Below are positions 1-64,000 of a DNA stretch of 64,000 bases, in pieces. The stretch covers positions 62,001-126,000 of the forward strand of contig NZ_JAIMCA010000006.1 of NCBI RefSeq assembly GCF_025499465.1, in the 5' to 3' direction. The stretch is from Allobosea sp. BH3 (GTDB taxonomy: Bacteria; Pseudomonadota; Alphaproteobacteria; Rhizobiales; Beijerinckiaceae). The position numbers and the translations under genes are program-made. The notes beneath the pieces were generated by a model. It was not told the origin of the DNA and made no database searches. It saw only the letters and a program-made list of their open reading frames with translations. The first letter of the stretch is position 1; each line of letters opens with the position of its first letter.

Positions 1-1
1 C

Positions 2-202
2 GCTTATCCGCTCGGCGCGTACTGGCAGGCGACCCGCGAACTGTCCGACGAAATCGCCTGCCCGCTCATCGACACCGCCGCCATCTGGAGCGACTACCAG
101 ACCGTCTTCGCCAGGAAATGGATGGCGGACACACTTCACCCCAATGCCGCAGGCTATGATGACAAAGCCCTGAGGCATGCCGCCCTGTTCCGGCAACTAT
201 AG
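2..202 (+). CDS. SGNH/GDSL-type hydrolase, C-terminal fragment (5' cut by window)
   Basis: Only the last 66 codons are inside the window; the reading frame is open to the left edge and ends at TAG 200-202. The fragment contains DTLHPNAAGYD, which matches block V of SGNH/GDSL hydrolases (Asp-x-x-His followed by PN-x-x-GY) and supplies the catalytic Asp and His. The nucleophilic Ser block lies outside the window. Enzymes of this family hydrolyse acyl or acetyl esters, often on polysaccharides; the substrate cannot be told from this piece. A predicted alpha/beta hydrolase follows 109 bases downstream on the same strand. Confidence 0.7.
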   Translation, partial: AYPLGAYWQATRELSDEIACPLIDTAAIWSDYQTVFARKWMADTLHPNAAGYDDKALRHAALFRQL

Positions 203-311
203 ATTGCGCGCTCGATAGAAACATTTTTGAAATGTTGCGCGATAATTGAAATGCCTCGATACTCCGAACTAGCGGGCTGGGTTCGATCGATTTTGAAAGG
301 ATCCTATTGTC

Positions 312-1097
312 GTGATCGTATTCGACGACAACGAGGTTCAAGCCATATTTCATCAGGGGACAGAAGATATTCTTCTTGTCACCTTTGGCCCCTTGAACAC
401 GCTGGCCGATGGCGCCGATTTCTTTGGCCGCCCTCTCGCAGAGCGATTGGGGCTGAGCACCCTCGGCTTCATGGCCAAGCGCCCGAACTGGTATCCCGAG
501 GCCAATATGCGCGCCGCGCTCACGGCGACCGAGGCGCTTCGCATGCGCTATCTGGAGGTCGTGACCTATGGCGCCTCGATGGGCGGCTATGGCGCGGCAA
601 AATACTCCCGCCGGCTGGGTGCCTCCACCGCTCTGTCGATCTGCCCGCAATGGTCGATCGACCCGGATCAGGCGGCCGGATATGACCAACGATACCAGCA
701 GCACTTCATCGCGGGGCGAACCGGCGGCGCGATCGGGGCGGAAGACGTCTCCGGCAGGATCTACGTCTTCGTCGATCCCTCCTACGCCCCGGATTTCGGG
801 CATGCGACACGCATCCCGACGGCGGAGCTCGTGCCGGTCCACTCCGCCGAGCACCACGTCACCGGAATGCTGGCAGGCACGGCCGCCTTCGGATCCCTGC
901 TCGCGGCGTCCAGACATCGCAACCACGCCGAGCTTCGCAGCGCGGTGGCAAAGCTGCGCCGAGCAAGCCCTCGACGCCTCGTCGAAGTCATCAAAAAGGC
1001 GCGCCGCCATCATCCGCAATGGGCGGGCACGCTGACGCGTTCACGGGCAAGCATATTGGCGACCAATCCGAGACTGTTGGCGGAAGTCACGAACTGA
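312..1097 (+). CDS. alpha/beta-hydrolase-like protein of unknown substrate
   Basis: A 261-residue protein starting at GTG 312, preceded by a GAAAGG Shine-Dalgarno-like stretch. Residues 86-92 read YGASMGG, a typical nucleophile elbow with Ser89. A downstream Asp (around residue 154, VDPSY) and His (around 181, HSAEHH) could complete a triad. No signal peptide or membrane segment is seen, so a cytoplasmic enzyme is likely. The C-terminal third is Arg/Lys rich. The neighbour upstream is an SGNH hydrolase tail, so both may act on acyl groups, but this is inference. I do not recognise a specific named family. Confidence 0.7.
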   Translation: MIVFDDNEVQAIFHQGTEDILLVTFGPLNTLADGADFFGRPLAERLGLSTLGFMAKRPNWYPEANMRAALTATEALRMRYLEVVTYGASMGGYGAAKYSRRLGASTALSICPQWSIDPDQAAGYDQRYQQHFIAGRTGGAIGAEDVSGRIYVFVDPSYAPDFGHATRIPTAELVPVHSAEHHVTGMLAGTAAFGSLLAASRHRNHAELRSAVAKLRRASPRRLVEVIKKARRHHPQWAGTLTRSRASILATNPRLLAEVTN

Positions 1098-1170
1098 TCC
1101 CGCCACGGTCGCCGGCGTTTCGGAATCGCCTCGGCCCTATCCGATTGACCGATCGCTGAGCACAACAAAA

Positions 1171-1190
1171 AGCCGGCCCAAGGGCCGGCT
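1171..1190 (-). terminator. rho-independent terminator of the FadL-type gene
   Basis: Perfect 9-bp stem (AGCCGGCCC / GGGCCGGCT) with a 2-base loop. Read on the - strand it is followed by TTTTTG, so it terminates the fadL-like gene whose stop lies 25 bases upstream. On the + strand the following T-tract is poor. Confidence 0.75.
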
Positions 1191-1214
1191 TTCTCAATTC
1201 CGTCCAGGCGCCGC

Positions 1215-2543
1215 TCAGTGCTTGCGCACGACGGGCTGGACCGGGAGCGTCTGCTTCGGATCGTCCCAGTTGTAGGTGATGCCGACCGACGCGATGTGGA
1301 TGTAGGGCTTGGCCTCCGCGGTGTAGAACACCGCGCCCTGCTGCGGATGGGCGCCCGTGTAGTTCACCGACGCCTTCTTCACGTCGATATAGGTGTAGCC
1401 GACATCGAGCTTGATCCGGTCGGTGACCTGATAGCTCGCGCCAGCGCTGAGCCACAGACGGTCATTGTCCGAGATGTAGATGGTGCGGTTGCGATCGTTC
1501 ACCGCGGACATCTCGTAGCCGACACCGGCGCGCAGCGTCAGGTCCTTGCTGTACTTGTACTCGACGCCGCCGCTGAAGAACCAGGCATCGTCATACTGGA
1601 AATTCAGGCTGGTCGCCGGAAGTCCGTTGATCTCGTTGACGACCGGGATATTGCGGAAGCGGCTCCAGTTCGTCCACTCGACGCCGAGATGGGCCTGCCA
1701 CTGCTCGTTGATGACCTGCGAGACGCCGACGACGACCGAGTCGGGCAGGTTCAGATTGGCCTTGACCGGGAAGCGGGCGAGAACGGGCGTCGGCGTGGCC
1801 AGCGAGCCCTCGAGCGTCTGGGTGATCGAAGACCGATAGGCCACGCCGATATTGGTGCCCTCGAACGGGGTCAGCGTCGCGCCGAGGCGATAGCCGAAAT
1901 CGATCGTGTCGCCTTCGAGAATGACGGGGAAGGCCGAGGGAGCGAGGCCGCCGGCCTGCTTCAGCTTGGCGCTCAGATACTGCACCTGCAGCGCGGCGCC
2001 GACCGAGAGCCAGTCATTGACCTTGTAGCCGATGGTCGGCGAGACGTTGATGGTCACGACCTTGGCCGAACGCCCGTAGATCTGAGCGGCATGAGCCTGA
2101 TTATCGGGCTTCGAGCGCAGACCGTAGGGCGCGCCCGTTGTCATACCCACCCAGAGCCGGTCGGTAAGCTGCCAGGCGCTGGCCGAAGCCGGGATGAAGG
2201 CGCCGTCACCGCCGATGTTGCCGGTGCCGAGCTGGATCGGGTTCAGCGGTCCGGCCGGCGAGCCGACACGCGAAGGCGCCGTCGGCTGATAGTCGCCGTT
2301 GGCATTGAGATAGGTGAAGTTCCAGTTGCTGTGCCGACCGGGGAACATCGTGATCGTGGCCGGGTTCCAGGCCATCGCACCCATGCCTATGCCGCCGGAC
2401 GCAGCGCCGGCATAGGCCATGCCCAGGCCCTCGGCTCCCTGGCCGCTTCGGATCGCGAACGAGCTCGCCGATGCAGCCCCGGCAGCCAGCAAGGCGGCGA
2501 GGGAAACAGAGGCGGCAGCAAGAAGGCCCTTCATCGAATCCAT
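1215..2543 (-). CDS. FadL/OmpP1/TodX-family outer-membrane transport protein
   Basis: Predicted outer-membrane beta-barrel importing long-chain fatty acids or other hydrophobic compounds. With the start at ATG 2543 the protein has 442 residues: a cleavable signal peptide (about residues 1-26, hydrophobic and ending ASA), then the FadL-type N-terminal hatch (SSFAIRSGQGAEG) with the family NPA motif (WNPATI), then many alternating amphipathic strands. The open frame runs upstream to 2666, but that extension is not signal-like, so the internal start (GAAG box about 8 bases upstream) was chosen; ATG 2534 is an alternative. It is transcribed alone and has its own terminator. Confidence 0.9.
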   Translation of the reverse strand: MDSMKGLLAAASVSLAALLAAGAASASSFAIRSGQGAEGLGMAYAGAASGGIGMGAMAWNPATITMFPGRHSNWNFTYLNANGDYQPTAPSRVGSPAGPLNPIQLGTGNIGGDGAFIPASASAWQLTDRLWVGMTTGAPYGLRSKPDNQAHAAQIYGRSAKVVTINVSPTIGYKVNDWLSVGAALQVQYLSAKLKQAGGLAPSAFPVILEGDTIDFGYRLGATLTPFEGTNIGVAYRSSITQTLEGSLATPTPVLARFPVKANLNLPDSVVVGVSQVINEQWQAHLGVEWTNWSRFRNIPVVNEINGLPATSLNFQYDDAWFFSGGVEYKYSKDLTLRAGVGYEMSAVNDRNRTIYISDNDRLWLSAGASYQVTDRIKLDVGYTYIDVKKASVNYTGAHPQQGAVFYTAEAKPYIHIASVGITYNWDDPKQTLPVQPVVRKH

Positions 2544-2967
2544 CCCATTCTTCACGTTCTTCGAGGCTGTAGCACCCCGCTTGATTCCAACCATGACAGA
2601 GCCGCTTGCCGCCGCAAGCCCGCCCCAGATGCCTCCAAACGGCCATCCGAGCGCCGCATCCGGCACCGCACCATGCCGAAATCGATCGAAAACGCTCGAT
2701 TTCCGACAATGTCGCGAGAGGGCTCGGGGAAAAGATATAGTTTATATGCGAACTATCGCGGGTTTCGTGATTTTCGAGGTTGCGGAACCAGCCCTCGCCT
2801 TACCGTTGCGGCACCGTCGCTTTGAGCCAAGCCGTTGCATTCCGGCAACAAATTCGGCCACCCCATCCTGCTGCGGATACGCCATGCGCAAGGACGGGCT
2901 TGCGTTTCCGGCCGGCATCCGCTCAGAGTCACCGCCCATTTAGATCGTTTGAAACGGGGGAAACACC
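2544..2967. other. divergent intergenic region, no gene found
   Basis: A 424-base gap between the FadL-like gene (-) and the FAH-family gene (+), expected to hold both promoters. It contains an AT-richer patch around 2730-2760 in otherwise GC-rich DNA. The open frames crossing it look like shadows: no ribosome binding site and Arg/Pro-rich composition. Confidence 0.4.
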
Positions 2968-3816
2968 TTGAAACTGCTCCGCTACGGCGCAGCCGGCCAA
3001 GAGAAGCCGGCTCTCCTCGATGCCCAGGGCGGGTTGCGCGACCTGTCCGGCATCATTCCCGATCTCGCCGGCAAGGCACTCGGCTCGGCTTCCATCGCCA
3101 AGCTCAAGGCGCTCGATCCGGCATCGCTGCCGCTCGTTTCGGGCTCGCCGCGGATCGGCGCCTGCGTCGGCGACGTGCGCAACTTCATCGCCGTCGGCCT
3201 CAACTTCGCCGACCACGCGGCCGAGACCGGCGCGGCGATCCCGAAGGAGCCGATCCTCTTCAACAAGGCGCCGAACTGCATCGTCGGCCCCAATGACGAC
3301 GTCCAGATCCCCAAGGGTTCGGTGAAGACCGACTGGGAGGTCGAGCTCGCGATCGTCATCGGTGACGGCGGCTCCTATATTGAAGAGAAGAACGCCATGG
3401 CCGCGATCGCCGGCTTCTGCGTCTGCAACGATGTCTCCGAGCGCGAATTCCAGCAGGAGCGCGGCGGTCAGTGGGCCAAGGGCAAGGGCTGCCCGACCTT
3501 CGGCCCGCTCGGCCCCTGGCTCGTGACGCCCGACGAGATCAAGGACGTGCAGAACCTCGGCATGTGGCTCGATGTCGACGGCGAGCGCGTGCAGAACGGC
3601 TCCAGCAAGACAATGATCTTCGGCGTCACCTATCTCGTCCACTACATCAGCCAGTTCATGCGGCTCGATGCGGGCGACGTCATCACCACCGGCACGCCTC
3701 CGGGCGTCGGCCTCGGCTTCAAGCCGCCGCGCTTCCTCAAGGGCGGCGAGGTCGTGACTCTCGGCATCGAGGGCCTCGGCGAGCAGAAGCAGAACTTCCT
3801 GCCCTGGAAGGGCTGA
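2968..3816 (+). CDS. fumarylacetoacetate hydrolase (FAH) family protein
   Basis: A 282-residue FAH-superfamily protein. It starts at TTG 2968 with a strong GGGGGAA box upstream. Residues 1-70 form the small N-terminal domain; the rest carries the metal-dependent FAH fold, with the conserved GLNFADHA, the acidic metal site in DWEVELAIVIG, the NDVSEREFQ segment and the C-terminal TGTPPGVG loop. Family members include ureidoglycolate lyase, acylpyruvases and 2-keto-4-pentenoate hydratases; sequence alone does not separate them. It is a single gene with its own terminator. A ureidoglycine aminohydrolase lies far away in this window (about 59.4 kb), so a ureide role is possible but unproven. Confidence 0.88.
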   Translation: MKLLRYGAAGQEKPALLDAQGGLRDLSGIIPDLAGKALGSASIAKLKALDPASLPLVSGSPRIGACVGDVRNFIAVGLNFADHAAETGAAIPKEPILFNKAPNCIVGPNDDVQIPKGSVKTDWEVELAIVIGDGGSYIEEKNAMAAIAGFCVCNDVSEREFQQERGGQWAKGKGCPTFGPLGPWLVTPDEIKDVQNLGMWLDVDGERVQNGSSKTMIFGVTYLVHYISQFMRLDAGDVITTGTPPGVGLGFKPPRFLKGGEVVTLGIEGLGEQKQNFLPWKG

Positions 3817-3840
3817 AATCCTCCCTCGCAGTGACGACAG

Positions 3841-3866
3841 AACGCCGGCGAAAGCCGGCGTTTTTC
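3841..3866 (+). terminator. rho-independent terminator of the FAH-family gene
   Basis: Stem AACGCCGGC / GCCGGCGTT with a GAAA tetraloop, followed by TTTT, beginning 25 bases after the stop codon. Confidence 0.85.
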
Positions 3867-3895
3867 GTTGAGCCGGCCGTTTCTCACCAAAGCCA

Positions 3896-4047
3896 CCCCG
3901 TCATTCCGGAGCGTCGCGACAGCGGAGAGCTTGAAATCCAGAAGCGATGACGCTTTTCCCGTAGGCGATCGCTATCGCGCCTTTCCAGAACCCGCATCGG
4001 TTCTGGGTTCCGGGCTCAGGCCTGCGGCCTGCCCCGGAACGACGGGG
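3896..4047. repeat. intergenic palindromic repeat, family A
   Basis: A 152-base element between two genes. Its ends are inverted copies: CCCCGTCATTCCGG on the left and CCGGAACGACGGGG on the right (13 of 14 match as inverted repeats). An internal part carries further CCGG-flanked palindromes. A related element with the same GTCATTCCGG / CCGGAATGAC ends lies at 14951-15084. No coding capacity. Confidence 0.7.
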
Positions 4048-4080
4048 TTGTTCCGCGATGAGCGGCGGGGGACAGCTGCC

Positions 4081-5181
4081 TCAGCCCGGCAGGGCGGCGC
4101 TCTTGAGCAAGCCGACGAGGTCTGCCTGCCGCCTCGTACCGGTCTTGGCCAGGATGCGCTTCAGCGTCGTGCGCGCCGTGGCCTCGGTGACACCGAGCCG
4201 CGCCGCCGCCTCGCGGGGCGCATGACCGGCGGCGATGGCCGCAGCGAGACGCGCCTCGGCCGGCGTCAGGTCGAAGAGGCCGGCGATCAGCCCCGCCTCG
4301 GGACCACCTCCGGCCATCACGGGCGTGGCAACCACGATCGCACTGGCGAAGGAGAAGACATCGCGCGCCCTGCCCCGCACCGGCGAGACATGCAGCACCA
4401 TCGGCACGCCGCCGCGCCGCGCCGGGATCGGCAGCGAGCGCACCGGCTGCAGCAGGTCTGGCCGGGCCATCGCAGCCAGCGCCGCCCCTAGCATCTCGTC
4501 GGCCGGGCCGTGGGTGGCTGTGAGCCGCGCCGCACGATCCTGGAATGTACCGGGCATCAGGTCCTGGAACAGGGCGTTGGCCTCGATCACGTTGCCGCGC
4601 AGACCCAGCACCGCCGCCGGCAAACCCATCAGCTCGAGCGCCTGGGACGCTGCCCGCGCCTTCTCCATCGCGAGCCGGCGGCCGAGCAGGCCGGCGCGGG
4701 CGAAATGCGAGCGCAGCCGGTCGAGCGCGGCGACGGCGGCTGCATCGACATAGCCTTCCGCGAAGGAGCGCTCGCAATGCACGATGGTGATGTCGCCGGA
4801 GGGCGCCGGGATCACGGTGGCGACACCGCAGCCATGGCCTGCGGGGATCAGGATGTCACGATAGATCGGCTCGCGTGCGATCTCTTCGGCAGTGAACACG
4901 TCTTCGTCGGTGATGAAGCCATAGCGGCCATGGGCCAGCAGGCGCTGCGCCCGTTCGTTGACCGCGAACGGAATGCGCCGGAGGATACTCTCGTATTCCT
5001 CGCCGAACGACGCGGAAGAGGCGACGAGGCGTATGTCCTCGTCGAGCACAGTGCCGAGCAGCGCCTCGCGGGAAGAAGCCAAGCGGGCCGTGTCCCGCAA
5101 AACGCGGGACCAACCTTCGGGAACGATCGCGGCCTCATAGATGCCGTCGATCAAAGCGCTTTCGAATTCGCTACCGGACAA
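4081..5181 (-). CDS. LuxR-family (HTH) transcriptional regulator
   Basis: A 366-residue protein starting at TTG 5181, with a GGAGG box 8 bases upstream. The last about 60 residues form a LuxR/GerE-type helix-turn-helix (LTPAEARLAAAIAAG, then VTEATARTTLKRI and TGTRRQADLVGL). The N-terminal 300 residues have no receiver signature; they resemble the poorly conserved, PAS/GAF-like sensory region of stand-alone LuxR regulators common in rhizobia. The gene is monocistronic and faces argC in the same direction across a 108-base gap. Ligand and targets are unknown. Confidence 0.85.
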   Translation of the reverse strand: MSGSEFESALIDGIYEAAIVPEGWSRVLRDTARLASSREALLGTVLDEDIRLVASSASFGEEYESILRRIPFAVNERAQRLLAHGRYGFITDEDVFTAEEIAREPIYRDILIPAGHGCGVATVIPAPSGDITIVHCERSFAEGYVDAAAVAALDRLRSHFARAGLLGRRLAMEKARAASQALELMGLPAAVLGLRGNVIEANALFQDLMPGTFQDRAARLTATHGPADEMLGAALAAMARPDLLQPVRSLPIPARRGGVPMVLHVSPVRGRARDVFSFASAIVVATPVMAGGGPEAGLIAGLFDLTPAEARLAAAIAAGHAPREAAARLGVTEATARTTLKRILAKTGTRRQADLVGLLKSAALPG

Positions 5182-5289
5182 CGGACGCCCCTCCGCAGGC
5201 CATTCTGGCCCGCAGCCGACGCAATATTGCCCACGCCGAGCGTGAGACGCAATACGACGCTCAGCTCAGGGTCGTAAATTTCCGGCCAC

Positions 5290-6225
5290 TCAACCTTCGG
5301 GAAGGCCCAGCATCAGGCGGATATTCTGCACCGCCGCGCCGGAAGCGCCCTTGCCGAGATTGTCGAGCTGGGCGACGAGCACCGCCTGGCCGAGATCGTC
5401 CTGCCCGAAGACCCGCAGTTCGAGCTTATTGGTGTCGTTCAGCGCCTCGGGCTCGATCTTGCCGGCCATGCCGTCCTGCGACAGCACGCTGACATAGGTC
5501 GAGCCGGCGTAGCGCTCGACCAAAGCGTGGTGGAGATCCGCGACATTCGGCCGGCCGGGCAGCGTGTCGAGATGCAGCGGGATCGAGACCAGCATGCCCT
5601 GCCGGAAATTGCCGACGGAGGGCACGAAGATCGGCCGCCGCGTCAGCCTGGCATAGGCTTGCAGCTCCGGCAGGTGCTTGTGGCGCAGGCCGAGGCCGTA
5701 AAGTTCGAAGGCAGGCGCGACGCCCGTCTCATAGTCCTCGATCATCGACTTGCCGCCGCCGGAATAGCCGGAGACGGCGTTGACGGTGACGGGATGGTCC
5801 TGCGCCATCAGCCCGGCATCGACAAGTGGGCGCAGCAGCGCAATGGCACCGGTGGGATAGCAGCCCGGATTGGCGACGCGGTCGGCCTTGGCGATCTTCT
5901 CGGCGTGGCCGGGGGCAAGCTCCGCGAAGCCATAGACCCAGCCCGGCGCGATGCGGTGGGCCGTCGCGGCATCGACGATCTTGGGTGCGTTCGAGCCGAG
6001 CTCGTCGGCGAGCGCGACCGACTCCTTGGCTGCATCGTCCGGCAGGCACAGAACGACGAGATCGACGCCCGCCATCATGTCCTTCCGGGCGGCAGGGTCC
6101 TTGCGCCTGTCGGGGTCGATGCTCTTCACCGCCACTTCCGGCACGGCGGCGAGGCGCTCGCGGATGCCGAGCCCGGTTGTACCGGCTTCGCCGTCGATGA
6201 AGATGGATTTCAGGTTCTGGCTCAT
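5290..6225 (-). CDS. argC: N-acetyl-gamma-glutamyl-phosphate reductase
   Basis: Third step of arginine synthesis: NADPH-dependent reduction of N-acetylglutamyl phosphate to the semialdehyde. The 311-residue length and sequence fit the short (type 2) ArgC class. The N-terminal Rossmann segment is IFIDGEAGTTGLGIRERL. The catalytic Cys122 sits in VANPGCYPTGA. The SGYSGGGKSM segment is also typical. ATG 6225 was preferred over the longer open frame (to 6276) because the family begins just before the IFIDGEAG strand. In related genomes argC follows rpsI; here three other genes lie between them. Confidence 0.95.
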   Translation of the reverse strand: MSQNLKSIFIDGEAGTTGLGIRERLAAVPEVAVKSIDPDRRKDPAARKDMMAGVDLVVLCLPDDAAKESVALADELGSNAPKIVDAATAHRIAPGWVYGFAELAPGHAEKIAKADRVANPGCYPTGAIALLRPLVDAGLMAQDHPVTVNAVSGYSGGGKSMIEDYETGVAPAFELYGLGLRHKHLPELQAYARLTRRPIFVPSVGNFRQGMLVSIPLHLDTLPGRPNVADLHHALVERYAGSTYVSVLSQDGMAGKIEPEALNDTNKLELRVFGQDDLGQAVLVAQLDNLGKGASGAAVQNIRLMLGLPEG

Positions 6226-6282
6226 CAGGACCCCCGGAGGCTGGGCAAACAAGTGATCAGTGCAGATTTCAGGCACAAAAAA

Positions 6283-6302
6283 ACCGCGCTTCTCGGCGCG
6301 GT
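6283..6302 (-). terminator. rho-independent terminator, - strand
   Basis: Stem ACCGCGC / GCGCGGT with a 6-base loop, followed on the - strand by TTTTTTTG. It would end transcripts coming from the SnoaL-like gene or the speB operon before argC, so argC probably has its own promoter in 6226-6282. Confidence 0.8.
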
Positions 6303-6420
6303 CGCGGGCGTTCGGTCAATAGCCGAGCGTCATCGCGGGCGCGCCGGGGCGGCCTGATACGGGCGACGTCGGATCGAACGAATGATCATGCTGCGTATAT
6401 GTTCGCGTCGCGCGCAACTG

Positions 6421-6888
6421 TCAATCGCCCGCAGGCGCCCCGCCCGCGCCGAGCCTTCCCGCCGGCTCGTAGCGGCCTTCCAGCCGGTTGGCGTGCCTGT
6501 GCAGCAGGCGCCAGCGGCCATCCTCGAAGCGAAAGACATGGGTGACGCGATTGGTCCAGCGCGAAGGCTCGGCGCCGGGCGCCATCGCCACCTCGAAGGT
6601 CTCGATGTCCGTGACAAGGGCGACCGGGTCCCCGAGCACGGTCGTGACGTTTTCGTGCGAAACGGTGCCGCCCTTGAATTGCTCGCCGGCCCAGTCCCAG
6701 CGTCGGGAGACCGCCTCCCACCCTTTCTCGTAGCCGCCCCAGCCGTAGAAGCTCGTGGCCTCGTCGCTATGCGAATAGAGCGCCTTGATCGCCCGCACAT
6801 CGCCATTGGCGACATCGGCGAGAGCATTGCGCAGGGCGGAGAGCGCGGCCGGAAAGCTCGCGGCAGAGGTGGCGGCAGTCCCAGTCAT
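6421..6888 (-). CDS. SnoaL-like / NTF2-fold nuclear-transport-factor-2 family protein
   Basis: A 155-residue protein with the start fixed at ATG 6888 by an AAGGAG box 6 bases upstream. The NTF2/SnoaL-like fold is suggested by an N-terminal helix, a GDVRAIKALYSH loop, DEATSFYGWGG and the C-terminal strand pair THVFRFEDGRWRLLHRHAN. In this family the cone-shaped pocket serves as ketosteroid-isomerase-like enzyme or ligand-binding domain. No catalytic assignment is possible. It lies 103 bases after the agmatinase stop. Confidence 0.8.
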   Translation of the reverse strand: MTGTAATSAASFPAALSALRNALADVANGDVRAIKALYSHSDEATSFYGWGGYEKGWEAVSRRWDWAGEQFKGGTVSHENVTTVLGDPVALVTDIETFEVAMAPGAEPSRWTNRVTHVFRFEDGRWRLLHRHANRLEGRYEPAGRLGAGGAPAGD

Positions 6889-6991
6889 CGCATCTCCTTT
6901 CCGGCCAAGGCCCCAAGCGGCAAAAACAGAATCCCAGAAGAGGCTTGAAGCGGGATCTTCGCAAGTCGATTCCGCTACCGCGCTGGACGTT

Positions 6992-7948
6992 TCAGTCGCT
7001 CTTCCTGAGCGCCAACGCCTGTATATGATGCTGGACAATGGTCGAGGCGGCGATAGCCGTGATGTCGGCATGGTCGTAGGGCGGCGAAACCTCGACGACG
7101 TCCATGCCACGGATATCGAGATCGCGCAGCGCCCACAGGATGCGCAGGGCCTGCTCCGCGCTGAAGCCACCAGAGACGGGCGTGCCGGTGCCGGGCGCGG
7201 CAGCCGGATCGAGCGCGTCGATATCGAAGGTAAGATAGGCCGGCCCCTGCCCCACCCGCTCGCGGATGCGCTGCGCTACACCTGCGACGCCGATCTCGTG
7301 GGCCTCATAGCCATTGAGGATGGCGATACCGCAATCGCGCGGGGCGACGGTGCGGATGCCGATCTGGATCGAGCGCTCGATGTCGATCAGTCCCTGCCGA
7401 ACCGCTTCGAACACGAAGCTGCCATGTCCGATGCCGCCGGGGCCGTCATCCCAGGTGTCCTGATGAGCATCGAACTGAATCAGCGCCAGCCGGCCGTGGC
7501 GGGCGACATGGGCGCGCAGCAGCGGCAGGGTGATGAAGTGGTCGCCCCCGAGCGTAACCAGATGGGCGCCGGTTGCGAGGATTCCTGCCGCTTCCGCTTC
7601 GATCGCCCTTGCGCAGCCTTGCAGGTCGCCGCGCGGGAGGGCGCAGTCGCCGTAATCGATGGCGCTCAGGCGCACGAAGGGATCGAGACCGGAGGGGTAT
7701 TGCGGATCGCCATCGAAGATCGCGCTGGCGCGGCGGATCGCCTGCGGGCCGAAGCGCGCGCCCGGCCGGTTGGTCACGGCGAGATCGAAGGGCACGCCCC
7801 AGATCACGAGATCGGCGCCGTGGACCACCTTGGAATAGGGACGGCGCATGAAGGAAAGTGCGCCTGCATAGGTCGGATCGGCAGCGCCGCCACGGCTGTC
7901 GCCGGCGAAGGCGTGGTCGATCGGCGGCTTGTCGGGGGCTTCGGTCAT
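6992..7948 (-). CDS. speB: agmatinase / ureohydrolase-family protein
   Basis: Hydrolyses agmatine to putrescine and urea with a binuclear Mn centre. All ureohydrolase metal ligands are visible in the 318-residue protein: GGDH (His137), DAHQD (Asp160, His162, Asp164), a His at 175, and FDIDALDP (Asp242, Asp244). The fold and length fit agmatinases, but related guanidino-acid ureohydrolases cannot be excluded. It follows a small membrane-protein gene by 15 bases, so the two are probably co-transcribed. Confidence 0.88.
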   Translation of the reverse strand: MTEAPDKPPIDHAFAGDSRGGAADPTYAGALSFMRRPYSKVVHGADLVIWGVPFDLAVTNRPGARFGPQAIRRASAIFDGDPQYPSGLDPFVRLSAIDYGDCALPRGDLQGCARAIEAEAAGILATGAHLVTLGGDHFITLPLLRAHVARHGRLALIQFDAHQDTWDDGPGGIGHGSFVFEAVRQGLIDIERSIQIGIRTVAPRDCGIAILNGYEAHEIGVAGVAQRIRERVGQGPAYLTFDIDALDPAAAPGTGTPVSGGFSAEQALRILWALRDLDIRGMDVVEVSPPYDHADITAIAASTIVQHHIQALALRKSD

Positions 7949-7963
7949 GGCTGTCTCAAGAGG

Positions 7964-8242
7964 TCAGCGTCGCGCGGTGAACCAGACATAGAGGCACCAG
8001 GGCAGGATCAGCGCGAGCCCGGTCAGGACGAGCCGCAGCAGCGTCCAGGCGTTGGGATGGTCGAGCGCACGCCCGTCGAGCTCCGGCACGCCATGGATGA
8101 GGCCGAGCGCCACGGCGGGCGCGAGGAAGACGACGAGCGCTCGGGCGATGCGCCGCCCGCGGGGCAAATCCTCGCGGGCCAACATCAGGAGGGCCGGCAC
8201 GGCGATCATGCCGAAAGCGATCAGGACGAGAAGGATACGCAT
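7964..8242 (-). CDS. small membrane protein of unknown function
   Basis: A 92-residue protein with three hydrophobic segments (about residues 3-20, 33-52 and 66-88) separated by short charged loops. It starts at ATG 8242 and lies immediately upstream of speB on the same strand. I do not recognise a family. Confidence 0.65.
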   Translation of the reverse strand: MRILLVLIAFGMIAVPALLMLAREDLPRGRRIARALVVFLAPAVALGLIHGVPELDGRALDHPNAWTLLRLVLTGLALILPWCLYVWFTARR

Positions 8243-8296
8243 GCGCTCTTGCTACATCAGAGGCGACAGCCATGCGAGACGCCTCATCGTCCCAAG

Positions 8297-8319
8297 ATGC
8301 TCGGGTCAAGCCCGAGCAT
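8297..8319. repeat. intergenic palindromic repeat, family B, copy 1
   Basis: Perfect 9-bp inverted repeat ATGCTCGGG / CCCGAGCAT around a TCAAG loop. The same core (TCGGGTCAAGCCCGA) recurs at 9586-9608, and a decayed copy occurs at 12241-12262. Confidence 0.7.
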
Positions 8320-8344
8320 GACGCCCTGCGGGCAGCCCAAACGA

Positions 8345-8372
8345 AAAGGGCGGCTCCTGCGAGCCGCCCTTT
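8345..8372 (-). terminator. terminator of the rplM-rpsI operon
   Basis: An 11-bp stem AAAGGGCGGCT / AGCCGCCCTTT with a 6-base loop. Read on the - strand it ends in TTTTCG. It starts 25 bases after the rpsI stop. Confidence 0.85.
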
Positions 8373-8396
8373 CCATACCGGACGAGCCGGAAACGA

Positions 8397-8876
8397 TCAG
8401 CGCTTCGAGAACTGGAAGCTGCGGCGGGCCTTGGCCTTGCCGAACTTCTTACGCTCGACGACACGCGAGTCGCGGGTCAGGAAGCCTTCCTTCTTGAGCG
8501 GGCCGCGAAGCTCCGGCTCGTAGAAGGTCAGCGCCTTGGAGATGCCGTGGCGCACCGCGCCGGCCTGGCCGGAGAGACCGCCGCCCTTGACCGAGACGAT
8601 GACGTCATACTGCGTCATGCGGTCGACGAGCTGGAGCGGCTGCGCCAGAACGAGACGGAGCACCGGGCGAGCGAAGTAGATCTCCTGGTCGCGGCCATTG
8701 ACCGTGACCTTGCCGGAGCCGGGCTTGATCCAGACGCGGGCAATGGCGTTCTTGCGCTTGCCGGTGGCATAGGCGCGGCCCTGGGCGTCGACCTTCTTGA
8801 CGTGGACCGGGGCGGCCGGCTGCTCGGACTTGGCGACTTCGCCAAGCTGGGAGAGGGACTGAAGAACCTCGGCCAT
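8397..8876 (-). CDS. rpsI: 30S ribosomal protein S9
   Basis: A 159-residue S9 with the family [17 protein letters not shown] segment, the [15 protein letters not shown] motif and the basic C-terminal tail ending FSKR that reaches the P-site tRNA. The about 30-residue Pro/Ala-rich N-terminal extension is usual in alphaproteobacterial S9. It follows rplM with a 2-base gap and is co-transcribed with it. Confidence 0.98.
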
Positions 8877-8878
8877 GG

Positions 8879-9343
8879 TCAGACCCTCTTGTTCTTGCTG
8901 TTGAGCGCGGCGACGTCGAGCGCCTCCGGCGACTGGGCGGCGTGCGGATGCTCGGCGCCCTTGTAAACGCGCAGGTTGCCGAGGATCTGGCGGAAGAGCG
9001 GGCCACGCGGCAGCATGCGCTCGACGGCCTTCTCGACGATGCGCTCGGGGAAGCGGCCATCCAGAATGAACTTGGCGGAACGCTCCTTGATGCCGCCGGC
9101 GTAGCCAGTGTGGTGGTAATACACCTTCTGGTCGCGCTTCCGGCCGGTCAGGGAGACCTTCTCGGCGTTGATGATGATGACGTTATCGCCGCAGTCGACA
9201 TGGGGGGTGTAGGCGGCCTTGTGCTTGCCGCGCAGGCGCATCGCCACCACGGAGGCGAGACGGCCGACGACGAGCCCGGAGGCGTCGATCACAACCCACT
9301 TCTTTTCGACATCGGCGGGCTTGAGCGAGACGGTGGTCTTCAT
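8879..9343 (-). CDS. rplM: 50S ribosomal protein L13
   Basis: A 154-residue L13 with the characteristic [32 protein letters not shown] and [10 protein letters not shown] segments. It is the first gene of the rplM-rpsI operon. The promoter should lie in the 284-base gap to 9627. Confidence 0.98.
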
Positions 9344-9585
9344 CGCGGCACCCCTTCGGTTGCGTAAGAAAAGGACAAGCCGCCGGGGAGCCGGCGGCGG
9401 TGTGGCGTGGGAATAGGAGGAGCGGAGCCGGCTGTCAAGCGCTTCGTGGAGCGCAGGAATGCGGAAAACGATGATTTTTCAATAGCGTGAGAAAAATGGT
9501 ATCAGGATACCGCAATCTCCATTTGCCGTCGTGATTGGCTTGACCCGAGCATCTCGCGATGAGCGGGCGCCTGATCCTGCATGAG

Positions 9586-9608
9586 ATTCTCGGGTCAAGC
9601 CCGAGAAT
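9586..9608. repeat. intergenic palindromic repeat, family B, copy 2
   Basis: ATTCTCGGG / CCCGAGAAT around TCAAG, the same core as the copy at 8297-8319. About 45 bases earlier (9537-9554) an inverted half-copy (GCTTGACCCGAGCATC) appears, so a complete unit may be two opposed hairpins. Confidence 0.65.
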
Positions 9609-9627
9609 GACACCAAGCCACCCGCCA

Positions 9628-10056
9628 TTACCGCTCCGCGGGGATCGAATAGGTTCCGGTCGCGTGGCAGACCAGCTCCGTTTCGCCCTGCGAGTAGAGG
9701 CTGACCTCGCCGACCGCGAGCCGCTTGCCGAGCTTGAGCAGCTTGGCCTCGGCGATCAGCGCCGCCTGCCCCGGCTTGCGCAGGAAGTTGAAGTTCAGGC
9801 TCGTGGTCACGGCCAGCGCGACCGGCCCGATCTGTGCGAGGATCGCGGCATAGAGCGCGAGATCGGCCAGCGCCATCATCGTCGGACCCGAGATCGTGCC
9901 GCCGGGACGCAGATGCTTCTCGTGATAGTCGCAGCGCATGCGGGCCGTCAGCGGCCCGACCTCCTCGATGAAATAGGTACGCCCGCCATGGTGAAGCTGC
10001 GGGAAGACCTCGTCGAGATAGGCCTCGACCTCGGAGGCGGTCATGCGGATCGTCAT
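9628..10056 (-). CDS. PaaI-family hotdog-fold thioesterase
   Basis: A 142-residue single hotdog-domain protein. The region LRPGGTISGPTMMALADLALYAA carries the Gly-rich loop, the catalytic-type Asp and the central helix of PaaI-like acyl-CoA thioesterases. TSLNFNFLRKP is the following conserved strand. ATG 10056 is used; ATG 10044 is a possible alternative. It sits upstream of rplM on the same strand and divergent from a crotonase-fold gene, an arrangement common in related genomes. The acyl substrate is unknown. Confidence 0.88.
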   Translation of the reverse strand: MTIRMTASEVEAYLDEVFPQLHHGGRTYFIEEVGPLTARMRCDYHEKHLRPGGTISGPTMMALADLALYAAILAQIGPVALAVTTSLNFNFLRKPGQAALIAEAKLLKLGKRLAVGEVSLYSQGETELVCHATGTYSIPAER

Positions 10057-10191
10057 GCGGAAAGCCGGAGGCTGAGGTGGGGGTTATCCCCTTGCAGCAT
10101 GGCGGGCCGGCCCCGACAATAGGCGGAAATGCCAAAGGCGAGGCGCATAATTCGCCGCGCGCATCAGTGCAGCGCAGCAGGAGGAAGCGCG

Positions 10192-11001
10192 ATGAACGTC
10201 CACCAGCCCGAGACGGCGCCTGTCCTGCTGCGGCAGGATGCGGACGGCATCGCGACACTGACGCTGAACCGCCCGCAGGCTCGCAATCCGCTCAGCGAGG
10301 CGATGCTGGCTGCGCTGGCCGAGGGCTTCACCGCCATCGCCGCCGACCGCTCGGTCAAGGCCGTGATCCTCGCCGCGGCAGGGCCGGTCTTCAGCGCCGG
10401 GCACGATCTCAAGGAGATGACGGCGCACAGGGCCGACCCTGACCGTGGCCGCGCCTATTTCGCCGAGATCCTCGGGCGCTGCTCGGCCGTGATGCAGCAG
10501 ATCACCGCCCTGCCCCAACCGGTCATCGCCGCAGTGGAAGGCACGGCGACGGCCGCCGGCTGCCAGCTCGTCGCGACCTGCGATCTCGCCGTGGCGGGGG
10601 CGGACGCCCGCTTCTGCACGCCCGGCGTCCATATCGGACTGTTCTGCTCGACGCCGATGGTGGCGCTCTCGCGCAACCTCTCGGCCAAGCATGCCCTGGA
10701 GATGCTGCTGCTCGGCGAGATGGTGCCGGCGGCGGAAGCGGCCCGGATGGGCCTCGTCAATCGCGTCGTACCGGCCGGCACCGCGCTCGCCGAGGCTGGA
10801 AGGCTCGCCGCCGTCATCGCCTCCAAATCACGGGCGACGATCAAGATCGGCAAGCGCGCCTTCTACGAGCAGCGCGAGATGGGGTTGAAGGCGGCCTATG
10901 ACCACGCCTCGGCGGTGATGGTCGAGAACATGCTCGCGCGCGACGCGGAGGAAGGCATCGGCGCCTTCGTGGCAAAGCGCCCACCCGTCTGGGAGGCATA
11001 A
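10192..11001 (+). CDS. ECHDC3-like crotonase-fold protein (enoyl-CoA hydratase family)
   Basis: A 269-residue crotonase-fold protein starting at ATG 10192 after a GGAGGAAG box. The oxyanion-hole motif SAGHDLKEM and the AAGCQLVATCDLAVA segment are present. The loop TPGVHIGLFCSTP and the C-terminal KRPPVW closely resemble the ECHDC3 subgroup of the family. In that subgroup the Glu that acts as general base in classical hydratases is replaced, and it is absent here too. Acyl-CoA binding is likely, but classical hydratase activity is doubtful. It is divergent from the PaaI-like thioesterase. Confidence 0.88.
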   Translation: MNVHQPETAPVLLRQDADGIATLTLNRPQARNPLSEAMLAALAEGFTAIAADRSVKAVILAAAGPVFSAGHDLKEMTAHRADPDRGRAYFAEILGRCSAVMQQITALPQPVIAAVEGTATAAGCQLVATCDLAVAGADARFCTPGVHIGLFCSTPMVALSRNLSAKHALEMLLLGEMVPAAEAARMGLVNRVVPAGTALAEAGRLAAVIASKSRATIKIGKRAFYEQREMGLKAAYDHASAVMVENMLARDAEEGIGAFVAKRPPVWEA

Positions 11002-11039
11002 AAAAGGCGCCGCGCCGATCCACGATCGGCCACGACGCC
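11001..11039 (-). terminator. hairpin terminator, - strand
   Basis: Imperfect stem with core GCCGATC / GATCGGC (3-base loop) and outer GGCG / CGCC pairing. On the - strand it is followed by TTTTTT. It serves the hypothetical gene at 11056-11499, which converges with the crotonase gene. Confidence 0.7.
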
Positions 11040-11055
11040 AGGATCACAACCAAGG

Positions 11056-11499
11056 CTAGACCGTCTCGGACCGCCGCACAGCCGGCACCGGCTCTTCATG
11101 CGGATGGGTATGGCCGTGCCCCTCGCCTTCCGCATGGGGCTCGGCGGGAAGCTGCAGCACCGTCACGCGCTGCCCGGGCACCAGGCTCGTGACCATCACC
11201 ACCCTGCCGTCAGGAAGTTCGAGGGCGTCGTGATGGACGTAGGGCTTGTCGAGATCGACCTGGCGGAAGCGGGCGACACGCGCCGCGATCTTGCGGCTGG
11301 GCAGCAGCCCCATGCCGCGATCGCATTCGATGTCGGCATGGAACGCGAGCTCCGTGCCGGGCATCACGCAGACGGCGACGTCGGCATTGCCCGCGGCGCA
11401 GAAGCCGCGCGTGCTGGCATTGGGAAAGCTGGTCGAAACCAGCTCGTCGCCGACCTTGGCAGGAGTGGACATTACATGATGCAGGCTGTAGTCGCACAT
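11056..11499 (-). CDS. conserved-looking hypothetical protein with His/Glu-rich tail
   Basis: A 147-residue soluble protein. ATG 11499 was chosen because an AAAGGAG box precedes it. It begins MCDYSLHHV and contains CAAGNADVAVCVMPGTELAF, then KPYVHHDALELPDGRVVMVTSL, and ends in a His/Glu cluster (HAEGEGHGHTHPHEE) that could bind a transition metal. No family recognised. It is a single gene with its own terminator. Confidence 0.7.
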   Translation of the reverse strand: MCDYSLHHVMSTPAKVGDELVSTSFPNASTRGFCAAGNADVAVCVMPGTELAFHADIECDRGMGLLPSRKIAARVARFRQVDLDKPYVHHDALELPDGRVVMVTSLVPGQRVTVLQLPAEPHAEGEGHGHTHPHEEPVPAVRRSETV

Positions 11500-11649
11500 G
11501 GCAGGCACTCCTTTCATCGCAGGAGGCATCTCGGGATGATTCCCGAGGTATCCAGCAGAGCACGAAAGCATGGCGAGGCTGTGATGAGGCCGCTTTTGTC
11601 CGCAGCGCGAGTGCCTTGATTTCCCGATGCTTTCTCCGGATTCTCAGAA

Positions 11650-12180
11650 TTGAGCCACGATTCCTACGATGACGCGCTGATCCGCCGCATCCTGCGCGAG
11701 ACGAAGCGCATCGCGCTGGTCGGCGCCTCCGCCAACGAGGCGCGGCCGAGCTGGATCGTCACCAAGTATCTGCTCGACCGCGACTACGACGTGATCCCGG
11801 TCAATCCGGGCCTCGCCAGCCAGACGCTGCTGGGCAAGACGGTCTACGGCTCGCTGAAGGAGATTCCCGGCCCGATCGACATGGTCGAGATCTTCCGCAA
11901 CTCGGAAGCGGCTGGCCCGATCACCGACGAGGCGCTGACGCTCGATCCGCTGCCGAAAGTGATCTGGATGCAGCTTTCCGTGCGCAACGACGAGGCGGCG
12001 GCCCGGGCGGAGGCGAAAGGCCTCACCGTCATCATGAACCGCTGCCCCAAGATCGAGTATGGAAGGCTCTCGGGCGAGATCGGCTGGCAGGGCATCAATT
12101 CGCGCATTCTCTCGGCCAAGAAGCCGGCGCTGTCGGGCAAGGGCTTCCAGAAGCTGACGATCAACCGGCCAGGGACGTAG
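11650..12180 (+). CDS. CoA-binding domain protein (YccU-like)
   Basis: A 176-residue protein starting at TTG 11650 (weak ribosome binding site). It is one CoA-binding Rossmann domain: IALVGASANEARPSWIVTKYL holds the nucleotide loop, followed by VIPVNPGLASQTLLGKTVY and VIWMQLSVRNDEAAARAEA with the C-terminal VMNRCPKIEYG. Stand-alone members bind CoA derivatives and are of unknown physiological role. Located upstream of a flavin monooxygenase and metY, a neighbourhood shared by related genomes. Confidence 0.88.
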   Translation: MSHDSYDDALIRRILRETKRIALVGASANEARPSWIVTKYLLDRDYDVIPVNPGLASQTLLGKTVYGSLKEIPGPIDMVEIFRNSEAAGPITDEALTLDPLPKVIWMQLSVRNDEAAARAEAKGLTVIMNRCPKIEYGRLSGEIGWQGINSRILSAKKPALSGKGFQKLTINRPGT

Positions 12181-12272
12181 ATTCGCGTCACGGCCGGGCT
12201 TGGCCCCGGCCATCTCGGAAACCAGGGGACTGGTACCAAGATTCTCGGGTCGAGCCCGCAGGGAGGCAGGCC

Positions 12273-13505
12273 ATGCGTGAACTCGCCACCACCTGCTGCA
12301 TCGCCGGCGGCGGCCCTGCGGGGATGATGCTGGGGTTCCTGCTGGCGCGGGCGGGGGTCGACGTCATCGTGCTGGAAAAGCATGCCGACTTCCTGCGCGA
12401 TTTCCGCGGCGACACCATCCACCCCTCGACGATGCAGCTCATGGCAGAGCTCGGGCTGCTCCACGACTTCCTGAAGCTGCCTCATTCCGCCGTGCGGACC
12501 ATTGCGATGGGCTTCGGCAAGGAAACGATCCAGTTCGCCGACTTCTCGCATCTGCCCGTCGCCGCGCCGTTCGTGGCGATGATGCCGCAATGGGATTTTC
12601 TCGACTTTCTGGCCGATCGGGGACGCGAACAGCCCCGCTTTACATTGATGATGAATGCCAAGGCCGAAGGGTTGATCGAAGAGGCAGGGCAGATCAGAGG
12701 CCTGACCGGCCACGACACCAACGGCCCCTTCTCCATCCTGGCGGACCTCGTCGTCGCCGCCGACGGGCGCCAATCCGACATCCGCGCGGCGTCCGGGCTG
12801 AAGGGCATCGACATCGGCGCACCGATGGACGTGCTCTGGTTCAGGCTGCCGAAGGAGGCCGGCGACCCCGGACAGACCGGCGGGCAGGTCGCGAACGGAC
12901 GGCTTCTGGTGACGCTGGATCGCGGCGATTACTGGCAGAGCGCCTTCGTCATTCCGAAGGACAGCTTCGAGGCGCTGCGCGCGGCGGGGCTGCCCGCCTT
13001 CCGCGAAAGCGTCACCAAACTGGCCCCATGGCTCGCCGGGCGCATGCAGGCGATCGCAGATTGGGACGAGATCAAGCTGCTCACGGTCGCGGTCGACAGG
13101 CTCGAAACCTGGTGGCGACCGGGGCTTCTCTGCATTGGCGACGCGGCGCATGCGATGTCGCCGATCGGCGGCGTCGGCGTCAATCTCGCGGTTCAAGACG
13201 CCGTTGCGGCGGCCAATCTCCTTGCCGCCCCGCTGCGGGAAAAGCGCCTGAGCAACAGCGATCTCGCTGCCGTGCAGGCACGCCGGGAGTTTCCAACCAA
13301 GGCCACGCAGCGCATGCAGGTCATCGCGCAGAACCGGATCATATCCCCGCTTCTGGCACGCTCCGAAAGCGATGCGCCGCTCGGCCCGCCTCTGCTGGTC
13401 CGGCTGTTCAACTGGTTCCCGCTGCTGCGCCGCATCCCGGCGCGACTCGTCGGCATGGGCGTCCGGCCGGAGCATATCGGGGCGGAGCTGGCGCCGCGCC
13501 GCTGA
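12273..13505 (+). CDS. FAD-dependent aromatic-type monooxygenase
   Basis: A 410-residue flavoprotein of the p-hydroxybenzoate hydroxylase fold. Residues 8-16 carry the dinucleotide motif (IAGGGPAGM). A DG fingerprint (VAADGRQSDIR) lies near residue 170, and the FAD ribityl GD motif GDAAHAMSPIGGVG near 290. Such enzymes hydroxylate aromatic or polyketide substrates with NAD(P)H and oxygen; the substrate is not evident. ATG 12273 follows AGGGAGGC. It lies between the CoA-binding gene and metY on the same strand. Confidence 0.88.
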   Translation: MRELATTCCIAGGGPAGMMLGFLLARAGVDVIVLEKHADFLRDFRGDTIHPSTMQLMAELGLLHDFLKLPHSAVRTIAMGFGKETIQFADFSHLPVAAPFVAMMPQWDFLDFLADRGREQPRFTLMMNAKAEGLIEEAGQIRGLTGHDTNGPFSILADLVVAADGRQSDIRAASGLKGIDIGAPMDVLWFRLPKEAGDPGQTGGQVANGRLLVTLDRGDYWQSAFVIPKDSFEALRAAGLPAFRESVTKLAPWLAGRMQAIADWDEIKLLTVAVDRLETWWRPGLLCIGDAAHAMSPIGGVGVNLAVQDAVAAANLLAAPLREKRLSNSDLAAVQARREFPTKATQRMQVIAQNRIISPLLARSESDAPLGPPLLVRLFNWFPLLRRIPARLVGMGVRPEHIGAELAPRR

Positions 13506-13522
13506 ATTGACGCTCCGGCAAG

Positions 13523-13540
13523 CGTTCGTTAAACCGAACG
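13523..13540. promoter_or_regulatory. inverted repeat upstream of metY
   Basis: CGTTCG-TTAAAC-CGAACG, a perfect 6-bp dyad with a 6-base spacer, 38 bases before the metY start. It may be an operator; no regulator is assigned. Confidence 0.35.
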
Positions 13541-13577
13541 ATAGAACCTAAGATCAGAAGCATTCAGGGAGCACGCC

Positions 13578-14855
13578 ATGTCCGACCGCGCACCGGGTTT
13601 CAGCACACTCGCCATCCATGCAGGCGCCGCTCCCGATGCGGCGACGGGCGCGCGCGCCACGCCGATTTACCAGACGACCTCCTTCGTCTTCGATGATGTC
13701 GACCATGCCGCCTCGCTGTTCGGCCTGCAGGCATTCGGCAACATCTACACCCGCATCGGCAACCCGACGAATGCCGTGCTGGAGGAGCGCGTCGCGGCGC
13801 TCGAGGGCGGCACGGCGGCGCTGGCGGTGGCCTCCGGTCACGCGGCCGAGTTCCTCTGCTTCCACGCGCTGATGCAGCCGGGCGACGAGTTCGTCGCGGC
13901 GCGCAAGCTCTATGGCGGCTCGATCAACCAGTTCAACCACTCCTACAAGAACTTCGGCTGGAACGTGATCTGGGCCGATTCCGACGATCTGGAGTCCTTC
14001 GCGGCGGCGGTGACGCCGAAGACCAAGGCGATCTTCATCGAATCCATCGCCAATCCCGGCGGCGTCATCACCGATATCGCCGGCATCAGCGCCATCGCGA
14101 AGAAGCACAACATCCCGCTCATCGTCGACAACACGATGGCGACGCCCTACCTGATCCGCCCCTTCGAGCACGGCGCCGACATCATCGTGCACTCCGCGAC
14201 GAAGTTCCTCGGCGGACACGGCAATTCGATCGGCGGCCTGATCGTCGACGGCGGTTCGTTCAACTGGGTCGGCGACGACCGCTATCCCATGCTCTCCAAG
14301 CCCCGGCCGGAATATAACGGCATGGTGCTGGGCGAGACCTTCGGCAACTTCGCCTTCGCCATCGCGACGCGCGTGCTCGGCCTGCGCGACATGGGCCCGG
14401 CGCTCTCGCCCTTCAACGCCTTCATGATCCTGACCGGCATCGAGACCCTGCCGCTGCGCATGCAGAGGCATTGCGAGAACGCGCTCAAGGTCGCCACGCA
14501 TCTCGCCAAGCATCCTGCGGTGGAATGGGTGAGCTATCCCGGCCTGTCCGGCGACAAGTATCACGAGCTCGCCAAGCGCTATTCGCCGAAGGGCGCCGGC
14601 GCGGTCTTCACCTTCGGGCTCAAGGGCGGCTACGACGCCGGCGTCAAGCTCGTCACCGAGCTGAAGCTGTTCTCGCATCTGGCCAATATCGGCGACACCC
14701 GCTCGCTGGTGATCCACCCGGCCTCGACCACGCACCGCCAGCTCAGCGACGAGCAGAAGACGGCATCCGGCGCCGGGCCGCAGGTGATCCGCCTCTCGAT
14801 CGGCCTCGAGGATGTCGAGGACCTGATCGCGGATCTGGATCAGGCGCTGGCGTAA
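13578..14855 (+). CDS. metY: O-acetylhomoserine aminocarboxypropyltransferase (sulfhydrylase)
   Basis: PLP enzyme making homocysteine (or methionine) from O-acetylhomoserine and sulfide (or methanethiol). The 425-residue length and sequence fit MetY within the Cys/Met-metabolism family. The phosphate-binding SGHAAEF loop, the substrate-loop IYTRIGNPTNAVLEERVA, the Asp of VDNTMATP and the PLP lysine Lys209 in HSATKFLGG are all present. ATG 13578 follows a GGGAG box. MetZ-type O-succinylhomoserine enzymes are shorter, so MetY is preferred. Confidence 0.93.
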   Translation: MSDRAPGFSTLAIHAGAAPDAATGARATPIYQTTSFVFDDVDHAASLFGLQAFGNIYTRIGNPTNAVLEERVAALEGGTAALAVASGHAAEFLCFHALMQPGDEFVAARKLYGGSINQFNHSYKNFGWNVIWADSDDLESFAAAVTPKTKAIFIESIANPGGVITDIAGISAIAKKHNIPLIVDNTMATPYLIRPFEHGADIIVHSATKFLGGHGNSIGGLIVDGGSFNWVGDDRYPMLSKPRPEYNGMVLGETFGNFAFAIATRVLGLRDMGPALSPFNAFMILTGIETLPLRMQRHCENALKVATHLAKHPAVEWVSYPGLSGDKYHELAKRYSPKGAGAVFTFGLKGGYDAGVKLVTELKLFSHLANIGDTRSLVIHPASTTHRQLSDEQKTASGAGPQVIRLSIGLEDVEDLIADLDQALA

Positions 14856-14905
14856 GCCGAGCCCGTCACTCCCGGGCTAGCGCCCCAAGAATCTCATGAC
14901 GAAGG

Positions 14906-14930
14906 AGGCGCCGGAAACGGCGCCTTTTTC
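14906..14930 (+). terminator. terminator of metY
   Basis: Stem AGGCGCCG / CGGCGCCT with a GAAA loop followed by TTTTTC, 50 bases after the stop. Confidence 0.85.
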
Positions 14931-14950
14931 TTTGAGAGATGCTCTGCCTT

Positions 14951-15084
14951 GTCATTCCGGGGCGCGCCGCAGGCGTGAACCAGGAACCCACGACCGGGTG
15001 AGGCCGTCCAGATGCGATCATCAGAAATTGGTGCGACCCAGTCGCGGGTTCCGGGTCTGCTGCTGTGCAGCGTCCCGGAATGAC
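14951..15084. repeat. intergenic palindromic repeat, family A, copy 2
   Basis: A 134-base element bounded by the perfect inverted ends GTCATTCCGG and CCGGAATGAC, with an inner inverted pair around AGGAACCC / GGGTTCC. Same family as 3896-4047. It occupies the gap between metY and ctaA, whose transcripts converge. Confidence 0.7.
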
Positions 15085-15096
15085 AGCGGGCGTGCC

Positions 15097-16164
15097 TTAA
15101 GCCCGCGCCGCCCGCTCTGTGCGGGTGACATGAACCACGCCCATCGCCAGCACGGCGAAGCCAAGCGCCTGATGAGCGAGGCCCGCCCAGAGCGGCACCA
15201 CAAGCAGCAGCGTCACCACGCCGAGCGCCGACTGCGCCAGCACCAGACTGGCGATGGCTGTCGAGCGCTTGGCGCTGCCCGATTGCGGCGCGACGCGGCG
15301 CAGCCTCAGCACGTTCCAGAGCGCGACGGCAAAGAGAAGGTAGGCGCCGATCCGATGGTTGAACTGCACCAGCGCGACATTGTCGACGAAGTTCTCCCAG
15401 AACGGGCTGACCGCGAAGAGCGTCGCCGCGGGCGGTACCAGCGCGCCGTCCATCAGCGGCCAGGTGTTGAAGGTAAAGCCCGCCTTGGAGCCGGCGACGA
15501 GCCCGCCGAGCGCGACCTGCACGAAGAGCAGCAACAGCAGGAGCCAGGCAGTCCCCCTGCCCCGCGCGGGCTCGACGCGCCGCAAGGGCGTCAAAGCCGT
15601 GGCGAAGGCGATGACAGAGGCGAAGAACAGGCCGGCGAATGTGAGATGCAGGGTCAGCTTCACCGGCGCGACGGCGACCATGCCGGGCTGGAGCCCCGAG
15701 GCGACCATGATCCAGCCGATAGTGCCCTGCAGGCCGAGCAGCAGCCCCATGCCGAACAGCGTCAAGGTCAGGCGCGCCGGCAGGAGGCGGCCGAGCGCCA
15801 CGATCAGGAAACCGCCGAGATAAACGAGACCGATGAAGCGCCCCAGCTGGCGATGGCCCCATTCCCACCAGTAGATGAACTGGAATTCCCCGAGGCTCAT
15901 GCCGTTGTTGAGGATCTGGTACTGGGGGCTCGCCTGATATTTGGCGAATTCCTCGGCCCAGGCTGCAGCCGAGAGCGGCGGCAGCGCGCCGGTGATCGGC
16001 TTCCATTCGGTGATCGAGAGGCCCGAGCCGGTGAGCCGCGTCGCGCCGCCGACCACCACCATCACGAAGACGAGGCCCGCGACAATCCAGAGCCATCGGC
16101 GGATGCCGGCATGGCTGGCGGCCTTGGCAGCGGCGCCGGCAGGCTGGTTCAGGGCGATGGTCAC
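15097..16164 (-). CDS. ctaA: heme A synthase (COX15/CtaA family)
   Basis: Oxidises the C8 methyl of heme O to heme A for cytochrome aa3 oxidases, in the inner membrane. Eight membrane helices are apparent. Family signatures are GGATRLTGSGLSITEWKP near the N-terminus, EFQFIYWWEWGHRQLGR with a conserved heme-ligand His, and later LHLTFA, VQFNHRIGAYLL and LAHQALGF carrying further His ligands. The open frame reaches 16278, but that stretch overlaps a palindromic repeat at 16248-16272. GTG 16164 gives 355 residues and is the preferred start; this is not certain. Confidence 0.92.
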   Translation of the reverse strand: MTIALNQPAGAAAKAASHAGIRRWLWIVAGLVFVMVVVGGATRLTGSGLSITEWKPITGALPPLSAAAWAEEFAKYQASPQYQILNNGMSLGEFQFIYWWEWGHRQLGRFIGLVYLGGFLIVALGRLLPARLTLTLFGMGLLLGLQGTIGWIMVASGLQPGMVAVAPVKLTLHLTFAGLFFASVIAFATALTPLRRVEPARGRGTAWLLLLLLFVQVALGGLVAGSKAGFTFNTWPLMDGALVPPAATLFAVSPFWENFVDNVALVQFNHRIGAYLLFAVALWNVLRLRRVAPQSGSAKRSTAIASLVLAQSALGVVTLLLVVPLWAGLAHQALGFAVLAMGVVHVTRTERAARA

Positions 16165-16247
16165 AGGCGCGGGGCTTTCGGTCGCAATCGGCAGCGCTTC
16201 ACAACCGTCGACAGCGGTGACATAGCGCGAGTGAAGCGGGTTCTCGT

Positions 16248-16272
16248 CGCAAAAGTGGTTCCCACTTTTGCG
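16248..16272. repeat. palindromic repeat, family C
   Basis: Perfect 11-bp inverted repeat CGCAAAAGTGG / CCACTTTTGCG with a TTC loop, in the gap between ctaA and the DUF2842 gene. It resembles the AAAAGTGGAACC repeat core also seen at 53402-53440 and known as a dispersed intergenic repeat in rhizobia. Confidence 0.65.
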
Positions 16273-16353
16273 GAACATGCTTTAGACCCCTCGCCCTAAC
16301 GCGACAACGCCCGCATTGCCGCAGGAGCGCTTCACCCCGCGGCGGAGAGATCG

Positions 16354-16563
16354 ATGAAACAACGCACGCGTAAGCTGGTCGGGACGGTCGTGATCCTCGT
16401 CTTCGTCTGCGTCTATGCGCTGGTCGCGATGGCGCTGGCGCAGGGGCGGATCACCGACGCGCCAAAGCTCGTGCAGGGCATTGCCTATGTCACGCTCGGA
16501 CTCGCCTGGGTGCTGCCGCTGCTGCCGCTGATCAAGTGGATGGAGAAGCGGGACGACGCTTAA
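16354..16563 (+). CDS. DUF2842 small membrane protein
   Basis: A 69-residue protein with two membrane helices (about 8-28 and 44-62), starting MKQRTRKLVG, as usual for DUF2842, whose genes often lie beside ctaA. Start ATG 16354 follows GGCGGAGAG. Its last 4 bases overlap the 3' end of the convergent deacetylase gene. Function unknown; a link to cytochrome oxidase assembly is suggested only by position. Confidence 0.85.
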   Translation: MKQRTRKLVGTVVILVFVCVYALVAMALAQGRITDAPKLVQGIAYVTLGLAWVLPLLPLIKWMEKRDDA

Positions 16564-17609
16564 TCGACCGCCCCGCGCGCCCGATTCCGCAGCCAGAAGG
16601 GCAGCCCCGAGAGCAGCGCCCGCAGCGTCGCCTCGTTCTGGTGCAAGCCGTTGAGCGAGACGCGCGGGAGCGCGTGAGGCCGCCCGGCATGCTCGGGGAC
16701 GAGATGGCCCGGCCGTGTCGTGACCGCGCTGGCGAAGCCCGCCTCTCGCGCCAGTGTGAATTCGCGTGGGCCGGCCGATGTCGGATCGCCCACCGGATAG
16801 GCGAAATGGCGGATCGGCATCCCCAATTCGGCCTCCAGCCGCTCCCGGCTGTCGACGATCTCGCTGCGGGCGGCCCCGGCTTCGAGCTTGGCCAGTCGCG
16901 GGTGCGTCATCGTATGGGCGCCGATGGTCACGCCCGGTGCACCCGAAAGCGCCCGCAACGTGTCCCAAGGCAGGCACTCACGCTCGGTCAGCGTGGCGGA
17001 ATCGATGCCGACCTGCGCGGCCAGATCGGAAATCGCCGAAAGCAGAATCGCTTCCGGTCCGTTGCGCAGACGCCAGTAGAGCCTGTCAAAGGCTTTCGTC
17101 TTCTCGGCGTCGGTCCCGGACCCAGCGGTGAAGTGACCGTCAGGCAGGGCAAGATCGAGCTGCTGCAGCGCGCGGACCGCCTCCTCCAGTTCGAGCCACC
17201 AGAGCCGCGCGGTCCGATCGGCAAAGCCAGGGGTGACGAACAAGGTCCAGGGCGCGCCGTGCTTCGCCAGCACCGGCCAGGCATGCTCGACATTGTCTCG
17301 ATAGCCGTCGTCGAAGGTCAGAGCGACGAAGAAGCGCCCTTGCTTCGGCTGTTGCAGCCGCAGCAGCGCCTCGTCGAGCGAGACGATGTCGTAGCCCTCG
17401 GCGCGGATCAGACCGAGGGCGGCATCGAGAAAATCCGGCGTGATCTCCAGCAGGGCGTTGGGCGCGAAGCCCCGTGCCTCACGCGGGCGAACATGGTGCA
17501 GCGTCAGGATGACGCCCGCACCTTGCGCAAAGCCGCGGCTCCAGCGGTCCGCGCCCGTCGCCGCCATCAGCTTGAATGTGGCCGCGATGGCCTTGTGACG
17601 CCCGTTCAT
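16560..17609 (-). CDS. polysaccharide deacetylase (NodB-domain) family protein
   Basis: A 349-residue carbohydrate-esterase-4 family protein. The NodB motifs are visible: LTFDDGYRDN (motif 1, catalytic base and metal Asp) and HTMTHPRL (motif 2, metal His residues), followed by RHFAYPVGDP. No clear signal peptide, so it could act in the cytoplasm on a lipid-linked or nascent sugar. ATG 17609 was taken; TTG 17624 is an alternative. It stands at the edge of the exopolysaccharide locus and is divergent from the GNAT gene, suggesting a role in sugar modification. Confidence 0.88.
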   Translation of the reverse strand: MNGRHKAIAATFKLMAATGADRWSRGFAQGAGVILTLHHVRPREARGFAPNALLEITPDFLDAALGLIRAEGYDIVSLDEALLRLQQPKQGRFFVALTFDDGYRDNVEHAWPVLAKHGAPWTLFVTPGFADRTARLWWLELEEAVRALQQLDLALPDGHFTAGSGTDAEKTKAFDRLYWRLRNGPEAILLSAISDLAAQVGIDSATLTERECLPWDTLRALSGAPGVTIGAHTMTHPRLAKLEAGAARSEIVDSRERLEAELGMPIRHFAYPVGDPTSAGPREFTLAREAGFASAVTTRPGHLVPEHAGRPHALPRVSLNGLHQNEATLRALLSGLPFWLRNRARGAVD

Positions 17610-17709
17610 CGCCCATCCGTGCAACCGCCTGCTAACGCTGTCGCATGATGGCGGAGCGAGGCCGAGGGAATGTGGCCGATCCGTTCACAATGACGGGTTA
17701 AGAGGAGCC

Positions 17710-18891
17710 ATGCCCGCCGCAGGTCATACGCCCTGGCACTCGATCTCCATCGAGAGCGATATCGCCACGCTCGAAGCGCCATGGCGCGCCTTCGAAGCGA
17801 AGGCGCTGGCGACGCCCTATCAGGCCTATGGCTGGGTGCGGCCTTTCGTGGAGACCATGGGCGCCGCGCCGGATGCGGCATGCCGTTATGCGCTGGTGCG
17901 CGACGTGGCGGGCGAACTCGTTGCGCTGCTGCCGCTCGCCATCGTGCGCAGACACGGCATCCGCTTCGCCACCTTCATCGGCGACAAGCACGCCAATTAC
18001 CATATGGGCCTCTACGCTCCGGCGTTCGCCGCCGGGCTCGATCCACTGCTGGCACGCCAGATGCTGCAGGAGATCGGCGCCGCCATCGGCGGGCTGGACG
18101 CGTTCGCTTTCCTCAACCAGCCTCGTTCCTGGCAGGACATCGCCAATCCGGCCGGCCTCATCGCCGCCGGCCGCAGCCCGAGCCAATCGTACAAGCTCGC
18201 TCTCGTACCCGGCGACAGCGAGGCCGCGCTGAAGCGCGCGATGAGCAGCCACGCCCGCAAGAAGCTCAAGAACAAGCATAATCGCTTCAGGGATTTCGGA
18301 CCCTCGGCGCTGATCCGCGCGACGACGCCGGCCGAGATCGAGCGGGTGCTCGACGCCTTCCTTTCACAGAAGGCCGAACGCTTCCGCGCCATGGGCCTGC
18401 CAGACCCCTTCGCCGCCCCTGCGATGCGAGCCTTCCTGAGGCAGGCAGCCCAACCTTCCGGGTCACGGCCTCCTGCGATCGAGCTCCATTCGCTGGACCT
18501 GGCCGGCGCCTGCGTCGCCACTTATGTTGGCGCGGTGCAAGGCGGGCGCTTCTCGGGCATGGCGACCTCGTTCGACCTGGCGAGCCCTACGGCCAGGACG
18601 AGCCCGGGCGAAATCCTGCTCGCAGAGTTGATCAGGCTGAAATCCAGCGAAGGCTTCACGGTCCTCGACCTCGGCGTCGGCGAGGCGCGCTACAAGACGA
18701 CGTTCTGCGACGACAGGGACGAGCTGGTCGACACCTTTCTGCCGCTGACCCTGAAGGGCCAGCTCTTCACCGCGGCAGCGCAGACGCAGAGCGCGCTGAA
18801 GCGGTGGATCAAGAACTCGCCGATGGCTCTCAAGCTCGCGCGCGCTCTTGCGGGGCGGCTGCGAGGCAAAGCCGTAGCCGAAGCCGAGTAG
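17710..18891 (+). CDS. GNAT-family acetyltransferase, CelD/BcsL-like
   Basis: A 393-residue protein of the BioF2-like (Acetyltransf_6) GNAT type found in cellulose and exopolysaccharide loci. The N-terminal half has GNAT-like strands. A basic linker (SSHARKKLKNKHNRFRDF) follows around residues 178-195, and the acceptor half contains GRFSGMATSFD and FTVLDLGVGEARYKTTF, the usual family end motif. It probably acylates an amino sugar or lipid-linked sugar. It converges with the Wzz-like gene with a 9-base gap. Confidence 0.85.
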   Translation: MPAAGHTPWHSISIESDIATLEAPWRAFEAKALATPYQAYGWVRPFVETMGAAPDAACRYALVRDVAGELVALLPLAIVRRHGIRFATFIGDKHANYHMGLYAPAFAAGLDPLLARQMLQEIGAAIGGLDAFAFLNQPRSWQDIANPAGLIAAGRSPSQSYKLALVPGDSEAALKRAMSSHARKKLKNKHNRFRDFGPSALIRATTPAEIERVLDAFLSQKAERFRAMGLPDPFAAPAMRAFLRQAAQPSGSRPPAIELHSLDLAGACVATYVGAVQGGRFSGMATSFDLASPTARTSPGEILLAELIRLKSSEGFTVLDLGVGEARYKTTFCDDRDELVDTFLPLTLKGQLFTAAAQTQSALKRWIKNSPMALKLARALAGRLRGKAVAEAE

Positions 18892-18900
18892 AGGCGCCGC

Positions 18901-21057
18901 TCAGGCCTCGACCGTCTCCGCCTCGCGCGACTCTCCCGCGGCCGGCGCGGGAACATCCGCATCGATGATCAGGGTCACAGGCGCCTCGGTGAGCTCGCTC
19001 AGGCGATAGGCCGCTTCCAGAGCATGGCCGTTGCCGACGCTTCCGCCCATCACCAGAGCACCCTGGGCACGGCGGGCGATGGCGCCCAACGCGGGGCCCT
19101 CCTCGGTGGAAGAGGCGGCGACCAGAACCCAGTCATAGGTTTCGCAGAGCGCTTCGAGCGCCGCCTCGACCAGATCGGGCGCGGCAAGGACCGCCACGCG
19201 CCCGGCTCGGCCCGGCCCGATGCGATGCAGCCGCGAGCCGGATGCGCGCATGATGATGTCGGAGAACAGCGCTTCGCCCGCGAGCAGTTCGGAGAAGCCG
19301 ACCTCGCCCTCGTCGTTATCCGCAGTGAGATCGACGAGGATCGAGCGGCAGCGCTGCGCCAGAAGCTCTGCCAGATCCCGCGGGTTGCCGGCCCCTTCGC
19401 TGCCGCCATCGAGGACGAGCACCAGCGGAGCCTTGCCGCTCGCCGCTTCCTGCGTGCGCTCGGCGATCTCGGCGAGCGTCTCATCGGCACGGCTGGAATC
19501 GAGCCGGATATGCCCGATCCGACCGGCATGGGTCAAAAGCCCGCTGACCCGGTCCCGACGCGGCGCGTCCGGGGTCGGCACGCCGGGAGCCACCTCGTCC
19601 TCGGCGCCCACAGTGACCCAGCGCGGCCCGCCCGGCGCGCTGGGCAGCGGCCTGCCCTGCCCACCCAGCAATTCGCGGGTCACGATCGTCGCGAGCGCGA
19701 TCAGGAAGGTCGCCAGCGTCGCGACCACCATGATCGGCACCTTCTTCGGGAAGGAAGGCTCGGTCGGCTCCACGGCCCGCGAGATGATGCGGGCATCGGC
19801 CGGCGTGGCATTGAGGGTGTCGCGCGCGACCGCCTCGCGATAACGCTGCATGTACTGCTCGAGCTGCTCGCGCAGAGCGCGCGCCTCGCGCTCGAGGGCG
19901 CGCAGCTGCACCTCGCTGTCATTGGCGCTGGAGACGTTCTTCTTCTGGCCGTCGAGCGCAGCCTGGAAGCTTTCGACCCGCTGGCCGGCAATCTTGGCTT
20001 CGTTCTCCAGCGTCCGGACGGCCCGCTCGACGGCGGCGCGAAGCTGGCTTTCCAGATCGGCGAGCTGGGCGTTGAGTTCCTTGATCCGGGGATGCTCCGG
20101 CAGGAGGCTGCGCGACTCCGCGGCGATCTGCGCGCGCAGGTTCACGCGCTGCTCGATCATCCGGCGGATCAGGTCGTTGTTGGCGACGTCCGGGATCTCG
20201 AAGGTGCGGCCCTGCTTGATCGCGTCGCGGATCAGCCCCGCCTTGGCCTGAGCCTCCGCCTGCTGGCTGCGGGCGGTAGAGAGCTGCGCCGAGAGGTCAG
20301 TGAGCTGCTGGGAGGTGATGGTATTGTTGTTGGGCCCGACGAAGAGGCCGTTCTTCGAGCGGAAATCCTCGACCTTCGCCTCGGCCTCGGAGACGCGCTT
20401 GCGCAGCGGCTCGATCGTGGTCAGGAGCCAGTTCGAGGCGCTGCGGGCGTTCTCCTGCTTCGCCTGCTCCTGGAACTCGAGATAGGTCTCGGCGATGATG
20501 TTGGCGCCCCTAGCAGCCAGCGCCGGATCGCGCGAGGTGAATTCGACCGCGACGATGCGCGACCGGCCAACCGGATAGACCAGCAGCCGCTCGAAATATT
20601 TCTCCAGCACGCGCTCCTCCGGGGAGCGGTCGGCCGGATGGGCGGCGAGCCCGATCATCACCGCGAGCTTGCGCAATGCGCTCAGCGCGCCGACGCCGGA
20701 ATCGAATTCGGAATTCCCGACAAGCCCGATGCGCTTGATCGCCTCGCGAGCGAGGTCACGCGACATGATGACCTGGACCTGGCTCTGCACGGCCTCGGCA
20801 TCGAACTGGCCGGCGGCGTCCGGAAGGGTTTGGCCCGGGAGGGTGTAGAAGCTGCCACGGCTTTCCAGCAGCAGCCGCGTCTCGCCCGTATAGCGCGGCG
20901 TCACGAGGTTGACCGAGACGAAGGCGAGGCAGAGGACGGCCAACGTCGGTAGGACGATCCAGAGCCGACGGCGCTTGATCGCAACCCACAGCGCCGAAAG
21001 GTCGAGCATGTCGCCTCGACCATCGCCACGAGCATCAGTCCCAGATCGATCGGTCAT
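18901..21057 (-). CDS. Wzz/GumC/ExoP-like polysaccharide copolymerase with degenerate kinase domain
   Basis: A 718-residue inner-membrane protein. It has TM1 at about 34-52, a periplasmic Wzz domain, long coiled-coil segments (about 200-460) and TM2 near 485-505. It is followed by about 200 cytoplasmic residues that align in outline with a BY-kinase/MinD-like domain (LVLVLDGGSEGAG, ILVDLTADN, WVLVAASS). The Walker A lysine and a C-terminal tyrosine cluster are missing, so autokinase activity is unlikely. Role: sets chain length and bridges polymerase and outer-membrane exporter. Divergent from the export gene. Confidence 0.9.
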   Translation of the reverse strand: MTDRSGTDARGDGRGDMLDLSALWVAIKRRRLWIVLPTLAVLCLAFVSVNLVTPRYTGETRLLLESRGSFYTLPGQTLPDAAGQFDAEAVQSQVQVIMSRDLAREAIKRIGLVGNSEFDSGVGALSALRKLAVMIGLAAHPADRSPEERVLEKYFERLLVYPVGRSRIVAVEFTSRDPALAARGANIIAETYLEFQEQAKQENARSASNWLLTTIEPLRKRVSEAEAKVEDFRSKNGLFVGPNNNTITSQQLTDLSAQLSTARSQQAEAQAKAGLIRDAIKQGRTFEIPDVANNDLIRRMIEQRVNLRAQIAAESRSLLPEHPRIKELNAQLADLESQLRAAVERAVRTLENEAKIAGQRVESFQAALDGQKKNVSSANDSEVQLRALEREARALREQLEQYMQRYREAVARDTLNATPADARIISRAVEPTEPSFPKKVPIMVVATLATFLIALATIVTRELLGGQGRPLPSAPGGPRWVTVGAEDEVAPGVPTPDAPRRDRVSGLLTHAGRIGHIRLDSSRADETLAEIAERTQEAASGKAPLVLVLDGGSEGAGNPRDLAELLAQRCRSILVDLTADNDEGEVGFSELLAGEALFSDIIMRASGSRLHRIGPGRAGRVAVLAAPDLVEAALEALCETYDWVLVAASSTEEGPALGAIARRAQGALVMGGSVGNGHALEAAYRLSELTEAPVTLIIDADVPAPAAGESREAETVEA

Positions 21058-21237
21058 GGGCCACCTTCAGGAACGCAGAACGCACGCGCTCCCGCAGGAA
21101 CGCAGGCCTCATTAGGCATCGATCAAGGTTAGTGCCGGGTTAAGACGCGCCGGGGGGCAAATCGGGCGCGACGCCGGGGAAGCCTTTGTTAACCATATGG
21201 CACCTAAAGCTTGGGCGAGTTCTGGACTGGATAATCT

Positions 21238-21813
21238 GTGATGAGTCGACGCATCACCTCTTTCGCCTTGGCCTGCCTGGTCTCGGCCGCCGCCATGGTG
21301 GCAGGTGCGTGCGCGCCTTCCTACACCTCGCCCTATGCCTTTTCGGAACCGGCCGGCCCCTATCGGCTTGCGAGCGGCGACCGGCTGCGCATCATCGTCT
21401 TCGGTCAGGACAATCTCTCGAACATCTACGCTGTCGACGGCTCGGGGCGCATCGCCATGCCGCTGATCAACACCGTCGAGGCGCAGGGCCGGACGACACA
21501 GCAACTCGCCCAGGCGATCGAGGCGAAGCTGCGCGCCGGATATCTGCGCGAACCCAAGGTCTCGGTCGAAGTCGAGACCTATCGCCCCTTCTTCGTGCTG
21601 GGCGAAGTCACCAATTCCGGGCAGTTTCCCTATGTGAACGGGATGACGGTCCAGACGGCCGTGGCCATCGCTGGCGGCTTCACTGCGCGCGGCCAGCGCA
21701 ATTCGGCCGAGGTCACCCGCCAGATCGAGGGGCAGACCGTGACCGCGACCGTGCCGATCACCTATCCGGTGCAGCCGGGCGACACCATCACGATCAAGGA
21801 ACGCTGGTTCTGA
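21238..21813 (+). CDS. polysaccharide export protein (Wza/ExoF-like, Poly_export + SLBB)
   Basis: A 191-residue secreted protein with an N-terminal hydrophobic signal (residues 5-25) ending AGACAP. The Cys could be lipidated, although the lipobox is weak. YRLASGDRLRIIVFGQDNLS starts the Poly_export domain. An SLBB-like segment (RPFFVLGEVTNSGQFPYVNG) follows, as in short ExoF/GumB-type exporters. Start is GTG 21238 or ATG 21241. It is the first gene of a short operon with the GT4 glycosyltransferase, 19 bases downstream. Confidence 0.9.
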   Translation: MMSRRITSFALACLVSAAAMVAGACAPSYTSPYAFSEPAGPYRLASGDRLRIIVFGQDNLSNIYAVDGSGRIAMPLINTVEAQGRTTQQLAQAIEAKLRAGYLREPKVSVEVETYRPFFVLGEVTNSGQFPYVNGMTVQTAVAIAGGFTARGQRNSAEVTRQIEGQTVTATVPITYPVQPGDTITIKERWF

Positions 21814-21832
21814 GGCACGGCGGAACGCTACG

Positions 21833-22999
21833 ATGACGGACGCTCCCTCCCCGCGCCGCCTGCGGATCCTGCATGTCTTCCGGGCGCCGCTGGGCGGGCT
21901 GTTTCGCCATGTGCTCGACGTCGCGCGCGGGCAGGCCGAGCGCGGCCATGCCGTCGGCATCTTCTGCGATTCGAGCACCGGCAGTTCGCGGACGGTGGAG
22001 CAGTTCCGCGGCCTCTCGGACCTGCTTGAGCTTGGCCTGACGCGGGTGCCGATGTCGCGCTACCCGAATGCCACCGATGCGGCAGCACAATGGTCCGAGA
22101 TCGCCCTGTGCCGACGCCTGAAACCCGATGTCGTGCATTGTCACGGCTCGAAAGGCGGCGTCTACGGCCGGTTTCCCGCGCTTCTTTCTCCACGGCGCCG
22201 CTATGTCACCGCCTACACGCCCCATGGCGGGAGCTTCAACTACAAGCCGGGCACCACCGAGCATAAACTGTATATGGGCGTGGAACGCCTGCTCGAAGGC
22301 GCGACGGACAGCTTCCTCTTCGAGAGCCGCTTCATCGCCGACCGCTTCGAAGCCTATATCGGCCACAAGCCGCGCACCGCACATCGCGTCGTGCTGAATG
22401 GCATCTCGGATGCCGAGTTCGAGCCGATCGACCATACCGAAGCGAGCTTCGACCTGCTCTATCTCGGCGAGCTGCGCTCGGCGAAGGGTGTCGACACGCT
22501 GATCGAGGCATTGGCATTACTGCGCAGCCGCGACGGCATCTCTCCCCGCATCCTGATCGTCGGCTCCGGCCCGGACGAGGCGGAACTGCGGCAGATGACA
22601 GTGGAGCACGGCATCGCCGAGCAGTGCGTCTTCGAGCCGCCCGCCCCGATCCGCAAGGCGCTGGCCAAGGCCCGCATCATGGTGGTCCCGTCCCGAGCGG
22701 AGTCCCTGCCCTACGTTATTCTGGAGGCTGCCGCAGCGGCGCAGCCCCTTGTCTCGACCGATGTCGGCGGCATTGGCGAGATCCTGGGACCGCGCCATCG
22801 CCACCGGCTGATCAAGGCGAACGACCCGACCATCCTCGCCGATGCGATCGGCACGATGCTCGCCACGCCGGAGGCCGAACGCCGGGCGCAGGCCACGGAC
22901 CTCGCCGCCAATGTCCGCGAGAGTTTCCGCCTCGACAGCATGATCGACGGAGTCATCGCTGCCTATCGCGAAGCCTTGCAGGCTCGCGGGCTCGCCTGA
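21833..22999 (+). CDS. glycosyltransferase family 4 protein
   Basis: A 388-residue GT-B fold retaining glycosyltransferase. The N-terminal domain begins RILHVFRAPLGGLFRHV (acceptor loop). The C-terminal domain has LYLGELRSAKGVDTLIEAL, ILIVGSGPDE and the EX7E motif in ESLPYVILEA (about residues 289-297). It adds a sugar to the lipid-linked repeat unit on the cytoplasmic face. Donor and linkage are unknown. Co-transcribed with the export gene. Confidence 0.92.
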   Translation: MTDAPSPRRLRILHVFRAPLGGLFRHVLDVARGQAERGHAVGIFCDSSTGSSRTVEQFRGLSDLLELGLTRVPMSRYPNATDAAAQWSEIALCRRLKPDVVHCHGSKGGVYGRFPALLSPRRRYVTAYTPHGGSFNYKPGTTEHKLYMGVERLLEGATDSFLFESRFIADRFEAYIGHKPRTAHRVVLNGISDAEFEPIDHTEASFDLLYLGELRSAKGVDTLIEALALLRSRDGISPRILIVGSGPDEAELRQMTVEHGIAEQCVFEPPAPIRKALAKARIMVVPSRAESLPYVILEAAAAAQPLVSTDVGGIGEILGPRHRHRLIKANDPTILADAIGTMLATPEAERRAQATDLAANVRESFRLDSMIDGVIAAYREALQARGLA

Positions 23000-23007
23000 G
23001 CGGACGC

Positions 23008-23343
23008 TCAGACCAGCTTCAGCGCCGCGACGCCGACGATCACCAGCAAGATGCCTAACCAGCCGGCCGGCCTGATGCGCTGCCCGAAGGCCAGCGCGCC
23101 GATCACGGCCGTGAGCACGAGCCCGACTCCGCCCCAGACCGCATAAGCCACCGCGAGGTCCATGCCCTTGATCGCCTGGGCCAGCGCCGCAAAGGCGCCC
23201 ATGACGAGAAGGATTCCGCCAGCACCGTGCATCCGGCGCTTCATGCCGTCGGAGAGCTTGAGCAGATAGGTTCCGGCGATCTCGAGCGCTACCGCGAGCA
23301 GCAGCCAGAGGAAGGGGGCGAACTGAGCAAGGGAGGCATTCAC
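23008..23343 (-). CDS. small multidrug resistance (SMR) family protein, second of a pair
   Basis: A 111-residue, four-helix SMR protein with the essential membrane Glu21 (VALEIAGTYLLK) and the YAVWGGVG motif in helix 3. Its start overlaps the stop of the neighbouring SMR gene by 4 bases. Such overlapping pairs usually form an obligate heterodimer (EbrAB/MdtIJ type). Substrate unknown: cations, polyamines or lipid-linked sugars are possible. Confidence 0.88.
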   Translation of the reverse strand: MNASLAQFAPFLWLLLAVALEIAGTYLLKLSDGMKRRMHGAGGILLVMGAFAALAQAIKGMDLAVAYAVWGGVGLVLTAVIGALAFGQRIRPAGWLGILLVIVGVAALKLV

Positions 23344-23708
23344 GCGAACCTCCCGCCTTCATGCCCAGGCTGCTCCCGATCCTCCTCGTGACCGATACCT
23401 CGCTCGATCAGGAGGATGCCGGCCAGGATTGCGGCGAGGCCCAGCGCACGGCCCGCCGTGAGGTGCTCGCCGAAGAGGAGATGGCCGATTGCGGCGACGC
23501 CGACGATGCCGAGCCCCTCCCAGACCGCATAGGCGACCGCCATCGGGATGACGCGCAGCGCGAGGCTGAGCAAAGCGAAGGAGAGGCCGATCAGGACGAG
23601 CGGCAGCGCGCCGACCAACCAGGGAGCCGCGACAGCCGATTTGAGGGCAGCCGTGCCGGCGATCTCGACGGCGATGGCCGCGAGCAGAACCAACCAATGA
23701 AAAGACAT
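23340..23708 (-). CDS. small multidrug resistance (SMR) family protein, first of a pair
   Basis: A 122-residue SMR protein with four helices, Glu15 (AVEIAGTAALK) and YAVWEGLG in helix 3. It has a longer charged C-terminus (GHEEDREQPGHEGG) than usual. ATG 23708 is taken as start; the frame extends to 23768, but the extra residues are not SMR-like. It is placed inside the exopolysaccharide region on the opposite strand to most of it. Confidence 0.87.
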   Translation of the reverse strand: MSFHWLVLLAAIAVEIAGTAALKSAVAAPWLVGALPLVLIGLSFALLSLALRVIPMAVAYAVWEGLGIVGVAAIGHLLFGEHLTAGRALGLAAILAGILLIERGIGHEEDREQPGHEGGRFA

Positions 23709-24212
23709 GTTGCACACGGGCGAAGCCGGCGCTGGAAGCCGCGTTGCGGCGCAGGGACAGCCAAGCAATCGTTAGAGTTTGAAATCGACGATTCCGAAAA
23801 GAAGCGATTGCGGAGATATTATCCCGGCAATCGGCGCAGGCGACGAAACAACTCCGCCAACGCGATGCTCTCTACGAGCAATATGTGCTTCTCAGACACT
23901 CATCGCGAAGGAATATGCCCACATCAATGCATTCTGTCAACTTATCGTGTTTTTCGACGCCGCCGAACCGATTGAATACACTACATTTTTCACGAGCACT
24001 GACCTTAGGCAAGACATTGTGCCGTCAGGACAAAATCGACTTTCCGCAAAGCCCGTTTTTGGCGCGCGCCGGGACGCTGCAGGCGATGATCCGCCACGCG
24101 CCGCGCTTCTGGAAAACGATGGCTCGACGGCTTAAACCTTCCGTGAGCAATTTTCGGATAGACCGCGACAGGATCGCGGACGCTGGCTGAGCGGTCCGCG
24201 CTAGGGATAGGC
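23709..24212. other. intergenic region upstream of the priming glycosyltransferase, no gene found
   Basis: A 504-base gap, noticeably AT-richer in 23780-24010 than its surroundings. It should contain promoters for the SMR pair (-) and the wcaJ-like gene (+). Open frames inside (such as 23779-24135) lack a ribosome binding site and any family resemblance. Confidence 0.4.
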
Positions 24213-25754
24213 GTGATGGGGACATTCGATGTCCGCGACATGATGCAGGCCGGGACGCCTGCCGATCCGGGCGCTCCCGAGGTTGGTGAGGCGCGGCGCC
24301 TGTCTCCGCTGGCGGAACGCATCGCCGCCATTCCGGTCAAGCCGACGCTGTCCCCGGTTCTCATCGAAGGCGCGGCGCGGCTGCTCGACACCCTGATCGT
24401 GATCGCGACAGGTGGCCTCGTCTACTGGCTCTACGTTGCGGGCAAGACCGATTCCGCCCTGCCCTATCAACTCACGATCATCGGCCTCACTGCCGGCACG
24501 CTGATCTTCTTCCAGTCCCTGCAGCTCTATCCGATCGGGGCCCTACGCCATGCGCGGCGCACCGCTCTGCGGATCGTCGCAGGCTGGACCCTGCTCTTCC
24601 TGCTCGCGCTGGCGATCTTCTTCCTGCTGAAGATCGGCGACCAGATCTCGCGCATCTGGCTGATCAGCTTCTACCTGGGCGGCGCCGGCGCCCTGCTCTG
24701 CGGCCGGGTCGCCATCATGGCGGGCGTGCTGCACCTCACACGCACGGGCCGGCTGGAACGACGCACGGCAATCGTCGGTGGCGGCGAAGCGGGCGAAGCG
24801 CTGATCCGCGCACTGGAAGCGCAGAAGGATACCGGCCTGCGCATCTGCGGCGTTTTCGACGACCGTAACGACGAACGTTCCCCGGAGTCCGTGGCCGGTC
24901 ACCCGAAGCTCGGCACGGTCGAGGATCTGGTCGAATTCGCGCGGCGCACGCGGCTTGACCTCGTGATCTTCACCCTGCCGATCTCGGCCGAGGCGCGGCT
25001 GCTGGCAATGCTGCGCAAACTCTGGGTGCTGCCGATCGACATCCGTCTCTCGGCCCATCTCGCCAAGCTGCAGCTCAGGCCCCGCTCCTATTCCTATTTC
25101 GGCAGCGTGCCGTTGCTGGACATCTTCGACCGGCCGATCGCCGACTGGGACATCCTGGTCAAATGGGTGTTCGACAAGGTCGTCGGTACGCTGGCGCTGA
25201 TCGCGCTCTCGCCGCTGATGATCGCGGTCGCGATCGCGATCAAGCTCGACTCGCGCGGCCCGATCCTGTTCCGCCAGAAGCGCTACGGCTTCAACAACGA
25301 GACGGTCGACGTCTTCAAGTTTCGCTCGCTCTATCACGAGATGACCGACCACAAGGCCGCCAAGCAGGTCACCAAGGACGATCCGCGCGTCACCCGCGTC
25401 GGCCGCTTCATCCGCAAGACCTCGATCGACGAGCTGCCGCAGCTTCTCAACGTCGTCTTCAAGGGCGACCTCTCGCTGGTGGGACCTCGGCCCCACGCCA
25501 TCCACGCGCAGACCGCGACGCGCGCCTATGAGCAGGTCGTCGACGGCTATTTCGCCCGCCACCGGGTCAAGCCCGGGATCACCGGCTGGGCCCAGATCCA
25601 TGGCTGGCGCGGCGAGACCGATACGGACGAGAAAATCCAGAAGCGCGTCGAGCACGACCTCTACTACATCGAGAACTGGTCGGCGCTGCTGGATCTCTAC
25701 ATCCTGGCCAAGACGCCGCTCTCGCTGCTAATCCAAAGAGAGAACGCCTATTGA
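24213..25754 (+). CDS. undecaprenyl-phosphate glucose (hexose) phosphotransferase, WcaJ/ExoY type
   Basis: Starts repeat-unit synthesis by moving a sugar-1-phosphate onto undecaprenyl phosphate. The 513-residue protein has four to five N-terminal membrane helices (about 50-175), a Rossmann-like middle (TAIVGGGEAGEALIRALE) and, from about residue 315, the bacterial sugar-transferase domain with KFRSLYHEM, TSIDELPQLLNV, SLVGPRPHAI and KPGITGWAQI. Start GTG 24213 or ATG 24216. It overlaps the polymerase gene by 4 bases. Confidence 0.93.
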   Translation: MMGTFDVRDMMQAGTPADPGAPEVGEARRLSPLAERIAAIPVKPTLSPVLIEGAARLLDTLIVIATGGLVYWLYVAGKTDSALPYQLTIIGLTAGTLIFFQSLQLYPIGALRHARRTALRIVAGWTLLFLLALAIFFLLKIGDQISRIWLISFYLGGAGALLCGRVAIMAGVLHLTRTGRLERRTAIVGGGEAGEALIRALEAQKDTGLRICGVFDDRNDERSPESVAGHPKLGTVEDLVEFARRTRLDLVIFTLPISAEARLLAMLRKLWVLPIDIRLSAHLAKLQLRPRSYSYFGSVPLLDIFDRPIADWDILVKWVFDKVVGTLALIALSPLMIAVAIAIKLDSRGPILFRQKRYGFNNETVDVFKFRSLYHEMTDHKAAKQVTKDDPRVTRVGRFIRKTSIDELPQLLNVVFKGDLSLVGPRPHAIHAQTATRAYEQVVDGYFARHRVKPGITGWAQIHGWRGETDTDEKIQKRVEHDLYYIENWSALLDLYILAKTPLSLLIQRENAY

Positions 25755-26968
25755 GCGCGCTTGCGCATACCCCGCCGCGGCGACTGGCGATCTCCTACGC
25801 CGCGATCAAACGCGGGACGCTGTGGCTGCTGGGCGCGTCGGGCGGCCTCGTGCTGATAGAGCCTTCGCCTTACGAGCTCGTCTTCCTGCTGACCGTGTTC
25901 GTCTTCGCCGTGACGGGCATCCGCTTCTCGCAGAAGCTGCTGCCGCTCGCCGTGCTGCTGCTCGCCTACAATATCGGCGGGACTCTCTCGTTGATCCCCT
26001 GGATGGACGACCCCGATGCCGTGCGCTTCACGGCCGTCTCGGTCTATCTGATGATCACCGCGATCTTCATCGCCGGAATCATGGCGGAGGATGCGGCGGG
26101 GCGGCTCGAGACGCTGCGGAAAGGCTATCTCTTCGCCGCGTGGTGCGCGGGCTTCGCCGGCATCCTCGGCTATTTCGACGTCGCAGGCCTCGGTGGCACC
26201 TTCACGCTCTACGGCCGCGCCTCGGGCACCTTCAAGGACCCCAACGTGCTCGGCACGTTCCTCGCCTTGCCGATCGTCTATCTGCTTCAACGCGTGCTGA
26301 CGGGGCAGTGCGGCATGGTGCGGGGGTTCGTCCTGATCAGCGTCCCGCTCGCGGCGCTGTTCCTCACCTTTTCGCGCGGCGCTTGGGCGGTGCTCGTCCT
26401 GTCCGTCCTGATGATGACCTTGCTGACCTTCCTGTCCGCGCCCGGTGCCGCGGCGCGAGCGCGCATCCTGGCAATGTCGCTGGCAGCGCTCGTGATCATG
26501 CTGGCGGCTCTGCTGGTTGCGCTCTCATTCGAGAGCATCCGCGCCGTCTTCGAGGTCCGCGCCAGCCTCGATCAGAGCTACGACCAGGGTGTCACGGGCC
26601 GCTTCGGCAACCAGCTGCGCGCCATACCGATGCTGCTGGAGGCGCCTAACGGCTTCGGGCCGCTGCGCTTCCGCTGGTTCTTCGTTGAAGACCCGCACAA
26701 CGTCTACATCAACGCCTTCGCCTCCTATGGCTGGCTCGGCGGCTTTGCGTGGCTCTGCCTCACGGTCGCGACCTGCTATGTCGGCTGGCGCCTCGTCTTC
26801 CGACCGGGCACGACACAGCTCCATGCCATCGCGATCTGGTCGGTGCTGTTCGTCACGATCCTGCAGGGCATCCAGATCGACACCGACCACTGGCGCCATT
26901 TCTACCTGATGCTCGGTCTGGTCTGGGGCCTCGCGGCCGCAAGGGCGGAGAGCGAAACGTCCCCTTAG
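25751..26968 (+). CDS. O-antigen ligase / Wzy-type polymerase family protein
   Basis: A 405-residue multi-span membrane protein (about 10-12 helices) starting at TTG 25751, which overlaps the upstream stop. The Wzy_C-type core is visible: GRASGTFKDPNVLGTFLALP and FLTFSRGAWAVL before a large periplasmic loop, then DPHNVYINAFASYGWLGGFAW after it. It polymerises or ligates the undecaprenyl-linked repeat units. Coupled to the priming transferase, so acting in the same pathway. Confidence 0.88.
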   Translation: MSALAHTPPRRLAISYAAIKRGTLWLLGASGGLVLIEPSPYELVFLLTVFVFAVTGIRFSQKLLPLAVLLLAYNIGGTLSLIPWMDDPDAVRFTAVSVYLMITAIFIAGIMAEDAAGRLETLRKGYLFAAWCAGFAGILGYFDVAGLGGTFTLYGRASGTFKDPNVLGTFLALPIVYLLQRVLTGQCGMVRGFVLISVPLAALFLTFSRGAWAVLVLSVLMMTLLTFLSAPGAAARARILAMSLAALVIMLAALLVALSFESIRAVFEVRASLDQSYDQGVTGRFGNQLRAIPMLLEAPNGFGPLRFRWFFVEDPHNVYINAFASYGWLGGFAWLCLTVATCYVGWRLVFRPGTTQLHAIAIWSVLFVTILQGIQIDTDHWRHFYLMLGLVWGLAAARAESETSP

Positions 26969-26977
26969 GACCTCCGT

Positions 26978-27796
26978 TCAGGCCCGGTCCTTGCGCACGA
27001 CGACATAGGCGTATGTGGTCACGAGATTCCAGCCGACCCGGGCAGCGGCCGCGTTGAAGGCGTGGTCCAGCTGCTTCAACCCCGGCATGCGGTCGAAATA
27101 GCCATGGCCCCAGAAGCGCTGAATATGCACCTCGCGGAAACCGGCGCGGTTCAGCATCGGCGTCAGCAGCGCCGGGTTGCCGCGGCACCATTCGTAGAGC
27201 GCCGGAAACACGGGATCGTCGCCCCCGTCGCGCCGAGCCGGGAAAAGCGCGTGAACGATGGCGCGCGAGGCCTTGGCGGGCAGGACGTGGTTCAGGGCGA
27301 AGACGGGAGCCCACAAGGTGGGGAAGAAGGCGAGCGCAACGCCGCCCGGCGCCAGCAGTGCATGGATGTTGGCCCAAGCCCGTTCGACGCCCTCGATATG
27401 CTCGAAGACCATGCGCGAGACCATCATGTCGTAGCCGCCGCGCGCGACATCCGGCTCGGAGAGATCGCCAGCGATGTCGAACCGCGCCGTCCTCAGCCCC
27501 GGCGGCGTCAGCGCCAGCTCTCCGGCATCGATATCGTTGACGGTCAGCGAGAAACCGTGCGCGGTGGCCTCATCGGCCGTGAACAGCGGATCGCGCCCGC
27601 CGCCGATCTCACAGACATGGCTCAACTCGAACTGCCGGGCGAGCGCCAGGATGGTCGGCTCGTAATTGTCCCAGGCCCATTGCGAATGCCAGTCGGGGTC
27701 GAGCCTGCGAAAGAAGCTGGCGAGAGAGCCGGAGATCGGCTCGGCCGTCGGGGAAATCGTCTGCATCGGCTTTACGGCGAGATTGGCCAGGGACAT
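26978..27796 (-). CDS. class I SAM-dependent methyltransferase
   Basis: A 272-residue protein. Motif I is CEIGGGRDPLF (about residue 63), followed by LTVNDIDAGEL (acidic loop), YDMMVSRMVFEHIEG (motif IV) and LLAPGGVALAFFP (post-motif region), the order of a Methyltransf_11/25 Rossmann domain. It sits at the end of the exopolysaccharide locus, convergent with the polymerase gene (9-base gap), so a sugar or lipid-linked acceptor is plausible but not shown. Confidence 0.85.
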   Translation of the reverse strand: MSLANLAVKPMQTISPTAEPISGSLASFFRRLDPDWHSQWAWDNYEPTILALARQFELSHVCEIGGGRDPLFTADEATAHGFSLTVNDIDAGELALTPPGLRTARFDIAGDLSEPDVARGGYDMMVSRMVFEHIEGVERAWANIHALLAPGGVALAFFPTLWAPVFALNHVLPAKASRAIVHALFPARRDGGDDPVFPALYEWCRGNPALLTPMLNRAGFREVHIQRFWGHGYFDRMPGLKQLDHAFNAAAARVGWNLVTTYAYVVVRKDRA

Positions 27797-28490
27797 GGCA
27801 GATTCCGGCTCCGGTTCTCCCCGTTTTCGGCCGGGAGAGTGACCTCCGGCCGGCGGGACCGCAACAGAAGGCTGGGTAGGCAGTTAATATAGCGCCAACG
27901 TCGGCGATCCGGCGAATGCGCGCCCCTATGGCGAGAGGCATGAGCGCTCGTCGCGCGCCCCCGATCCTTCCTTTCGCATTGGCAAGGAACAGGCAATCGA
28001 CGGGTGAAGCAGCGTTACGATCACGCCCGCAACATATTGAAACTCCTGAATTTCCGCCTCGCCTGTTCTCTCTGCTGGAATAAATTGTTCAAGGGCTGGG
28101 AACCAATGCCGCCCAGCGTCGTTGTGTTGACGGCGAAATGGGGGGGAGCCAATGCGGCCTGGAATCCGAACGGTACTCGACGGCTCAAACTCTGAGCCGA
28201 CACAGGCTGTCCTCGCGCCTGATAGAGCATGGCAGGCCATCACTAGAAGCGACGCGGCCACGCGGCTTTAGACCTGTGGCAATGCTGTTACGCGATTCCA
28301 GGCCATCTCGGCTTTGCCCGGTCCAGGCGAGACGGCCTGGGTCGACGCCCTTCACTGCTCACCCTATACCGCAAGGGTCCTGTTCATGCCGGACTCTCGC
28401 GCAGCTCCCTGTCAGGCCGAATTTCGTGGTTGTCCCGAGCAATGCTCAGAGGATGGCGAAGCTCGTTCGTTCCGTTCCGAAAGACAGCCG
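27797..28490. other. long leader/intergenic region before the hybrid kinase, no gene found
   Basis: A 694-base gap. It holds one match to the EcfG promoter pattern (28099-28123). An AT-richer patch lies around 28015-28095. The frames 28004-28195 and 28138-28494 were considered and not accepted. The second ends in a TGA overlapping the kinase ATG, but its Ser/Arg/Pro composition is not protein-like. Confidence 0.4.
28099..28123 (+). promoter_or_regulatory. candidate EcfG (general stress) sigma-factor promoter
   Basis: GGAAC-N16-CGTT, the consensus of alphaproteobacterial EcfG promoters, on the + strand 368 bases before the hybrid kinase start. By simple arithmetic about one such match is expected by chance in a window this size, so the call rests mainly on its intergenic place and orientation. 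Confidence 0.45.
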
Positions 28491-31400
28491 ATGAATCTGC
28501 CTTCTTCGCCCAACACCGCCAAGCAAAGCCTCGGCGTGGATACCGCCGTAGGCGCTGGCCTGGCCGGTGCCATCGTCTTCTTCCTGCTCAGCGGCGCGGT
28601 CGCCTTCTTCAACCTGCAGTCTCTGCGCGAAGGCAATGAGAGGGTCGTTCAAACTCACCAGACCATCGTCGCGCTCAATCAGATGATGTCCAGTATCCAG
28701 GACGCGGAAACGGGCCAACGCGGGTTTCTTCTGACGAATGACGAAGCCTATCTCTCGCCGTACAATGCGGCTGTGCGGAATATTCCGCTGAGGCTCGACG
28801 AGGCCGCACGGCTGAGCAGTGGAAATCCAGCGCAGACACCCCGCATGGCCGCGCTCAGGCGATCTGTCGACACCAAGCTCGCCGAAATAAAGGAGACTCT
28901 CGATCTCCGCCGATCTCAAGGCCTCGATGCGGCGCTTGCGATCGTCAACACCGATCGGGGCAAGCTGGAGATGGATGCGATCCGCGGCCAGATCGCCGCC
29001 ATGACGCAGGAAGAAATCCGGGTTCGTACCGAACGGCTTGCGCAGATGGACAGCGCACAGGGAACCGCGCTGGCGAGCAGCCTGCTTTCCGGCGTGCTCG
29101 GGCTCCTTTTGACAGGGGCGATCGCGTTCCTCGTTCGCAGGGCAGCATTGGCGCGGCAGCGAGAGGAATGGCTGCAGTCCGGAGAGGTGGGCGTCGCCTC
29201 GGCCACCATGGGCAACCTGCATGTCGAGGAACTCGGCAACAACATTCTGGAGTACCTGGCACGCTATGCCGGCGCCGTCGCCGGCGCGCTTTTCGTCGGC
29301 AGCGGCGAGACCTACCGGCTGGCGGCAACCTACGGGACTCCGGAGGGGGCGAAAATTCCGGCGCGGATCAAGCTGCGCGAGGGCCTGCTGGGGCAGGCTG
29401 CCGCCGATGGGCGGACGATGGTCGTCGCGGATGTGCCGGAGGGATATCTCTCATTCGGCTCGGCATTCGGCCAGGACAAGCCGCGCCATCTCGCGATCCT
29501 TCCCGCGAGCATCGACGGAACCGTCAATTCGGTGATCGAGCTCGGGTTTCTGCGTCCGGTCGACGAGAGAACGATCGCGCTTCTCGAACAGGTGTCCGGC
29601 GTCGTCGCGACGGGCCTGCGGTCCGCGGCCTATCGCGAGGAATTGCAGAACCTGCTCGAAGAGACGCAGCGCCAGTCAGAGGAACTGCAGACCCAGAGCG
29701 AAGAGCTGCGGGTCTCGAACGAGGAGCTGGAAGAGCAAGGCCGGGCTCTCAAGGAGTCGCAGGCCCGGCTGGAGCAACAGCAGGTCGAGCTCGAACAGAC
29801 GAACCTGCAACTGGAGCAACAGGCGCAGCAGCTGGAATCGCAGCGGGACGGGCTCGAACGGGCCAACGCCTCGATCCAGCTGAAAGCGCGCGAACTGGAG
29901 CAGGCGAGCCGTTACAAATCGGACTTCCTCGCCAACATGTCGCATGAGCTGCGGACGCCGCTCAATTCGTCGCTGATCCTGGCGAAGCTGCTCTCCGACA
30001 ATCCGGACGACAATCTGACCGAGGAGCAGGTCAAATATGCGCAGACGATCCAGTCGTCCGGCAACGATCTGCTCAACCTCATCAACGACATCCTGGACCT
30101 GTCGAAGATCGAGGCCGGCCATGTCGAGATTCGGCCCGAGACGATCGCCATCGAGCGGCTGACCAACAGCCTCGGACAGTTGTTTCAGCCGGTGGCAGCC
30201 GAGAAGAAGCTCGATTTCGTCGTCGATATCGCGGCTGATTGCCCGACACAGATCGAGACCGACTCGCAACGCCTCGAACAGGTGCTCAAGAATCTCCTGT
30301 CGAACGCCTGCAAGTTCACCGAGGCCGGCCAGGTGAAATTGTCGATCGGCGATGCCGGCGACGGGCAGATCGCCTTCTCGGTCTCGGACACCGGCATAGG
30401 CATCAGCGCCGAGCAGCAACAGCGCGTATTCGAGGCGTTCCACCAGGCCGACGGCACGATCAGCCGCAAATACGGCGGGACCGGCCTTGGACTTTCCATC
30501 TCGCGCGAACTCGTTCGCCTGCTGGGCGGCTCGATCGCCCTGAGCAGCCGTGAAGGCCAGGGCAGCACGTTCACGGTGACGATCCCGGCCACCTACAATC
30601 CATCGAAAGTGGCGCCGCGTGAGCGTCAGCCGAGCACTCCGGTGCCCCCGGACCTCGCGCAGGCGAAGTCTTCCGTGCCCGAGCAGGCGAATACGCCTGC
30701 CGCGGGCCCTGCAATGGCGGTTCGCCGCGTGGACGACGACCGCCACGAGGTCACCGGCGACAAGCGCGTTCTTCTGGTGGTCGAAGACGACGCCAGCTTC
30801 GCCGCTATCCTGCGCGATCTCTCACGAGAGGCCGGTTTCCGCTCCCTCGTCGCGGGCACCGCTGACGAGGCCTTGCGTCTCGCCAAGGAATTCATGCCGA
30901 GCGCCATCATTCTCGATGTCGGGCTGCCGGACCAATCGGGTCTCTCGGTTCTCGACCGGCTGAAGCGCGACACGGGAACGCGGCATATCCCGATCCATGT
31001 CGTCTCGGCAGGCGACCACGCTGAAACGGCTTTTTCGCTCGGCGCCATCGGCTACGAACTCAAGCCGGTCAAACGCGAGCAACTCGTCTCGGTTCTCGCG
31101 AAATTCGAGGAGAGGCTCGCTCAGCGCGCCCGCCGGATTCTGATCGTCGAGGACGACCCGGTGCAGCGCGATGCCGTCGCAAGGCTCCTGAGCTCTGCGG
31201 AGGTCGAAACGGTGACCGCCGCGACGGCGGCCGAATGCCTGAAACTGCTGGAGCAGCAGACCTTCGACTGCATGGTGCTGGATCTGACGCTGCCAGACGC
31301 ATCCGGCTACTCGCTGCTCGAAACGCTGAGCCGCGAGAGCTCCTACGCATTCCCTCCCGTAATCGTCTACACGGGCCGGGATATCTCGGCCGACGACGAG

Positions 31401-31949
31401 CAGCGCCTGCGCCGCTATTCGAAGTCGATCATCATCAAGGGGGCCAAATCACCGGAGCGCCTGCTGGATGAAGTGAGCCTGTTCCTCCATCAGGTGATCT
31501 CCGACCTGCCGGCCGAGCAGCAGAAGATGATCCGGAAATCCCGAAACCGGGATGCCCTGCTCGAAGGGCGGCGGATTCTCGTCGTCGAGGATGACGTGCG
31601 CAATGTCTATGCCCTTGCGAACATTCTCGAACCACGTGGCGCGGCGGTCGAGATCGCGCGCAACGGCCGCGAAGCTCTGGCCGCCCTCGAGAAGCAGGCG
31701 GGTGACCAGGGCCGGGCGATCGATCTCGTTCTGATGGACGTGATGATGCCTGTGATGGACGGGCTGACGGCCACGCGCGAGATTCGAAGGAATCCGGACT
31801 GGAAGAAGCTGCCGATCATCGCACTGACGGCCAAGGCGATGCCGGACGACCAGCAGCGCTGCATCGACGCGGGCGCAAACGACTACATGGCGAAGCCGCT
31901 GGACGTCGAGAAGCTGCTTTCGCTCGTTCGCGTGTGGATGCCGAAGTGA
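28491..31949 (+). CDS. hybrid histidine kinase: CHASE3-GAF-HisKA-HATPase-REC-REC-REC
   Basis: A 1152-residue inner-membrane sensor. Start ATG 28491 is chosen by its GAAAGAC box. TM1 about 20-43 and TM2 about 194-217 flank a CHASE3-type periplasmic domain (IQDAETGQRGFLLTNDEAYL). Next come a GAF domain (about 243-380), a long Gln/Glu coiled coil (385-475), HisKA with phospho-His485 (MSHELRTPLN), HATPase (about 590-705), and three receivers with phospho-acceptors Asp809, Asp931 and Asp1083. In receiver 2 the usual KP is KG. No HAMP domain. It is first in an operon with cheR, cheB and a receiver-kinase; the stop overlaps cheR. Confidence 0.93.
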   Translation: MNLPSSPNTAKQSLGVDTAVGAGLAGAIVFFLLSGAVAFFNLQSLREGNERVVQTHQTIVALNQMMSSIQDAETGQRGFLLTNDEAYLSPYNAAVRNIPLRLDEAARLSSGNPAQTPRMAALRRSVDTKLAEIKETLDLRRSQGLDAALAIVNTDRGKLEMDAIRGQIAAMTQEEIRVRTERLAQMDSAQGTALASSLLSGVLGLLLTGAIAFLVRRAALARQREEWLQSGEVGVASATMGNLHVEELGNNILEYLARYAGAVAGALFVGSGETYRLAATYGTPEGAKIPARIKLREGLLGQAAADGRTMVVADVPEGYLSFGSAFGQDKPRHLAILPASIDGTVNSVIELGFLRPVDERTIALLEQVSGVVATGLRSAAYREELQNLLEETQRQSEELQTQSEELRVSNEELEEQGRALKESQARLEQQQVELEQTNLQLEQQAQQLESQRDGLERANASIQLKARELEQASRYKSDFLANMSHELRTPLNSSLILAKLLSDNPDDNLTEEQVKYAQTIQSSGNDLLNLINDILDLSKIEAGHVEIRPETIAIERLTNSLGQLFQPVAAEKKLDFVVDIAADCPTQIETDSQRLEQVLKNLLSNACKFTEAGQVKLSIGDAGDGQIAFSVSDTGIGISAEQQQRVFEAFHQADGTISRKYGGTGLGLSISRELVRLLGGSIALSSREGQGSTFTVTIPATYNPSKVAPRERQPSTPVPPDLAQAKSSVPEQANTPAAGPAMAVRRVDDDRHEVTGDKRVLLVVEDDASFAAILRDLSREAGFRSLVAGTADEALRLAKEFMPSAIILDVGLPDQSGLSVLDRLKRDTGTRHIPIHVVSAGDHAETAFSLGAIGYELKPVKREQLVSVLAKFEERLAQRARRILIVEDDPVQRDAVARLLSSAEVETVTAATAAECLKLLEQQTFDCMVLDLTLPDASGYSLLETLSRESSYAFPPVIVYTGRDISADDEQRLRRYSKSIIIKGAKSPERLLDEVSLFLHQVISDLPAEQQKMIRKSRNRDALLEGRRILVVEDDVRNVYALANILEPRGAAVEIARNGREALAALEKQAGDQGRAIDLVLMDVMMPVMDGLTATREIRRNPDWKKLPIIALTAKAMPDDQQRCIDAGANDYMAKPLDVEKLLSLVRVWMPK

Positions 31950-32785
31950 AGGACTCAACGGGCCCCGACAAAGTCGAGGATATCGAGATCCGGCTTCTGC
32001 TGGAGGCTCTGTACGTCCGGTATCACTATGACTTCCGCAACTACTCCATGGCCTCGATCAAGCGGCGCCTGAAGCAGGCCCGCCAGCAACTCGGTTTCGC
32101 GACGTTTTCGGCGATGCAGGAAAGCGTCCTGCACGAGCCTGCGATGCTGCCTCGCTTCCTGCGCTATCTGACCGTGCAGGTCAGCGAGATGTTCCGGGAC
32201 CCGAGCTACTTTCGAGCCATCCGCGAGCGGGTGGTGCCCCATCTGAGGACATACCCTTCGCTCAAGATCTGGATCGCCGGCTGCAGCGGCGGCGAGGAGC
32301 TCTATTCCTTCGTCATCCTGTTCCGTGAGGAAGGTCTGGAGGATCGCACGATCTTCTACGCCACCGACATCAATCAGGAGGCGCTTCAGGCCGCCGAGGC
32401 GGGCATCTACGCCGTGAACCGCGTCCAGCTCTTTACGGAGAACCACCGTCAATCCGGCGGAAAATCGTCGCTCTCGGACTATTATCAGGCCGCTTACGGC
32501 AGAGTTTCCTTCGACAGGACCCTGCGCCGCAACGTCGTGTTTTCCGATCACAGCCTGGTCACCGATGCCGTGTTCGGGGAGATGAACCTCATTTCCTGCC
32601 GCAATGTCCTGATCTATTTCGACCGCGCTCTGCAGGATCGCGCGCTCGGTCTTTTCGCGGACTCGCTTTCGCGGAAGGGCTTCCTCGGTTTGGGAGCCAA
32701 GGAAAGCCTGCGTTTCTCGAAGCACGAAAAGGATTTCGACGAGTTCGTGCGCGAGGAAAAGATCTATCAGGGGCGCGCTGGATGA
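31946..32785 (+). CDS. CheR-type protein-glutamate methyltransferase
   Basis: A 279-residue protein (GTG 31946, overlapping the kinase stop; GTG 31934 is an alternative). The basic N-terminal helix SIKRRLKQARQQLGF is typical of CheR. The SAM motif is WIAGCSGGEELYS, the acidic motif ATDINQEAL, and the late motif NLISCRNVLIYFD. It methylates Glu side chains using SAM. No chemoreceptor gene is present in the window, so the target may be the neighbouring kinase or an unlinked protein. Coupled to cheB by a 4-base overlap. Confidence 0.92.
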   Translation: MKDSTGPDKVEDIEIRLLLEALYVRYHYDFRNYSMASIKRRLKQARQQLGFATFSAMQESVLHEPAMLPRFLRYLTVQVSEMFRDPSYFRAIRERVVPHLRTYPSLKIWIAGCSGGEELYSFVILFREEGLEDRTIFYATDINQEALQAAEAGIYAVNRVQLFTENHRQSGGKSSLSDYYQAAYGRVSFDRTLRRNVVFSDHSLVTDAVFGEMNLISCRNVLIYFDRALQDRALGLFADSLSRKGFLGLGAKESLRFSKHEKDFDEFVREEKIYQGRAG

Positions 32786-33348
32786 TGCCGGTCCCTGCCC
32801 AAGCCGTCGTAATCGGCGCGTCAGCAGGCGCGCTCGAAGCGCTCTCCGCCATTCTGCCGGAGCTGCCTGGAACATTCGGGCTGCCAATCCTAGTGGTGGT
32901 CCACATTCCTCCGGACCGGCGCAGCGTCCTGGCCGAGTTGTTCGAAGCGAAGTGCCCGCTTCCTGTCCGAGAGGCTGAAGACAAGGAACCGATCGTGGGC
33001 GGCACGATCTATTTCGCGCCCCCGGATTACCACCTTCTCGTCGAGGCGGATAAGTGCCTGGCCTTGTCCAGCGACGAGCCTGTCCTGTTTTCGCGGCCCT
33101 CGATCGACGTCCTGTTCGAGAGCGCCGCCGACGCTTACGGGCCGGCGCTCATCGCGATCGTCCTGACGGGCGCCAACCAAGACGGCTCGATGGGATTGCG
33201 CGCGATAGTGGAAGCGGGCGGGACCGCACTCGTTCAGAGCCCGCAAAGCGCGCTGGCCGCCGCGATGCCGGAAGCGGCGATCCAGGCCTGCCCCGAGGCC
33301 CAGGTGATGACACTCGACCAAATCACGACCTATCTGCGAAAGGCTTGA
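32782..33348 (+). CDS. CheB-type methylesterase domain protein without receiver
   Basis: A 188-residue catalytic-only CheB. The triad is visible: Ser14 (IGASAGALEAL), His41 (VVVHIPPDRRSVL) and Asp134 (LTGANQDGSMG). The APPDYHLLV strand and the C-terminal QSPQSALAAAMPEAAI are also CheB-like. The N-terminal receiver that normally gates CheB is missing, so control must come from elsewhere, for example from expression or the partner receivers. It should hydrolyse the glutamyl methyl esters made by the adjacent CheR. Confidence 0.92.
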   Translation: MMPVPAQAVVIGASAGALEALSAILPELPGTFGLPILVVVHIPPDRRSVLAELFEAKCPLPVREAEDKEPIVGGTIYFAPPDYHLLVEADKCLALSSDEPVLFSRPSIDVLFESAADAYGPALIAIVLTGANQDGSMGLRAIVEAGGTALVQSPQSALAAAMPEAAIQACPEAQVMTLDQITTYLRKA

Positions 33349-33356
33349 GATCGACC

Positions 33357-34481
33357 ATGCAACCAGTCCACTTTCTTCTGGTCGACGATCTCGAGGAGAA
33401 CCTGCTTTCGCTCGAAGCATTGCTGCGCCGCGACGGCCTGGTCCTGCTGAAGGCCCGCTCGGGCGACGAAGCCCTCGAACTTCTTCTTCGCCATGAAGTC
33501 GCGCTGGCGCTCGTCGATGTGCAGATGCCCGGCCTCAACGGCTTCGAACTCGCCGAGCTGATGCGCGGGAACGAACGCTCGCGCCGCATCCCGATCATCT
33601 TCGTCACGGCAGGAAGCGCCGACGGCAAGCGGCGCTTTCGCGGCTACGAGACCGGCGCGGTCGATTTCATCCAGAAACCGATCGAGCCGGACATCCTGCG
33701 CAGCAAGGCCGATGTGTTCTTCGAGCTCTACAGGCAGCGCCAGCAGATCGCCGCGCAGAGGGACGAGCTTGAGATGCAGGCCGAAGCGCTCAAGGAGGCA
33801 GGCCGCCGCAAGGATGAATTCCTGCTCATGCTCAGCCAGGATCTCTCGCTCCACAAGGATGCCCGCGCCCAGCAGGATGTGCTCCTGCGCGAGATCAACC
33901 ACCGCATCAAGAACCTCTTCAGCATCACCTCCGGCCTGATCTCGTTGAGCGCCAGAACGGCCACGAGCGTCGAGGACCTGTCTGCCGACCTGAAGGCCCG
34001 GCTCGGGGCGCTCGCAAGCGCGCACGACCTCACCCTGCCCGATCTTCGAAGCGAAGACGGCAGCCTCGCGGCGTCCTCAACGACCGTCATGGCCCTGACG
34101 AGGGCGATCCTGGCGCCGCATGAACACCTGCATGATTCCCGCATCGTGATCGACGGCTCGGATGCCCCCTTGGGGGGCGGCCCGCTGACATCGGTCGCCT
34201 TGCTGCTTCACGAGCTGGCCACGAATGCCGCAAAATACGGCGCGCTTTCCGTGCCTGACGGCCGGCTGGTCGTCCGTTTTCGGGCGACAGACGGCATCCT
34301 TCACATTGCCTGGGAGGAAAAGGTACCGGGCACCCTGGCCGCCAATGGCGCGCGAGAGGGGTTTGGAACGGCGCTGGAGAAGGCGGTTCTCCGGGGCTTG
34401 GGCGGAACCATCGCAAGGACATGGAACAGCGATGGCGTCTCTCTGGTCGTCGAGATTCCTCTCCCGAACCTCGTCCAGTGA
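33357..34481 (+). CDS. response regulator-HWE/HisKA_2 histidine kinase
   Basis: A 374-residue soluble protein starting at ATG 33357, 8 bases after cheB. Residues 1-120 are a receiver (Asp54 in VDVQMPG, Lys in IQKPIEP). A coiled coil follows (125-150), then KDEFLLMLSQDLS, which looks like a HisKA H-box whose His is Gln. Next is a HisKA_2-type phospho-site His182 (LLREINHRIKNLFS) and an HATPase with N-box HELATNAAKYGAL and a final GFGTALEKAVLRGLGG. It can both receive and pass on phosphate. It ends the signalling operon. Confidence 0.9.
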   Translation: MQPVHFLLVDDLEENLLSLEALLRRDGLVLLKARSGDEALELLLRHEVALALVDVQMPGLNGFELAELMRGNERSRRIPIIFVTAGSADGKRRFRGYETGAVDFIQKPIEPDILRSKADVFFELYRQRQQIAAQRDELEMQAEALKEAGRRKDEFLLMLSQDLSLHKDARAQQDVLLREINHRIKNLFSITSGLISLSARTATSVEDLSADLKARLGALASAHDLTLPDLRSEDGSLAASSTTVMALTRAILAPHEHLHDSRIVIDGSDAPLGGGPLTSVALLLHELATNAAKYGALSVPDGRLVVRFRATDGILHIAWEEKVPGTLAANGAREGFGTALEKAVLRGLGGTIARTWNSDGVSLVVEIPLPNLVQ

Positions 34482-34492
34482 AGAATGCCGGA

Positions 34493-34508
34493 CCGGGGTT
34501 CACCCCGG
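34493..34508 (+). terminator. weak hairpin after the signalling operon
   Basis: CCGGGG-TTCA-CCCCGG, 12 bases after the stop, with no T-tract. It may be an imperfect terminator. Confidence 0.4.
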
Positions 34509-34620
34509 CGAGGCCAGGATATCGACGATAGGGCGTCGCGCCAGCGGCCCAACGACGCCGACGGGTCCGGCCATCGGTAACAGCGGCATTGCTCATCCGT
34601 GAGAGCCGCCGGCAAGGCGG

Positions 34621-34638
34621 CTGTCATCAAGCTGTCGC
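34621..34638 (+). promoter_or_regulatory. Pho box (PhoB operator)
   Basis: CTGTCAT-CAAG-CTGTCGC: two 7-base direct repeats with a 4-base spacer. The first is identical to the PhoB half-site CTGTCAT and the second matches CTGTCAY at 5 of 7. It begins 64 bases before the permease start, a normal distance for a PhoB-activated promoter. It predicts induction of the ABC-GDPD operon under phosphate limitation. Confidence 0.7.
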
Positions 34639-34684
34639 AGGGGAGCCTGCAGAAGGCAGGTTTTCCGACCTTGCCCTCAGATAG

Positions 34685-35626
34685 ATGCTCCGTTTCTTTC
34701 TTCTCCGATTTGCGCGCGCCCTGCTGACGGTCGCCATCTGCGTCTCGGCAGTGTTCATCGCGCTGCGCCTGGCCGGCGATCCGGCCGAGATCATGCTGCC
34801 GAACGACACGCCGCCGGATGTGCGCGCCCATTATCGCGAGGCCTGGGGTCTCGACCGGCCCTTGGCGGAACAGTATCTGCGTTACATCGCCAGTGTCGCC
34901 CGCGGCGATTTCGGCCTGTCCTTCGCCGATGACCGGCCTGCCTTCGCGGCTGTGGTCGACGCCTTGCCGAAGACCTTTCTGCTCGGCTCGTCGGCGCTGA
35001 TGCTGGCGCTGCTCATCGGGCTGCCGCTCGGCATCCTCGCCGCCCTGCGCCAGAACCGCGCCGCCGACCGGCTCGCCATGGCGGTCGCGGTGCTCGGCTA
35101 CGCCATTCCCATCTTCTTCCTCGGCATCCTGCTCATCCTGCTGTTTGCGCTGAAGCTGCGCGTCCTGCCCTCGGCCGGCTCGGAGAGCCTCTGGCACCTC
35201 ATCCTGCCGACGGTGACGCTCGGCCTGCCGCTCGCCGGGCGGCTCGCGCGTTTCGCTCGCACCGCCACGCTGGAGGTCCTGGGCAAGCCCTATATCCGGG
35301 CGGCACGCGGGCGGGGCGTGATGCCGCTTGCTGTGATCATCCGCCACGCTCTGCCCAATGCGGCCGTGCCGCTGCTGATGTTCATCGGCATCGAGATCGG
35401 CCACATCCTGGCGGGCAGCGCGGTGGTGGAGACCATCTTCGCCTGGCCGGGCATAGGCAGGCTCCTGGTCGATTCGGTCTCGACGCGCGACCTCGCCGTG
35501 GTTCAGGCCGTGATCTTCACCGTGACGGTCATCATGGTCGGCGCCAATCTCCTGGTCGACGTCGTGCATATCCTCGTCGATCCACGGCTCGGCGGATTTT
35601 CCCGTGCTCTGGGCGGGCGGCCCTGA
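34685..35626 (+). CDS. ABC transporter permease, DppB/OppB type
   Basis: A 313-residue inner-membrane permease with six helices. It has the N-terminal dipeptide-class segment GLDRPLAEQYLRYI and a late GKPYIRAARGRGVMPLAVIIRHALPNA, the EAA-loop region contacting the ATPase. It pairs with the DppC-type permease, whose ATG overlaps its stop by 1 base. The system is formally of the dipeptide/nickel class, but the neighbouring phosphodiesterases and Pho box suggest an organophosphate substrate (inference). Confidence 0.92.
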   Translation: MLRFFLLRFARALLTVAICVSAVFIALRLAGDPAEIMLPNDTPPDVRAHYREAWGLDRPLAEQYLRYIASVARGDFGLSFADDRPAFAAVVDALPKTFLLGSSALMLALLIGLPLGILAALRQNRAADRLAMAVAVLGYAIPIFFLGILLILLFALKLRVLPSAGSESLWHLILPTVTLGLPLAGRLARFARTATLEVLGKPYIRAARGRGVMPLAVIIRHALPNAAVPLLMFIGIEIGHILAGSAVVETIFAWPGIGRLLVDSVSTRDLAVVQAVIFTVTVIMVGANLLVDVVHILVDPRLGGFSRALGGRP

Positions 35627-36507
35627 TGAGCGCAACCGCCCTCTCGTCCGCTCCGGCTCCGGCCGCTCGTGCAGCTAAAAGGCGGATGTCCCCCGTGGTG
35701 GCGATTTCGGCAGGTTTCCTGGCCGTCGTCGTGCTTGTAGCGCTGCTCGCCGACTGGCTGGCGCCGCTACCCTACACCGCCCAGAACCTCGCCGCCCGGC
35801 TGAAGCCGCCGCTGACGGAAGCGGGCGGCACGACCTACTGGCTCGGCACCGACCAGCTCGGCCGCGACATTCTGAGCCGAATGATCTTCGCGGTGCGCAC
35901 CTCGATCCTGATCGCCGTGATGGGGACGATGATCGGCGCCGTGTTCGGGACGTTGCTCGGCTTCGTCGCTGCGCGCCTCCGTGGTTTCACAGACCAGGCG
36001 ATCATGATGCTGGTCGACGCGCAGGCGGCGATCCCGGCGCTCTTCCTGGCGCTGACGATGCTTGCCTTCTTCGGAAACAACATCGTCCTGTTCATCATCC
36101 TCGTCAGCATCGACGGCTGGGACCGCTATACGCGGCTGGCGCGCGGGCTCGTCATCTCCGAGCAGGAGAGCGACTACATCAACGCAGTCGAGGCTCTTGG
36201 GGCGGGAACATCGCGCGTCATACTGCGCCATCTGCTGCCGAACATCGCCGCTGCGCTCGTGGTTCAAGCCACGCTGAACTTCCCGGGTACGATCCTGCTC
36301 GAAACCTCGCTGTCCTTTCTCGGGCTCGGCGTTCAGCCGCCGGGCACCTCGCTCGGCCTCATGCTCGGCGAAGGCCGTCGCTATCTGCTGAACGCCTGGT
36401 GGATCGCAGTCTTTCCGGGCCTGACGATATTCCTGACGACGCTGTCGATCAGCCTGTTCGGGGATTGGCTGCGCGATCGCTTCGACCCGACCAGCGAGAG
36501 GCACTGA
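35626..36507 (+). CDS. ABC transporter permease, DppC/OppC type
   Basis: A 293-residue permease with the DppC N-terminal extension before TM1 (about 28-48), then GTDQLGRDILSRMIFAVRTS, the family hallmark, and an EAA loop around INAVEALGAGTSRVILRHLLP. The second of two permeases of the importer. Start ATG 35626 is translationally coupled to the first permease. The GDPD gene follows after 4 bases. Confidence 0.92.
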   Translation: MSATALSSAPAPAARAAKRRMSPVVAISAGFLAVVVLVALLADWLAPLPYTAQNLAARLKPPLTEAGGTTYWLGTDQLGRDILSRMIFAVRTSILIAVMGTMIGAVFGTLLGFVAARLRGFTDQAIMMLVDAQAAIPALFLALTMLAFFGNNIVLFIILVSIDGWDRYTRLARGLVISEQESDYINAVEALGAGTSRVILRHLLPNIAAALVVQATLNFPGTILLETSLSFLGLGVQPPGTSLGLMLGEGRRYLLNAWWIAVFPGLTIFLTTLSISLFGDWLRDRFDPTSERH

Positions 36508-36511
36508 GACG

Positions 36512-37279
36512 ATGCGACCCGTTTCCGTCTTCGGCGCGGCACGTCCCCTGGCCATTGCCCACCGAGGCGGGGCGTTACTCGGGCCGGAGAACACGGCGCA
36601 GGCCTTCAGGGCCTCGATCGAGGCGGGCGCCGAAATCGTGGAGACGGATGTGCGGCTTAGTGCCGACGGCGCTCTCGTCTGCCTTCACGATGCGGACCTC
36701 GCGCGCCTGACCGGCGATCCGCGGCGGGTGGCGGAGACCGATCTGGCGACGCTCCGAGCGCTCCTGCCCGGTCTTATGACGCTGGACGAGGCGATCTTCG
36801 CATCTGCGCCGCTGGGGCTTCTGCTCGATGTCAAGCTGCACGAGCCGCGCGTCCTTAACCCGATCCTCGCGGCCCTGGATACGGCGGATGCCGCTCCGCG
36901 CGGGCTGCTCGGCCTGCGGGACATCGAACTCATCGCCGCCGCGCGCCGGCTGTCGCCGCAGATCGCGATCCTCGCTCTGGTTCCCGATCCGGATTCCATC
37001 GTGGCGGCTCGTTCCGCCGGAGCCGACCTGTTCAGGCTCTGGCAAGGGCATGCGACGCCGGAGCGGCTCGCGGCCGTGCACGAGGCCGGCATGGGCTCGG
37101 TCATCATGGTGGGCCAGCCGCGCTCGGTCGCGGAGCCCGGCTATCCGCCGTTCCCTGTCGGCCGCATTGATCAGGACGGTATCGCGCGGGTGCTGGCGCT
37201 CGGCCCGGACGCTGTGATGCTCGACGACCCGCGCCTACTGCTGTCCACACGGACTGTCACCGGCCCGTCGTCAATCTGA
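36512..37279 (+). CDS. glycerophosphodiester phosphodiesterase family protein
   Basis: A 255-residue GDPD TIM barrel without signal peptide, so cytoplasmic. Metal and catalytic residues are visible: His17 and Arg18 (AHRGG), Glu26 (GPENT), Glu44 and Asp46 (ETDVRLSADG) and His59 (CLHDADL). It cleaves glycerophosphodiesters to glycerol-3-phosphate and an alcohol. Embedded between permease and substrate-binding genes, it probably processes what the ABC system imports. Confidence 0.92.
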   Translation: MRPVSVFGAARPLAIAHRGGALLGPENTAQAFRASIEAGAEIVETDVRLSADGALVCLHDADLARLTGDPRRVAETDLATLRALLPGLMTLDEAIFASAPLGLLLDVKLHEPRVLNPILAALDTADAAPRGLLGLRDIELIAAARRLSPQIAILALVPDPDSIVAARSAGADLFRLWQGHATPERLAAVHEAGMGSVIMVGQPRSVAEPGYPPFPVGRIDQDGIARVLALGPDAVMLDDPRLLLSTRTVTGPSSI

Positions 37280-37343
37280 TGCAAGGCAGTCGCATCGCGG
37301 CGCCGGTTTGTCGGCGCCGGCCGGATGTCTTGCGAGGAATCCC

Positions 37344-38906
37344 ATGCCCGTCCTGTCCCGCCGCCGCTTCATCGAGGGCGCTGCCGCCATCCCGGTTGCT
37401 CTCGCCGTGCCGCCCGCCCTCGCCGCGGATGATCGTCGCCCGAACTTCACCGTCGCCGTGGCCGATCTGCCGGCGACGCTGGAGCCGGCGCGCGAACTTT
37501 CCAATGTCGGTACGCGCGTCACCTACTCGATCTTCGACACGCTGATCCGTCGCGATTTCCTCGGCGCGGCCGATGGTGGCGGCTCGGAGCTCAAGCCGCA
37601 TCTGGCGACGAAATGGGAGCGGCTCTCGCCGCAGGAACTCGTTGTCACGCTGCGCCAGGGCGTGAAGTTCCACAACGGTGACGAGCTCACCTCCGAGGAC
37701 GTGGCCTACACCTTCCGCGAAGGCCGCATGTGGGGCGACAAGGCCCAGATCCCTGGCGGCAGGCCCTATTTCGGCATTCTCGCCAGTGTCGAGCCCGTGG
37801 ACCGCTATACCGTCCGCTTCAAGACCAAGGTCGCGGACGTGCTGCTGGAGCAGCGCCTCGCTTCGTGGTGCGCCTGGATCGTCAACAAGCGCGCCTATGA
37901 GGCGATGGGCTTCGAGGCCTATTCGCGCAAGCCTGTCGCGACCGGCCCGTATCGTGTCGTCTCCCATTCGGCCGCCGAGGCCACGGTGCTGGAAGCTTTC
38001 GACGATTATTTCATGGGCAAGCCGACGGCGAAGCGCGTCTCCTTCAAGCGGGTGCCGGAGCTGGCGGCACGTGTGGCCGGCCTCGTCGCGGGCGACTACG
38101 ACCTGATCACGAACATTCCGCCCGACCAGATGAGCGTGGTCGGCGGTTACAAGGACATCGACGTGCGTTCCGTCGTGCTCGCGAACGTCCATGTCCTGGC
38201 CTACAACGATCAGGACAAGGTGCTCTCCGACAAGCGCGTGCGGCAGGCGCTCAACTACGCGATCGACCGGCAGAAGCTCGTCGATGCGCTTTGGCAGGGT
38301 ACGGCGCAGGTGCCTGCCAGCCACAATTTCCCGGAATACGGCAAGATGTTCGTCGAGGGTCGCAAGCTGGCCTATGACCCGGCCAAAGCTGCGGCGCTGC
38401 TCAAGGAGGCCGGCTACAAGGGCGAGCCGATCGTCTATCGCACCATGGCCAACTACTACACCAATGCGCTCGAAGCCGCGCAGATCCTTGTCGAGCAGTG
38501 GAAGGCCGTCGGCATCAACGCCTCCCTGCAGGTCGTCGAGAACTCCACGCAGATGCGCGGCGCCAATACGCAAATCTTCAACTGGTCGAACTCGACGCGC
38601 CTGCCCGACCCGCTCGGATCGATCTGGGTCGCCTGGGGCCCGGCCGGCGAGATCCAGGTCTCGAAGTTCTGGACCTCGACGCAGGCCTTCAACAAGGCGG
38701 GCACGGCGCTTGAGGCCGAGACCGACCCGGCCAAGCGCAAGGCGCTCTTCACCGAGATGCTAGACAGCTGGGAGGACGAGGCGCCGGCCACGATCCTCTA
38801 CCAGCCGAGCGAAGCCTACGCGATCAAGAAGTCGATCGGCTGGCGACCCACGACCTTCTACTTCATGGACCTGCGGCCGGATAATCTGAGCTTCCCCAAG
38901 GCCTGA
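37344..38906 (+). CDS. ABC transporter substrate-binding protein (SBP family 5), Tat-type signal
   Basis: A 520-residue periplasmic binding protein of the dipeptide class. Start ATG 37344 follows GCGAGGAA. The N-terminus SRRRFIEGAAAIPVALAVPP has a twin-arginine motif and a short hydrophobic stretch, so Tat export is likely. Family-5 features: LEPARELSNVGTRVTYSIFD, LRQGVKFHNGDELTSEDVAYT and DKRVRQALNYAIDRQKLV. Last gene of the Pho-box operon. The ligand is unknown; a phosphodiester is inferred from neighbours. Confidence 0.92.
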   Translation: MPVLSRRRFIEGAAAIPVALAVPPALAADDRRPNFTVAVADLPATLEPARELSNVGTRVTYSIFDTLIRRDFLGAADGGGSELKPHLATKWERLSPQELVVTLRQGVKFHNGDELTSEDVAYTFREGRMWGDKAQIPGGRPYFGILASVEPVDRYTVRFKTKVADVLLEQRLASWCAWIVNKRAYEAMGFEAYSRKPVATGPYRVVSHSAAEATVLEAFDDYFMGKPTAKRVSFKRVPELAARVAGLVAGDYDLITNIPPDQMSVVGGYKDIDVRSVVLANVHVLAYNDQDKVLSDKRVRQALNYAIDRQKLVDALWQGTAQVPASHNFPEYGKMFVEGRKLAYDPAKAAALLKEAGYKGEPIVYRTMANYYTNALEAAQILVEQWKAVGINASLQVVENSTQMRGANTQIFNWSNSTRLPDPLGSIWVAWGPAGEIQVSKFWTSTQAFNKAGTALEAETDPAKRKALFTEMLDSWEDEAPATILYQPSEAYAIKKSIGWRPTTFYFMDLRPDNLSFPKA

Positions 38907-38932
38907 AGCTTCCGACGAGGCTCTGGAAACGG

Positions 38933-38957
38933 AAAGGGCGGCCATCGGCCGCCCTTT
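38933..38957. terminator. bidirectional terminator between the two converging transport operons
   Basis: Perfect 11-bp stem AAAGGGCGGCC / GGCCGCCCTTT with an ATC loop. The flanks are T-rich on the + side and read TTTCCG on the - side. It lies between the substrate-binding gene (+) and the phosphodiesterase gene (-). Confidence 0.75.
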
Positions 38958-38982
38958 CTGCATTTCGGGACGCTCAAGAAGG

Positions 38983-40449
38983 CTAGTGCCCGCCTCCGAG
39001 GATGAAGCGACGCCCATCCTGCTCGACGATGTCGACATGCTGGGCGAAGGCGCCACTGCCGCCCGAATGCCGCGCGACTCGTGCCTCTTCCCGAGGCGGT
39101 GCGGCGAGATTGCGCCCCATCATCGTGGCCGCCGGGGCAAGGCCCAGCAGGCCGAGCACGGTCGGGCCGATATCGATGATGCCGGCCGGCTCCTGCGACA
39201 GGCCGCGATGGCCTCGGGCATCGCTGACGATCAGCACGGTGTTCAGCTCGTGAGGGTTGATGCCGCCATGCATGCCGCCGCCGAGCGGCACGTCGCCCGG
39301 CGTCATCGCCCCGAGGCCGGGCAGGCCATAGGGGTCAGCATCGAGCGTCGATTTCAGGATGAACATCAGTTCCGGCTGGCGGGTGCCGTGGCCCGTGCCC
39401 ATCAGGCCGAGCGACAGCGTGCCAGCGACCTGGCCCTCGACGCCGTTGCGATCCGGCGAAAAGACATGGCCCACGGCCGGATTCTCCATCAGCCAGGCCG
39501 CGATGCGTTCGACCTCGCGGGGATCCCCTTCGCGCAAGCGGATTTCGCCGCTAATGCCGCCGGTGGCGACCAGGGTTGCACCGTCGACCGCCTTGGCCGC
39601 GCTCAGGTCGAAGCCTGCCTGCTGCGCGGTTTCGAACAGCGGCTCGACCGAGCCCGTGGAGATCTGGCCATGATCGGAGGCGACGATCACCGCGATGCGC
39701 TCCGCATCGGGCTGCGCCTCGACCCAGTCGAGGATCGTGCCGAAGGCCCGGTCGGCCTCACGCAATCCGGCCATGGCTTCGGGCGAGCCGAGGCCGCGAT
39801 AGTGGAAGGTCGTATCGGGCTCGTTGAACCAGATCAGCGCCACGTCGGGTCGCGTCGGGAGCACGATATCGGTCATGACGCGCCCGCCATAGGCGAGTTC
39901 CTGCAGCCGAGGCAGCTCGCGCTCGGGCAGCGGGCCGAGACGCTTGATCGCGTTCTCGACGGCTTCCGGCGTCTGCGTCGCCTCGGCGCCATGCATGGAG
40001 AAGGTCCAGTGCCCGTTGGCGCGAGCGCGCGGATTGATGAAATGAGCCGATCCGGCCGACCCTGTATGCACCACGGCCAGCTTCTTGCCGGCGCGGGCGA
40101 GCACGTCGCCGAAGGTGTCGGCGGCCAGCAGGCGGCCGTCATGATGGGCCTCGGCGCGGCGGATCTGGCCTGCGTCGCTGGTGTCGAAGATCCGGTCGGG
40201 GATCGCCTCGCGATGATAGAAGGCGTTGCCCAAGATGCCATGCACGATCGGCGGCGCACCGGCCGCGATCGAACTCGTCGCGACCCGTGTCACCGAAGGG
40301 AAGACGCTGCGCGCCCGGCGGAACCAGGTTCCGTTCGCGGCAAGCCTCATGATGTTCGGCGTCAGCTCGGGCGTGACGAGATCCGGCCTCAGCCCGTCGA
40401 AGACGGCGATGACGACACGGTCGGCGGTGGGCTGGTCGGGGCGGCTCAT
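38983..40449 (-). CDS. alkaline-phosphatase-superfamily phosphodiesterase (nucleotide pyrophosphatase/NPP-like)
   Basis: A 488-residue metalloenzyme. Zinc-site motifs: VFDGLRPD near the start, nucleophile Thr in FPSVTRVATSSIA, IWFNEPDTTFHYRG, VASDHGQ and a late GTGHGT. It hydrolyses phosphodiesters or pyrophosphates. ATG 40449 is preferred because GGAG lies 5 bases upstream; the frame is open to 40611. No clear signal peptide is seen, which points to cytoplasmic action on imported substrate. Third gene of the - strand operon with the two ABC ATPases. Confidence 0.88.
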   Translation of the reverse strand: MSRPDQPTADRVVIAVFDGLRPDLVTPELTPNIMRLAANGTWFRRARSVFPSVTRVATSSIAAGAPPIVHGILGNAFYHREAIPDRIFDTSDAGQIRRAEAHHDGRLLAADTFGDVLARAGKKLAVVHTGSAGSAHFINPRARANGHWTFSMHGAEATQTPEAVENAIKRLGPLPERELPRLQELAYGGRVMTDIVLPTRPDVALIWFNEPDTTFHYRGLGSPEAMAGLREADRAFGTILDWVEAQPDAERIAVIVASDHGQISTGSVEPLFETAQQAGFDLSAAKAVDGATLVATGGISGEIRLREGDPREVERIAAWLMENPAVGHVFSPDRNGVEGQVAGTLSLGLMGTGHGTRQPELMFILKSTLDADPYGLPGLGAMTPGDVPLGGGMHGGINPHELNTVLIVSDARGHRGLSQEPAGIIDIGPTVLGLLGLAPAATMMGRNLAAPPREEARVARHSGGSGAFAQHVDIVEQDGRRFILGGGH

Positions 40450-40475
40450 CATGTCTCCGGATGTTCGTCGAGGTC

Positions 40476-41459
40476 TCAGGCGGCAGCGGCCGTCGGTGCC
40501 GCATCCGCCAGATGACAGGCTGCGAGCCGGCCATCGGTCGTTGGTCGCAGGGCTGGCACCTCTTCCCGGCAGCGGGCCACTGCCCTCGGGCAACGTGGAT
40601 GGAAGGCGCAACCCGACGGCCTGTCGACCGGATTCGGCGGATCACCCTTCAGGATGATGCGTCCTTGCGTGCCCCGCAACGGCGTCGGCACGGCCGAGAC
40701 CAGCGCTTCTGTATAGGGATGGGCCGGCGCATGGAACAACGCGTCCGGCGGACCCTGCTCGACGATGCGGCCGAGATACATCACCGCGACCTGGTCGGCG
40801 ATCTGCCGGACCACCTTGAGGTCATGACTGATGAAGAGATAGGCCATGCCGAAGCGCGTCTGCAGGTCCAGCATGAGGTTGATGACCTGCGCCGCGACCG
40901 AGACATCGAGCGCCGAGATCGGCTCATCGCAGACGAGCAGGGCCGGATCGAGCACCAGCGCACGGGCGAGCACGACACGCTGGCGCTGCCCGCCCGACAG
41001 CTCATGCGGATAGCGCTCGAACAGGTCCGGCCTCAGGCCAACCGCCTCGAACAGGGCGAGCGCCTTCTCCCGCTGCGCGCCGGCTGCGCCTTCCAGGCGA
41101 TGGATGACCAGCGGCTCGAGTACCTGCTGGCCGACGGGCAGGCGCCGGTCGAGCGCGGCGAGCGGGTCCTGGTGCACCAGCTGCATGCGCCGGCGCAGGG
41201 CGCGCCAGTGCCGATCACGCAGCGCGGTCACCGGCGTGCCCTCGAAGGTGATACGCCCCCGCGTCGCCGGCAGGAGCCCGAGGGCCAGCTTTGCGGTGGT
41301 CGACTTGCCACAGCCGGATTCCCCGACGATGCCGAGCGTCCGGCCGCGTTCGAGCGAGAAGCTGACACCGTCAACCGCGTGCAGGATCCGACGCACGCCG
41401 CCGGCGGCAGAGACCGGGTACTCGCGGGCGAGATCGCGAACCTCGAGAAGCGCCGTCAT
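40476..41459 (-). CDS. ABC transporter ATP-binding protein, DppF/OppF type
   Basis: A 327-residue ATPase. Walker A is GIVGESGCGKST, the signature ELSGGQRQRVVLARAL, Walker B LLVCDEPISALD and the switch His VFISHD-like (LFISHDLKVV). The C-terminal oligopeptide-type extension contains CAFHPRCPRAVARC, a four-Cys cluster region. It overlaps the DppD-type gene by 4 bases and is followed by the phosphodiesterase after 26 bases. Confidence 0.92.
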   Translation of the reverse strand: MTALLEVRDLAREYPVSAAGGVRRILHAVDGVSFSLERGRTLGIVGESGCGKSTTAKLALGLLPATRGRITFEGTPVTALRDRHWRALRRRMQLVHQDPLAALDRRLPVGQQVLEPLVIHRLEGAAGAQREKALALFEAVGLRPDLFERYPHELSGGQRQRVVLARALVLDPALLVCDEPISALDVSVAAQVINLMLDLQTRFGMAYLFISHDLKVVRQIADQVAVMYLGRIVEQGPPDALFHAPAHPYTEALVSAVPTPLRGTQGRIILKGDPPNPVDRPSGCAFHPRCPRAVARCREEVPALRPTTDGRLAACHLADAAPTAAAA

Positions 41460-42559
41460 GCCGGCGCTCCCATCCGCTCGGGCACCGTCATGGCTGGAAA
41501 CGATGCTCCCTCAGCCGATATCGGCTTGCCGAGCCGCAGGCAGGCGGCGCGCTGATCCTGGGCCGCGAAAATCAGCTCGGGCAGTTCGTGGCCGCAGCGT
41601 TCGACGGCGATCGGGCAGCGCGGCGCGAAGGCGCACCCCGGCGGAGTGGCGGCGGGGGCCGGAACCGTGCCTGGGATCGGTGTCAGCCGCCGCCTGGGGC
41701 CATCGAGCGCTGGAAGTGCCGCAAGCAGGCCCTGCGTGTAGGGGTGGCGCGGCCGCGTCAGCAGGTCCTGAGTCGCCGCCGTCTCGACGATCCGGCCGGC
41801 ATACATCACCGCGATCCGCTCGCAGAGATCGCCGACGACGCCGATATCGTGCGAGATCAGGACCAACGCCATGCCGGTCTCGCGACGGAGATCCCGGATC
41901 AGGTCGAGCACCTGGGCCTGGATGGTCGCGTCGAGTGCGGTGGTCGGCTCGTCTGCGACAAGGACATCCGGCTCCCCCGCCAGCGCCAACGCGATCATCA
42001 CACGCTGGTTCATCCCGCCGGAGAACTCGTGTGGATACTGCTTCAGGCGCCGGGGACCATCGGCGATGCCGACCCGGTCGAGCAGACGCAGCGCCTCGCG
42101 CCGTGCCGGCTCGCCGGTCAGGCCGCGATGCAGGCGCAGCACCTCCGCGAGCTGAGCGCCAATGCGCTGCACGGGATTCAGGGCGCTGCTCGGGTCCTGG
42201 AAGATCATGGCGATACGGCCGCCGCGGACCCGCGAGAGGTCGCGCTCGGACATTTTCGCGATGTCGCGCCCGTCGAGCAGCACTTCCCCGCCGATCATCG
42301 CGCCTCGCCCGAGAAGACGCAGCGCGGCGAGCCAGGTGATGCTCTTGCCGCAGCCCGATTCTCCGACGATCCCGAGCGCCTCGCCGGGGGCAAGGGAAAG
42401 CTCCAGACCGCGAACGATCGCAGCCGCCCCACCCATCGCGACCGTGAATCCCTTCAATTGAAGAAGGGGAACACCGGCGGCGCGGTCGGGAAAAGCCGAT
42501 GCCTGTATAGGGCCACCATCGGGCGTAGCAGCTGACCATGATTGCATGAGAACCGGCAT
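41456..42559 (-). CDS. ABC transporter ATP-binding protein, DppD/OppD type
   Basis: A 367-residue ATPase. Walker A is GIVGESGCGKSI, the signature FSGGMNQRVMIALAL, Walker B VLVADEPTTALD and the switch LVLISHDIGVV. The oligopeptide-type C-terminus has CAFAPRCPIAVERC. ATG 42559 is used; ATG 42547 is an alternative, and the Pho-box candidate just upstream would favour a later start. It forms the importer with the permeases encoded on the other strand. Confidence 0.9.
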   Translation of the reverse strand: MPVLMQSWSAATPDGGPIQASAFPDRAAGVPLLQLKGFTVAMGGAAAIVRGLELSLAPGEALGIVGESGCGKSITWLAALRLLGRGAMIGGEVLLDGRDIAKMSERDLSRVRGGRIAMIFQDPSSALNPVQRIGAQLAEVLRLHRGLTGEPARREALRLLDRVGIADGPRRLKQYPHEFSGGMNQRVMIALALAGEPDVLVADEPTTALDATIQAQVLDLIRDLRRETGMALVLISHDIGVVGDLCERIAVMYAGRIVETAATQDLLTRPRHPYTQGLLAALPALDGPRRRLTPIPGTVPAPAATPPGCAFAPRCPIAVERCGHELPELIFAAQDQRAACLRLGKPISAEGASFPAMTVPERMGAPA

Positions 42560-42571
42560 ACTGCCGGGCTC

Positions 42572-42589
42572 ATGACCGTCTTGTGACGC
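42572..42589 (-). promoter_or_regulatory. candidate second Pho box
   Basis: On the - strand GCGTCAC-AAGA-CGGTCAT: two 7-base repeats with a 4-base spacer. The second half-site matches CTGTCAT at 6 of 7; the first is weaker. It lies just upstream of the ABC ATPase operon, which would be co-regulated with the + strand operon. Confidence 0.45.
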
Positions 42590-42688
42590 TACGCTGGGCA
42601 TCCTGCTGAGCGCGAAGCGAGACACGGCGTTTCTCAGCCGGCGCTTGTCTTCCTCGGGCTATCTCGACTGGGGCGAGCAGGCTGGCCG

Positions 42689-42808
42689 TCACCTCGCCGT
42701 CCCGAGATCGAGATGCGGATCACGGTCGTTGCGGCATTCGCTGCAGCTGAAAGTGATGCGGAACGGGGCGTCGCACCAGGTTGCGCCGGGGGCGTGAATG
42801 TCCAGCAT
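42689..42808 (-). CDS. possible very small Cys-containing protein
   Basis: A 39-codon frame from ATG 42808 with strongly G/C-ending codons. It has three Cys in WCDAPFRITFSCSECRN, arranged like half of a zinc ribbon. No convincing ribosome binding site. It is either a real small protein or the remnant of a longer one. I do not recognise it. Confidence 0.35.
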   Translation of the reverse strand: MLDIHAPGATWCDAPFRITFSCSECRNDRDPHLDLGTAR

Positions 42809-42944
42809 TCCAAGAACGCGACATCCGCCGGGGATTTGTCGGGAATTTTGTCCCGATCGGGTCGCCTTCATCCCGAACGAAGCCGTTCCACTCTTCGGGG
42901 CCGGAAACGGCGGCCGAATCAACACTTGATTCAGTGATGATTTA

Positions 42945-43022
42945 TGGTCGGAGCGAGAGGATTCGAACCTCCGACCCCTTGTCCCCCAGACAAGTGCGCT
43001 AACCGGGCTGCGCTACGCTCCG
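42945..43022 (-). tRNA. tRNA-Pro (anticodon GGG)
   Basis: On the - strand the acceptor stem CGGAGCG / CGCTCCG (7 bp) closes a normal cloverleaf. The D arm is GCGCAGCCCGGTTAGCGC, the anticodon loop CTGGGGG gives anticodon GGG, and the T arm contains GGTTCGAATCC. Discriminator A and an encoded CCA end complete it (42945-42947). It reads CCC, and CCU by wobble. Confidence 0.95.
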
Positions 43023-43124
43023 ACGGCTCGGCTTATAGTGGCGGGCCGGCGCAGATGCAATGCGCTTCGACGCTAAAGATGAACCGCGCTGGCGAAGAGC
43101 GCAGCGAGGCCATCGATAGACCAA

Positions 43125-43149
43125 GGAACCGCGAGCCGGCTCGGCGATT
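43125..43149 (+). promoter_or_regulatory. EcfG-like promoter before a 27-residue protein
   Basis: GGAAC-N16-GATT: the -35 element is exact and the -10 keeps only the TT of the CGTT consensus. It ends 27 bases before the small ORF start, with a GGAGG box in between, a normal spacing for a short leader. Confidence 0.3.
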
Positions 43150-43175
43150 ATCCCCTCCAAACGACGGAGGATGAG

Positions 43176-43259
43176 ATGGAGGATGCACTCTTCATCACCG
43201 TGGGCATGATGGCCGTGGCGGCCGCAGCCTGGTTTGCCACGCAGCGCTGGAACATCTGA
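43176..43259 (+). CDS. 27-residue single-span membrane peptide
   Basis: ATG 43176 to TGA 43257-43259 encodes a 27-residue peptide, too short for normal gene callers. A perfect GGAGG box lies 5 bases before the start. Residues 5-22 are hydrophobic (LFITVGMMAVAAAAW), and the tail is ATQRWNI, suggesting one membrane helix. It stands alone between the tRNA and the diguanylate cyclase. Function unknown; tiny membrane peptides often regulate transporters or sensors. Confidence 0.5.
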   Translation: MEDALFITVGMMAVAAAAWFATQRWNI

Positions 43260-43343
43260 ACAGCCTGTCGGGATGGCAGCAGGTAGGTTGTGCGCGCGGC
43301 ATGGTGCCGGCCTCGGCAAAAATCATCTTCCGACGTGATGCCC

Positions 43344-43368
43344 GGAACCGATGCGGCGGCCGGCCGTT
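43344..43368 (+). promoter_or_regulatory. candidate EcfG promoter without a downstream protein gene
   Basis: GGAAC-N16-CGTT on the + strand. No + strand coding region follows for more than 1.5 kb, but a strong hairpin lies about 90 bases downstream, so a short non-coding transcript is possible. Confidence 0.4.
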
Positions 43369-43454
43369 TGCCTGATCGTGCAGAGGCGTTGCGTTGCTCT
43401 CCGCGCGAGAAGGGAGCCGGCGCGTCCCCAAGTCTGCTCCCTTCTATCTCCCCA

Positions 43455-43494
43455 GACCAGCCGCCAGCCGCGGATGTACCGGTGGCGGCTGGTC
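43455..43494. ncRNA. strong hairpin, possible end of a small RNA or of the GGDEF transcript
   Basis: A 12-bp stem (G plus ACCAGCCGCCA pairing with TGGCGGCTGGT plus C) around a 16-base partly paired loop. There is no T-tract on either strand. On the + strand it follows a candidate EcfG promoter. On the - strand it starts 46 bases after the diguanylate cyclase stop. Which strand uses it is unknown. Confidence 0.35.
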
Positions 43495-43539
43495 CGGGGA
43501 GCAAATCATTCAAGATCGCAGAGCGATCACCGGCGGGAG

Positions 43540-44751
43540 CTAGGCCTTGATGGCGCCCAATGCCGTTCGCTGGACCGAGCGTTTGCTCTTCGGACCAGCG
43601 ATCTCGACACGGTTGCGGCCAAGCTCCTTGGCCCGATAAAGCGCACGATCCGCAGCAGCCAGAAGCTCGGCCAGATCCGCATCGCCAGCCCCCGATTCCG
43701 CCAGGCCGATACTGACGGTGGAGACGATCGCGAGCCCGTCGCTGCGTGCAACCTCGGCGGCAAATCGACGGGCGATGCCCTCCCCGACGCTACGCGCCGC
43801 CTCAACGCCGGTTTCGGGCAGTAGGATCGCGAATTCCTCGCCCCCCAGACGCACGCCCAATGCGGCGGGTCCGGCGGTTTCGCCGGCTATGCTCGCGAAG
43901 AGCTTCAGCACGCTGTCTCCGGCTTCATGTCCGTATCTATCGTTGATGGCCTTGAAGTGGTCGAGATCGAAAGCGAGCAACGCGTGAGAAGCGCTTTTCC
44001 CCGCTCGGCTAAGGCGCTCGGGGCCAAGCTCGAAGAAGCCTTGCCGATTGCTGAGGCCGGTCAGGAAGTCCGTGCGGGAGGCAGCCAGCAGCCGCGCCCT
44101 CTCCTCCTCGCGAACAAGCGCGAGAAAGGACATCGACATCGCGACGATGAACAGCACCGCTTCATACATCGTCAATTTGCCGGCGATGGGGAGGAGGCTG
44201 TCGCCATAGCGCGCTGCGACAAAGGGCATGACCAGGGCACGGACTGCGTAGAACGCGCTGTGGCAGACGAAGACGGCAATCGCGATCGGCCGGGAGCGCA
44301 ACCCGCGGGTGGCACGGCTGCGGGACAGGGCAAGTGCCGTGAGGCCGCAGATGACGGCGATCGGCAAGGAGCCGATATGGTTCCAGAAGACGCCCTCCCA
44401 ACCGGCGCCGGCCAGAAACCAGGCCGCACCGAGCAGGGCCAGAAGGCCAGCGACCAGTGCGGGGTGAATTCTCCTGCGATCGAGAGCCAGGGTCCCCTGC
44501 AGCAGGAGCGTATAGCCGAGCACCATGACGATATTGGTAAGAGCCGCGCCGACGACACCGGGCAGGAGATTCCGGTTCACCGCGAGGACGGAGCCAACGA
44601 CGAAAACGCAATAAGCCGCGGCCCAGATGCCGAGTTCCCGCGAACGCTGGGCCTGAGCCTTGCGTTCCCAAAGCGTCATCGCAGCCGCAAGGAGCAGCGT
44701 GCCGATCGTCAGTTGCCAGAGGGTCGCGAGGTCCATGGTTGTCGTCGTCAA
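43540..44751 (-). CDS. membrane-bound GGDEF diguanylate cyclase
   Basis: A 403-residue protein. About six membrane helices fill residues 10-212; the GGDEF domain occupies 225-390. The active-site motif is GGEEF (303-307), with the substrate segments TDFLTGLSNRQGF and FDLDHFKAINDRYGHEAGD. The RxxD inhibitory site that normally precedes the motif is absent, so product inhibition at that site is not expected. Makes c-di-GMP from two GTP. It may influence the exopolysaccharide locus in this window, but no direct link is seen. Confidence 0.93.
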   Translation of the reverse strand: MTTTTMDLATLWQLTIGTLLLAAAMTLWERKAQAQRSRELGIWAAAYCVFVVGSVLAVNRNLLPGVVGAALTNIVMVLGYTLLLQGTLALDRRRIHPALVAGLLALLGAAWFLAGAGWEGVFWNHIGSLPIAVICGLTALALSRSRATRGLRSRPIAIAVFVCHSAFYAVRALVMPFVAARYGDSLLPIAGKLTMYEAVLFIVAMSMSFLALVREEERARLLAASRTDFLTGLSNRQGFFELGPERLSRAGKSASHALLAFDLDHFKAINDRYGHEAGDSVLKLFASIAGETAGPAALGVRLGGEEFAILLPETGVEAARSVGEGIARRFAAEVARSDGLAIVSTVSIGLAESGAGDADLAELLAAADRALYRAKELGRNRVEIAGPKSKRSVQRTALGAIKA

Positions 44752-44901
44752 CGGCGCAGAGGCCGAAACTCAGGCTTGATCGAGCGCTACAACTGTTTAG
44801 CGCACCAGGCCATATCTGACTATCATCAGTTAATTTTCGGATCGCATAAGCCTAAAATCGCATGGGCAAGGAAAATTTTTCAAGCAAACTCAAATTATAC
44901 A
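44752..44901. other. AT-rich intergenic stretch upstream of the diguanylate cyclase
   Basis: From about 44790 to 44950 the DNA is markedly AT-rich compared with the rest of the window, with runs such as AAAATTTTT. It should contain the promoter of the diguanylate cyclase. No gene seen. Confidence 0.5.
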
Positions 44902-45111
44902 TCATGCCCTGAAGGATAAATATTCATTTCGGCCTGGATATATCCTTGCTTGCGCAAAACGCTTTGTGTCCTCGATTAAATTCACGTCCAGTTGCGTCAC
45001 TTCGAAGCATTCATCAGCGCCGCAGATGCCGAGCTCGCGCGCCGGCATGTGATCGACGCGCTTCCAGGCACAGAAGACGATGACTGAGGCCAAGGAAGCG
45101 GTCTCTCCCAT
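44902..45111 (-). CDS. doubtful small protein
   Basis: A 69-codon frame from ATG 45111 with a protein-like composition (VIVFCAWKRVDHMPAREL, CGADECFEVTQLDVNLI), but no Shine-Dalgarno sequence and no recognised family. The frame extends upstream to TTG 45204. Codon use is less biased than in neighbours, so it may be a decayed gene. Confidence 0.3.
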   Translation of the reverse strand: MGETASLASVIVFCAWKRVDHMPARELGICGADECFEVTQLDVNLIEDTKRFAQARIYPGRNEYLSFRA

Positions 45112-45236
45112 TGCGGGCGCGCGATGCCGGCAGTGGGAGAGTCCGTGTCGGAAAAAAGTGATGCCCATCCCCCAAATGGGGGTTTCGCGAGCCCGCGTCT
45201 TCAAGGAGCCTGGTGGAGCGGCGCAGGGTTATCACC

Positions 45237-45428
45237 ATGAAACACAGGCATCAGATGTCGCTTATCGTGCGGCGCGCCCAGATCCGACGGGCCGCCGCCA
45301 GCCGGAAGAGCGTTTCTTCCGATCCGACGAGCATGCGGCCACATCTCCGGCTGGTGGTGTCGAACAGCCTCGACGACCGCCTCAAGACGACAAGCGGGCA
45401 CGACGCCAGGCCTCTCCCCTTCGAATAG
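45237..45428 (+). CDS. small basic hypothetical protein
   Basis: A 63-codon frame starting ATG 45237, with an AGGG box about 7 bases upstream. Arg-rich N-terminal half, then MRPHLRLVVSNSLDDRL. No membrane segment and no recognised domain. It is the first of three short + strand frames in a row, which may share one transcript. Confidence 0.4.
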   Translation: MKHRHQMSLIVRRAQIRRAAASRKSVSSDPTSMRPHLRLVVSNSLDDRLKTTSGHDARPLPFE

Positions 45429-45520
45429 GCAGAAGCTCTCCGTCAGCGGATGGAGAGCGGCTGACGTTCAGCCGACAGTCATCCACGTCCCGCCATTCAT
45501 GACGGAGGCGGCGTTGGGCC

Positions 45521-45778
45521 GTGCCGTCATCGTCAAGGATTGTCGAGGTCGCGTTGAGGCAGGATTGGTTTCACTGCGAGGCGTGCGGTTCGCCCGGCGT
45601 TTCGGTTCCCGTGGCGCTGACTGACGCCAGCGTCGTCTCCTGCGCCAGTTGCGGGCTGAGCCTCGGCTCTTGGGCCGAATACCGCCGCCGGATCGACCAG
45701 GCCCTCATGGCGGAGCAGGCCCGGCGAACGAACCGGCTGATCGTGGCCGACCCGGTCGGGATGGTACCGGGCGGCTAG
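45521..45778 (+). CDS. small zinc-ribbon-like protein
   Basis: An 85-residue protein from GTG 45521. Two Cys pairs 25 residues apart (FHCEACGSPGV and SCASCGLSLG) form a plausible four-Cys zinc ribbon, followed by a helical tail (WAEYRRRIDQALMAEQARR). A GGAGG box lies 13 bases upstream. No family recognised; zinc-ribbon proteins of this size often bind nucleic acid or protein partners. Confidence 0.6.
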   Translation: MPSSSRIVEVALRQDWFHCEACGSPGVSVPVALTDASVVSCASCGLSLGSWAEYRRRIDQALMAEQARRTNRLIVADPVGMVPGG

Positions 45779-45880
45779 CCGTCGGTCGCGCGGAAACCGA
45801 GCGGCGGCTCCAGCTTTGCTGTCCAGCCGCACAAGGCAACAACGGCCGAAACCGCGCAAGGAACCAGCCTGGGCTACAAG

Positions 45881-46072
45881 ATGAGCGAGCAGACTGTGCA
45901 GCCGTCGCGGAATGCCAACCCCGAGCACGCGTCGAGCGGCGCGGATGTGTCCAAGGGGAGCGGTTTCCGCGACAAGGTCGTTGGCCTTTGCTTCCTGCTG
46001 GCCATCGCCTGCACGACGACGGCATGGTTTTTCCTGCTGGGCTGGGGCGCCTGGCATTATCTCAGGTTCTGA
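45881..46072 (+). CDS. small single-span membrane protein
   Basis: A 63-residue protein. About 30 polar residues are followed by one hydrophobic helix (VVGLCFLLAIACTTTAWFFL, residues 33-52) and a short WGAWHYLRF end. ATG 45881 has AAG upstream but no strong ribosome site. No family recognised. It follows the zinc-ribbon gene by 102 bases on the same strand. Confidence 0.55.
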   Translation: MSEQTVQPSRNANPEHASSGADVSKGSGFRDKVVGLCFLLAIACTTTAWFFLLGWGAWHYLRF

Positions 46073-46133
46073 AAGCAAGCCGACTGGCCAATGCGCTCCT
46101 GCGAGAACCGGCTCGCTGCAAGCATGGCCGTAC

Positions 46134-46253
46134 CTCTAGAGCACGCGCCGATCAGATTGCGCAGCAATCCGATCGGATCACGCGTTCTCTATCCATTGTT
46201 TAGAGGCGGATTCACCGATCAGGTTGATTCAACCTGATCGGGTCCGGCTCTAG
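46134..46253. repeat. two-hairpin intergenic repeat, family D
   Basis: Starts CTCTAGAGCACGCG and ends GGTCCGGCTCTAG, so the outer ends are partly inverted. The right part is a perfect 11-bp hairpin (CCGATCAGGTT, loop GATTC, AACCTGATCGG at 46215-46241). The left part is an imperfect relative (CCGATCAGATTG / CAATCCGATCGG). This layout is typical of dispersed repeats in Bosea and relatives. It may also end transcription of the hydrolase gene. Confidence 0.65.
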
Positions 46254-46272
46254 GCGCGGCCATGTCTCCTCG

Positions 46273-46896
46273 TCAGAAGCGCTCGAGCCAGCCATGCAGC
46301 AGGCCGAGGTCGGCCTGGCCGAGACCATGGCCGGCCGGCAGCACGCGGTGCTCGACCGCCGCACCATTGTCGCCGAGCTGGCGGACCAGCCTTTCGGCGT
46401 TGGAGGCCGGAATGATCGGGTCCAGCGCGCCGGAGAGCACGAGCACGGGCTTGCTCGACAGGTCCGCCCGCGGCGCCTCGGCGAAAGGCACCATGGCGCG
46501 CAGCAGCGCCGCGCCCGCCAGCACATCCGGCCGTTGCAGAAGCATCGCGGCCGCGATGTTGGCGCCGTTCGAGAAGCCGAGCGCGATCGGAGCCGCTAGC
46601 CCGTAGCGCTCGCGTGCCTCCAGCACGAAATCGGCGAGTTCGTCGGTGCGGCGGCGCAGATCGTCCTCGTCGAAGACGCCTTCGGCCAGACGGCGAAAGA
46701 AGCGAGGCGCAGCGCCTTCCAGCACCTTGCCGCGCGGCGAGAGCAGGCTCGCGCCCGGAGCGACGGTGCGGCCGAGCGAGAGCAGGTCACGCTCGTCGCC
46801 GCCGGTGCCGTGCAGCAGCACAAGCGGCCGGCGTTCCAAGTCGCTGCCCTGCTCGAAGACATGGATGAAGCCGGTATCGGCCTTCGTGTCAGTCAT
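46273..46896 (-). CDS. alpha/beta hydrolase, phospholipase/carboxylesterase family (MhqD-like)
   Basis: A 207-residue cytoplasmic esterase with the full triad: Ser109 (LGFSNGANIA), Asp159 (SGALDPIIP) and His190 (PAGHGLG), and the oxyanion loop LLHGTGGDE. Length and motifs fit the carboxylesterase group that includes MhqD of Bacillus. ATG 46896 is preceded by AAGGGAGACGACACC. It follows the ring-cleaving dioxygenase gene on the same strand, 101 bases on, with a hairpin between them. Confidence 0.88.
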   Translation of the reverse strand: MTDTKADTGFIHVFEQGSDLERRPLVLLHGTGGDERDLLSLGRTVAPGASLLSPRGKVLEGAAPRFFRRLAEGVFDEDDLRRRTDELADFVLEARERYGLAAPIALGFSNGANIAAAMLLQRPDVLAGAALLRAMVPFAEAPRADLSSKPVLVLSGALDPIIPASNAERLVRQLGDNGAAVEHRVLPAGHGLGQADLGLLHGWLERF

Positions 46897-46959
46897 GGTG
46901 TCGTCTCCCTTCGTGAAGCGGAGGCGCCCTGCCCCATCGTTGGCAAACAGGGCGAAGTC

Positions 46960-46985
46960 GGTTCCGGGCCGAGCGGCCCGGAACC
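46960..46985 (-). terminator. intercistronic hairpin between dioxygenase and hydrolase genes
   Basis: Perfect 11-bp stem GGTTCCGGGCC / GGCCCGGAACC with a GAGC loop and no T-tract. It may reduce read-through or protect the upstream message. Confidence 0.45.
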
Positions 46986-46997
46986 TGTCGGCAAGCG

Positions 46998-47930
46998 TCA
47001 GTCGAGGGCGGGCAGGACCGCCTCGATCTCCTTGCGGTGCGCCTCATACTGCGGCGGCAGCTTCAGCGCGCGGCCCAGCTCGGCGGCCGGCTCGTCGACC
47101 GCGAAACCGGGGATATCGGTCGCGATCTCGAACAGGACATGGCCGGGCTCACGGAAGTAGACCGAGCGGAAGTAGTTCCGATCGCGCTGCTCCGTGGTGC
47201 GGATGCCGTGGTTCTCCCGCAGGCGGCGGACCATCTCCTCCTGTGCGGCGTCGTCGGCCGCCCGGAAGGCGATGTGGTGGACCGAGCCCGCGCCCTGCCG
47301 GGCCGGCAGGAAGCCGCCGGCGACGCGCAGATCGACGATGCCACCGATCTCCGTGCCCTTCACCGCATAGCGGATCAGGGTTTCCTCGCGAGCGACCTCG
47401 GCGAAGCCGAAGACGTCGGTCAGGATCGCGGCGGTGGGCGCCGCGTCGGCGATCAGCAGGCTGACGCTATGGAAGCCGCGGATCGCATACTCGGCGGGAA
47501 TACCTCCCTCGGACCAGAACGGCTCCTTCTCGACGCCCGGGACACCGACGAGGGCGAACCTCATCCCGTCCGGATCGCGGAAGCTCAGCACGCTCTCGCC
47601 GAAGCGCCTGGTCGGCGCCTCATGCGGAACGCCCTGCTCGACGAAGCGATGCGTCCAGTAGCCGATCGAACCTTCCGGAACCCGGAACACCGTCTCCTGC
47701 GTCTCGCCGACACCGAGGCGGCCCGGAGCGGCATGATCCCAGGGGAAGAAGGTCAGGATCGAGCCCGGAGCCGCGTCGGCGTCACCATAATAGAGGTGAT
47801 AGGTGCCGGGATCGTCGAAATTGACCGTCTTCTTGACCAGGCGCAGACCGAGCACGCGGCCATGGAAGTCGAGGTTGCGGCGGGCGGGGCCGGAGATTGC
47901 GGTGACGTGGTGAAGGCCGTTGATCTGCAT
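46998..47930 (-). CDS. VOC-family ring-cleaving dioxygenase (MhqO-like)
   Basis: A 310-residue protein made of two vicinal-oxygen-chelate modules. Metal ligands are expected in GLHHVTAISG (residues 5-14), SVHHIAFRA and the Glu of HVLFEIATD. Sequence and length match the hydroquinone-type ring-cleaving dioxygenase group (MhqO/MhqA). It is divergent from a DoxX gene and shares the 221-base spacer with it, together with a dyad that may be the LysR operator. Likely opens substituted hydroquinones or catechols. Confidence 0.88.
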   Translation of the reverse strand: MQINGLHHVTAISGPARRNLDFHGRVLGLRLVKKTVNFDDPGTYHLYYGDADAAPGSILTFFPWDHAAPGRLGVGETQETVFRVPEGSIGYWTHRFVEQGVPHEAPTRRFGESVLSFRDPDGMRFALVGVPGVEKEPFWSEGGIPAEYAIRGFHSVSLLIADAAPTAAILTDVFGFAEVAREETLIRYAVKGTEIGGIVDLRVAGGFLPARQGAGSVHHIAFRAADDAAQEEMVRRLRENHGIRTTEQRDRNYFRSVYFREPGHVLFEIATDIPGFAVDEPAAELGRALKLPPQYEAHRKEIEAVLPALD

Positions 47931-48035
47931 GGTTTGGTCCTCCGTGAGCTTCGAGTGCCTAGCGGGCCAGCCCTTCCGGCCTCGCTGTGTTGGCCGAAAG
48001 ATCGGCGCATGGAGGGCAAAGCGCTAGACCCAATT

Positions 48036-48053
48036 CATTGCACCCGCGCAATG
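48036..48053. promoter_or_regulatory. candidate LysR operator
   Basis: CATTGC-ACCCGC-GCAATG, a perfect dyad containing a T-N11-A pattern, in the divergent spacer between the dioxygenase gene and the DoxX gene. It is a reasonable binding site for the LysR protein encoded just downstream of doxX. Confidence 0.5.
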
Positions 48054-48151
48054 TCCATATCGCTGAACTACAATTTGATTTGCGAAAGGAACGAGATGAT
48101 CTTGTGCCTCGAGACCAACCCGGTCCCGTTTCGTTTTCAGGAGACATGACC

Positions 48152-48577
48152 ATGATCGACAATCGCCTCGCCCCTTATGGCGCCCTCAGCCTGCGTATCG
48201 CGCTCGGTGCCATGTTCATCGCCCACGCCTATCTCAAGCTCGTCATCTTCACCCCGGCCGGGTTCGCCGGCTTCCTCGGCCAGGTCGGCCTGCCGAGCGC
48301 CCTCGCCTGGCCGATCATCCTGGCCGAGCTCGTCGGCGGCCTCGCCATCCTCTTCGGCTTCTACGGCCGCTACGTATCGCTGCTGCTGCTGCCGGTGCTG
48401 TTCGGCGCGCTGGCCGTCCACGCCCCGAACGGCTGGGTGTTCAACGCCCCGAACGGCGGCTGGGAATATCCCGCCTTCCTGGCGCTGACGGCCTTCGCCC
48501 ATGCGCTGATCGGCGACGGCGCCTTCGCGTTGAAGTCGGCCAGCTTCGGCGAGCGCGTCCGCCCGGCCGTCGCCTGA
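48152..48577 (+). CDS. DoxX-family membrane protein
   Basis: A 141-residue protein with four membrane helices and the DoxX features RIALGAMFIAHAYLKL and LAELVGGLAILFGFYGRYV. ATG 48152 is spaced 6-7 bases from an AGGAGA box; ATG 48146 is too close. DoxX proteins (such as MhqP of Bacillus) accompany quinone and thiol-stress enzymes in the membrane. Divergent from the dioxygenase gene and followed by the LysR gene. Confidence 0.88.
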   Translation: MIDNRLAPYGALSLRIALGAMFIAHAYLKLVIFTPAGFAGFLGQVGLPSALAWPIILAELVGGLAILFGFYGRYVSLLLLPVLFGALAVHAPNGWVFNAPNGGWEYPAFLALTAFAHALIGDGAFALKSASFGERVRPAVA

Positions 48578-48621
48578 GCGCGGTGCTTGAAGGACTACAA
48601 GGCTTGGCGGAGACTGCGCGG

Positions 48622-49599
48622 ATGATTCAAGCCGCCAAGTCCCCTGCCAAGCCTTCCTCCGCCAAGCCTCTTGCCGCGAATGCCCTGGCCTGGGACGATT
48701 TCCGCCTGATCAAGGCCATCGCAGACAAGCGAGCGCTGCCCGCAGCCGCGGCAGCGCTCGGCGTCAATCACTCGACGGTGTTCCGCCGGCTCGGCCAGAT
48801 CGAGGAGGCGCTCGGCGTCAGGCTCTTCGAGCGGCACCGCTCGGGCTATGTCGCGACGCCCGCCGGCGAGGAGATGGTGCAGCTGGCATCCCGTGTCGAT
48901 GACGACATCAATGCTTTCGCACTCAAGCTCGCCGGCCAGGAAATCACGCCTGCCGGCGAGTTGCGCGTCGCCACCAACGACACTCTCGTGGTCGACCTGC
49001 TGACGCCGCTCTTCGCGCAGTTCCTCGGCGAATGCCCGGAGATCCGCCTCGACATCCTCATCGGCAACAGGGCCGCCAACCTCTCCAAGCGCGACGCCGA
49101 CGTGGCGATCCGGGCGACCGACAATCCGCCCGAGACGTTGATCGGCCGCAAGCCCGCCCGCATCGTCTGGGCGCTTTACGGCCGCGCCGTCGATTTTCCC
49201 GATACCGAGCGGCCGCCTGTCGAGGCGCTCTGGCAACGAAGTTGGGTCTCGCTCGGCGAGGAATTCGCCGCGATGAACGCCTACCGCTATGTCGCACTCC
49301 ATGTCGCGCCGGAACGGGTCGCCTATAAGCTCAACACCGTTCTCGGCCTCGCTGAGGCGGTCGAGGCCGGCATCGGCATCGGCTTCCTGCCCTGCTTCAT
49401 CGGCGACACGCGGCCCGGGCTGACGCGACTCGCTCCGCCCGATCCTGCGCTCGCCGCCGATCTGTGGCTGCTGACCCATCCTGACATGCGGCACACGCCG
49501 CGCGTCAGGCTGTTCCTCGATTTCATGGCAGCCGAGCTGGCGCGGCTGAAGCCGCTGATGGAAGGCGATCGTCCGATCGGGGGCGGCCTGCCGGAATAA
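48622..49599 (+). CDS. LysR-family transcriptional regulator
   Basis: A 325-residue regulator. After a flexible Ala/Pro/Lys-rich N-terminus of about 22 residues comes the winged helix (FRLIKAIADKRALPAAAAALGVNHSTVFRRL, here split: recognition helix around NHSTVFRRLGQIE). The substrate-binding domain starts near residue 110 (LRVATNDTLVVDLLTPLF). ATG 48622 follows GGAG; GTG 48583 is an alternative. The HTH variant with NHSTVFRR is the AmpR/GcvA-like subtype. It probably controls the divergent dioxygenase/DoxX genes. Confidence 0.9.
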   Translation: MIQAAKSPAKPSSAKPLAANALAWDDFRLIKAIADKRALPAAAAALGVNHSTVFRRLGQIEEALGVRLFERHRSGYVATPAGEEMVQLASRVDDDINAFALKLAGQEITPAGELRVATNDTLVVDLLTPLFAQFLGECPEIRLDILIGNRAANLSKRDADVAIRATDNPPETLIGRKPARIVWALYGRAVDFPDTERPPVEALWQRSWVSLGEEFAAMNAYRYVALHVAPERVAYKLNTVLGLAEAVEAGIGIGFLPCFIGDTRPGLTRLAPPDPALAADLWLLTHPDMRHTPRVRLFLDFMAAELARLKPLMEGDRPIGGGLPE

Positions 49600-49638
49600 G
49601 GGCTGTTGCCCTGCCCGGCCGGCGCGCTACCATGACCC

Positions 49639-49809
49639 ATGGAGATCGTGGTCCCGCTCATCATCGGCCTGAGCCTGATCTGGCTGATCGGCCGCGGCGT
49701 GCCCTGGAACGCGAAGCTGATGACGATCGTGGTCACACTCGCGATCGTCATCCTGATCGTCGCACTGGAACGCGGTGGCTACTGGCCGGAAGCGTTTCGG
49801 CGGAGCTGA
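49639..49809 (+). CDS. 56-residue two-span membrane protein
   Basis: ATG 49639 to TGA 49809. Two hydrophobic stretches, residues 4-18 (VVPLIIGLSLIWLIG) and 28-43 (MTIVVTLAIVILIVAL), flank a short GRGVPWNAK loop, and the tail is polar (ERGGYWPEAFRRS). It overlaps an Arg-rich frame starting at 49632, which is the shadow. The stop is 6 bases before the end of the convergent sugE gene. No family recognised. Confidence 0.6.
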   Translation: MEIVVPLIIGLSLIWLIGRGVPWNAKLMTIVVTLAIVILIVALERGGYWPEAFRRS

Positions 49810-49815
49810 CGACGC

Positions 49816-50133
49816 TCAGGCCGAGACCAGCTTCAGCCCGACGATTCCGGCGACGATCAAGCCGATGCAGGCGAGGCGCAACGCGCCGGCGGGCTCGCCG
49901 AGAAGTGCTATGCCAAGGATCGCGGTCCCGATCGTGCCGATGCCGGTCCAGATGGCATAGGCGGTGCCGACCGGCAGCGATTTCAGCGCCAGCCCGAGCA
50001 GCCCGAGGCTGACGATCATGCTAGCAAGGGTGAGAAGGGTGGGCATCAGGCGGGTGAAGCCCTGCGTATATTTCAGGCCGATCGCCCAGCCGACCTCGAA
50101 CAGACCCGCGACGAACAGATAGAGCCAGGCCAT
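49816..50133 (-). CDS. gdx: guanidinium exporter, SugE/Gdx-type SMR protein
   Basis: A 105-residue four-helix SMR protein with the essential Glu13 ([16 protein letters not shown]) and [13 protein letters not shown], both typical of the SugE/Gdx branch, which exports guanidinium in exchange for protons. Start ATG 50133 has a GAGGAGG box 6 bases upstream. A guanidine-II riboswitch lies in the leader, which makes the guanidinium role much more likely than the older quaternary-ammonium label. Also known as sugE. Confidence 0.93.
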
Positions 50134-50155
50134 CACGGCCCTCCTCGACGATGCA

Positions 50156-50204
50156 GCGCGGTCGTCCGCGCCCGGTTGAGGGAAGAATCCGAGGTCGTCC
50201 TCGG
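50156..50204 (-). promoter_or_regulatory. guanidine-II (mini-ykkC) riboswitch
   Basis: On the - strand two hairpins with identical ACGA loops: CCGAGG-ACGA-CCTCGG (50204-50189) and, 17 bases later, GCGCGG-ACGA-CCGCGC (50171-50156). Twin stems with ACGR tetraloops followed closely by a Shine-Dalgarno sequence define this class. The GAGGAGG of gdx lies about 12 bases after the second stem. Guanidine binding is expected to expose it and raise translation. Confidence 0.9.
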
Positions 50205-50264
50205 CCCTGGGGAGCTCTGTTCAAATATGGGCTCGCTGCTGCCGGATCAACCGACGCAGCCTGC

Positions 50265-50795
50265 TCAGGACGCCTCGACCGCCGGCTCGAGCGCCCGTTC
50301 GAGGATGCGCCGGCATTCGCCGAGCTCGTTCATCACCGCGGCCAGGACCGTGATGTCGTCCAGCCCTTCGGGAACGCTGCGCGCCGCGGGGGGCGGTGTC
50401 CAGTTCGCGGAGGCGACCTGAGACGGATCGGACGATGCAACCTCCGACGGTCCGCCGGGCGCCTGGCCGATCGGCCCGCCACGGCCGATTGCCTGGACAT
50501 GGCGCGGCCCCTGCTCCTTGAGGATGCGTTGCAGGCCCTTGATGGTGTAGCCCTCGCCGTAAAGCAGGCGACGGATGCCCTTGAGCAGGGCGACATCATC
50601 CGGGCGGTAATAGCGGCGTCCGCCACCGCGCTTCAGCGGCTTGATCTGGCTGAAGCGGGTTTCCCAGAATCGGAGCACATGCTGGGGTATGTCGAGGTCT
50701 TCAGCGACCTCGCTGATGGTCCGAAAGGCATCAGGGCTCTTGGTGTCCAATTCGGCCTCCGCATCTGCGCTGCCGGCGTGGAACTCCAGATTCAC
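50265..50795 (-). CDS. MerR-family transcriptional regulator
   Basis: A 176-residue protein with an N-terminal MerR winged helix ([21 protein letters not shown], then [19 protein letters not shown]) and a dimerisation helix containing [16 protein letters not shown]. The long Pro/Gly/Ser-rich C-terminus has no Cys-based metal site, as is usual for the MerR protein encoded after ihfA in Hyphomicrobiales. Its GTG start overlaps the ihfA stop by 4 bases. Targets unknown. Confidence 0.9.
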
Positions 50796-51106
50796 TCGCT
50801 CTCGCCCTCACCCGACTGCCCGTTGATGCGGGCCTTCATCACGTTCGAGGGCTTGAACACCATCACTCGACGCGGCTCGATAGGCACCTCAACACCCGTC
50901 TTGGGATTACGCCCGATTCGCTCGCCTTTGTCTCGCACGACGAAAGAACCGAACGAAGACAGCTTGACGTTCTCCCCACGAGCGACCGCGTCGCAGATCT
51001 CGTCGAGCACCGCTTCGACGAGCTTCGACGACTCCGTCCGGGACAGGCCGATCTTCTGATAAACAGCCTCACACAGATCCGCGCGAGTGACCGTTTGCGC
51101 CGCCAT
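50792..51106 (-). CDS. ihfA: integration host factor subunit alpha
   Basis: A 104-residue DNABII protein: [42 protein letters not shown] and the minor-groove arm [16 protein letters not shown] with the intercalating Pro. A GGAGG box precedes ATG 51106. It forms IHF with the unlinked beta subunit to bend DNA sharply. Placed after fabH as in many alphaproteobacteria. Confidence 0.96.
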
Positions 51107-51295
51107 TCATGTCCTCCAAGGCATATTGCAGGCAGCGACGAGAACCGCCGGCCTTTTCGCCATATCGGTCGGCGGACGCTAGGCGTCCCCGCCGCGCGGG
51201 TCAATCCTCAAGCGAGGGTTGTTGCCCCGTCTCTGGCCTAAATCAATCGAAAACCGCGATGAATCGTCACAATTTGAGATAAATTCGCGAGCATC

Positions 51296-52273
51296 TCACC
51301 AACGGATCAGGGCAGACCCCCAGGTGAAGCCGCCGCCCATCGCCTCGATCAGCACGAGCTGTCCGGGCTTGATGCGGCCATCGGCATGGGCCTCCGCCAG
51401 CGCCAGCGGAACCGAGGCGGCGGAGGTATTGCCGTGACGATCGACCGTCACGACGACACGGTCGTGTCCGATGCCGAGCTTGTCGGCCGTCGCATCGATG
51501 ATGCGACGATTGGCCTGATGCGGCACGAACCAGTCGATATCGGAGCCGCTGAGCCCCGTCTGCTCGAAGGTGTGCCGCACTGTCTCAGCGAGGTTGTTGA
51601 CCGCGTGGCGGAAAACCTCCCTGCCCTCCATGCGCAGCACGCCGACCGTCTTGGTCGAGCCGGCGCCGCCGTCGACATAGAGCTTGTCCTTGTAGCGCCC
51701 GTCCGAGCGGATATGGGTGGTGAGGATGCCGCGATCGGCCAATGTCCCCTCGCCCGGCACCGCCTTGAGCACGACTGCGCCGGCGCCGTCTCCGAACAGC
51801 ACGCAGGTCGCGCGGTCCTCCCAGTCGAGGATGCGCGAAAAGGTCTCGGCGCCGATCACCAGCGCAGCCCTGGCGCCGCCGGTGGTCAGGAACTTGTCGG
51901 CCGTCGCCAGCGCGAAGACGAAGCCCGAACAGACCGCCTGGATGTCGAAAGCTGCGCCTTCGGTGATGCCGAGCGCGGCCTGGATCTGTGTCGCGGTCGC
52001 GGGAAAGGTATGGTCGGGCGTCGCGGTCGCGACGATGATCAGATCGATCTCCTGCGCGTCGATGCCGGCGTCGGCGATCGCGGCCTGGGCGGCCTTGAGG
52101 CCGAGCGCCGAGGTGGGCTCGTCATCGGCCGCGACATGGCGCTGGTGGATGCCGGTGCGCTGGACGATCCACTCATCATTGGTGTCGACCCTGGCGGCCA
52201 GCTCGGCATTTGTGACGATGCGAGCGGGCAGATAGGAGCCGCAACCCACGACTTGAGAACGCAGAATGGACAA
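51296..52273 (-). CDS. fabH: 3-oxoacyl-ACP synthase III
   Basis: Starts fatty-acid chains by condensing acetyl-CoA with malonyl-ACP. The 325-residue protein has catalytic Cys115 ([11 protein letters not shown]), the His in [11 protein letters not shown] and the Asn in [18 protein letters not shown]-like end ([15 protein letters not shown]). Start TTG 52273 with AAGGAAC upstream, 12 bases after plsX, so the two are co-transcribed. Confidence 0.96.
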
Positions 52274-52285
52274 GGAAACCGTTCC

Positions 52286-53344
52286 TTATTCAGCGTCAAC
52301 CGGCTGCGCGGCGGGCAGCTCGGGGCGCGTGCTTGCTGCGACCATCTCGCGGAGCTTCGCCATCAGGTCTTCGCGGGCCATTTCATAGCCGAGTTCGGCC
52401 GCGCTTGCGAAGCCGATGGCATCGGTGCCGCCATGGCTCTTGATGACGATGCCTTCCAGCCCCAGAAAGACGCCGCCGTTGGATTTGCGCGGATCGAGCT
52501 TCTCCCGCAGCGCGGCGAAGGCGCTGCGTGCGAGGATATAGCCGATTTTCGCCATGAACGAACGGTTGATCGCCGCGCGCAGATAGTCGGCGACCTGACG
52601 GGCGGTGCCCTCGGCGGTCTTCAGCGCGATATTGCCGGTGAAGCCCTCGGTCACGACGACATCGACCGTGCCCTTGCCGAGATCATCGCCCTCGACGAAG
52701 CCGTGATAGCTGAGATGCGGCAGGTTGCTCTCGCGCAGGATGCGGCCGGCTTCCTTGACCGCCTCGACGCCCTTGATCTCCTCGACGCCGACATTGAGCA
52801 GGCCAACCGTCGGCCGGTCGATATCGAAGACCACGCGAGCCATGGCCGCGCCCATCACGGCAAGATCGACGAGATGGCGGGCGTCGGCGCCGATGGTGGC
52901 GCCGACATCGAGCACGATGCTCTCGCCGCGCGCCGTGGGCCACAGGCAGGCGATGGCGGGGCGATCGACCTGCGCCATGGACTTCAGGCAGAATTTCGAC
53001 ATCGCCATCAGCGCGCCGGTGTTGCCGGCCGAGACAGTGACATCGGCCTCGCCGGTCTTGGTGGCGTCTATGGCGCGCCACATCGACGACTTGTAGCGGC
53101 CGGCGCGCAGCGCCTGGCTCGGCTTGTCGTCCATCTTCACCGAGACCTCGGTGTGGTGGAAGGTCGTGACCGCCTTGAGCTTGGGGTGCTGATCGATCAG
53201 TGGCAGCACCTGCTTCTCGTCACCGAAGACGACGAAGCGCGCGTCCGGGCGACGTTCCAGCATCAGCGCAGCGCCGGGGATGACGATGGAGGGGCCGTGA
53301 TCCCCGCCCATCGCATCGAGCGCGATTGTAACCGATCGTGTCAT
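52286..53344 (-). CDS. plsX: phosphate acyltransferase
   Basis: A 352-residue PlsX, which makes acyl phosphate from acyl-ACP for phospholipid synthesis by the PlsX/PlsY route. Typical segments: [19 protein letters not shown] at the N-terminus, [31 protein letters not shown], and [17 protein letters not shown]. Upstream of fabH and downstream of the DUF177 gene in the usual order. Confidence 0.97.
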
Positions 53345-53401
53345 GGAGTTCAGGTGTGTCCCGGAAATGGCCGACCTTCGGTGCGGGACGGCTCATAGTG
53401 C

Positions 53402-53440
53402 ATGGGCCCGAAAAGTGGAACCCGAATTCGGAAAGCCCAT
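53402..53440. repeat. palindromic repeat, family C, copy 2
   Basis: Bounded by ATGGGC and GCCCAT with the core CCGAAAAGTGGAACCCGAA. It lies in the 205-base gap between plsX and the DUF177 gene. The AAAAGTGG core links it to the hairpin at 16248-16272. Confidence 0.6.
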
Positions 53441-53549
53441 GCTGGATCAGGGCGCTAAGATCTCGACTCGAACCGAATGTTCAGATCGTGCCCCGGCAGC
53501 GCCGACAATAGCGACTTGAGGCCGCTCCGCAAGACGGCCAAGCGCTGCT

Positions 53550-54104
53550 TTACTCATCTCGCTTCAGCTTTGCCAACCCCGCGAAGGGCGATTCCGATCC
53601 CGGCTCGGCCGCCGGCGCATCAAAGTTGACTCCCGGCTTGCGCGGATAGGGATCAAGCGCCAGCGCCAGGAATTCGAGCGTGACGGTGCCGAGATCGATG
53701 ACGCCGTCATGGATAGGCTCGGGCGGATCCTCCTCGTTGAGCAGCACCTCGATGTCGATCTCGGCGTCATCTCTCTCGCCACGGCGGGAGGCCGCGCTGG
53801 TCTCGTCCTCGGGCGCGAAGTCGAGCTTCACCGGTACGTCGAGCTTCACCGGGAACGGGTCGAGCGTGACAACGCAGGTCTGGTGCAGCCGCGCCGCGAT
53901 GCGGCCCTCCAGCTTCACCCTGTCGCCATTGCGCGAGAGGAGATAGCGCGCCTCCAGCGCTTCGAGCGAGGCGAGGCCCAGCATCGCGGAGATCGCCGAG
54001 AGCCGGCTCTCTTCAGCGCGGACGACAACCTCGCTGCCGCGCTGGCGGATGGTCTCGACGCGGAGCGGATGGCTCAGCGGCAGGGAGGGTGGGTGATCAG
54101 ACAT
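53550..54104 (-). CDS. DUF177 / YceD-family protein
   Basis: A 184-residue protein. Start ATG 54104 is chosen because the family begins just after it; the frame runs on to 54332 over the chaperone gene. Features: VTLDPFPVKLDVPVKLDF in the centre (the family TCVVTLDP strand, without the usual zinc-binding Cys pairs) and the acidic EEDPPEPIHDGVIDLGTVTLEFLAL. DUF177 proteins are encoded before rpmF or plsX and are linked to 23S rRNA maturation in other organisms. Overlaps the upstream gene by 8 bases. Confidence 0.9.
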   Translation of the reverse strand: MSDHPPSLPLSHPLRVETIRQRGSEVVVRAEESRLSAISAMLGLASLEALEARYLLSRNGDRVKLEGRIAARLHQTCVVTLDPFPVKLDVPVKLDFAPEDETSAASRRGERDDAEIDIEVLLNEEDPPEPIHDGVIDLGTVTLEFLALALDPYPRKPGVNFDAPAAEPGSESPFAGLAKLKRDE

Positions 54105-54654
54105 GGCTCGCCTCCTGACCCGAAAAATCCTGCCCGCCCAAGGTCGGGAACAGGTCCTCCCGACTGAGGATAGCGTCGAGGTCCATCTGCGCCAGATAGC
54201 CCTGGGCCACGCGGATATGGGCTGCAAGCGCGGCTGCGCCTTCCGGCGCGCAGGCGTTGCGCCCGAGCGCCTCAGCCAGCATCTGCGTGCCTGGTGCCAC
54301 CAAAGCCGCCTCATAGGCCTGCACGCGGCCATAGAACATCTGGCCGATCTTCTTCATGTGCTTGGGCACGGCGACGTCGCTGATGCCACCGTTGCGGAAG
54401 CCGAGCTCCAGATAGGCGAAGCAGGCGTCGACCAACTCCTGCGCCAGATCGGAGGCGGGGGGCGGCAATTCACGCAGGCGCCGCAGCACCAGCAAGGCAT
54501 GCAGCGTGAGCGATTCGAAACGGCCCTCGAAACTGTCGGGAATTCCGCCTTCGCCATAGAGCTGAGGCCGTCGCGACGCTTCGGCGACGCGCCCGAACAA
54601 CGCATCCACAGAGGCTCGCCGACTGGCGCGCTTGCCGAACAATCCGAAAATCAA
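54097..54654 (-). CDS. ubiquinol-cytochrome c chaperone family protein
   Basis: A 185-residue protein of the CBP3/UQCC1-like family (TTG start at 54654). Key segments: YGEGGIPDSFEGRFESLTLHALLVLRRL (split by helices), AQELVDACFAYLELGFRNGG, and DVAVPKHMKKIGQMFYGRVQAYEAAL, which is the family hallmark. Thought to help assembly of the cytochrome bc1 complex. Co-transcribed with the DUF177 gene and divergent from the BamE gene, the usual alphaproteobacterial arrangement. Confidence 0.9.
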   Translation of the reverse strand: MIFGLFGKRASRRASVDALFGRVAEASRRPQLYGEGGIPDSFEGRFESLTLHALLVLRRLRELPPPASDLAQELVDACFAYLELGFRNGGISDVAVPKHMKKIGQMFYGRVQAYEAALVAPGTQMLAEALGRNACAPEGAAALAAHIRVAQGYLAQMDLDAILSREDLFPTLGGQDFSGQEASHV

Positions 54655-54789
54655 CTGTTTGCCTGCGCCCCACGTTGCCGCGGGCGTCCTCGCCTTGCCA
54701 AAGCCATGCTCGGGCGTTACGCCAAGCCCTACCCTTTTGACAAGCGGCTTGGATCATCCGAGCCGTGCTCGCCTTTGGATCGTGCCGGC

Positions 54790-55281
54790 ATGACCCTTCT
54801 GACCCGCCGCACGGCTCTGCTCGGAGCCCTTGCGACCTCGTCCCTGTTGCTGGCCGGCTGCGGCCCCGATGCCGGCGGTTTCGTTCTACCGACGTCCGCG
54901 GGCCTGAACGAGACTTTCGCCCGCGGCTTCGTGATGGATGACGGGCTGATCGCGCAGGTGAAGCCCGGCATGGATGTGCAGGCCGTGCTGCAACTGCTCG
55001 GCACACCCTCGACGACCTCGACCGTCGGCAACCGCACCTTCTACTATATCAGCCAGACGATGCGCCGCCGCGTCCAGTTCATGGACCCGCAGGTCATCGA
55101 TCAGCAGGTGCTGGTGATCTATTTCAACAAGGGCTTCAAGGTGGAGCGCATTGCCCGCTACGGGCTGCAGGACGGCGTGATCTTCGACTTCATCAGCCGC
55201 ACCACCCCGGCGGGCGGCGAGGAGCAGAGCTTCCTGCGCAACCTGTTCAAGGGCGTCACCAAGTTCAACCCGCTGGGCTAA
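54790..55281 (+). CDS. bamE: outer-membrane assembly lipoprotein BamE (SmpA/OmlA)
   Basis: A 163-residue lipoprotein. The signal peptide ends in the lipobox LLAGC with Cys24. The SmpA/OmlA domain starts at LIAQVKPGMDVQAVLQLLGTP and continues with GNRTFYYIS and VLVIYFNKGFKVERIARYG. It is a small accessory part of the BAM complex that inserts beta-barrels. Ribosome site weak; ATG 54790 gives the standard signal length. Confidence 0.93.
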   Translation: MTLLTRRTALLGALATSSLLLAGCGPDAGGFVLPTSAGLNETFARGFVMDDGLIAQVKPGMDVQAVLQLLGTPSTTSTVGNRTFYYISQTMRRRVQFMDPQVIDQQVLVIYFNKGFKVERIARYGLQDGVIFDFISRTTPAGGEEQSFLRNLFKGVTKFNPLG

Positions 55282-55305
55282 GCTCTCCCGATCAGCTCCC
55301 AAAAG

Positions 55306-55337
55306 AAAAACCCCGCGGCCGGCGCCGCGGGGTTTTT
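55306..55337. terminator. bidirectional terminator after bamE
   Basis: A 14-bp stem AAAAACCCCGCGGC / GCCGCGGGGTTTTT with a CGGC loop. It works for bamE (+) and for the converging EamA transporter gene (-). Confidence 0.9.
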
Positions 55338-55357
55338 CATATGTGCTGTCGCGCCTG

Positions 55358-56281
55358 TCACCCTGCCGTGCCCGAACGCCGCTCCGGCAGGGTCATCGCC
55401 ATGACGCCGAGGACCACCAGAGCGAGGCCGGCCCAGGCCGTGGGGCTCAATGTCTCGCCGAGGAAGACGAGGCCGATGGCGACGCCGATCGGCACACGCA
55501 GATACGCCACGGCCGTCGTGCCGACCGAGCCGAGCGTGCGGATCAGCCGGAAATAGATGGCGAAGGCGAGCGCGGTCGAAACCACCGACAGGGCGAGAAG
55601 CGCGAGTAGGGACTCGGTGGACGGCGCCAATGTCCAGGGCCGGTCGACGACGAGTGCTGCCGGGATCAGCAGCGCCGTACCGGCCAGCATCGAGCCCGCT
55701 GCCGGCAGAAGCGGGTCCATGCCCGTGAAGTGACGGCCAAAGAGCGCGGCGCAGGCATAGGCGACAGTGGCCGCGATGATGGCGAGCTGCGGCAGAACGG
55801 CACCGCCGAGCCCGGTGAAGGCATCGACACCGACGATCAGCGTGATGCCGGCGAGGCCTGCTGCGACGCCGAGGCCCTTGCGCCAGTCTGGTCGCTTCAT
55901 GGGAGCGAGCACCAGAGAGATCAGGAAGACGAAGACTGGGGTCGTGCCGTTGAGGATCGAGGCGAGACCGGCGTCGACGCTCTTTTCCGCCCAGGCGATC
56001 AGGGTGAAGGGGAAGACGCTGTTGAGCAGAGCCTGGGTCGTGAAGCGCCGCCATGCGGTCCGGTCCCGCGGCATCCGCAAGCCCCGCCAGCGGATGACGG
56101 CGAGCAGGATCAGCCCGGCGATCAGCGTGCGGGCCGCGATCAGGGTCAGCGGCGGGATGGTCTCGACGCCGACCTTGATGAAGCTGTAGGAGCCGCCCCA
56201 GAGCGTGGCGAGCGTGAGCAAAAGGACGAGCTCGGTGGCGCGGTTGGTGGAGGCAGGGGTTTCGAGCGTTTGCGTGGACAT
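55358..56281 (-). CDS. EamA/DMT-family drug/metabolite transporter
   Basis: A 307-residue protein with ten predicted helices in two EamA repeats (first TLATLWGGSYSFIKVGVETI, second FALATFFG-like AYACAALFGRHFTGM and GTTAVAYLRVPIGVAIG). ATG 56281 has a GAGGAAGAG box. Probably exports or imports a small metabolite; substrate unknown. Single gene. Confidence 0.9.
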   Translation of the reverse strand: MSTQTLETPASTNRATELVLLLTLATLWGGSYSFIKVGVETIPPLTLIAARTLIAGLILLAVIRWRGLRMPRDRTAWRRFTTQALLNSVFPFTLIAWAEKSVDAGLASILNGTTPVFVFLISLVLAPMKRPDWRKGLGVAAGLAGITLIVGVDAFTGLGGAVLPQLAIIAATVAYACAALFGRHFTGMDPLLPAAGSMLAGTALLIPAALVVDRPWTLAPSTESLLALLALSVVSTALAFAIYFRLIRTLGSVGTTAVAYLRVPIGVAIGLVFLGETLSPTAWAGLALVVLGVMAMTLPERRSGTAG

Positions 56282-56433
56282 GGTCTCTTCCTCAATTCGG
56301 CGAGACCATGCCATCAATGCCGCGCGACAGCAGGCGGCAACACTACGCTCTCGGCCGTAACTTTCGCACCCAGTCCGACAGCTTTCGAAGTTGATTCAAG
56401 CCGGGCGCGCAGAGCGTTGCCGGAAAAGGAAAA

Positions 56434-56453
56434 CCCGCGGCTCTCGCCGCGGG
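56434..56453 (-). terminator. terminator of hppA
   Basis: Stem CCCGCGGC / GCCGCGGG with a TCTC loop. On the - strand it is followed by a TTTTCCTTTTCC tract. It begins 28 bases after the hppA stop. Confidence 0.75.
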
Positions 56454-56480
56454 CTTTCCGTCTCTTGGAGATACCTTCGA

Positions 56481-58637
56481 TCAGCTATGCGCCAGGATCG
56501 CCAGCAGCAGGAGCGCGATGATGTTGGTGATCTTGATCGCGGGGTTCACGGCGGGGCCCGCCGTGTCCTTGTAGGGGTCGCCGACGGTGTCGCCCGTCAC
56601 CGAAGCCTTGTGGGCATCCGAGCCCTTGAGGTGGCGCACGCCGTCCTTGTCGACGAAGCCGTCCTCGAAGCTCTTCTTGGCGTTGTCCCAGGCGCCGCCG
56701 CCCGAGGTCATCGAGATCGCGACGAAAATGCCGGTGACGATGACGCCCATCAGCATGGCGCCGAGGGAGGCGAAGGCGTTGTTCTTGCCGGCGATCGCGT
56801 AGATCACGAAATAGGTCACGATCGGCGCCAGCACCGGCAGCAGCGAGGGCACGACCATTTCCTTGATCGCGGCCTTGGTCAGCAGATCCACCGCACGCGC
56901 GTAATCGGGCCGCTCCGTGCCTTGCATGATGCCCGGCTTCTCGCGGAACTGCCGGCGCACCTCTTCGACCACCGAGCCTGCCGCGCGCCCGACCGCCGTC
57001 ATGCCCATGCCGCCGAAGAGGAAGGGGATCAGGCCGCCGAGCAGCAAGCCGACGACGACGTAGGGGTTCGACAGGGAGAAGTCGACCGTGACACCCTTGA
57101 AGTACTGGAAGGCCGTGCTGCCGGCCTTGTTGGCCTCGGAGATGAAGAAATTCAGGTCCGAGGTATAGGCCGCGAAGAGCACAAGTGCGCCGAGGCCGGC
57201 CGAGCCGATGGCATAGCCCTTGGTGACCGCCTTGGTGGTGTTGCCGACGGCGTCGAGCGCGTCGGTGGAGTGGCGCACCTCCTTGGGCAGGCCCGCCATC
57301 TCGGCGATGCCGCCGGCATTGTCCGTCACCGGGCCGAAGGCATCGAGCGCCACGACCACGCCGGCCAGAGCCAACATGGCGGTGGTGGCGATGGCGATGC
57401 CGAAGAGGCCGGCGAGCGTGTAGGAGGCGATGATGCCGGCGATGATCACGATGGTCGGCAGCGCCGTCGATTCCAAGGATACCGCGAGGCCCTGGATGAC
57501 GTTGGTGCCGTGGCCCGTTACCGAGGCCTGGGCGATGGAGACGACCGGGCGCTTGCCGGTGCCGGTGTAGTATTCGGTGATGACGACGATGAGGAGCGTC
57601 ACGGCCAGGCCGACCAGCGCGCAGCTGAAGAGCTTGCCCGAGGTAAAGGTGACGTTCTGGACCGTGGTGAAGGAAGCGTCGAAGCCTCCGAACATCAGGT
57701 AGTTCACGGCCGCGATCGCTCCGATCGAGAGCACGCCGGCAGCGATGAAGCCCTTGTAGAGCGCCCCCATGATCGACTGGTTGGCGCCGAGCTTCACGAA
57801 GAAGGTGCCGATGATCGAGGTGACGATGCAGGCCGCGCCGATCGCCATGGGATAGAGCATCATCGTGCCGAGCACCGGCTGGCCGGCGAAGAAGATCGCG
57901 GCAAGGACCATCGTCGCGACCAGCGTCACCGCATAGGTCTCGAACAGGTCGGCGGCCATGCCGGCGCAGTCGCCGACATTGTCGCCGACATTGTCGGCGA
58001 TGGTCGCCGGGTTGCGCGGATCATCCTCCGGGATGCCGGCCTCGACCTTGCCGACGAGGTCGGCGCCAACATCGGCGCCCTTGGTGAAGATGCCGCCGCC
58101 GAGACGGGCGAAGATCGAGATCAGCGAGGCACCGAAACCGAGCGCCACCAGCGAATCGATCACCGTGCGGCTGGAGGGCTGGAAGCCGAGCCAGGAGGTC
58201 AGGACGCCGTAGTAGACGGCGACGCCGAGCAGGGCGAGGCCTGCGACGAGCATGCCGGTGACCGCACCCGCCTTGAAAGCGACGTCGAGGCCTTCTCCAA
58301 GCGACTGCATCGCGGCCTGAGCCGTGCGGACGTTCGCGCGCACCGATACGTTCATGCCGATGAAGCCGGCCGCGCCGGAGAGCACGGCGCCGATCAGGAA
58401 GCCGACAGCCACCCATTTGCCGAGCAGCCAGGCGAGCGCAATGAAAAGAACGACGCCGACCATGGCGATGGTCACGTATTGGCGCTTGAGATAGGCCTGC
58501 GCGCCCTCGGCCACCGCGCCGGAAATCTCCTGCATGCGCTGGTTGCCGGCATCGCGCTTCATGACGTCGCCATAGGCCCAGATGCCGTAGGCTATCGACA
58601 GCGCACTCAATATAATGATGAGAAGCAGAGCTGACAT
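56481..58637 (-). CDS. hppA: membrane-bound H+-translocating pyrophosphatase
   Basis: A 718-residue, about 16-helix proton pump driven by pyrophosphate hydrolysis. Substrate motifs: [11 protein letters not shown] and the acidic [20 protein letters not shown], plus a second acidic cluster near the C-terminus ([15 protein letters not shown]). Lys469 in [10 protein letters not shown] is the residue that marks the K+-independent class. ATG 58637 has an AGGAAAA box. Scavenges energy from biosynthetic PPi and exports protons. Confidence 0.96.
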
Positions 58638-58887
58638 TCGTTTTCCTGACCTTGGTGCTTCCGAGCCGTCGGGAGCGTTGTCGCTCCGCTTTTGCAGCAT
58701 TGGACGTCAGCCAACGAAAAAACGGGCCCTGAAGACTATAGGCCCGCCTCGCGTCGCCAGTGTCAGGCGAATTTGTGGCAAGTTTCGACGGAGAGCGCAA
58801 ACGCTGTGTTTGCGTTTTGGTCCAGTTGGAAGCTTGCTGCACAGCCGGCGCGGCAGCGCCTGCCCCAAGGGCCGCGCGAAGCGCGTT

Positions 58888-59316
58888 CTAAAGGCGCCCT
58901 CCGGGCAGTTGGCTGGCCTGCTTCACCCAGTCGGCGAGCCGGGATTCATCGAGCTCGTCGCGCTCGTGGATGTCGAAGTAACGGGTCTCAGGATGCTTTG
59001 AGGTGCCGGGTGGAATCGGCTCCAGCGCAGTGCCGCGGAAGAAGGTCAGCTTCACGTATCGGGTGAAGCAGTGGAAGCTGAGGAACCAGCCCTGCCCCGC
59101 CAGCCCATAGAACGGCGAATTCCATTTCACGGCCTTGCGGACATCCGGCACCGTCCGGACGACGAGGGCGTCCAGGCGTCGGCCGAGTTCGCTCTTCCAG
59201 CCGGGCATGGCGGCGATATAGGCCTGTACGGGCTCGTCGCCATCGCCCTTGGCTATTTGAGGATTGCCGCCGGACAATAAGACGACACCGGATGATGGAG
59301 GAGATCGTTCGGCCAT
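58888..59316 (-). CDS. DUF1801 (YdhG/YjbR-like) protein
   Basis: A 142-residue soluble protein. The DUF1801 core reads VQAYIAAMPGWKSELGRRLDAL, then VRKAVKWNSPFYG (the family W-x-P-x-Y/F signature), FLSFHCFTRYVKLTFFRG and a Lys/Asp-rich end. ATG 59316 with AGGAG 7 bases upstream. Function not established for the family (frataxin-like fold). It follows the ureidoglycine aminohydrolase gene by 38 bases and may be co-transcribed. Confidence 0.88.
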   Translation of the reverse strand: MAERSPPSSGVVLLSGGNPQIAKGDGDEPVQAYIAAMPGWKSELGRRLDALVVRTVPDVRKAVKWNSPFYGLAGQGWFLSFHCFTRYVKLTFFRGTALEPIPPGTSKHPETRYFDIHERDELDESRLADWVKQASQLPGGRL

Positions 59317-59354
59317 GCGCTCGCTCCTGATCTCCCTGTCGATGCTGCCTTCCG

Positions 59355-60155
59355 TCAGAGCGCGAAGTCCCGATTCACGTTCTTGTAGAGCAGGTAGCAG
59401 GCGTCGCCATGGCCAGTCGGGTAGAACTGCTGGGGGCAAAAGCCGCCCATCCAGATGAAGTCCCGCTCCCAGATCTCGTGCCAGTCCTGATCCAGGAAAT
59501 AGAGCCCCTGCCCTTCGAGCATGTAGAGGCCGTGCTCCATCACATGGGTCTCGACCGCCGGGAAGCAGACGCCCGGCTTGAACCACATCAGGTTCATCTC
59601 GAAGTCGAAACGCATGTCGCCATAGGGCAGCAGGAACTGAAAGCCTCGCCCCTCCATGCCGGTGTGATTCGTCATCGGCACGGCGTCGCGATGCGAGAGA
59701 ATCGGCTCCGGCACCGCCAGGCCCGCGGCGAGCTCATAGCTCTTGCGCAAGGCCAGCACGCGGGCCGGACCAGTCGATTCGTTGTGCAGGGTGAAGGGCG
59801 ACGCCGGCGGCAGATAGGCGAATCCGCCCTCCGTCAGCGGCTTCGGAGCGCCGCCCGCGATCCCGAAGGCGACCTCGCCGGAGAGGACGTAGAAGAAGTG
59901 CTGCACGCCCTCCTCGGCGAAGGAGGCCGGTGTGCCGCCGCCGGGGGCGATTTCGAGGACGTATTGGGCGAAGGCAGCGCCGAGAACAGGCGCCGCCAGG
60001 ACGCGTACGACAGTGTCCCGATATTGCGGCAGGCGGCTGATCAGCACGCCTTCGGGCGGCATGAAGGCGTAGTTCGGCCGCACGATACCGCGGTTATGGC
60101 CGATCGCGCCGGGAGGCACGCGGCCGGTGGCGGGCGGAAAGGTGCGGTCGTTCAT
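59355..60155 (-). CDS. allE: (S)-ureidoglycine aminohydrolase
   Basis: A 266-residue bicupin. The N-terminal cupin includes EEGVQHFFYVLSGEVAF. The C-terminal cupin has the Mn site in ETHVMEHGLYMLEGQG and a final FIWMGGFCPQQFYPTG, both typical of AllE/UGHY. It releases ammonia from (S)-ureidoglycine in allantoin breakdown. ATG 60155 has GGAG upstream. No other allantoin gene is adjacent. An MFS transporter precedes it by 29 bases and may import a purine-derived ureide. Confidence 0.92.
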   Translation of the reverse strand: MNDRTFPPATGRVPPGAIGHNRGIVRPNYAFMPPEGVLISRLPQYRDTVVRVLAAPVLGAAFAQYVLEIAPGGGTPASFAEEGVQHFFYVLSGEVAFGIAGGAPKPLTEGGFAYLPPASPFTLHNESTGPARVLALRKSYELAAGLAVPEPILSHRDAVPMTNHTGMEGRGFQFLLPYGDMRFDFEMNLMWFKPGVCFPAVETHVMEHGLYMLEGQGLYFLDQDWHEIWERDFIWMGGFCPQQFYPTGHGDACYLLYKNVNRDFAL

Positions 60156-60184
60156 GGTGTCGTCTCCGGCAAGGCCCCGCGCGC

Positions 60185-61387
60185 TCAGACTGCGGCCGGG
60201 CGCTGGAAACGTTGCCATGCCACCATCAGAAGCGCGAGCGCAACCGGCGGGAAGACGAGCCAGTTGACGGTCTCCCAGCCGCCATGGCTCAGCAGGCCGC
60301 CGGCCGAGAAGGAGGCGATGGCGACCGAGCCGAAGACGAGGAAGTCGTTGGCCGCCTGCACCTTCACCCGCTCCTCGGGTCGGTAGCAGTCCGTTACCAT
60401 GGCCGTGGCGCCGATGAAGCCGAAGTTCCAACCGACGCCGAGCAGGATCAGCACCACCCAGAAATGCGCGACGGTCAGGCCGGTGAGCCCCACCACGGCC
60501 GCGAGCGCCGTCAGCGCCAAGCCTGCCACGGTCACGGTTCCCTTGCCGAAGCGCGCGATCAGCCTGCCGGTGAAGAAGCTCGGCCCGAACATCGAGAGCA
60601 CATGCCACTGGATGCCGAGCGCGGCATCGCCGACCGAATGGCCGCAGGCGACCATCGCCATCGGCGCCGCCGTCATGACGAAGCTCATCAGCCCGTAGGC
60701 GACGAGCGCGGCCGTAACAGAGGCTATGAACTTGGGTTGGCGCATGATCTCGCCGAGCGGGCGGCCGCCGTCGGCATGGACGACCGGGACAGGCGGCGCG
60801 CGCAGCTGCGAGACGATGAAGATCGCCAGCAGCGCGAGGCAGCCCTGCGCGAGGAAGCTCGCGGCAAAGGGCGCGGCCGGGGTGAGATCGCGCGTCCAGT
60901 AGACCGATTGCGGGCCGATAACGCCCGCGGCCAGCCCGCCGACCATGACCCAGGAGATGGCGCGCGGGCGGAAGCTCTCGCTCGCCGTATCTGCAGCGGC
61001 GAACCTGTAGCTCTGTACGAAAGAGCCGTAGAGGCCGCAGATGAAAGTCCCGAGGCAGAAAAGCCAGAACAGCCGGAGCGTCGCGCCGCCGGCGGCGAGG
61101 CTCGCGCCGGATGCCCCGATCAGCGCGCCGATGAGATAACCACTGCGGCGGCCGAGCCGGCGCATCACGATGGCGGCCGGAATGACGCCGGTGGCGATGC
61201 CGAGCTGCAACAGACTGACCGGCACCGTCGCGAAGGCTTTATCCGCTACGAGCTGTGCGCCGACGATGCCTCCAAGCGAGATGATGATCGCCGGATTGGC
61301 GCCGCCGAGTGCCTGTGCGCCGGCAAGCACCAGCGCGTTGCGCTTGGCAAGCCGATCGCCGTCGAGGGGCTGAACGTGCTGGTTCAT
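60185..61387 (-). CDS. MFS transporter
   Basis: A 400-residue protein with 12 helices. ATG 61387 has AAGGCGG upstream. Typical cytoplasmic loop 2-3 MRRLGRRSGYLIGALIGASG (motif A-like), and a second half starting at FIASVTAALVAYGLM. It resembles the YbfB/Bcr-like uncharacterised branch of the family. It is co-transcribed with allE, so a ureide or purine substrate is possible (inference). Confidence 0.88.
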   Translation of the reverse strand: MNQHVQPLDGDRLAKRNALVLAGAQALGGANPAIIISLGGIVGAQLVADKAFATVPVSLLQLGIATGVIPAAIVMRRLGRRSGYLIGALIGASGASLAAGGATLRLFWLFCLGTFICGLYGSFVQSYRFAAADTASESFRPRAISWVMVGGLAAGVIGPQSVYWTRDLTPAAPFAASFLAQGCLALLAIFIVSQLRAPPVPVVHADGGRPLGEIMRQPKFIASVTAALVAYGLMSFVMTAAPMAMVACGHSVGDAALGIQWHVLSMFGPSFFTGRLIARFGKGTVTVAGLALTALAAVVGLTGLTVAHFWVVLILLGVGWNFGFIGATAMVTDCYRPEERVKVQAANDFLVFGSVAIASFSAGGLLSHGGWETVNWLVFPPVALALLMVAWQRFQRPAAV

Positions 61388-61423
61388 CACAATGCCGCCT
61401 TGCGGCCGCGTGATGCGCCGCTT

Positions 61424-62419
61424 TCAGAAATGCGAGAAGGAACCGTTTGCGAAGCTCACCGCCTCGCCCTTCGCGCCATACGTCACCTTGCCGGCCTCGG
61501 CTGCAACCCTGCCGATGGGCGTCAGCGGAATGGTCTTCTCCGCAGCCGCCGCGATCAGGGCAGGATATTCCCTTTCCGATGCCGTGCAGAGAATTTCGTA
61601 GTCGTCTCCGCCGGTCCAGGCCAGTTCCGCCAATGCGGGATCGGCCATGATCGCGGCGCGGGCCGCGGGCGACAGCGGCAAGGCATCGAGATCGATCTCA
61701 GCCCCGGCTTTCGAGGCCTTCAGAAGCTTGGCGAGATCGCCGACGAGACCGTCCGAAACGTCCATGGCGGCCGAGGCATGACGCTGGAGCGTTTCTGCCA
61801 GCGCGAGGCGCGGGCGAGGATGTAGATAGCGATCAGCGAGGAAGGCGCGATGATCGGCATCGAGCCCGGCGACCCAGCCCGGCCTCTCGGGGCCATGGAC
61901 CTTCAGACCCAGCGCGCCGTCGCCGATGGTGCCGGAGACGAGCACGACGTCGCCCGGCTTCGCACCGGAGCGCGGCACCATGCGCCCTGCCGGAACCGAG
62001 CCGAAGGCGGTGATCGAGATCGTCAACGGGCCGGGCGTCGAGACGGTGTCGCCACCGATCAGGGGACAGCCCTCCGCCCCAGCCAGGCGCGCAAGGCCAG
62101 CGGTGAAATCGGCGAGCCACCCCTCCGTCCAGCCGCGCGGCAAGGCGAGCGTCAGGACGAAACCCTCGGGCTTTGCCCCCTTCGCGGCGAGATCGGAGAG
62201 ATTGACCGCGAGCGCCTTCCAGCCGATCGAGGCCGGCGGATCGTCGGGGAAGAAGTGCACGCCGGCGACCAGCGCGTCCACCGTGACGACGACCTCATAG
62301 CCGCGTCCTGGCCGCAGCAGCGCGGCATCGTCGAGAAGGCCCAGGCCCCCCGGCCCGGCGATCGGCGCGAAATAGCGGGCGATCAGCTCGAACTCGCCGG
62401 GGCGGCTGGGTTCCGTCAT
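61424..62419 (-). CDS. thiL: thiamine-monophosphate kinase
   Basis: A 331-residue ThiL, which phosphorylates thiamine phosphate to the active diphosphate. ATP/Mg motifs: LLDDAALLRPGRG, VTVDALVAGVHFFPD, NLSDLAAKGAKP, PLIGGDTVSTPG, and AAMDVSDGLVGDLAKLL. The C-terminal WTGGDDYEIL is also typical. Its start overlaps the nusB stop by 1 base. Last gene of the rib operon. Confidence 0.96.
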   Translation of the reverse strand: MTEPSRPGEFELIARYFAPIAGPGGLGLLDDAALLRPGRGYEVVVTVDALVAGVHFFPDDPPASIGWKALAVNLSDLAAKGAKPEGFVLTLALPRGWTEGWLADFTAGLARLAGAEGCPLIGGDTVSTPGPLTISITAFGSVPAGRMVPRSGAKPGDVVLVSGTIGDGALGLKVHGPERPGWVAGLDADHRAFLADRYLHPRPRLALAETLQRHASAAMDVSDGLVGDLAKLLKASKAGAEIDLDALPLSPAARAAIMADPALAELAWTGGDDYEILCTASEREYPALIAAAAEKTIPLTPIGRVAAEAGKVTYGAKGEAVSFANGSFSHF

Positions 62420-62886
62420 CAGGCCGCCGGCACGTCGAACTCGTCGGCGCGGAAATCGCGCGCCATCCGGTCGAGCACGGCGTTGATCATGCCGATCTCC
62501 TCGCCCTCGTAGAAGGCGCGCGCGACAGCGACATATTCGGAGATCACGGCACGGGCCGGCACGTCCTTGCGGAAGGCGAGCTCGTAGGCGCCGGCGCGGA
62601 AGATCGCCCGCACCACGGCCTCGACGCGCTTCAGCGGCCAGCCCTTGGCGAGGAGTTCGTCGACCGAGCGGTCGACGAGGCGTTGCTCGCGCACGACGCC
62701 GCCAAGGATGTCACGGAAGAAGGCGATCTCAGCCTTCGGTAGCTCGATGTCCTCGACTTCCTTGCCGATCCAGAATGCCTCGAACTCGGCCATGGCCTCG
62801 ACGACGCCGCGCCCGCCGATTTCCATCTCGTAGAGCGCCTGCACGACCGAGAGCCGCGCGCCGCGCCGCATCTCGGCGCGGCTCAT
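62419..62886 (-). CDS. nusB: transcription antitermination protein NusB
   Basis: A 155-residue all-helical Nus[20 protein letters not shown] at the N-terminus, [29 protein letters not shown] (RNA and S10 contact region) and [29 protein letters not shown] at the end. It forms the rRNA antitermination complex with S10. Overlaps ribH by 4 bases and thiL by 1 base, showing tight translational coupling. Confidence 0.96.
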
Positions 62887-63392
62887 TGCGAAGACTCCGT
62901 CAGGGAGCGCTTGTAGCGCAGGACGGAGAGCGCCGCTTCCGCCGCACCGCCGCCCTTGTCCATCTCGGAACGGTTGGCGCGGGCCCAGGCCTGCGCATCG
63001 TTCTCGACGGTCAGGATGCCGTTGCCGAGCGGCAGGGCGAAGGCGACCGACAGGTCCATCAGCGCGCGCGAACTCTCGCCGGCGACGATGTCGTAATGGC
63101 CCGTCTCGCCACGGATGACGGTGCCGAGCGCGACCACCGCCTCATAGGGATCGACAGCCTCGTCGGCGGCGCGCAGGCCGATGACGATGGCCGAAGGGAT
63201 CTCCAGCGCGCCGGGAACGGTGACGATGTCGACGCGGCAACCTGCCTTCTCCAGCACTGCGGTTGCGCCGGCCAGCAATTCGTCGGCAAGCTTGTCGTAG
63301 AAGCGCGCCTCGACCACGAGCACGCGGGCGCCCTCGATGTCGAGCGCGGGAGTTGCGGCCTTGTCGGCCGATATCTGCCGGGGTCCGGCCAT
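62883..63392 (-). CDS. ribH: 6,7-dimethyl-8-ribityllumazine synthase
   Basis: A 169-residue lumazine synthase. Substrate motifs: [42 protein letters not shown] (with the catalytic His) and [19 protein letters not shown] 63392 follows AAGGAT. Condenses the ribityl pyrimidine with dihydroxybutanone phosphate; its product feeds ribE just upstream. 34 bases after ribE. Confidence 0.96.
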
Positions 63393-63426
63393 TTCTTGAA
63401 ATCCTTCTTGGAATGTCAGGGGCTGG

Positions 63427-64000
63427 TTACCCCTGCGGGCGCGCCTCTGCAAGCCGCGCGGCATAACGGGCCATCAGATCGACTTCGAGATGGATGGGAT
63501 CGCCCTCCCTGCGCTCGCCCCAAGTGGTGACGGAGAGCGAATGCGGGATCAGCAGCACGGTGAAGACGTCGTCATCGACCGTGTTGACCGTCAGCGAAGT
63601 GCCGTCCAGGCAAATCGAGCCCTTCACAGCGATGAAGCGCTTCAGTTGTTCGGGCGCCCGGATGTGGAAGCGGGCCGTCGCGCCCCAGGGCTCGTCCGGA
63701 TCGGGCGCGATCTGGTCGATCTTCAGGATGCGGGCGACGCCGTCGACATGGCCGGTGACGAGATGGCCGCCGAGCTCCTCGCCGACCTTCAGAGAGCGCT
63801 CCAGATTGATCGCCGTGCCAGGCTGCCAATCCCCCACCACGGTCTTCGCCAGCGTCTCGGCAGCCGCCTCGACCTGGAAGATGCAGCCGGCCGCGCCGTC
63901 GGTGCGGGGCTTCAGCGCGGTCACCGTGAGGCAGACACCGGCGCAGGCGATCGAGGCGCCGATGGCGATGCCTTCCGCCTCGTAGGGGCAGGCGATGGCG
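63427..64000 (-). CDS. ribE: riboflavin synthase, alpha subunit (5' end beyond window)
   Basis: About 191 residues visible, open to the right edge, so only a short N-terminal piece is missing. Both lumazine-binding repeats are present. The first ends in [19 protein letters not shown]. The second has [19 protein letters not shown] and [18 protein letters not shown], the paired motifs of the family. Converts two lumazine molecules to riboflavin. First visible gene of ribE-ribH-nusB-thiL. A C-terminal truncation is not seen. Confidence 0.95.

Follow-up and report, generated by a model that had tools for sequence, protein, structure and literature searches.

A conserved dyad that probably serves as the operator of one LysR family at an mhq-like gene set of Alphaproteobacteria

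Defence against quinones is best known in Firmicutes, where it is run by the MarR/DUF24-type repressors MhqR, YodB and QsrR. The MhqR regulon of Bacillus subtilis and Staphylococcus aureus (mhqNOP, mhqED and azoR2; mhqRED) brings together an MhqO-like dioxygenase, an MhqD-like esterase and a DoxX-type protein, the last presumably the product of mhqP. The repressor of this regulon is of the MarR type and has its 9-9 bp operator across the start site (PMC6798810). LysR-type regulators have been described over comparable genes: in Escherichia coli, hydroquinone and catechol require YhaJ to induce its regulon, which includes yqjF, ygiD, yhaK, yhhW and others (PMC5031710), and the LysR regulator PcpR of Sphingobium controls the dioxygenase PcpA (PMC4264193). 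Since published examples already place both a hydroquinone dioxygenase (PcpR-PcpA) and a hydroquinone-responsive DoxX gene (YhaJ-YqjF) under LysR regulators, the locus described here is a variation on a known kind of control; our search of the open-access PMC literature found no LysR-run mhq-like set.

The locus lies in a 64,000-nucleotide stretch of the genome of Allobosea sp. BH3, hereafter the window, for which a preliminary description had listed an esterase, a dioxygenase, a DoxX protein, a LysR regulator and an exact CATTGC-N6-GCAATG dyad. Upon checking the open reading frames, all four genes and the dyad were found where they had been placed. The dioxygenase (46998..47930, minus strand) is of the ring-cleaving MhqO/PcpA type: its best solved relative is B. 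subtilis MhqO (3oaj), matched at E 3.9e-79 over almost the full length, PcpA is a further one (E 4.5e-43), and its His8, His219 and Glu268 align with PcpA His11, His227 and Glu276, which we take to be iron ligands, the 2-His-1-Glu metal site thus being conserved. Beyond it lies an alpha/beta-hydrolase by Pfam (46273..46896, minus strand), a putative esterase for which MhqD is the best NCBIfam model, although the score against it (NF047577) was 133.9 bits with a cut-off of 325; alignment places its catalytic triad, as we assume it to be, at Ser109, Asp159 and His190. Our comparison sample consisted of 80 relatives with a dioxygenase locus, and 73 of them carry an esterase relative downstream of the dioxygenase.

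In the opposite direction, a gene for a DoxX-family membrane protein (48152..48577, plus strand; PF07681, E 1e-15) is followed by the LysR gene (48622..49599, plus strand), whose product, referred to here as A type, harbors the HTH_1 (PF00126) and LysR_substrate (PF03466) domains above cut-off and yields a predicted model (pLDDT 88.8) with structural matches to LysR-type regulators. The open frame of this gene begins with a GTG at 48583, but the ATG at 48622 is the more likely start, because the alignments to most homologues begin no earlier than about residue 30-35 of the longer frame. Being second in the rightward unit, lysR does not itself border the divergent spacer; the dyad that had been placed there is exact, and the spacer is that between the dioxygenase gene and doxX, an order in which doxX sits between dioxygenase and LysR also seen in 16 of the 36 loci with an adjacent LysR.

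This locus is like the MhqR regulon in holding an MhqO-like dioxygenase, an MhqD-like esterase and a DoxX-type protein in one set, and unlike it in its control, which involves a LysR and a TTGC-N6-GCAA site ~110 nt ahead of the start codons. The proposed match to the parts of the Bacillus regulon stands for the MhqO-type dioxygenase and fails at the MhqD equivalog level and for the MarR-type repressor, as the window contains none of the genome's 30 matches to PF01047, the one MarR family covered here. For an azoreductase or nitroreductase partner the search covered the azoreductase family PF02525, with 3 matches in the genome and none in the window. With no PF01047 MarR in the window and an MhqD below cut-off, the best reading is that the set works like Bacillus mhq without being a member of it. 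The suggestion that a LysR regulates this set in the place of MhqR is supported by the comparisons below, but the arrangement is not peculiar to this genome: it recurs in many Alphaproteobacteria, and two more, unrelated LysR lineages occupy the same place.

We consider it likely that the locus serves to detoxify aromatics of the hydroquinone/quinone type under LysR control. LysR would occupy the dyad at 48036-48053 and, in the presence of its inducer, for which a hydroquinone, a quinone or a related diphenol is the likeliest candidate, would switch on both divergent units, dioxygenase and esterase to the left, doxX and lysR to the right. The dioxygenase would then open the ring, the esterase would hydrolyse either what this cleavage yields or an ester/thioester adduct, and the role of DoxX would lie in the membrane. 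The protein families suggest this enzyme chemistry, inducer and DoxX role, as well as activation rather than repression, while the proposed role of the dyad as operator of the A-type LysR is supported by comparison; a regulon found in many Alphaproteobacteria is the best reading.

Alternatively, the enzymes could belong to a growth pathway, with LysR sensing a substituted (e.g. chlorinated or plant-derived) phenol as in PcpR-PcpA, to which LinR-LinE is reportedly a second LysR-dioxygenase parallel; we find such a catabolic unit unlikely. The locus does resemble PcpR-PcpA in placing a LysR over a dioxygenase of the same family, PcpA being a solved relative that is itself under a LysR, and the PcpR inducer domain came second among the matches listed in the structure comparison of our LysR (Z 18.5), nearly tied with many. 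However, MhqO is clearly closer to the dioxygenase than PcpA is, and PcpR is not close by sequence, none of its entries appearing when the LysR was matched to PDB sequences at E 0.001 (24 matches). Nor were catabolic partners recognised beside the locus: maleylacetate reductase, phenol monooxygenase and quinone reductase were absent among the seven scanned window proteins and unnamed in five annotated plasmid stretches.

It is also conceivable, though we hold it improbable, that the set is real and LysR-run and answers another signal, such as general redox/electrophile stress or a plant phenolic, its LysR being akin to LsrB-like oxidative-stress regulators. Among the matches listed, Agrobacterium LsrB, an oxidative-stress regulator (PMC11975290), is the best solved relative of the LysR both by sequence (E 2.9e-23) and by structure (Z 19.8), and Cys258 is invariant in 30/30 aligned LysRs and present in 57/60 covering rows, which include the window's copy and some repeats. 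LsrB is, however, only ~25% identical and has an Asp at the position aligned to Cys258, which is kept also in LysR copies apart from the dioxygenase. Moreover, two dioxygenase-linked LysRs with intact sites (L017 and L022) have Val or Thr there, which weakens the case for Cys258 as an indispensable thiol sensor.

As to the other LysR precedent, the E. coli dioxygenase YgiD is said to have another fold than the MhqO-like enzyme. Like YhaJ, the regulator of this locus is of the LysR type and stands over a DoxX gene (yqjF in E. coli) and a dioxygenase gene (ygiD in E. coli), and the two share a T-N11-A type box, which for YhaJ is TCA-N7-TGA (PMC5031710). Orthology to YhaJ was ruled out, the similarity amounting to 30% and being confined to 87 aa in the DNA-binding part, with no meaningful alignment of the effector domain.

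The predicted LysR operator of the detoxification unit, CATTGC-N6-GCAATG (48036..48053), fits T-N11-A through its core, TTGC-N6-GCAA; the 5.25 Mb genome has this dyad nowhere else in exact form, its centre lies ~110 nt from the start codons of both divergent units, and its ATTGC and GCAAT are invariant across 12 aligned Bosea-type spacers. On its own the dyad is weak evidence, because, of 2000 shuffled spacers, 20% contained an inverted repeat with perfect 6-bp arms separated by 4-8 nt, in a control that, like the upstream-core shuffles below, preserves base composition only; sites with up to 2 mismatches numbered 6 in the window, as compared to 3.57 expected. Two further blocks on the minus strand within 47998..48027 (47998-48003 and 48022-48027, 18 nt apart), with several invariant columns in the 12 spacers, may be the -10 and -35 elements of the dioxygenase-esterase unit; a sigma-70 consensus scan of 47900-48700 gave one promoter, outside the spacer, and none within it. 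A second conserved element, the CAATTTGATTTGC block (48071..48083, plus strand), lies towards doxX, ~32 nt away from the centre of the dyad, and is possibly the LysR activation site, TTGC being found at this spacing from the dyad in 21 of the 35 core-bearing A-type loci.

What makes the dyad significant is the comparison across relatives. Taking as adjacent a LysR that is divergent from the dioxygenase and at most 1.5 kb from it, the core was found upstream of the dioxygenase in 35/36 loci with an adjacent A-type LysR (L094, on a short contig, being counted as A type) and in 0/24 loci with a LysR of the B or C type, two unrelated types for which PDB searches returned CrgA-like proteins among other matches but gave no hint of the inducer. 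An upstream core arose in 0.35% of 4000 shuffles. Counted by genus or lineage label, the core was present in 19/20 cases for the A type vs 0/8 for B/C (Fisher p 3e-6), and it recurred at 20/22 loci with an adjacent A-type LysR in a second, overlapping genome set and at 5/5 plasmid loci (two of Skermanella and one each of Paroceanicella, Roseomonas and Pseudoroseomonas). Hansschlegelia has an adjacent A-type LysR and genome G326 (locus L056) an adjacent LysR, both without the full core. The idea of a LysR site, with a T-N11-A dyad kept together with its regulator, is thus borne out by the co-segregation of site and LysR type, a comparative result, and the dyad is probably a conserved operator travelling with one LysR family. 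That it is another regulator's site or a chance repeat, with LysR acting elsewhere, is very improbable despite the frequency of dyads in shuffled spacers and the two adjacent-LysR loci lacking the full core, as the presence of the core follows the type of LysR from genus to genus and the core is met again at LysR genes lying apart from the dioxygenase; chance was ruled out by this comparison, which shuffling alone could not have done.

Where the core was present with no LysR within 1.5 kb, an A-type LysR was found elsewhere in 15/15 genomes, including L085, whose LysR is ~1.6 kb from the dioxygenase, and three Microvirga genomes (L128, L129 and L132), in which it adjoins a second dioxygenase copy; where neither the core nor an adjacent A type was present, 8/28 genomes searched had one. 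Detached A-type LysR genes carried the core near their own start in 21/32 loci, and those divergent from doxX in 6/7, both counts being without a shuffle control. A class-wide search at E 1e-100 added one genome outside the family. The A-type LysR also occurs apart from the dioxygenase, and it is present in 5/5 C-type genomes although their dioxygenase is without the site; it therefore has other jobs in some genomes.

Further copies of the operator were surveyed in 11 genomes, hand-picked among those with an adjacent LysR and a dioxygenase, the same-genus G378 being left out. In three genomes of the genus (the window's and two others), 8 of the 12 copies are located at the 5' ends of genes of the dioxygenase superfamily (VOC), and a second copy in the window's own genome precedes a VOC-family gene at about C10:114070-114940. 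These copies at other VOC-superfamily genes lend the operator idea additional backing, and the comparison supports a regulon that extends beyond the locus. In eight genomes of other genera, just 1 of 28 non-spacer copies precedes a recognised VOC gene, VOC genes there being recognised by their similarity to two VOC proteins or to genes of the window, such that more distant ones could be missed; the 10-base pattern is therefore a poor regulon finder outside the genus. The copy at L156 adjoins a VOC gene by homology and the frame list. At L158 and L159 the operator falls within the opening 60 nt of the longest open frame; for it to precede the gene there, a later start codon would be required. 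The genome also encodes a paralogue of the LysR (C7:57098, 60% identical), without the full core in its upstream region. The paralogue adjoins a gene that we read from its translation as an MFS transporter.

A broader proposal, for and against which we see the case as evenly poised, is that this LysR family, hitherto undescribed, fills in Alphaproteobacteria the role of MhqR/YodB: it would read hydroquinones or quinones, bind TTGC-N6-GCAA and run a regulon of scattered members, which would include several VOC-type dioxygenases as well as an MhqD-like esterase, DoxX and the LysR gene itself. Under this proposal at least two other LysR lineages (B and C), unrelated to it and with different operators, would have captured the same dioxygenase-esterase pair. 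Hydroquinones and catechols are common where environmental and plant-associated bacteria live, and with an operator and a regulator predicted for such an alphaproteobacterial set, the response could be tested in these organisms; the locus could also supply a part for a hydroquinone sensor. Finally, the poorly understood DoxX proteins would here be tied to ring-cleaving enzymes for a third time, after mhq and YhaJ.

The locus reads, from left to right, esterase, dioxygenase, spacer, doxX and lysR, the first two genes lying on the minus strand (46273-46896 and 46998-47930) and the last two on the plus strand (doxX, PF07681, 48152-48577; lysR, open frame 48583-49599, probable start 48622). Among solved structures the dioxygenase matched MhqO first (3oaj, E 3.9e-79), followed by 1zsw, a 'glyoxalase family protein', and PcpA (E 4.5e-43), and its His8, His219 and Glu268 align with the metal ligands of PcpA. 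Profile search found two LysR domains in the regulator, each above cut-off. The preliminary description had proposed an Mhq-like set under a LysR regulator, and its parts are indeed present as an esterase, an MhqO-like dioxygenase and DoxX; the naming of the esterase after MhqD held less well, as this alpha/beta hydrolase has MhqD as its best NCBIfam model but scores 133.9 bits where the cut-off is 325. The window genome (5.25 Mb) is Bosea-like, since its dioxygenase is 91% identical to that of Bosea sp. TND4EK4. Downstream of lysR lies a small multidrug resistance (SMR) gene (49816-50136, minus strand), and among the best 80 of 590 dioxygenase relatives 12, all of them Bosea, have a related gene close by, which may be no more than a common neighbourhood.

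The dyad CATTGC-N6-GCAATG was found exactly as first described, at 48036-48053, and is the only exact copy in the genome. Taken alone, without comparison, this sighting would not have been convincing; 20% of shuffled spacers (n = 2000) contain an inverted repeat with perfect 6-bp arms spaced 4-8 nt apart, and the window count of sites with at most two mismatches is near chance (6 observed vs 3.57 expected, with at least 6 in 18 of 100 shuffles).

The comparison took in the best 80 of 590 dioxygenase relatives confirmed in one scan of public genomes. The esterase came next after the dioxygenase in 73 of these 80, and 36 had an adjacent A-type LysR (sharing 40% identity or more with that of the window, divergent and within 1.5 kb of the dioxygenase), with doxX in between in 16 of the 36. 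Hosts of these 36 loci include Bosea, Microvirga, Ancylobacter, Labrys, Skermanella, Pseudoroseomonas, Roseomonas, Rubellimicrobium, Aureimonas, Agrobacterium and Rhizobium, and the order LysR, ring-cleaving dioxygenase, alpha/beta hydrolase also occurs on five annotated plasmids. At loci L070, L071, L087, L092, L094, L096, L101 and L108 (Skermanella, Microvirga, Arenibaculum and Rubellimicrobium) the gene after the esterase encodes another dioxygenase of the MhqO type, which shares 40-44% identity with that of the window.

The core TTGC-N6-GCAA, counted in the 260 nt that precede the dioxygenase gene, was present in 35 of the 36 A-type loci among these best 80 (the exception being Hansschlegelia), in none of the 19 loci with a B-type LysR (L109, L113, L117, L122, L124, L131, L135, L138-L140, L142-L145, L147-L150, L155) or the five with a C-type LysR (L119, L126, L141, L146, L153), and in 15 of 20 lacking a divergent neighbour of any of the three types, compared with 0.35% of 4000 shuffles. 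These loci are related rows and not independent events, and one count per genus or lineage label gave 19/20 for A type vs 0/8 for B/C type; a second genome set, overlapping the first, gave 20/22 (exceptions G193 and G326). The B- and C-type LysRs occupy the same divergent position beside the same dioxygenase in Bradyrhizobium-type and Methylobacterium/Methylopila-type genomes, an instance of repeated regulator replacement; four compared examples are 22-25% identical to the window LysR (35-40% between B and C). Upstream of the dioxygenase, CATGGATTGTCTCCAATC, which contains an imperfect inverted repeat, recurs at 7 of 13 Bradyrhizobium loci. The core thus follows the A-type LysR, being absent from all 24 B/C loci, and the dyad stands as its predicted site.

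If so, genomes with the core and no neighbouring LysR should carry an A type elsewhere, and 15 of 15 did (49-73% identity), counting one partial match, one LysR just past the 1.5 kb limit and three in Microvirga that adjoin a second dioxygenase copy. Where both core and adjacent A-type LysR were missing, 8 of 28 genomes searched held one, including all five C-type genomes. At 32 detached A-type loci, counted as distinct and away from the dioxygenase, the core lay at -113 to +2 of the LysR's own start in 21, and in 6 of 7 where LysR diverges from doxX, both counts being without a shuffle control. Three Xanthobacter and two Phreatobacter-like genomes keep the dioxygenase-esterase unit separate from a LysR-doxX pair with the core at both, a link between doxX and the regulon that does not depend on gene order. 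Operator identity, partner genes and shared sites in trans are in this way supported by comparison. The window genome holds a second LysR (L031:7069-7995, contig G000:C7), 60% identical to the first and likewise with Cys at the position of Cys258.

Across 12 Bosea-type spacers (mean column identity 58%) the ATTGC and GCAAT arms are invariant, and a second, mostly invariant CAATTTG-ATTGC-like block lies ~32 nt from the dyad toward doxX; TTGC recurs at that spacing in 21 of the 35 core-bearing A-type loci among the best 80. The pair resembles the recognition-site/activation-site layout of LysR activators, the second toward doxX-lysR. On the side of the dioxygenase, two blocks with ~18 nt between them are a possible promoter for that gene.

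The window genome and two same-genus genomes hold 3, 4 and 5 copies of ATTGC-N6-GCAAT, the backward control pattern giving 0 in each. Of these 12, three are the dioxygenase spacer, and a further five mark the 5' ends of other VOC-superfamily genes. Two genomes have such a copy at an MhqO paralogue (39-41% identical), and all three have one at a two-domain PF00903 gene, whose NCBIfam matches (FosA, catechol 2,3-dioxygenase, HpaD) fall far below cut-off. In the window genome (L156:1460-2439; G000:C10 ~113960-114940) this second operator copy precedes the likely PF00903 start by ~100 nt; at L158 and L159 the longest frame already contains the site in its first 60 nt, which means that the actual start codon has to lie further downstream. 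Two of the other four copies are inside other frames, one has no recognised gene nearby and one (L160:1515-1530, genome G366) lies 82 nt before an MFS transporter gene, possibly an exporter of the regulon. The regulon, on these sites, exceeds the locus, strongly only within the genus, because of 34 copies counted across eight genomes from other genera 6 were the spacer and only 1 of the 28 others preceded a recognised VOC gene.

Ring cleavage of hydroquinones is an activity known from this dioxygenase family. The LysR would respond to an inducer and act by activation, the esterase would process the dioxygenase product, and DoxX would act in the membrane. The LysR model (pLDDT 88.8) lies closest to the effector domains of LsrB, then PcpR, CrgA and NodD, whose nearly tied Z values (18-20) do not settle the ligand. 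Cys258, invariant in 30/30 aligned LysRs, invites a thiol mechanism, though Val or Thr replaces it in two dioxygenase-linked LysRs.

A matching set in Bacillus and Staphylococcus is run by the MarR-type repressor MhqR (PMC6798810). In E. coli the DoxX gene yqjF depends on the LysR YhaJ for its induction by hydroquinone and catechol, and YhaJ controls the dioxygenase gene ygiD as well (PMC5031710); PcpR, a LysR, controls PcpA (PMC4264193). Sequence comparison rejected the window LysR as a YhaJ orthologue. Both halves are thus known already; their combination, with its operator in Alphaproteobacteria, was not met in the literature searched. The LysR regulon, as predicted from comparison, is well supported as real, and it probably functions as a detoxification set.
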